From Nitrosopumilaceae archaeon (lineage in GTDB: Archaea > Thermoproteota > Nitrososphaeria > Nitrososphaerales > Nitrosopumilaceae): a DNA stretch of 12,008 nucleotides. A program made the position numbers and the translations under genes. Shown here one piece after another: positions 1-12,008 of the stretch. The stretch is from the NCBI GenBank assembly GCA_013867245.1, contig JACENB010000061.1:1-12008 (forward strand), in the 5' to 3' direction. The notes below the pieces were generated by a model. That model worked only from the letters and a program-made list of their open reading frames with translations. It was not told the origin of the DNA and made no database searches. Each line of letters opens with the position of its first letter. Positions within the stretch are counted from its first letter, which is position 1.

Positions 1-1061
1 TGAACCAAGTTAGCAGAACCAAGATCTTTTTCTGAGAGATCATCAATGTTACTAATTACACGACCGCCTGTTGCTTTTGCTAGTTTAATCATATCACTTT
101 CTTTTACACGACGAACTGCAAGAATTCCGTTTTTGGCAAGATAATGTTGTGCAATATCATCAATTCCTTTTTGACAAATTAGGACATTTACTCCAACATC
201 ATGTAACTTGTCAACCATTGTTTTGAGCATTCTATTCTCTTCTTCTAAGAACATCTGCATTTGAGTAGGATCAGAGATTCTAATTTCTGAACTCATTTCG
301 GTTTTTTCAATTTCAAGTGCAGAATTTAGTAATGCAATATGAGCATTATCTATTTTTGTGGGCATTCCACTGTGAACAATTTCTTTATCTAAAACAATAC
401 CTTTGACAATTTTTGTATCTTGAATTGAACCACCTGATTTCTTTTCAACTTTAATGTTCTCAAGATCAACAGAGTATTCTTCACCTTTCTTTGTAACTAT
501 GCTAAGAATTGCATCAACTACAATTTTTGATAAGGAATCACTATCTTCTGAAATTAGTTTTGATTGCATACTAGTGGTGGCAATTTTAATGAGTGATTCT
601 TTGTCATCAGGTTTGATTTTCTTTGATAATTCAGAGTAAATTTCAAGAGTTTTTTCTGCAGCAGCTTGATAACCGTCAATAATTACAGATGAATGAACGT
701 CTTTTTTGAGAAGTTCTTCTGCTTTAGCTAATAGAGTTCCTCCAAAAACTACAGAAGAAGTTGTACCATCTCCAACTTCATTATCAACAGTTTTTGAAAT
801 TTCAACCATCATTTTGGCTGCAGGATGCTGAACATCAATCTCTTTGAGAATTGTTGCTCCATCGTTTGTAATAGTAACATCGCCTAAGGAATCAACTAAC
901 ATTTTGTCTAGACCGCGTGGTCCAAGGCTGCTTTTGACTAGTTCAGTAACTAATTTTGCTGCAGCAATGTTGTTTTGTTGAGCGTCTTTACCTTTTTGTT
1001 GTAATGCACTCTCTTTGAGTACCAAAACAGGTCCATTTGGTCCTTGTTGAATTGATGCCAT
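1..1061 (-). CDS. Thermosome subunit (group II chaperonin), N-terminal part, cut by window edge
   Basis: ATP-dependent cytosolic chaperonin subunit that forms the double-ring thermosome and folds proteins. About 353 residues are visible from the ATG at 1061; the family is usually 530-570 residues, so the C-terminal third lies off the left edge. Visible family motifs are the nucleotide-binding LGPRGLDKM (about residues 46-54), TNDGATIL (about 65-72) and GDGTTS with the metal-binding Asp (about 97-102). [14 protein letters not shown] near the edge belongs to the apical domain. The gene follows the adenine deaminase-like gene on the same strand after 44 nt but has its own TATA-like box, with an inverted repeat between that box and the start. 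Nothing looks broken. Thaumarchaea often carry more than one thermosome paralogue; which one this is cannot be decided here. Confidence 0.96.
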
Positions 1062-1064
1062 TTA

Positions 1065-1100
1065 GATTCAGCTTCAATCCCCTGAATCCCCCTTTTTAAC
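1065..1100 (-). promoter_or_regulatory. Thermosome promoter with inverted repeat and tandem 9-mer
   Basis: On the minus strand a TATA-like GTTAAAAA (1093-1100) lies about 35 bp before the ATG, implying a short leader of roughly 9 nt. Between it and the start are a perfect 7-bp inverted repeat GATTCAG/CTGAATC (1082-1088 and 1065-1071, 10-nt spacer) and two adjacent 9-mers, GGGGATTCA and GGGGATTGA (1083-1091 and 1074-1082), that differ at one base. The position between TATA box and start site is where archaeal repressors commonly bind, so a heat-shock operator is a reasonable inference. A short RNA hairpin is the alternative. Confidence 0.45.
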
Positions 1101-1105
1101 ATTAC

Positions 1106-2869
1106 TTAGTTGATCGGGGAAATGTAACTACGTTTTTTCACATCAACTATTCCACCTGAAAGAATTCTAACAGATGGTAAGGCCAAAAATGGCAAGAATA
1201 GCGGAATTAGATGAGGTCTTGAAAATTTACATCCCGAATCAACAATAGAGTTGTTGATTTTTTCAAAGTTAGATGAAACTTTTTCAAAAGAATCTGTTGA
1301 AACTATTCCTGCAAATTGTAAAGGTAATGAGGCAAGAACTTTTCCAGATTTAACAACGACTAGACCACCTTGATTTTTTATCAGGTGATTAGAGGCTACT
1401 GCCATATCAGAATCATTTGAACCAATAACAATCAGATCATTTTCATGAAAACTCCAAGTAGATGCAAATGCACCAATATCGGCACCAAAATTCTCAAGAA
1501 ATCCTATGGAATGTTTGCTTGTTCCATGAGTTCTATCAAAAGCTGCAACTTTCCAAATATCAGAATCCAAAGATGCTGAAACCAAATTATTTTTTGATTG
1601 AAGTTCAGCTGAGCCTATCTTTGTAATAATTTCAGTTTGCATGAAAATGGTGTTTGCAATAACATCTTTCTTTTTAGATTTTATTTGAAAATCATCCTTT
1701 GAGAATTTTTTTAATTTTACTGTATTCTTAATCCAAGGAGCTATTGCTTTTTTCTTTATTGGGAAAACAATTTTTCCATCAGATACTGCAAGTTTTCCTC
1801 CTACAAATACGGTTTTTGGTCTAAAGGATTTCAAATCATTGAAAATTAGAATATCAGCTAGTTTTCCAGGTGCAATTCCACCAAGATCTTTTCCCATGTT
1901 ATAATAATCAAAATTATTTTTTGATGCCATACTTACTGCATCAATTGGTTCTAGACCTAGTTTGATTGATTCACGAATACAATGATCAATGTGACCAAAT
2001 TTTGTAATGTCTTTTGGATCAAGACCATCTGAACAAAACATCAATCGGTTCAGATATGTTCCATGAGACAAAACACGTGGAATGATTTCTTTCAAATCAC
2101 GTCTAATAGAACCCTCTCTAATCATTATCCACATTCCAAGACGTAGCCTCTCTAAGACTTGATCAAAGTTGATTGGTTCATGACAAGAAAGAACTCCTGA
2201 AGAAACATAGGCGTTAAGTTTTTTGTCACTTGCGCCAGCAGTATGTCCATTGATAATGCAATCACATTCCAACATTGCTGAAAGAGATTTCATTGTTTTT
2301 GGTTCACGAAGGGTAACTTTTGTCCAAGAAAAAACTTCTCCTAACCCAAGAACATGTGGATGTTTTACTGCAGATTTTTCTTGAGATAAAGTAAGAGTAT
2401 TGCTGTTACTAAACTTTGCATCAACAGGCAATCCGCCTGGTACCACTTGAAAAATTCTTACGGGGAGGTCTTCTCCTAATTTCAAAAATTCTTGAAATCC
2501 TTTGTATCCCCCTACACTTACAACATCAATAGGATCAGAGAAGAGAGAAGTTACACCACAAAGAAGTGCTTGTTTTGCAAATTCAGATGGAAGAACAAAT
2601 TGATCAATATGCAGATGAGGATCTGCAAAACCAGGACCGACATACTTGTTTTTTACATCAATGATTTTTGTTTTGGGACCTTGTGCATGTGTTGCATCCG
2701 GACCGACATATGCAATTCTATCACCAACTATTGCAATCTGAGTTTTCGGAATGATTTCTCTAGTATAGACAGAAAGTAAATTACAATTTTTTAAAATCAG
2801 ATCTGCCTTCTTATCACCCATGGCCACAGAATTCAAAGAAGAGATCGAATTTGCTAGGCTCGAAGTCAC
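1106..2869 (-). CDS. Adenine deaminase family amidohydrolase, divergent active site
   Basis: Metal-dependent amidohydrolase of the Ade family, whose classical reaction is adenine to hypoxanthine plus ammonia in purine salvage. Length (587 aa) and domain order fit: a beta-strand leader and metal-binding domain with PGFADPHLHI (residues 79-88), GEVFSW (177-182), GHTAG (208-212) and REGS (251-254), then the Ade C-terminal domain with HGTSKHSIGF and a final segment rich in FLPFLALP. Some usual key residues differ. The DHE motif reads CHE (229-231), TDD reads SDG (280-282), and the C-terminal HDSHN region reads SFHEND. The start at 2869 is supported by a TATA-like box 27.5 bp upstream; M17 (MGDKKADLILK) is where many homologues begin. 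The fold assignment is strong, but adenine as substrate is only an inference. It is divergently transcribed from rpl44e. Confidence 0.88.
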   Translation of the reverse strand: MTSSLANSISSLNSVAMGDKKADLILKNCNLLSVYTREIIPKTQIAIVGDRIAYVGPDATHAQGPKTKIIDVKNKYVGPGFADPHLHIDQFVLPSEFAKQALLCGVTSLFSDPIDVVSVGGYKGFQEFLKLGEDLPVRIFQVVPGGLPVDAKFSNSNTLTLSQEKSAVKHPHVLGLGEVFSWTKVTLREPKTMKSLSAMLECDCIINGHTAGASDKKLNAYVSSGVLSCHEPINFDQVLERLRLGMWIMIREGSIRRDLKEIIPRVLSHGTYLNRLMFCSDGLDPKDITKFGHIDHCIRESIKLGLEPIDAVSMASKNNFDYYNMGKDLGGIAPGKLADILIFNDLKSFRPKTVFVGGKLAVSDGKIVFPIKKKAIAPWIKNTVKLKKFSKDDFQIKSKKKDVIANTIFMQTEIITKIGSAELQSKNNLVSASLDSDIWKVAAFDRTHGTSKHSIGFLENFGADIGAFASTWSFHENDLIVIGSNDSDMAVASNHLIKNQGGLVVVKSGKVLASLPLQFAGIVSTDSFEKVSSNFEKINNSIVDSGCKFSRPHLIPLFLPFLALPSVRILSGGIVDVKKRSYISPIN

Positions 2870-2892
2870 GATTATTGATTAGATTTTGCGCC

Positions 2893-2900
2893 TATTATAG
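2893..2900 (-). promoter_or_regulatory. TATA-like box for the Ade-family gene
   Basis: CTATAATA on the minus strand is centred 27.5 bp upstream of the ATG at 2869. This fits a leaderless transcript and supports M1 rather than M17 as the start. Confidence 0.55.
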
Positions 2901-2908
2901 ATTCAATG

Positions 2909-2917
2909 CTTAAATTA
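2909..2917 (+). promoter_or_regulatory. TATA-like box for rpl44e-rps27e
   Basis: CTTAAATTA is centred about 27 bp upstream of the rpl44e ATG at 2940. It shares a 70-bp divergent intergenic region with the promoter of the adenine deaminase-like gene. Confidence 0.55.
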
Positions 2918-2939
2918 CGGTTGAGAAGGTTTTGTTGAT

Positions 2940-3221
2940 ATGAACATACCAAAGGTGATCCGAAAGTATTGTGCAAAATGTAAGACACATACTGAACAAA
3001 AGGTCTCCATTTACAAGGCTGGAAAGAGACGTGGTTCTGCAAGAGGTGAACGTAGACACGCTGAACGTAAACATGGGTATGGTGGACAAAAGTTCCCAAA
3101 ATTAGCAAAACCAGCCAAAGTTACAAAGAAAGTTACTCCAATTATGACATGTACTGTTTGTAAAAAGAAATACAATAAACTAGGCGTTAGAATTAAGAAA
3201 TTTGAGTTGGTGGCAGCATGA
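2940..3221 (+). CDS. rpl44e: 50S ribosomal protein L44e
   Basis: Zinc-binding protein of the large ribosomal subunit, found in archaea and eukaryotes (eL42) near the E site. The 93 residues are typical. C11-x2-C14 and C71-x2-C74 form the zinc site, separated by a very basic segment including RRGSARGERRHAERKHGYGG (residues 30-49), which is characteristic of the family. The stop overlaps the rps27e start by 4 nt (ATGA), so the two are translationally coupled. The ATG at 2940 fits both the family N-terminus (MNIPKVIRKYC) and the TATA-like box. Confidence 0.97.
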   Translation: MNIPKVIRKYCAKCKTHTEQKVSIYKAGKRRGSARGERRHAERKHGYGGQKFPKLAKPAKVTKKVTPIMTCTVCKKKYNKLGVRIKKFELVAA

Positions 3222-3415
3222 AGAAAGATCACGTCGAAATTCCAAAACCATCAAGTAAATTTCAAAAAGTTAACTGTAATGAATGTGGAGAACTACAAAT
3301 TGTTTATTCACATGCATCAACGCAAGTTGCCTGTAATTCATGCGGAAATGCAATTGCAGAAGCAACAGGTTCTAAGGCAAAAATTAATGGCAAAGTCTCA
3401 GGCAGCGCTGAGTAA
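3218..3415 (+). CDS. rps27e: 30S ribosomal protein S27e
   Basis: Small zinc-ribbon protein of the 30S subunit (eS27). The 65 residues include C20-x2-C23 and C39-x2-C42, preceded by the usual FQKVNCNECG region. It overlaps rpl44e by 4 nt. The last 18 nt overlap the 3' end of the convergent cobY gene, leaving no separate terminator. In many archaea this pair continues into the gene for translation initiation factor 2 alpha; here the cobalamin operon comes in from the other strand instead. Confidence 0.96.
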   Translation: MKKDHVEIPKPSSKFQKVNCNECGELQIVYSHASTQVACNSCGNAIAEATGSKAKINGKVSGSAE

Positions 3416-3982
3416 ATCATAATCCTGTTTAGTATTTAGATTAAGTGCAATTCTTTTGTCATCAAGAATGATGTAATTTTCTTCTAAATTCTCAAGTGAA
3501 TCAATTTTTTGAGAATCAATTAATGAAATTCCTGTGAAATTACATTTTTGATTATCATGAATTATAGAATATTCAGATTGGGTTCCAATAGAAGATAGTA
3601 GTTTGTCAGTGACAAGAATACTTGTCCAAACTTTTTGTGGATCATGTTGTTTTACAATGGTTTGAATAATTTCATCATCTAACAATGGTAGATCACCAGA
3701 AGTGACTAGTACCAGATCATTGAATTTTTGTAGTACTGAGTTTAGATCTTCAACATAACCTAATCCAGAAGTGTCAAAAGTTTCGACATTATTTTCTTCT
3801 AATAGTTTTTTTGTTTTAGGAGAATTAGGACTAGTTACTGCAATAATTTTAGAAAAACAATTGGAATTTTTTAATGAATCAATCACATGTAAGATAATTG
3901 GTTTTTTGTATTGTAAGAGTAGTTTCTCATCATCCAAATTCATGCGTGTTCCTTTACCACCAGCCATTACAATTCCAATCAT
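3398..3982 (-). CDS. cobY: GTP:adenosylcobinamide-phosphate guanylyltransferase CobY
   Basis: Transfers GMP from GTP to adenosylcobinamide phosphate, giving adenosylcobinamide-GDP, the substrate of CobS. CobY is the archaeal non-orthologous replacement for the guanylyltransferase part of CobU. The 194 residues have a nucleotidyltransferase Rossmann fold with MAGGKGTRM (residues 6-14), the GLGYVEDLN segment (73-81) and TSGDLPLL (94-101), whose Asp probably binds the metal. Its start overlaps the cobS stop by 4 nt (ATGA). It is the last gene of the operon and runs 18 nt into the 3' end of rps27e. A MobA-like transferase would be the alternative, but the operon context makes CobY much more likely. 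Confidence 0.9.
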   Translation of the reverse strand: MIGIVMAGGKGTRMNLDDEKLLLQYKKPIILHVIDSLKNSNCFSKIIAVTSPNSPKTKKLLEENNVETFDTSGLGYVEDLNSVLQKFNDLVLVTSGDLPLLDDEIIQTIVKQHDPQKVWTSILVTDKLLSSIGTQSEYSIIHDNQKCNFTGISLIDSQKIDSLENLEENYIILDDKRIALNLNTKQDYDLLSAA

Positions 3983-4704
3983 ATCGATACAAACACCATC
4001 AATGAAGCTAGTCTGGTGAGTTCGTTTGTAGCACCAATTACATCTCCAGTAATTCCACCAAAACTACGAGTAGAAATGCCAAGTAGGAATAATGTCAAGG
4101 CAACGGTAACTCCTAGCATTATCAGTCCAGTACTCTCACCAATCAGGGCTACAGGGATAAGCATGATGATAAAGGCTGCTGCCAGTTTTCTCTTATCTTT
4201 CATTAGATGTACAAAAGGAGAGTTTGAGCCTGATGCAGCAGAATTGCCTAAACTAGCCATGAGTACCATTGAGAATTTGGCTAAAATTTCGCTAATCAGA
4301 ATTGCCTTAAACAAATCAAATCCACTCGTAAGGGATATGGTGATTATCAGACCAACCAGATACAAAACGAGTCCAACAATTCCAGCTGAACCAGTAGAAA
4401 GATCTTTCATTGCTTGAATTTTCTTTTCTTTTGTTCCTTTCACCATAAGTCCATCTGCAAAATCAGCTAAACCATCAGCATGGTGAATGCCAGTAACTAT
4501 TGCAATAGATGCAACAACTAACAAACTAACTAGCAGTGGATCTAAAAAGAAAGATAGACCAAATCCAAATGAGCCAACTAAAAGTCCAATTGCAATTCCA
4601 ACAATAGGAAAAACATACATGTATTTTGCAATATTTTCCAAAGTTGCATTTGATGATGGGAATATTGTCAAGAAAGAAAAGACAGAACCAATTTCCTTAA
4701 GCAT
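3979..4704 (-). CDS. cobS: Adenosylcobinamide-GDP ribazoletransferase (cobalamin 5'-phosphate synthase) CobS
   Basis: Membrane enzyme that joins adenosylcobinamide-GDP with alpha-ribazole (or its phosphate, or another lower-ligand nucleoside) to complete cobalamin. The signature TGIHHADGLADFADG spans about residues 71-85 counted from the chosen start, with Asp residues that bind metal. Several hydrophobic segments surround it, as expected for an integral membrane protein. The start chosen is the ATG at 4704 (MLKEIGSVFSFLTIFP), which matches the usual N-terminus; an ATG at 4719 would add five residues and increase the overlap with cbiB from 8 to 23 nt. It overlaps cobY by 4 nt at its 3' end. 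Length, about 241 aa, is normal. Confidence 0.95.
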   Translation of the reverse strand: MLKEIGSVFSFLTIFPSSNATLENIAKYMYVFPIVGIAIGLLVGSFGFGLSFFLDPLLVSLLVVASIAIVTGIHHADGLADFADGLMVKGTKEKKIQAMKDLSTGSAGIVGLVLYLVGLIITISLTSGFDLFKAILISEILAKFSMVLMASLGNSAASGSNSPFVHLMKDKRKLAAAFIIMLIPVALIGESTGLIMLGVTVALTLFLLGISTRSFGGITGDVIGATNELTRLASLMVFVSI

Positions 4705-5668
4705 GAATCCACCATCCAATCAATGTTAAAACAGTAACAATTGGAACAATTACAATTCCAAAGAATAGAACTGAAGTTAATTTCATAATAGATATTGCAG
4801 AATGTACATGTTCTTTTGTAAGAGTTAGTTCACCACTGCCTAATTTGTAATGATTTACTTTTTCAAATTTTGTGCCAAGTGCTCCTGCTAATGCAGCCAT
4901 AGGATATCCTGCATTGGGGCTCTCAGTTTTTTTGCCATCACGAATCATAATCTTGTAAGATTCTTTCCAGTTATTTTGTAAAATAGCAGCTGAAATGATC
5001 ATTACAAGTCCAGTAAGCCTTGATGGAATGTAATTTAGTATAGTATCACAAGTAGCTGCAAACCATCCCAAATTTTTGAAAAGATCAGTTTTGTATCCTA
5101 TCATAGAGTCAGCAGTATTGATAATCCTGTACACAAATGCTCCAGGCAATCCAAAAATCGCATAGTAAAACAGAGGTCCAGTTATGCCATCTACAGTATT
5201 TTCACTAACGCTTTCAAGCACGCCTGAAATTACGTGATTTTTGTCTAAATCAGAGGTATTTCGCTTTACAATCATAGATAGATTCTCTCGAGCAGAATCC
5301 AAATTATTCATCTCAAGTGATTCTACAACTGCCATAGCATAGCGTTCCAGTCCCTTGATTGCAATAGTAGTCTTTAGTAGTAAACCACCTATTACAACTG
5401 AAACTACTAATGCTATCCAATCAGTTGAAAGTAATGAAATTCCAAAGTCCAAAGTTAAAAGTAATGAAACAACTATTCCAACAGGAATCGTAACTACAAA
5501 TATTCCACCTAGTTTTTCGAGTTTTTGATTTTGATTTTGACCAAGCGGAGTTAATTTAGCAATTAATCCACCAATCCAAGCAGTTGGATGATATCTATTC
5601 TTGGGATCACCAAAAACTAAATCTAGTATTAATGCAAATCCAACAATTACCAAAGATTCTATAATCAT
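4697..5668 (-). CDS. cbiB: Adenosylcobinamide-phosphate synthase CbiB
   Basis: Integral membrane protein that attaches aminopropanol phosphate to adenosylcobyric acid. The 323 residues start with the usual first helix and the GDP..HPTAWIG signature (residues 20-33). Further on are the RNTSDLDKNHVISGVLESVS region, SENTVDGITGPLFYY, a segment with INTADSMIGYK, and ESPNAGYPMAALAGALG near the C-terminus. All are typical of the family, and multiple membrane helices are evident. The start overlaps the cobQ stop by 4 nt (ATGA). Its substrate partner, (R)-1-aminopropan-2-ol phosphate, would come from the PLP decarboxylase two genes upstream. Confidence 0.95.
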   Translation of the reverse strand: MIIESLVIVGFALILDLVFGDPKNRYHPTAWIGGLIAKLTPLGQNQNQKLEKLGGIFVVTIPVGIVVSLLLTLDFGISLLSTDWIALVVSVVIGGLLLKTTIAIKGLERYAMAVVESLEMNNLDSARENLSMIVKRNTSDLDKNHVISGVLESVSENTVDGITGPLFYYAIFGLPGAFVYRIINTADSMIGYKTDLFKNLGWFAATCDTILNYIPSRLTGLVMIISAAILQNNWKESYKIMIRDGKKTESPNAGYPMAALAGALGTKFEKVNHYKLGSGELTLTKEHVHSAISIMKLTSVLFFGIVIVPIVTVLTLIGWWIHA

Positions 5669-6504
5669 TTAATCATCCTCTCAATACTTTTAATATCTAA
5701 ATTATTTTGTACAATTTTTGCTAGTTTATCCAATTCTTTATCAATTTTTGAGATATTCTTTTTGGTCCAAGCTATTTGTTTTGCTTTAACATTAAGTGAA
5801 TCCTCTTCTGGAAGATTCATTTCTATCATAGGAATAGTTCCAAGAACAGGAATTTTAGTAAGTTGTTTTATTTTTCTAAATCCAGGCTTTAGCACATCAA
5901 TATCTCCTCTGAATTTATTTAATACAAAGCCTTTGACTAGCTTTTTGTATTTATTTTCAATTAATTCCATAGTTCCAACCAAACTTGCAAATGAACCACC
6001 TTTGTCAATATCAGAAACTAAAAGTACTGATGCATTTGCCTTTTGAGCAATTTGCATATTTGCAATATCATATTTTTGTAAATTAATTTCAGCCGGGGAA
6101 CCTGCACCTTCTAAAATCACTAGATCATAATTTTTTTTGAGTTTTGATAATGAAGTGGTAGCGGCCTTGAGTCCTTTAGACTTGACAAATTTTGCATAGT
6201 AATCTTTAGCGTGCATTTTCTTGTAATATTTCCCATTTAGGTAAACTGCACTATAGTAATTTCCCAAAGGCTTGAGCATTATTGGATTCAAATCAGGCTC
6301 GATTGGACATTTGGCAGCAATAGCCTGGATTGCCTGAGCACGAGAAATCTCAAAATCAGGCGTAGCATAGCCAAAATTTGACATGTTTTGAGATTTGAAT
6401 GGAGCAACAAGGTATCCCTTTTGTTCAAAGATTCTACATAACGCTGCAACCAATGTTGATTTTCCAGCACCAGAAGATGTGCCCTGAATCATTATAGGTT
6501 TCAT
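5665..6504 (-). CDS. cobQ: Cobyric acid synthase CobQ/CbiP, synthetase half only (no glutamine amidotransferase domain)
   Basis: CobQ amidates four side chains of adenosylcobyrinic acid a,c-diamide using ATP and ammonia released from glutamine. The ATP-dependent synthetase domain is intact: P-loop GTSSGAGKS (residues 8-16), FKSQNMSNFG (36-45), EISRAQAIQA (52-61), NPIMLKPLG (73-81), LEGAGSPAEINL (131-142), SDIDKGGSFASL (164-175), GFVLNKFRGD (192-201) and LPEEDSL (231-237). The protein then ends at 279 aa, against roughly 480-500 for normal CobQ. The class I amidotransferase domain with its Cys-His-Glu triad is missing. The last 27 residues (IDKELDKLAKIVQNNLDIKS) resemble the extreme C-terminus of full-length CobQ, which suggests an internal deletion rather than simple truncation. 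Both ends overlap neighbours by 4 nt, so no lost domain lies downstream. Confidence 0.9.
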   Translation of the reverse strand: MKPIMIQGTSSGAGKSTLVAALCRIFEQKGYLVAPFKSQNMSNFGYATPDFEISRAQAIQAIAAKCPIEPDLNPIMLKPLGNYYSAVYLNGKYYKKMHAKDYYAKFVKSKGLKAATTSLSKLKKNYDLVILEGAGSPAEINLQKYDIANMQIAQKANASVLLVSDIDKGGSFASLVGTMELIENKYKKLVKGFVLNKFRGDIDVLKPGFRKIKQLTKIPVLGTIPMIEMNLPEEDSLNVKAKQIAWTKKNISKIDKELDKLAKIVQNNLDIKSIERMIK

Positions 6505-7580
6505 GCAATAGCCTCCATCGCATTGACAAGTTTTAGATTGTCTTTATGAGATTTCACTGCAATTCGAATATAGTGATTGTCTAGTCCACGAAAATTTTTA
6601 CAATCACGAATCAATATTTTATGTTTCAATAATTTTTTTTGAATTTTTGTAGAGTCATCTTTAGTCTTAATCAAAATAAAATTTGTTGATGATTCATGGC
6701 ATTCAAATCCAGGAATAATTCCAATTTTCTTTTTTAGAAAATTTGATTCTTTCTTAATAATTGATTTTGATTTTGTTAGATGAGATTTATTTTTTAATGC
6801 TATAATTCCTGCTTGTTGTGCTAATGCATTAACACTCCAAGGAATTTTTATTTTTTTCAGAATTTCAATAATTGTTTTTGAGCCTATACCATACCCAATG
6901 CGAATTCCTGCTAATCCAAATGATTTTGTTAATGATCTTAAAACAAATAGATTATCATATTTTTTTACCAAATTGATTATGGATTGATTTGATTCTGGTA
7001 CCAACTCAATAAAACATTCATCAACAAATACAATACAGGATTTCTTTTTTGCAGCAGATATTATTTTTGTTAACTGTTTTTTTGAGAGAATAGTTCCAGT
7101 AGGATTATTTGGATTGCAAACAAAAATACAACCATTTTTAGGAATACGAGAAATAAACGAGTCAATATCTTCAGAAAGATTCATTGTTTTAAAAAAAGTG
7201 AATTTACAATCAACTAGTTTGGATGCAGATTCGTATTCACTAAAAGTTGGTGTTGGAATTAAAACAGTTTTTTTAGATAAAAATGCAGTACAAAAATTAT
7301 AGAGAATCTCAATTGCACCATTACCTACAACAATGTTAGAATCAGATAATCCAGTGTATTTTTTGAGGCTAGAGATTAAATTCAGTGAATCAGTATCAGG
7401 ATAGTGTTCCATTTCACCTACTCTTTTCTTTATAGCAGATTTTACAGATGAGGGCATTCCAGCAGGACTAGTGTTTGAGCTATAGTCTAAGACGTCAATC
7501 TTCTGGTTTCCTCCAGAAAATCGACCTCCATGAGTGACAGGGTGATGTTTAGTTATGCTTGTTTTTGTCCTTATTTTCAC
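6501..7580 (-). CDS. cobD: PLP-dependent threonine-phosphate decarboxylase-like protein (CobD/CobC, HisC fold)
   Basis: Fold-type I PLP enzyme. In this context it probably decarboxylates L-threonine O-3-phosphate to (R)-1-aminopropan-2-ol phosphate for CbiB. The 359 residues include HGGRF near the N-terminus (residues 17-21) and DYSSNTSPAG (32-41), both typical of CobD/CobC rather than HisC. Also present are NPNNPTG (156-162), the PLP-ring Asp187 in VDECF, and the Schiff-base lysine K219 in SLTKSFGLAGIRIGYG. The start is GTG at 7580, 24.5 bp from a TATA-like box. It is the first gene of the operon and overlaps cobQ by 4 nt. Histidinol-phosphate aminotransferase is the main alternative; HGG and operon position argue against it. 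Confidence 0.85.
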   Translation of the reverse strand: MKIRTKTSITKHHPVTHGGRFSGGNQKIDVLDYSSNTSPAGMPSSVKSAIKKRVGEMEHYPDTDSLNLISSLKKYTGLSDSNIVVGNGAIEILYNFCTAFLSKKTVLIPTPTFSEYESASKLVDCKFTFFKTMNLSEDIDSFISRIPKNGCIFVCNPNNPTGTILSKKQLTKIISAAKKKSCIVFVDECFIELVPESNQSIINLVKKYDNLFVLRSLTKSFGLAGIRIGYGIGSKTIIEILKKIKIPWSVNALAQQAGIIALKNKSHLTKSKSIIKKESNFLKKKIGIIPGFECHESSTNFILIKTKDDSTKIQKKLLKHKILIRDCKNFRGLDNHYIRIAVKSHKDNLKLVNAMEAIA

Positions 7581-7600
7581 ATTACAAAATAGGAGCAGGC

Positions 7601-7608
7601 GATATAGT
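7601..7608 (-). promoter_or_regulatory. TATA-like box of the cobalamin operon
   Basis: ACTATATC on the minus strand is centred 24.5 bp upstream of the GTG at 7580, consistent with a leaderless mRNA. The space is too short to hold a cobalamin riboswitch. Confidence 0.5.
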
Positions 7609-7631
7609 ATCTTTTGGTAATTTGAATAACG

Positions 7632-7640
7632 ATTATTAAT
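7632..7640 (+). promoter_or_regulatory. TATA-like box of the semialdehyde dehydrogenase gene
   Basis: ATTATTAAT is centred 28 bp before the ATG at 7664. It overlaps an alternative in-frame TTG at 7640, which makes that TTG an unlikely start. Confidence 0.45.
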
Positions 7641-7663
7641 TGAAACCGATCAATAATTTAATC

Positions 7664-8740
7664 ATGGAGAAGAAAAGAGTTGCAATTATAGGAGTTACAG
7701 GTTCCGTAGGACAGGAATTCGTACAATCTTTGAACAATCACCCATGGTTTGAAGTAACTCAAATCGCAGCTTCAGAACGCTCTGCAGGTAAAAAATATCT
7801 TGATGCCATTAGAAATGAAGGCGGAATTATCATGTGGGATGTCGGTGGCGAGATCCCAGATTATATCAAAGAAATGACTGTAAAAAGTATCGACGAGCTT
7901 GATACATCACAATTAGACCTAGTATTTTCAGCAGTTGAATCTCAAGCTGCAAGAGAGATTGAAACAAAAATGGCAGCAGAACTACCAGTAGTTTCAACTA
8001 GTTCTGCATATAGATACGAAGACGATGTTCCAATTCTCATTCCAGGTATAAATGATGAACAAGCTGAATTAATTGAGACTCAAAAGAAGAACCGAAACTG
8101 GAAGGGATTTGTAGCACCTTTACCAAACTGTACAACTACAGGTTTAGCAATTACATTAAAACCACTACTTGAAAAATATGGAGCAAAAAAAGTCATGATG
8201 ACTTCAATGCAAGCAATTTCAGGAGGTGGAAAATCTGGAGTTTCTGCAATGGGAATTACAGATAACATCTTGCCTTACATTCCAAAAGAAGAAGGCAAAG
8301 TTAGACTAGAGACAAGAAAAATTCTTGGAAAACTTAAAGATGGAAAAATTGAGGATGCAGATATTAGAGTTAGTTGTACTTGTACCAGAGTTCCAGTAAT
8401 TGACGGACATACTGAATCAGTCTTTGTAGAAACTTCTGAAGATATTGATCCAGCTAAAGCAAAAGAACTCTACAATGGTTACAACAAAGATATCTCAGTT
8501 CAAGGATTACCATCAGCTCCTAAAGAATACTATGCATTCCACGAAGATCCAACAAGACCTCAACCAAGAATGGAAAGAGAGGTTGGAAATGGAATGACTA
8601 CAACAATTGGTAGAGTTGAAAAAGAAGAGTTGTTTGATAAAGGACTCAAGTACATGTTATTCTCTCATAACAAGAAAATGGGTTCAGCAAAAGGTGCAGT
8701 GCTCTTAGCTGAAATGTTATACAAAAAAGGTAAGATCTAG
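7664..8740 (+). CDS. Aspartate-semialdehyde dehydrogenase family protein (possible malonyl-/succinyl-CoA reductase)
   Basis: NAD(P)-dependent enzyme of the Asd family. Canonically it reduces aspartyl-phosphate to aspartate semialdehyde on the way to lysine, threonine and methionine. The 358 residues show a Rossmann glycine loop GVTGSVGQEF (10-19), the nucleophile Cys156 in PLPNCTTTGLA, SGGGKSG (196-202) and RVPVIDGHTESV with the catalytic His249. These fit the archaeal branch that also gave rise to malonyl-CoA reductase in Sulfolobales. Thaumarchaea fix carbon through a 3-hydroxypropionate/4-hydroxybutyrate cycle, so a CoA-ester reductase role is a serious alternative that the sequence alone does not settle. 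The ATG at 7664 was chosen over the TTG at 7640 because it starts directly before the first beta strand and fits the TATA spacing. A T-rich terminator follows. Confidence 0.9.
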   Translation: MEKKRVAIIGVTGSVGQEFVQSLNNHPWFEVTQIAASERSAGKKYLDAIRNEGGIIMWDVGGEIPDYIKEMTVKSIDELDTSQLDLVFSAVESQAAREIETKMAAELPVVSTSSAYRYEDDVPILIPGINDEQAELIETQKKNRNWKGFVAPLPNCTTTGLAITLKPLLEKYGAKKVMMTSMQAISGGGKSGVSAMGITDNILPYIPKEEGKVRLETRKILGKLKDGKIEDADIRVSCTCTRVPVIDGHTESVFVETSEDIDPAKAKELYNGYNKDISVQGLPSAPKEYYAFHEDPTRPQPRMEREVGNGMTTTIGRVEKEELFDKGLKYMLFSHNKKMGSAKGAVLLAEMLYKKGKI

Positions 8741-8760
8741 ATTTTTTTTGCAATTTTTTC
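8741..8760 (+). terminator. T-rich terminator after the semialdehyde dehydrogenase gene
   Basis: Immediately after the TAG stop there are two T runs (eight and six T) separated by GCAA. Oligo-T without a hairpin is the usual archaeal intrinsic termination signal. Confidence 0.6.
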
Positions 8761-8769
8761 AATAATAAC

Positions 8770-8777
8770 TTTATAAG
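8770..8777 (+). promoter_or_regulatory. TATA box for the Lrp-ctaB unit
   Basis: TTTATAAG is the best TATA-like match in the window. By the spacing seen at other genes here, transcription should start at about 8800-8803, on the GTG at 8802. Three ATCTAGA heptamers (8735-8741, 8786-8792, 8827-8833) flank it and could be regulator sites. Confidence 0.6.
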
Positions 8778-8810
8778 AACCAGAAATCTAGAACGACTCA
8801 GGTGTTTTAG

Positions 8811-9278
8811 ACGGCAAAAGTAGACGATCTAGATCTTCAGATTTTATCAGAATTATCAAATGATGCATCAATCTCAGTTCCACGCTTATCAAAAAAAATC
8901 AATGTTAATTCTTCGGTAGTGTATTCAAGGATTAAGAGATTAGTAAAAAGAAAATTGATTGAGCGATTTACAATAGTTGTAAATGATGCTGAATTAGGAT
9001 ACAATGTTAAGGCATTGACTGGAATTAACATGGATACGAAAAAACGCGATCACATTATTTCAGAATTGTTCAAAATTGATGGGGTAAGAGAGGTAGCAGA
9101 GGTTACCGGTAGATTTGATATTCTTGTAACAATGTATTCAAAATCATTAGATCAGATGCACAAAATGGTCTCAGAGAAAATAGGAAGAATTGAGGGTATT
9201 CAGTCCTCAGAATCATTTATTGAGATGAAATCACGTGCTAAAGCAATGCCATATATGCCATCAAAGGATAGTGACTAG
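8811..9278 (+). CDS. Lrp/AsnC family transcriptional regulator, 5' end anomalous
   Basis: Regulator with an N-terminal winged helix-turn-helix and a C-terminal RAM ligand/oligomerisation domain. Continuous homologous coding starts at 8811 (TAKVDDLDLQILSELSND) and gives 155 residues, a normal Lrp length. The HTH continues through SVPRLSKKINVNSSVVYSRI and the RAM domain contains GRFDILV and an IEGIQSSESFIEMK-type end. There is no ATG, GTG or TTG in frame between 8811 and 8918. The in-frame GTG at 8802, where a leaderless start is expected, is followed by TTT and then TAG at 8808. The first usable start downstream, GTG at 8919, would give 119 aa beginning inside the recognition helix and so lose most of the HTH. 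Either initiation is unconventional, the TAG is a mutation or sequencing error, or a RAM-dominated short form is made. Confidence 0.75.
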   Translation, partial: TAKVDDLDLQILSELSNDASISVPRLSKKINVNSSVVYSRIKRLVKRKLIERFTIVVNDAELGYNVKALTGINMDTKKRDHIISELFKIDGVREVAEVTGRFDILVTMYSKSLDQMHKMVSEKIGRIEGIQSSESFIEMKSRAKAMPYMPSKDSD

Positions 9279-9280
9279 TA

Positions 9281-10210
9281 TTGCAAAAACAAAAAACAGA
9301 ATCCAGGGTTGCAGTATATTATGAGTTAACAAAGCCCAAAATTTGGTATTTGTTAGTATTTACCGCATTTGGGGCAGCATTAACGGCATCCAATATTTAC
9401 GGAATTGAAATTGCACCTTCTACATGGGCACTTATGCTATTTTCAGTCGCCGCAGGTTCTGCTGCAGCTAATACTTTGACAAATTATCACGACAGAGATA
9501 TCGATGCAATAATGGAGAGAACAAAAGGAAGACCACTCCCATCAAAAAGAATCTATCCAGCAGTTAAAGCACGTAATTTTGGATTAGCATTAGCTGGTAT
9601 TTCACTAGTATTGGCATTTGGAATTTCATTTACAACGACATTAGAACAAGGTCTATGGGCTACTGCATTCATAGCATTTGGATTACTAAACAACATTCTA
9701 GTATACTCTTATGCATTAAAACGCAATTCAAGAACTAACATAATTTTAGGAGGATTATGTGGCGGTTCACCACCAATGATTGGATGGGTTGCAGTTACAA
9801 TGTCAGATTTATGGACAATGGGACTTGCAATGGCAGGACTTGTATTCATATGGATTCCAATGCACATTTGGGCATTAACACTACATTTCAAAGACGATTA
9901 CAACAAGGTAAATGTCCCAATGCTAACTGCAGTTCAATCAGAAAAAACATCTGCAAGAGCAATTGCAGGATCAACTGTGGTGATGGTATTGTTTTCAATA
10001 GCACCATTTTTCATAACAACACAAGATGGAGAAGAGATGGTTGGCGGGGTATACTTGTGGACTGCAATAGCATCAGGTGCATTGATGGTTGCCCTATCAA
10101 TTTGGGTAATGGTAAAACCTATGGAAAAAGCATCATGGACTTTGTTTAAATTTTCTAGTCCGTATTTGGCAGTGTTGTTTATTGCATTAATGGTAGACTC
10201 TGCGCTATAA
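9281..10210 (+). CDS. ctaB: Protoheme IX farnesyltransferase (heme O synthase), UbiA family
   Basis: Integral membrane prenyltransferase that adds a farnesyl-type group to protoheme, giving heme O for terminal oxidases. The 309 residues carry the first Asp-rich motif NYHDRDIDAIMERTKGRPLP (68-87), YALKRNSRTNIILGG (144-158) with GGSPPMIGW (161-169), and the heme O synthase signature WIPMHIWALTLHFKDDY (191-207) followed by VPML. About eight or nine hydrophobic segments are evident. These motifs separate it from MenA, UbiA and archaeal lipid prenyltransferases. The start is TTG at 9281, only 2 nt after the Lrp stop, so it is probably co-transcribed with the regulator. Its last 6 nt overlap the convergent small ORF. 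Confidence 0.94.
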   Translation: MQKQKTESRVAVYYELTKPKIWYLLVFTAFGAALTASNIYGIEIAPSTWALMLFSVAAGSAAANTLTNYHDRDIDAIMERTKGRPLPSKRIYPAVKARNFGLALAGISLVLAFGISFTTTLEQGLWATAFIAFGLLNNILVYSYALKRNSRTNIILGGLCGGSPPMIGWVAVTMSDLWTMGLAMAGLVFIWIPMHIWALTLHFKDDYNKVNVPMLTAVQSEKTSARAIAGSTVVMVLFSIAPFFITTQDGEEMVGGVYLWTAIASGALMVALSIWVMVKPMEKASWTLFKFSSPYLAVLFIALMVDSAL

Positions 10211-10414
10211 GATACTGCTATTTTCATCTAGACTGTTAAGTTCTTTTGTTATTGAGGTATGTTTTTCAACCAATTCTTCTAGTTCTTTTTTTACATCAGC
10301 AGAATTCCAGTTTGATGAAATTAAAGAAGTTAGTTTTGCAACAATACTCCATTGAAGGTTATTTTGCTCATCGATTAATTCTAGAAATCGTTTTCCCTTC
10401 TCATCATCATTCAT
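10205..10414 (-). CDS. Small acidic hypothetical protein
   Basis: A 69-residue protein that I do not recognise. It is charged and predicted to be largely helical: an N-terminal MNDDEKGKRFLELIDEQNN, a central more hydrophobic stretch IVAKLTSLISSNW, and a C-terminal helix KKELEELVEKHTSITKEL. There are no cysteines and no membrane segment. A TATA-like box on the minus strand is centred 26.5 bp upstream of the ATG, the same geometry as the other genes here, which argues that it is real. It converges on ctaB and overlaps its 3' end by 6 nt. Confidence 0.65.
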   Translation of the reverse strand: MNDDEKGKRFLELIDEQNNLQWSIVAKLTSLISSNWNSADVKKELEELVEKHTSITKELNSLDENSSIL

Positions 10415-10436
10415 AATTGTAAAAAGATGAATCTGT

Positions 10437-10444
10437 GATAAAAA
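10437..10444 (-). promoter_or_regulatory. TATA-like box for the 69-aa gene
   Basis: The minus-strand TTTTTATC is centred 26.5 bp upstream of the ATG at 10414. The box is A/T-rich and weakly specific, but the spacing is right. Confidence 0.4.
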
Positions 10445-10474
10445 TCTGTAGTAGGTAATACTATAATTTCAAAG

Positions 10475-10483
10475 TTTTATTAA
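10475..10483 (+). promoter_or_regulatory. TATA-like box for the 52-aa zinc-binding gene
   Basis: TTTTATTAA is centred 26 bp upstream of the ATG at 10505, as expected for a leaderless gene. Confidence 0.45.
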
Positions 10484-10504
10484 GAAATTATCAATATTTC
10501 ATAT

Positions 10505-10663
10505 ATGCAATGTAGCATTTCAGAATGCAGAGGAGAAGCAATTCAAACTGTTCAGATTAGTTTTAGAGAAACAAGAAACCTTTGCAAAGAACACTTGGAA
10601 TTATTTCAAAATAAGGACAAAAAGCACACAATCAATTTTACAAAAGCATCAAAATTCAAATGA
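10505..10663 (+). CDS. 52-aa putative zinc-binding protein
   Basis: Short gene read directly from the sequence: ATG at 10505, TGA at 10661. The product begins MQCSISECRGEAIQTVQISF. It carries C3-x4-C8 and, after an 18-residue strand-rich stretch, C27-x2-H30 in LCKEHLEL, followed by a lysine-rich tail. The C..C / C..H arrangement resembles small treble-clef or zinc-ribbon proteins that are common in archaea. The family is not recognised. Support comes from a well-spaced TATA-like box and from the sensible metal-ligand pattern. It lies 69 nt upstream of the lysine-tailed protein gene on the same strand, which has its own promoter. Partner (DNA, RNA or protein) unknown. Confidence 0.7.
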   Translation: MQCSISECRGEAIQTVQISFRETRNLCKEHLELFQNKDKKHTINFTKASKFK

Positions 10664-10702
10664 GTGAATTTAGATATTTTCAAATTTCAGAATTATTGAA
10701 AG

Positions 10703-10710
10703 ATTTAACA
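10703..10710 (+). promoter_or_regulatory. TATA-like box for the lysine-tailed protein gene
   Basis: ATTTAACA is centred 26.5 bp upstream of the ATG at 10733, again consistent with a leaderless transcript. Confidence 0.4.
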
Positions 10711-10732
10711 TCTACTATTTTCAAACTACCAT

Positions 10733-11236
10733 ATGGCTGCTAAGAAAAAAACCACAGCAAAGAAAAAACCTGTTAAAAAATCAACTTCAAAGCCAAAATC
10801 GACAAAATCTAAGGCAACAAAGCCAAAATCAAGCACAAAATCATCTACAAAAAAACCAGAATTTGAGAAAGCTTGGAGAGAATATAATGCTGCATTGAAT
10901 GGATGGAAAGAATCTTTGGCACAATGGCAAAAGGCTACAAATGAAACTTTAATGACATATCATGATGCATGTCAAAAAGCTGTAGAATCAGATGCAGAAT
11001 TATTAAAAAAAGTTAGTTCAAGTTGGGAAAGCACTTGGGAAGAAATCGGTCCTGAATACATTAAACAACAAACAAAGATGATTGAAAATATTTTCAAAGA
11101 AACCAACATTGAATCAATTAAGAAATTCAACGAACAGTGGGAGAAATTCCTCAAAACATCAGGAGATGATTCAATCATGGCTTATCAAGAAGCCATAAAG
11201 AGGTTCAATCAAGCCTGGCAATCAGGTCAAATGTAG
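10733..11236 (+). CDS. Lysine-tailed, Trp-rich helical protein (phasin-like or chromatin-associated candidate)
   Basis: A 167-residue protein in two parts. Residues 1-42 form a histone H1-like tail, with about 17 lysines plus Ser, Thr, Pro and Ala and no acidic residue. Residues 43-167 are amphipathic helices without membrane segments, with seven tryptophans (48, 58, 65, 98, 102, 136, 162) and phrases such as FEKAWREYNAALNGW and IKKFNEQWEKFL. The body recalls phasins and the PhaE subunit of class III polyhydroxyalkanoate synthase. The tail recalls the DNA-binding tail of bacterial PhaF, though at the opposite end. Function is therefore open: granule-associated protein, nucleoid protein, or both. 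A single cysteine (C80) excludes a zinc site. The start is supported by the TATA-like box. Confidence 0.85.
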   Translation: MAAKKKTTAKKKPVKKSTSKPKSTKSKATKPKSSTKSSTKKPEFEKAWREYNAALNGWKESLAQWQKATNETLMTYHDACQKAVESDAELLKKVSSSWESTWEEIGPEYIKQQTKMIENIFKETNIESIKKFNEQWEKFLKTSGDDSIMAYQEAIKRFNQAWQSGQM

Positions 11237-11248
11237 TTTTTAAAACAA

Positions 11249-12008
11249 CTATTTTTTCATTTTTCCTATACGAAATACTTTGCAATTACATGTTGAACAT
11301 GTTCCCTTTACTGCAGGGCGTCCATTTTTCATAATTGTTTCTTCAGGATTTTTGATTTTTCTTTTTGTCTTACATTTAACACAATAAGCCTCTATTGATG
11401 AAGATTCAGTAGGAGTTTCAGGAGAAGAGTTTCCAAGTTTTTTCTCAATGTCATCTAATTTTTTATTTTGTTTTTGTAATGTTTGGATAATTTCATGTTC
11501 AATATCAGCAGCTTCTAATTTTTCAATTTCTTTTTCTAACTCATTAACTCTTGAAATTTGTTCTTCTGTAACTTCATCAGTAGGATGTAATTTTGAAGTT
11601 AATTCATCTTCTAACTCATCAATTTGAGCTTCTAAATCATTATATTCAGAAAATTCCTCAATGACAGGCTCAACTTCAGGCTCAGAATTTATTTCATGTA
11701 CAGGTTTTTCAGATAATTTAGTTTCTAATTCATCAATTTGTTTTTGGAGTTCATCTAATTGTTGTAATTGTTCAGAAGTTGCCTCTTCCTCCTCTTCTGG
11801 TTCTGGTTCAGGAGTTGGTTCTTCTGTAACAGGTTCAGGAGCTAAATCAAGTTCTTGTGGAAGTTCCTCTGCAGATTCTTTTGGTAATGAACCTCTAGGA
11901 CTTGGTGGAGCTGGTTCTGGTCTAGATTCTAACTCTTGGATTTGTTTCTCTAATTGTTCTAATCTTGCTAGTTGTTCAGGAGTAGCTTCTTCCTCTTCTG
12001 GTTCTGGT
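11249..12008 (-). CDS. Acidic coiled-coil repeat protein with C-terminal zinc ribbon (DUF5679-like), N-terminus outside window
   Basis: The reading frame is open from the right edge to a TAG at 11249-11251, about 252 residues, with the start beyond the window. Most of it is acidic and alternates Pro/Glu-rich linkers (PEPEEEEEAT) with short coiled-coil segments such as EQLARLEQLEKQIQELE and EQLQQLDELQKQIDELE. The last 45 residues form a zinc ribbon: YCVKC, then TIMKNGRPAVKGTC, then STCNCKVFRIGKMKK, with C-x2-C and C-x2-C-x-C ligands. This matches, from memory, the DUF5679 domain (AYCVKCK...NGRPA..G.CP.C...FRIG), seen alone or fused to other proteins. The function is unknown. It converges on the lysine-tailed gene with a 12-nt gap. 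Confidence 0.85.
   Translation of the reverse strand, partial: PEPEEEEATPEQLARLEQLEKQIQELESRPEPAPPSPRGSLPKESAEELPQELDLAPEPVTEEPTPEPEPEEEEEATSEQLQQLDELQKQIDELETKLSEKPVHEINSEPEVEPVIEEFSEYNDLEAQIDELEDELTSKLHPTDEVTEEQISRVNELEKEIEKLEAADIEHEIIQTLQKQNKKLDDIEKKLGNSSPETPTESSSIEAYCVKCKTKRKIKNPEETIMKNGRPAVKGTCSTCNCKVFRIGKMKK
11737..12008 (-). repeat. Imperfect tandem repeat, period about 204 nt (68 codons), inside the coiled-coil gene
   Basis: The stretches beginning at 11737 and 11941 match closely over about 70 nt (plus-strand TTTG..., ..AATTGTT..., CTCTTCTGGTTCTGGT). Both encode PEPEEEEEAT-x-EQL followed by a Q/L/E-rich helix. A more degenerate third unit (EVTEEQISRVNELEKEIEKL) lies at about 11500-11580. 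The second copy runs to the window edge, so more units may follow. Confidence 0.7.

Follow-up and report, generated by a model that had tools for sequence, protein, structure and literature searches.

The cobyric acid synthase (CobQ) of ammonia-oxidizing archaea (AOA) either lacks its glutamine amidotransferase domain or, judging from the catalytic residues, carries that domain in an inactive form. Since the ammonia-making part is missing or dead, the ammonia for the reaction is probably taken directly from the cell or supplied by a separate helper protein. By analogy with single-domain NAD synthetase, we favor the reading that the short form of CobQ uses free ammonia directly, with a probability of roughly 0.55. 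The window, that is, the whole stretch of 12,008 nucleotides that was analyzed, contains such a short cobQ together with other cobalamin genes, with the features given below.

5665..6504, minus strand: cobQ/cbiP, 279-aa cobyric acid synthase lacking the glutamine amidotransferase domain (profiles and alignments)
5791..6504, minus strand: complete ATP-dependent synthetase domain of the DTBS/CbiA fold, residues 1-238 (NF001989, motif conservation and model)
6460..6483, minus strand: P-loop GTSSGAGK, residues 8-15 (translation and alignment)
6079..6111, minus strand: synthetase motif EGAGSPAEINL, residues 132-142 (conservation in 21 AOA sequences)
5764..5793, minus strand: junction, residues ~238-247, at which ~230 GATase_3 residues of full-length CobQ are missing (alignments)
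5671..5763, minus strand: two C-terminal helices, residues 248-278, homologues of the final helix pair in full-length CobQ (alignments and predicted secondary structure)
6501..7580, minus strand: cobD-type threonine-phosphate decarboxylase/aminotransferase, 4-nt overlap with cobQ (TIGR01140, 289.7 bits, just below the cut-off of 290.55)
4697..5668, minus strand: cbiB, adenosylcobinamide-phosphate synthase, 4-nt overlap with cobQ (profile matches)
3979..4719, minus strand: cobS, cobalamin-5-phosphate synthase (profile matches)
3398..3982, minus strand: cobY-like nucleotidyltransferase (TIGR00454 and NF045495, both below cut-off)

The CobQ family has been described with a glutamine amidotransferase domain (PMC8123684). 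Compared with CobQ/CbiP (NF001989, TIGR00313), the short form shares the synthetase motifs, the C-terminal helices and the gene neighborhood, and differs by the absence of GATase_3. The sole Pfam domains in the 279-aa protein were CbiA and AAA_26, and Pfam gave no match to PF07685 (GATase_3), which holds the catalytic Cys and His. The profile NF001989 (cobyric acid synthase) scored 338.8 bits, above its cut-off of 273, and covered positions 2-244 of 480; the score for TIGR00313 was 308.3 bits, marginally below the cut-off of 309.9, over positions 1-249 of 477. In the alignment with full-length CobQ, a gap of about 230 residues starts after the EEDSL motif. In full-length CobQ, the segment beyond the gap has its counterpart in the final two helices, downstream of the amidotransferase domain; helices were predicted at residues 248-268 and 271-278 in the window protein and at residues 478-496 and 499-506 in an intact 510-aa relative. 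Within the synthetase domain, residues E132, G133, A134, G135, S136, P137, E139 and N141 are invariant in 21 AOA sequences. The model of this domain had a mean pLDDT of 91.2, and the nearest solved fold was that of dethiobiotin synthetase (1dbs; E 8.9e-10, 18% identity), an enzyme with a reaction different from that of CobQ. The profile scores, alignments and predicted helices thus agree with the preliminary description, according to which the amidotransferase domain is absent, the C-terminal tail of CobQ is kept and all synthetase motifs are present.

The possibility that a full-length cobQ is hidden by an assembly or frameshift artefact has a negligible probability and is refuted by the recurrence of the short form. 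A similarity search with the window CobQ matched 46 genomes, of which 43 have CobQ (the weak paralogue matches of G002, G028 and G029 were omitted), and in 36 of these 43 the match is an open frame of 269-326 aa, in some cases in a single-contig genome. The same short length is seen in many named records, and both neighbors overlap cobQ by 4 nt. Profile matches past the stop of cobQ in G121 and G123 were considered as a possible amidotransferase remnant, which was rejected, as the sequence beyond the stop holds the next gene and no visible remnant. A pseudogene is contradicted by dN/dS values of 0.05-0.095 against 10 relatives and by frames free of internal stops in all 43 CobQ matches. We conclude that the synthetase domain of the short CobQ is conserved and under purifying selection. 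With this selection and the recurrence in single-contig AOA genomes, the earlier claim that no simple frameshift is involved can be upheld, and the short form is not an error.

CobQ was identified by NF001989 in 155 of the 220 genomes of the order. Among the matches listed, 17 extend into the amidotransferase part: 14 in AmoA-negative genomes, all intact, and three in AmoA-positive genomes, all dead. The remaining listed matches end at profile position 308 or earlier, and the listed CobQs of the AmoA-positive families f1, f8 and f2/g2 are of the short form, including those from single-contig genomes. The change in CobQ concerns a whole clade, more widely than had been stated at first, and two AOA lineages still carry the domain in a dead form. 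At the same position, none of the listed AOA relatives encodes a full-length CobQ whose domain would work, which speaks against the assembly error considered in the preliminary description. The nearest genome, G001, has a single CobQ match by NF001989, and its sole other match to the window CobQ is weak (31% identity, E 4.5e-8). The suggested link to ammonia oxidation stood only in part: the correlation with AmoA holds in the listed genomes, but it concerns a single clade and is therefore not independent evidence for such a connection. G235 and G238 scored lower with NF001989 and lie outside the matches read, and the divergent G353 and G398, which are under the cut-off, were omitted. Not used as evidence were L048, a MAG with the label Phycisphaerales, three records truncated at contig ends (L074, L088 and L089), and L090, a draft in which the frame is broken. 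In bacteria, CobQs without GATase were sought with profile A4 (N-terminal halves), and the 120 listed of 8000 matches mix short contigs with records labelled partial, so that real short forms and fragments are indistinguishable by this search.

The catalytic Cys and His of CobQ align with C94 and H189 of S. aureus GatD, which by sequence is the closest relative of this CobQ domain with a solved structure (6gs2, 5n9m). Both residues are reported as essential in GatD, the alanine mutants being totally inactive (PMC5871853). The pair is kept in all 14 AmoA-negative full-length CobQs of the order and, elsewhere in the phylum, in 26 of 26 CobQs from other families, AmoA being scored within the order only. 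All three AmoA-positive full-length CobQs are without the catalytic His, and one of these is also without the Cys; in the f3-like clade, His is replaced by Tyr in 28 of 28 CobQ proteins. Judged by these substitutions, the glutaminase domain is dead in those AmoA-positive CobQs that still carry it, and at the sequence level the CobQ amidotransferase domain forms a graded series: intact, dead, eroded and deleted.

The series suggests that CobQ probably ceased to act as a glutaminase no later than in the last common ancestor of the ammonia-oxidizing archaea. The dead domain would afterwards have been retained in one family, eroded in another, a Nitrosocaldaceae lineage, and excised in the remaining AOA. 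Excision probably took place more than once and would have left behind the C-terminal helices, as parts of the synthetase fold. In the CobQ tree, f1 groups with f8, and the branching order of f2, f3 and G084 is not settled. A five-protein tree placed G084 with f2 (82/88) and did not group the short forms; with the short forms held together in this tree, a single deletion was not rejected (AU p = 0.119).

We propose that the product of cobQ is a functional cobyric acid synthase of which only the synthetase part is left. Using ATP, the short enzyme would activate four carboxylates (b, d, e and g) of adenosylcobyrinate a,c-diamide, and these would then be amidated with ammonia from the cytoplasmic pool, much as single-domain NadE makes NAD. 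In keeping with this proposal, Q88 (in the intact numbering) is invariant in 89 intact CobQs and variable in both 32 short and 13 dead AOA forms, the latter comprising 11 of the 28 f3-like proteins, P0167 and P0170. Single-domain NadE is likewise an amide-forming, ATP-dependent synthetase that uses ammonia and has no glutaminase domain, although relatives carry one, and the archaeal form is described as ammonia-dependent (PMC3376133). Single-domain frames of the NadE type, 256-338 aa in length, were the main NAD synthetase matches in nine of the ten AmoA-positive genomes searched, the exception being G055, which is 84% complete. NadE and CobQ differ in family and in chemistry. They may also differ in history, as the single-domain form of NadE has been proposed as ancestral (PMC3376133), whereas the short CobQ would result from loss in a two-domain ancestor. 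The table of eight amidotransferase families in that paper gives a "no glutaminase" figure for NadE alone, and cobB and cobQ are absent from its text.

Some observations count against this reading, among them the co-occurrence of a GuaA-N-like orphan amidotransferase with the altered CobQ, described below. The other AOA amidotransferases examined keep a glutaminase domain or subunit, as judged by length alone, and since CobB also keeps an intact glutaminase, free ammonia is no general solution. AOA live at low ammonium, where an enzyme dependent on free ammonia is not an obvious choice. We put forward the wider proposal tentatively, at somewhat less than an even chance: that AOA, which are reported to be major B12 producers, amidate the corrin with free ammonia, the glutaminase of CobQ having been inactivated at the base of the group with the stages of loss still visible, that B12 supply is tied to the ammonium pool, and that the conserved dead domain may be structural or sensing.

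As the main rival reading, which we consider rather unlikely, an orphan class I amidotransferase could instead replace the lost domain by feeding ammonia to CobQ in trans. The foremost candidate would be a GuaA-N-like protein of 180-189 aa, a PRK07053-like protein of ~230-250 aa being less likely. GatD, the active partner of MurT, shows that a domain of the CobQ amidotransferase type can be a separate subunit. CobQ differs from MurT-GatD here, as the matches read contained no separate GATase_3 partner for it, except the split CobB of G030, and no separately encoded GATase_3 subunit adjoins cobQ in the loci read. Searches were made with PF07685 in 61 genomes (higher-scoring matches listed) and with PF00117 in 15 genomes, and with the same exception the matches read did not include the orphan CobQ-type amidotransferase that the preliminary description had envisaged. 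Among the matches listed, those to PF07685 read in AOA genomes were CobB, PdxT-like or PurQ-like, and the AOA loci among 20 amidotransferase loci read were PdxT-like or, once, PurQ-like, by reading rather than by profile score. Three proteins were rejected as CobQ-type: the 180-189 aa protein (best profiles GuaA-N or GMP synthase subunit A, below cut-off), a 227-235 aa protein (best profile PRK07053, below cut-off) and a 451-aa protein, which is CobB. A standalone class II amidotransferase was not found, all listed matches being in open frames of 419-631 aa.

The distribution of the GuaA-N-like orphan follows that of the altered CobQ rather closely, which lends weight to the separate glutaminase in trans that the preliminary description gave as its alternative. 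In the four AmoA-positive families, the profile of the orphan (A5) has matches at E 1.6e-33 or better in 132 genomes, and 130 of these are among the 141 genomes of these families that bear CobQ; of the 14 genomes with intact CobQ, G057 alone has a match at this level. The GuaA of AOA is fused, with its own glutaminase, which would leave the orphan free for another partner, and the orphan gene is located ~6-8 kb from cobB in four f1 genomes. However, strong A5 matches (E 1.5e-45 or better) are also present in the AmoA-negative genomes G048 and G061 (f12) and G158 (f10), in all of which GuaA is fused and CobQ is absent from the listed NF001989 matches, so that the orphan must have a function independent of CobQ. 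At the loci read in f1, f2 and f3, the orphan lies directly behind a ~940-aa gene (the f1 copy tested is UPF0182), it is separated from cobB by putative translation genes, and it is neither part of the cobalamin operon nor of the GATase_3 type. No A5 match was obtained in 11 of the 141 genomes, including the nearest genome G001, although some of these are incomplete. The relative of the orphan in G057 (34-42% identity) is uninformative either way, since a fused GuaA was not seen in this genome and the protein may be GMP synthase subunit A.

It is less probable still that CobQ borrows the glutaminase of CobB (CbiA), in a complex of both amidating enzymes with the GATase_3 domain of CobB feeding both. 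CobB/CbiA and CfbB, the a,c-diamide synthases, are two-domain amidases homologous to CobQ, and CobB has a glutaminase domain of the same kind. The AOA CobB, unlike the AOA CobQ, retains the Cys and His motifs (16 of 16 AOA loci read, from 15 genomes) and is of full length in the loci read, except for a split frame in G030 and G023. In G030, it consists of two adjoining frames, a synthetase of 253 aa and an amidotransferase of 224 aa, which represent either a split or a sequencing error. Nevertheless, cobB is distant from cobQ, and we know of no precedent for such borrowing. CobB acts before CobQ in the pathway.

A function other than cobyric acid synthesis, with cobyric acid obtained by another route or by salvage, appears very improbable. 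Of the positions conserved in 90% or more of the 89 intact CobQs, nine are retained in less than 30% of the 32 AOA short forms, so that the chemistry could have shifted. Against a new function, the active-site motifs are invariant in the 21 sequences compared, and database records label the short protein cobyric acid synthase. From Nitrosopumilus to Nitrosocaldus-type genomes, the gene also keeps its place beside cbiB, cobS and the cobD-type gene, and cobY is close by; this late cobalamin context was found in the window and in the f1, f2, f3 and f8 loci, where cobY was not seen at the G039 locus. Finally, N. maritimus has been reported to release cobalamin (PMC8281238), and thus the corrin amidations should occur.

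CobQ is described as glutamine-dependent, yet a whole clade of important B12 producers is without its glutaminase, and gene surveys that score "cobQ present" can overlook a changed mechanism. The series of intact, dead, eroded and excised forms is an unusually complete natural record of domain loss, and the short CobQ is a naturally minimal enzyme for structural work and engineering. If a partner exists, this would be the first role for an orphan amidotransferase of nearly all AOA genomes searched. If short CobQ uses free ammonia, the B12 supply and the B12-dependent step of carbon fixation would be tied directly to the ammonium pool of the cell, and the conserved dead domain may have acquired a structural or sensing role. 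The short CobQ makes it testable which nitrogen source serves the corrin amides of AOA, and whether their B12 output follows the availability of ammonium.

The source of the window is archaeal, with Nitrosopumilus MAGs as the best named matches, and the nearest genome compared (G001) has 25% of 31-letter words in common with it. The open reading frame at 5665-6504 on the reverse strand encodes a 279-aa CobQ and overlaps the gene on each side by 4 nt. Pfam assigned CbiA and AAA_26 to the protein but no GATase_3, the glutaminase domain of full-length CobQ, and the match to NF001989 (cobyric acid synthase) exceeded the cut-off while covering only positions 2-244 of 480. In the alignment, the protein parallels full-length CobQ up to the EEDSL motif, after which approximately 230 residues are missing before the match picks up again at the final two helices. 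This places the amidotransferase gap reported in the preliminary description, whose account of the motifs, tail and neighbours is borne out. The predicted model (mean pLDDT 91.2, pTM 0.91; one block, residues 231-240, averaging 63) has a C-terminal tail of helices 248-268 and 271-278; in the model of an intact 510-aa relative, helices 478-496 and 499-506 are placed after the amidotransferase domain. The models suggest that the amidotransferase is inserted between the synthetase core and the synthetase's own C-terminal helices, and that CobQ of ammonia-oxidising archaea (AOA) would represent a clean excision, not a truncation. The closest solved fold to the model of the 279-aa protein is dethiobiotin synthetase (1dbs). 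The window also encodes, at 3398-3982, a CobY-like guanylyltransferase whose matches to TIGR00454 and NF045495 both fall short of the respective cut-offs.

Window CobQ matched 46 of 61 relatives' genomes. Leaving out G002, G028 and G029, with weak paralogue matches only, 43 were counted as having CobQ. The search for the same architecture in thaumarchaeal genomes, proposed in the preliminary description, gave open frames of 269-326 aa in 36 of the 43 and full-length frames in seven (G039, G055, G042, G043, G049, G050 and G057). Relatives are encoded at 59 named loci, including Nitrosopumilus, Nitrosotalea and Nitrosocosmicus; one full-length relative among them (486 aa) belongs to a Nitrospinaceae bacterium (L097). 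With a threshold of E 1e-30 for either profile, cobyric acid synthase was found in 155 of 220 genomes of the order and archaeal AmoA in 138. Both occurred together in 136 genomes, CobQ occurred in 14 genomes of AmoA-negative families and, without an AmoA match, in five of the AmoA-positive family f8 (G140, G201, G207, G217 and G230), and AmoA occurred without CobQ in two (G234 and G240). Among the matches listed, which exclude the lowest-scoring CobQ rows such as G235 and G238, 17 extend into the amidotransferase part (14 AmoA-negative genomes and the AmoA-positive G039, G055 and G084), and every other one stops at or before profile position 308. The correlation with AmoA reflects a single evolutionary origin and does not amount to many independent cases.

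A second, divergent GATase-less CobQ-like family of 313-319 aa (L240 453-1394, L241 1608-2549 and L242 366-1325, in G353 and G398) is hosted by other families of the phylum; its P-loop is altered, the QNM and AEIN motifs are absent, the C-terminal end is similar, and the neighbours, where read, include no obvious cobalamin genes. A Nitrosopumilus-like cobQ on a contig filed as a Phycisphaerales MAG (L048 2302-3141) is probably a binning error, and a broken cobQ frame in the Nitrosotalea sp. TS draft genome (L090 5995-6678) is probably a sequencing frameshift. P0266 and P0270, recorded as CobQ from Candidatus Brocadia and Candidatus Wujingus (244-275 aa), are labelled partial.

The closest solved structure by sequence to the CobQ amidotransferase domain is GatD of Staphylococcus aureus, whose catalytic dyad is C94 and H189; changing either to alanine (C94A, H189A) abolishes activity entirely (PMC5871853, in excerpt). 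In CobQ, this dyad aligns with the GICGG Cys and the GTYxHG His. Both are kept in 14/14 full-length CobQs from the order's AmoA-negative genomes and, irrespective of AmoA status, in 26/26 from other families of the phylum. All three full-length AmoA-positive CobQs are without the His and one is also without the Cys: in G039 and G055 (family f3) the His is Tyr and GICGG is GICEG, and in G084 the Cys is Asp and the His segment is missing. Judged by these residues, the three are dead amidotransferases. Among the best 120 of 7997 relatives of f3 CobQ, an f3-like clade of 28 has Tyr for His in 28/28 and retains the Cys in 25/28; both residues are present in 89 of the 91 remaining rows, the exceptions being P0170 and the short Nitrosocaldus protein P0234. 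The amidotransferase is also dead by sequence in P0167 (448 aa, Candidatus Nitrosocaldaceae archaeon) and P0170 (442 aa). At equal synthetase divergence, the f3-like dead domain changes slightly more quickly than its intact counterparts (identity 0.49 vs 0.52 in one bin, 0.66 vs 0.75 in the closest), but it is far from free to vary and has its own fixed residues, and is kept for something, perhaps structure. The clade (P0121-P0148) carries a conserved pseudo-glutaminase, mostly with GICEG.

A tree of the CobQ synthetase domain unites f1 with f8 (97/95) and leaves f2, f3, G084 and the AmoA-negative families outside this group. When five cobalamin proteins from 15 genomes are used, the tree fully separates AmoA-positive from AmoA-negative genomes, joins G084 to f2 (82/88) and does not place the short forms in one clade; forcing them into one was not rejected (AU p = 0.119). 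More than one deletion of the domain is likely. The simplest reading is that glutaminase activity was lost before the AOA radiation. G084 carries the family label f2, as do Nitrosocaldus-type genomes, and its two regions (31.0 and 32.5% GC) resemble Ca. Nitrosothermus (31.9-33.1%; PMC7819960, in excerpt).

The dN/dS of window CobQ against ten relatives was 0.05-0.095, and the active-site residues are invariant across 21 AOA sequences. The order cobD-type gene, cobQ, cbiB, cobS, with cobY near, is retained in f1, f2, f3, f8 and G084 (the G039 contig stops short of cobY), and cultured N. piranensis carries a 279-aa form (P0022).

Direct use of free ammonia by the short CobQ has, in our estimate, slightly better than even chances. 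Ammonia also serves purified bacterial CobQ as a substrate in vitro, with a millimolar Km. In 9 of 10 AmoA-positive genomes, the NAD synthetase matches fall chiefly on single-domain NadE-type frames, and archaeal single-domain NadE depends on ammonia (PMC3376133, in excerpt); therefore, the same cells offer a precedent for making an essential amide from free ammonia. Of the positions conserved across 89 intact CobQs, nine have largely gone from 32 short AOA forms, and among these nine Q88 (intact numbering) varies both in short forms and in dead ones, as would be expected if Q88 served the glutaminase. Supply by a partner in trans, either CobB or an orphan amidotransferase, is a less likely alternative. 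No standalone GATase_3 of CobQ type, the orphan for which the preliminary description proposed a search, was seen among the matches read in the relatives' genomes; in the AOA genome G030, CobB is two neighbouring frames and the GATase_3 part of 224 aa may stand alone. This cobB (L117 562-1236 and 1320-2081; 253 + 224 aa) is split or an error, and that of G023 (L119 7631-8987; 313 + 143 aa with overlapping ends) is probably a frameshift. In all 16 AOA loci read (15 genomes), CobB retains the Cys and His motifs. Judged on lengths and sequences, the class I amidotransferases in 15 genomes comprise TrpG, CarA, GuaA, PyrG, HisH, PdxT and PurQ and two orphans, one PRK07053-like (~230 aa) and one GuaA-N-like; class II matches all lie inside large open frames. 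The GuaA-N-like orphan (180-189 aa) is encoded at:

L170, 7169-7711
L175, 4985-5539
L177, 4762-5331
L182, 5372-5926

From its distribution, this orphan is a serious rival as putative ammonia donor. Its profile matched 145/220 genomes of the order at E 1e-22, 132 in AmoA-positive families (all at E 1.6e-33 or better) and 13 in others. It is present in 130 of the 141 CobQ-bearing genomes of AmoA-positive families and in both AmoA-only genomes, and only one of 14 intact-CobQ genomes (G057) has a match at the 1.6e-33 level, which may be GMP synthase subunit A because G057 is without fused GuaA. However, 11 genomes with short CobQ, the nearest genome G001 included, have no orphan match, the gene is located behind a UPF0182 gene, and strong matches occur in G048, G061 and G158, which have fused GuaA and no CobQ match; the orphan therefore has another role. 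Where its loci in f1, f2 and f3 were read, it comes immediately after a gene of ~940 aa (a UPF0182 member in the tested f1 copy), and it also occurs in CobQ-less f12 and f10 genomes.

The available excerpts of PMC4303638, PMC7819960, PMC8123684 and PMC9530722 make no mention of a missing domain in AOA CobQ, and a search of open full texts, a scope that leaves out most subscription journals, gave no paper that pairs cobyric acid synthase with ammonia-oxidizing archaea. We conclude that AOA CobQ is a genuine variant of a known enzyme and extends across the clade, and put the probability that its glutaminase is absent or inactivated in AOA at approximately 95%. Cobalamin release has been reported for N. 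maritimus (PMC8281238, in excerpt); if its cobQ is likewise short, the four amidations would occur without CobQ's own glutaminase.
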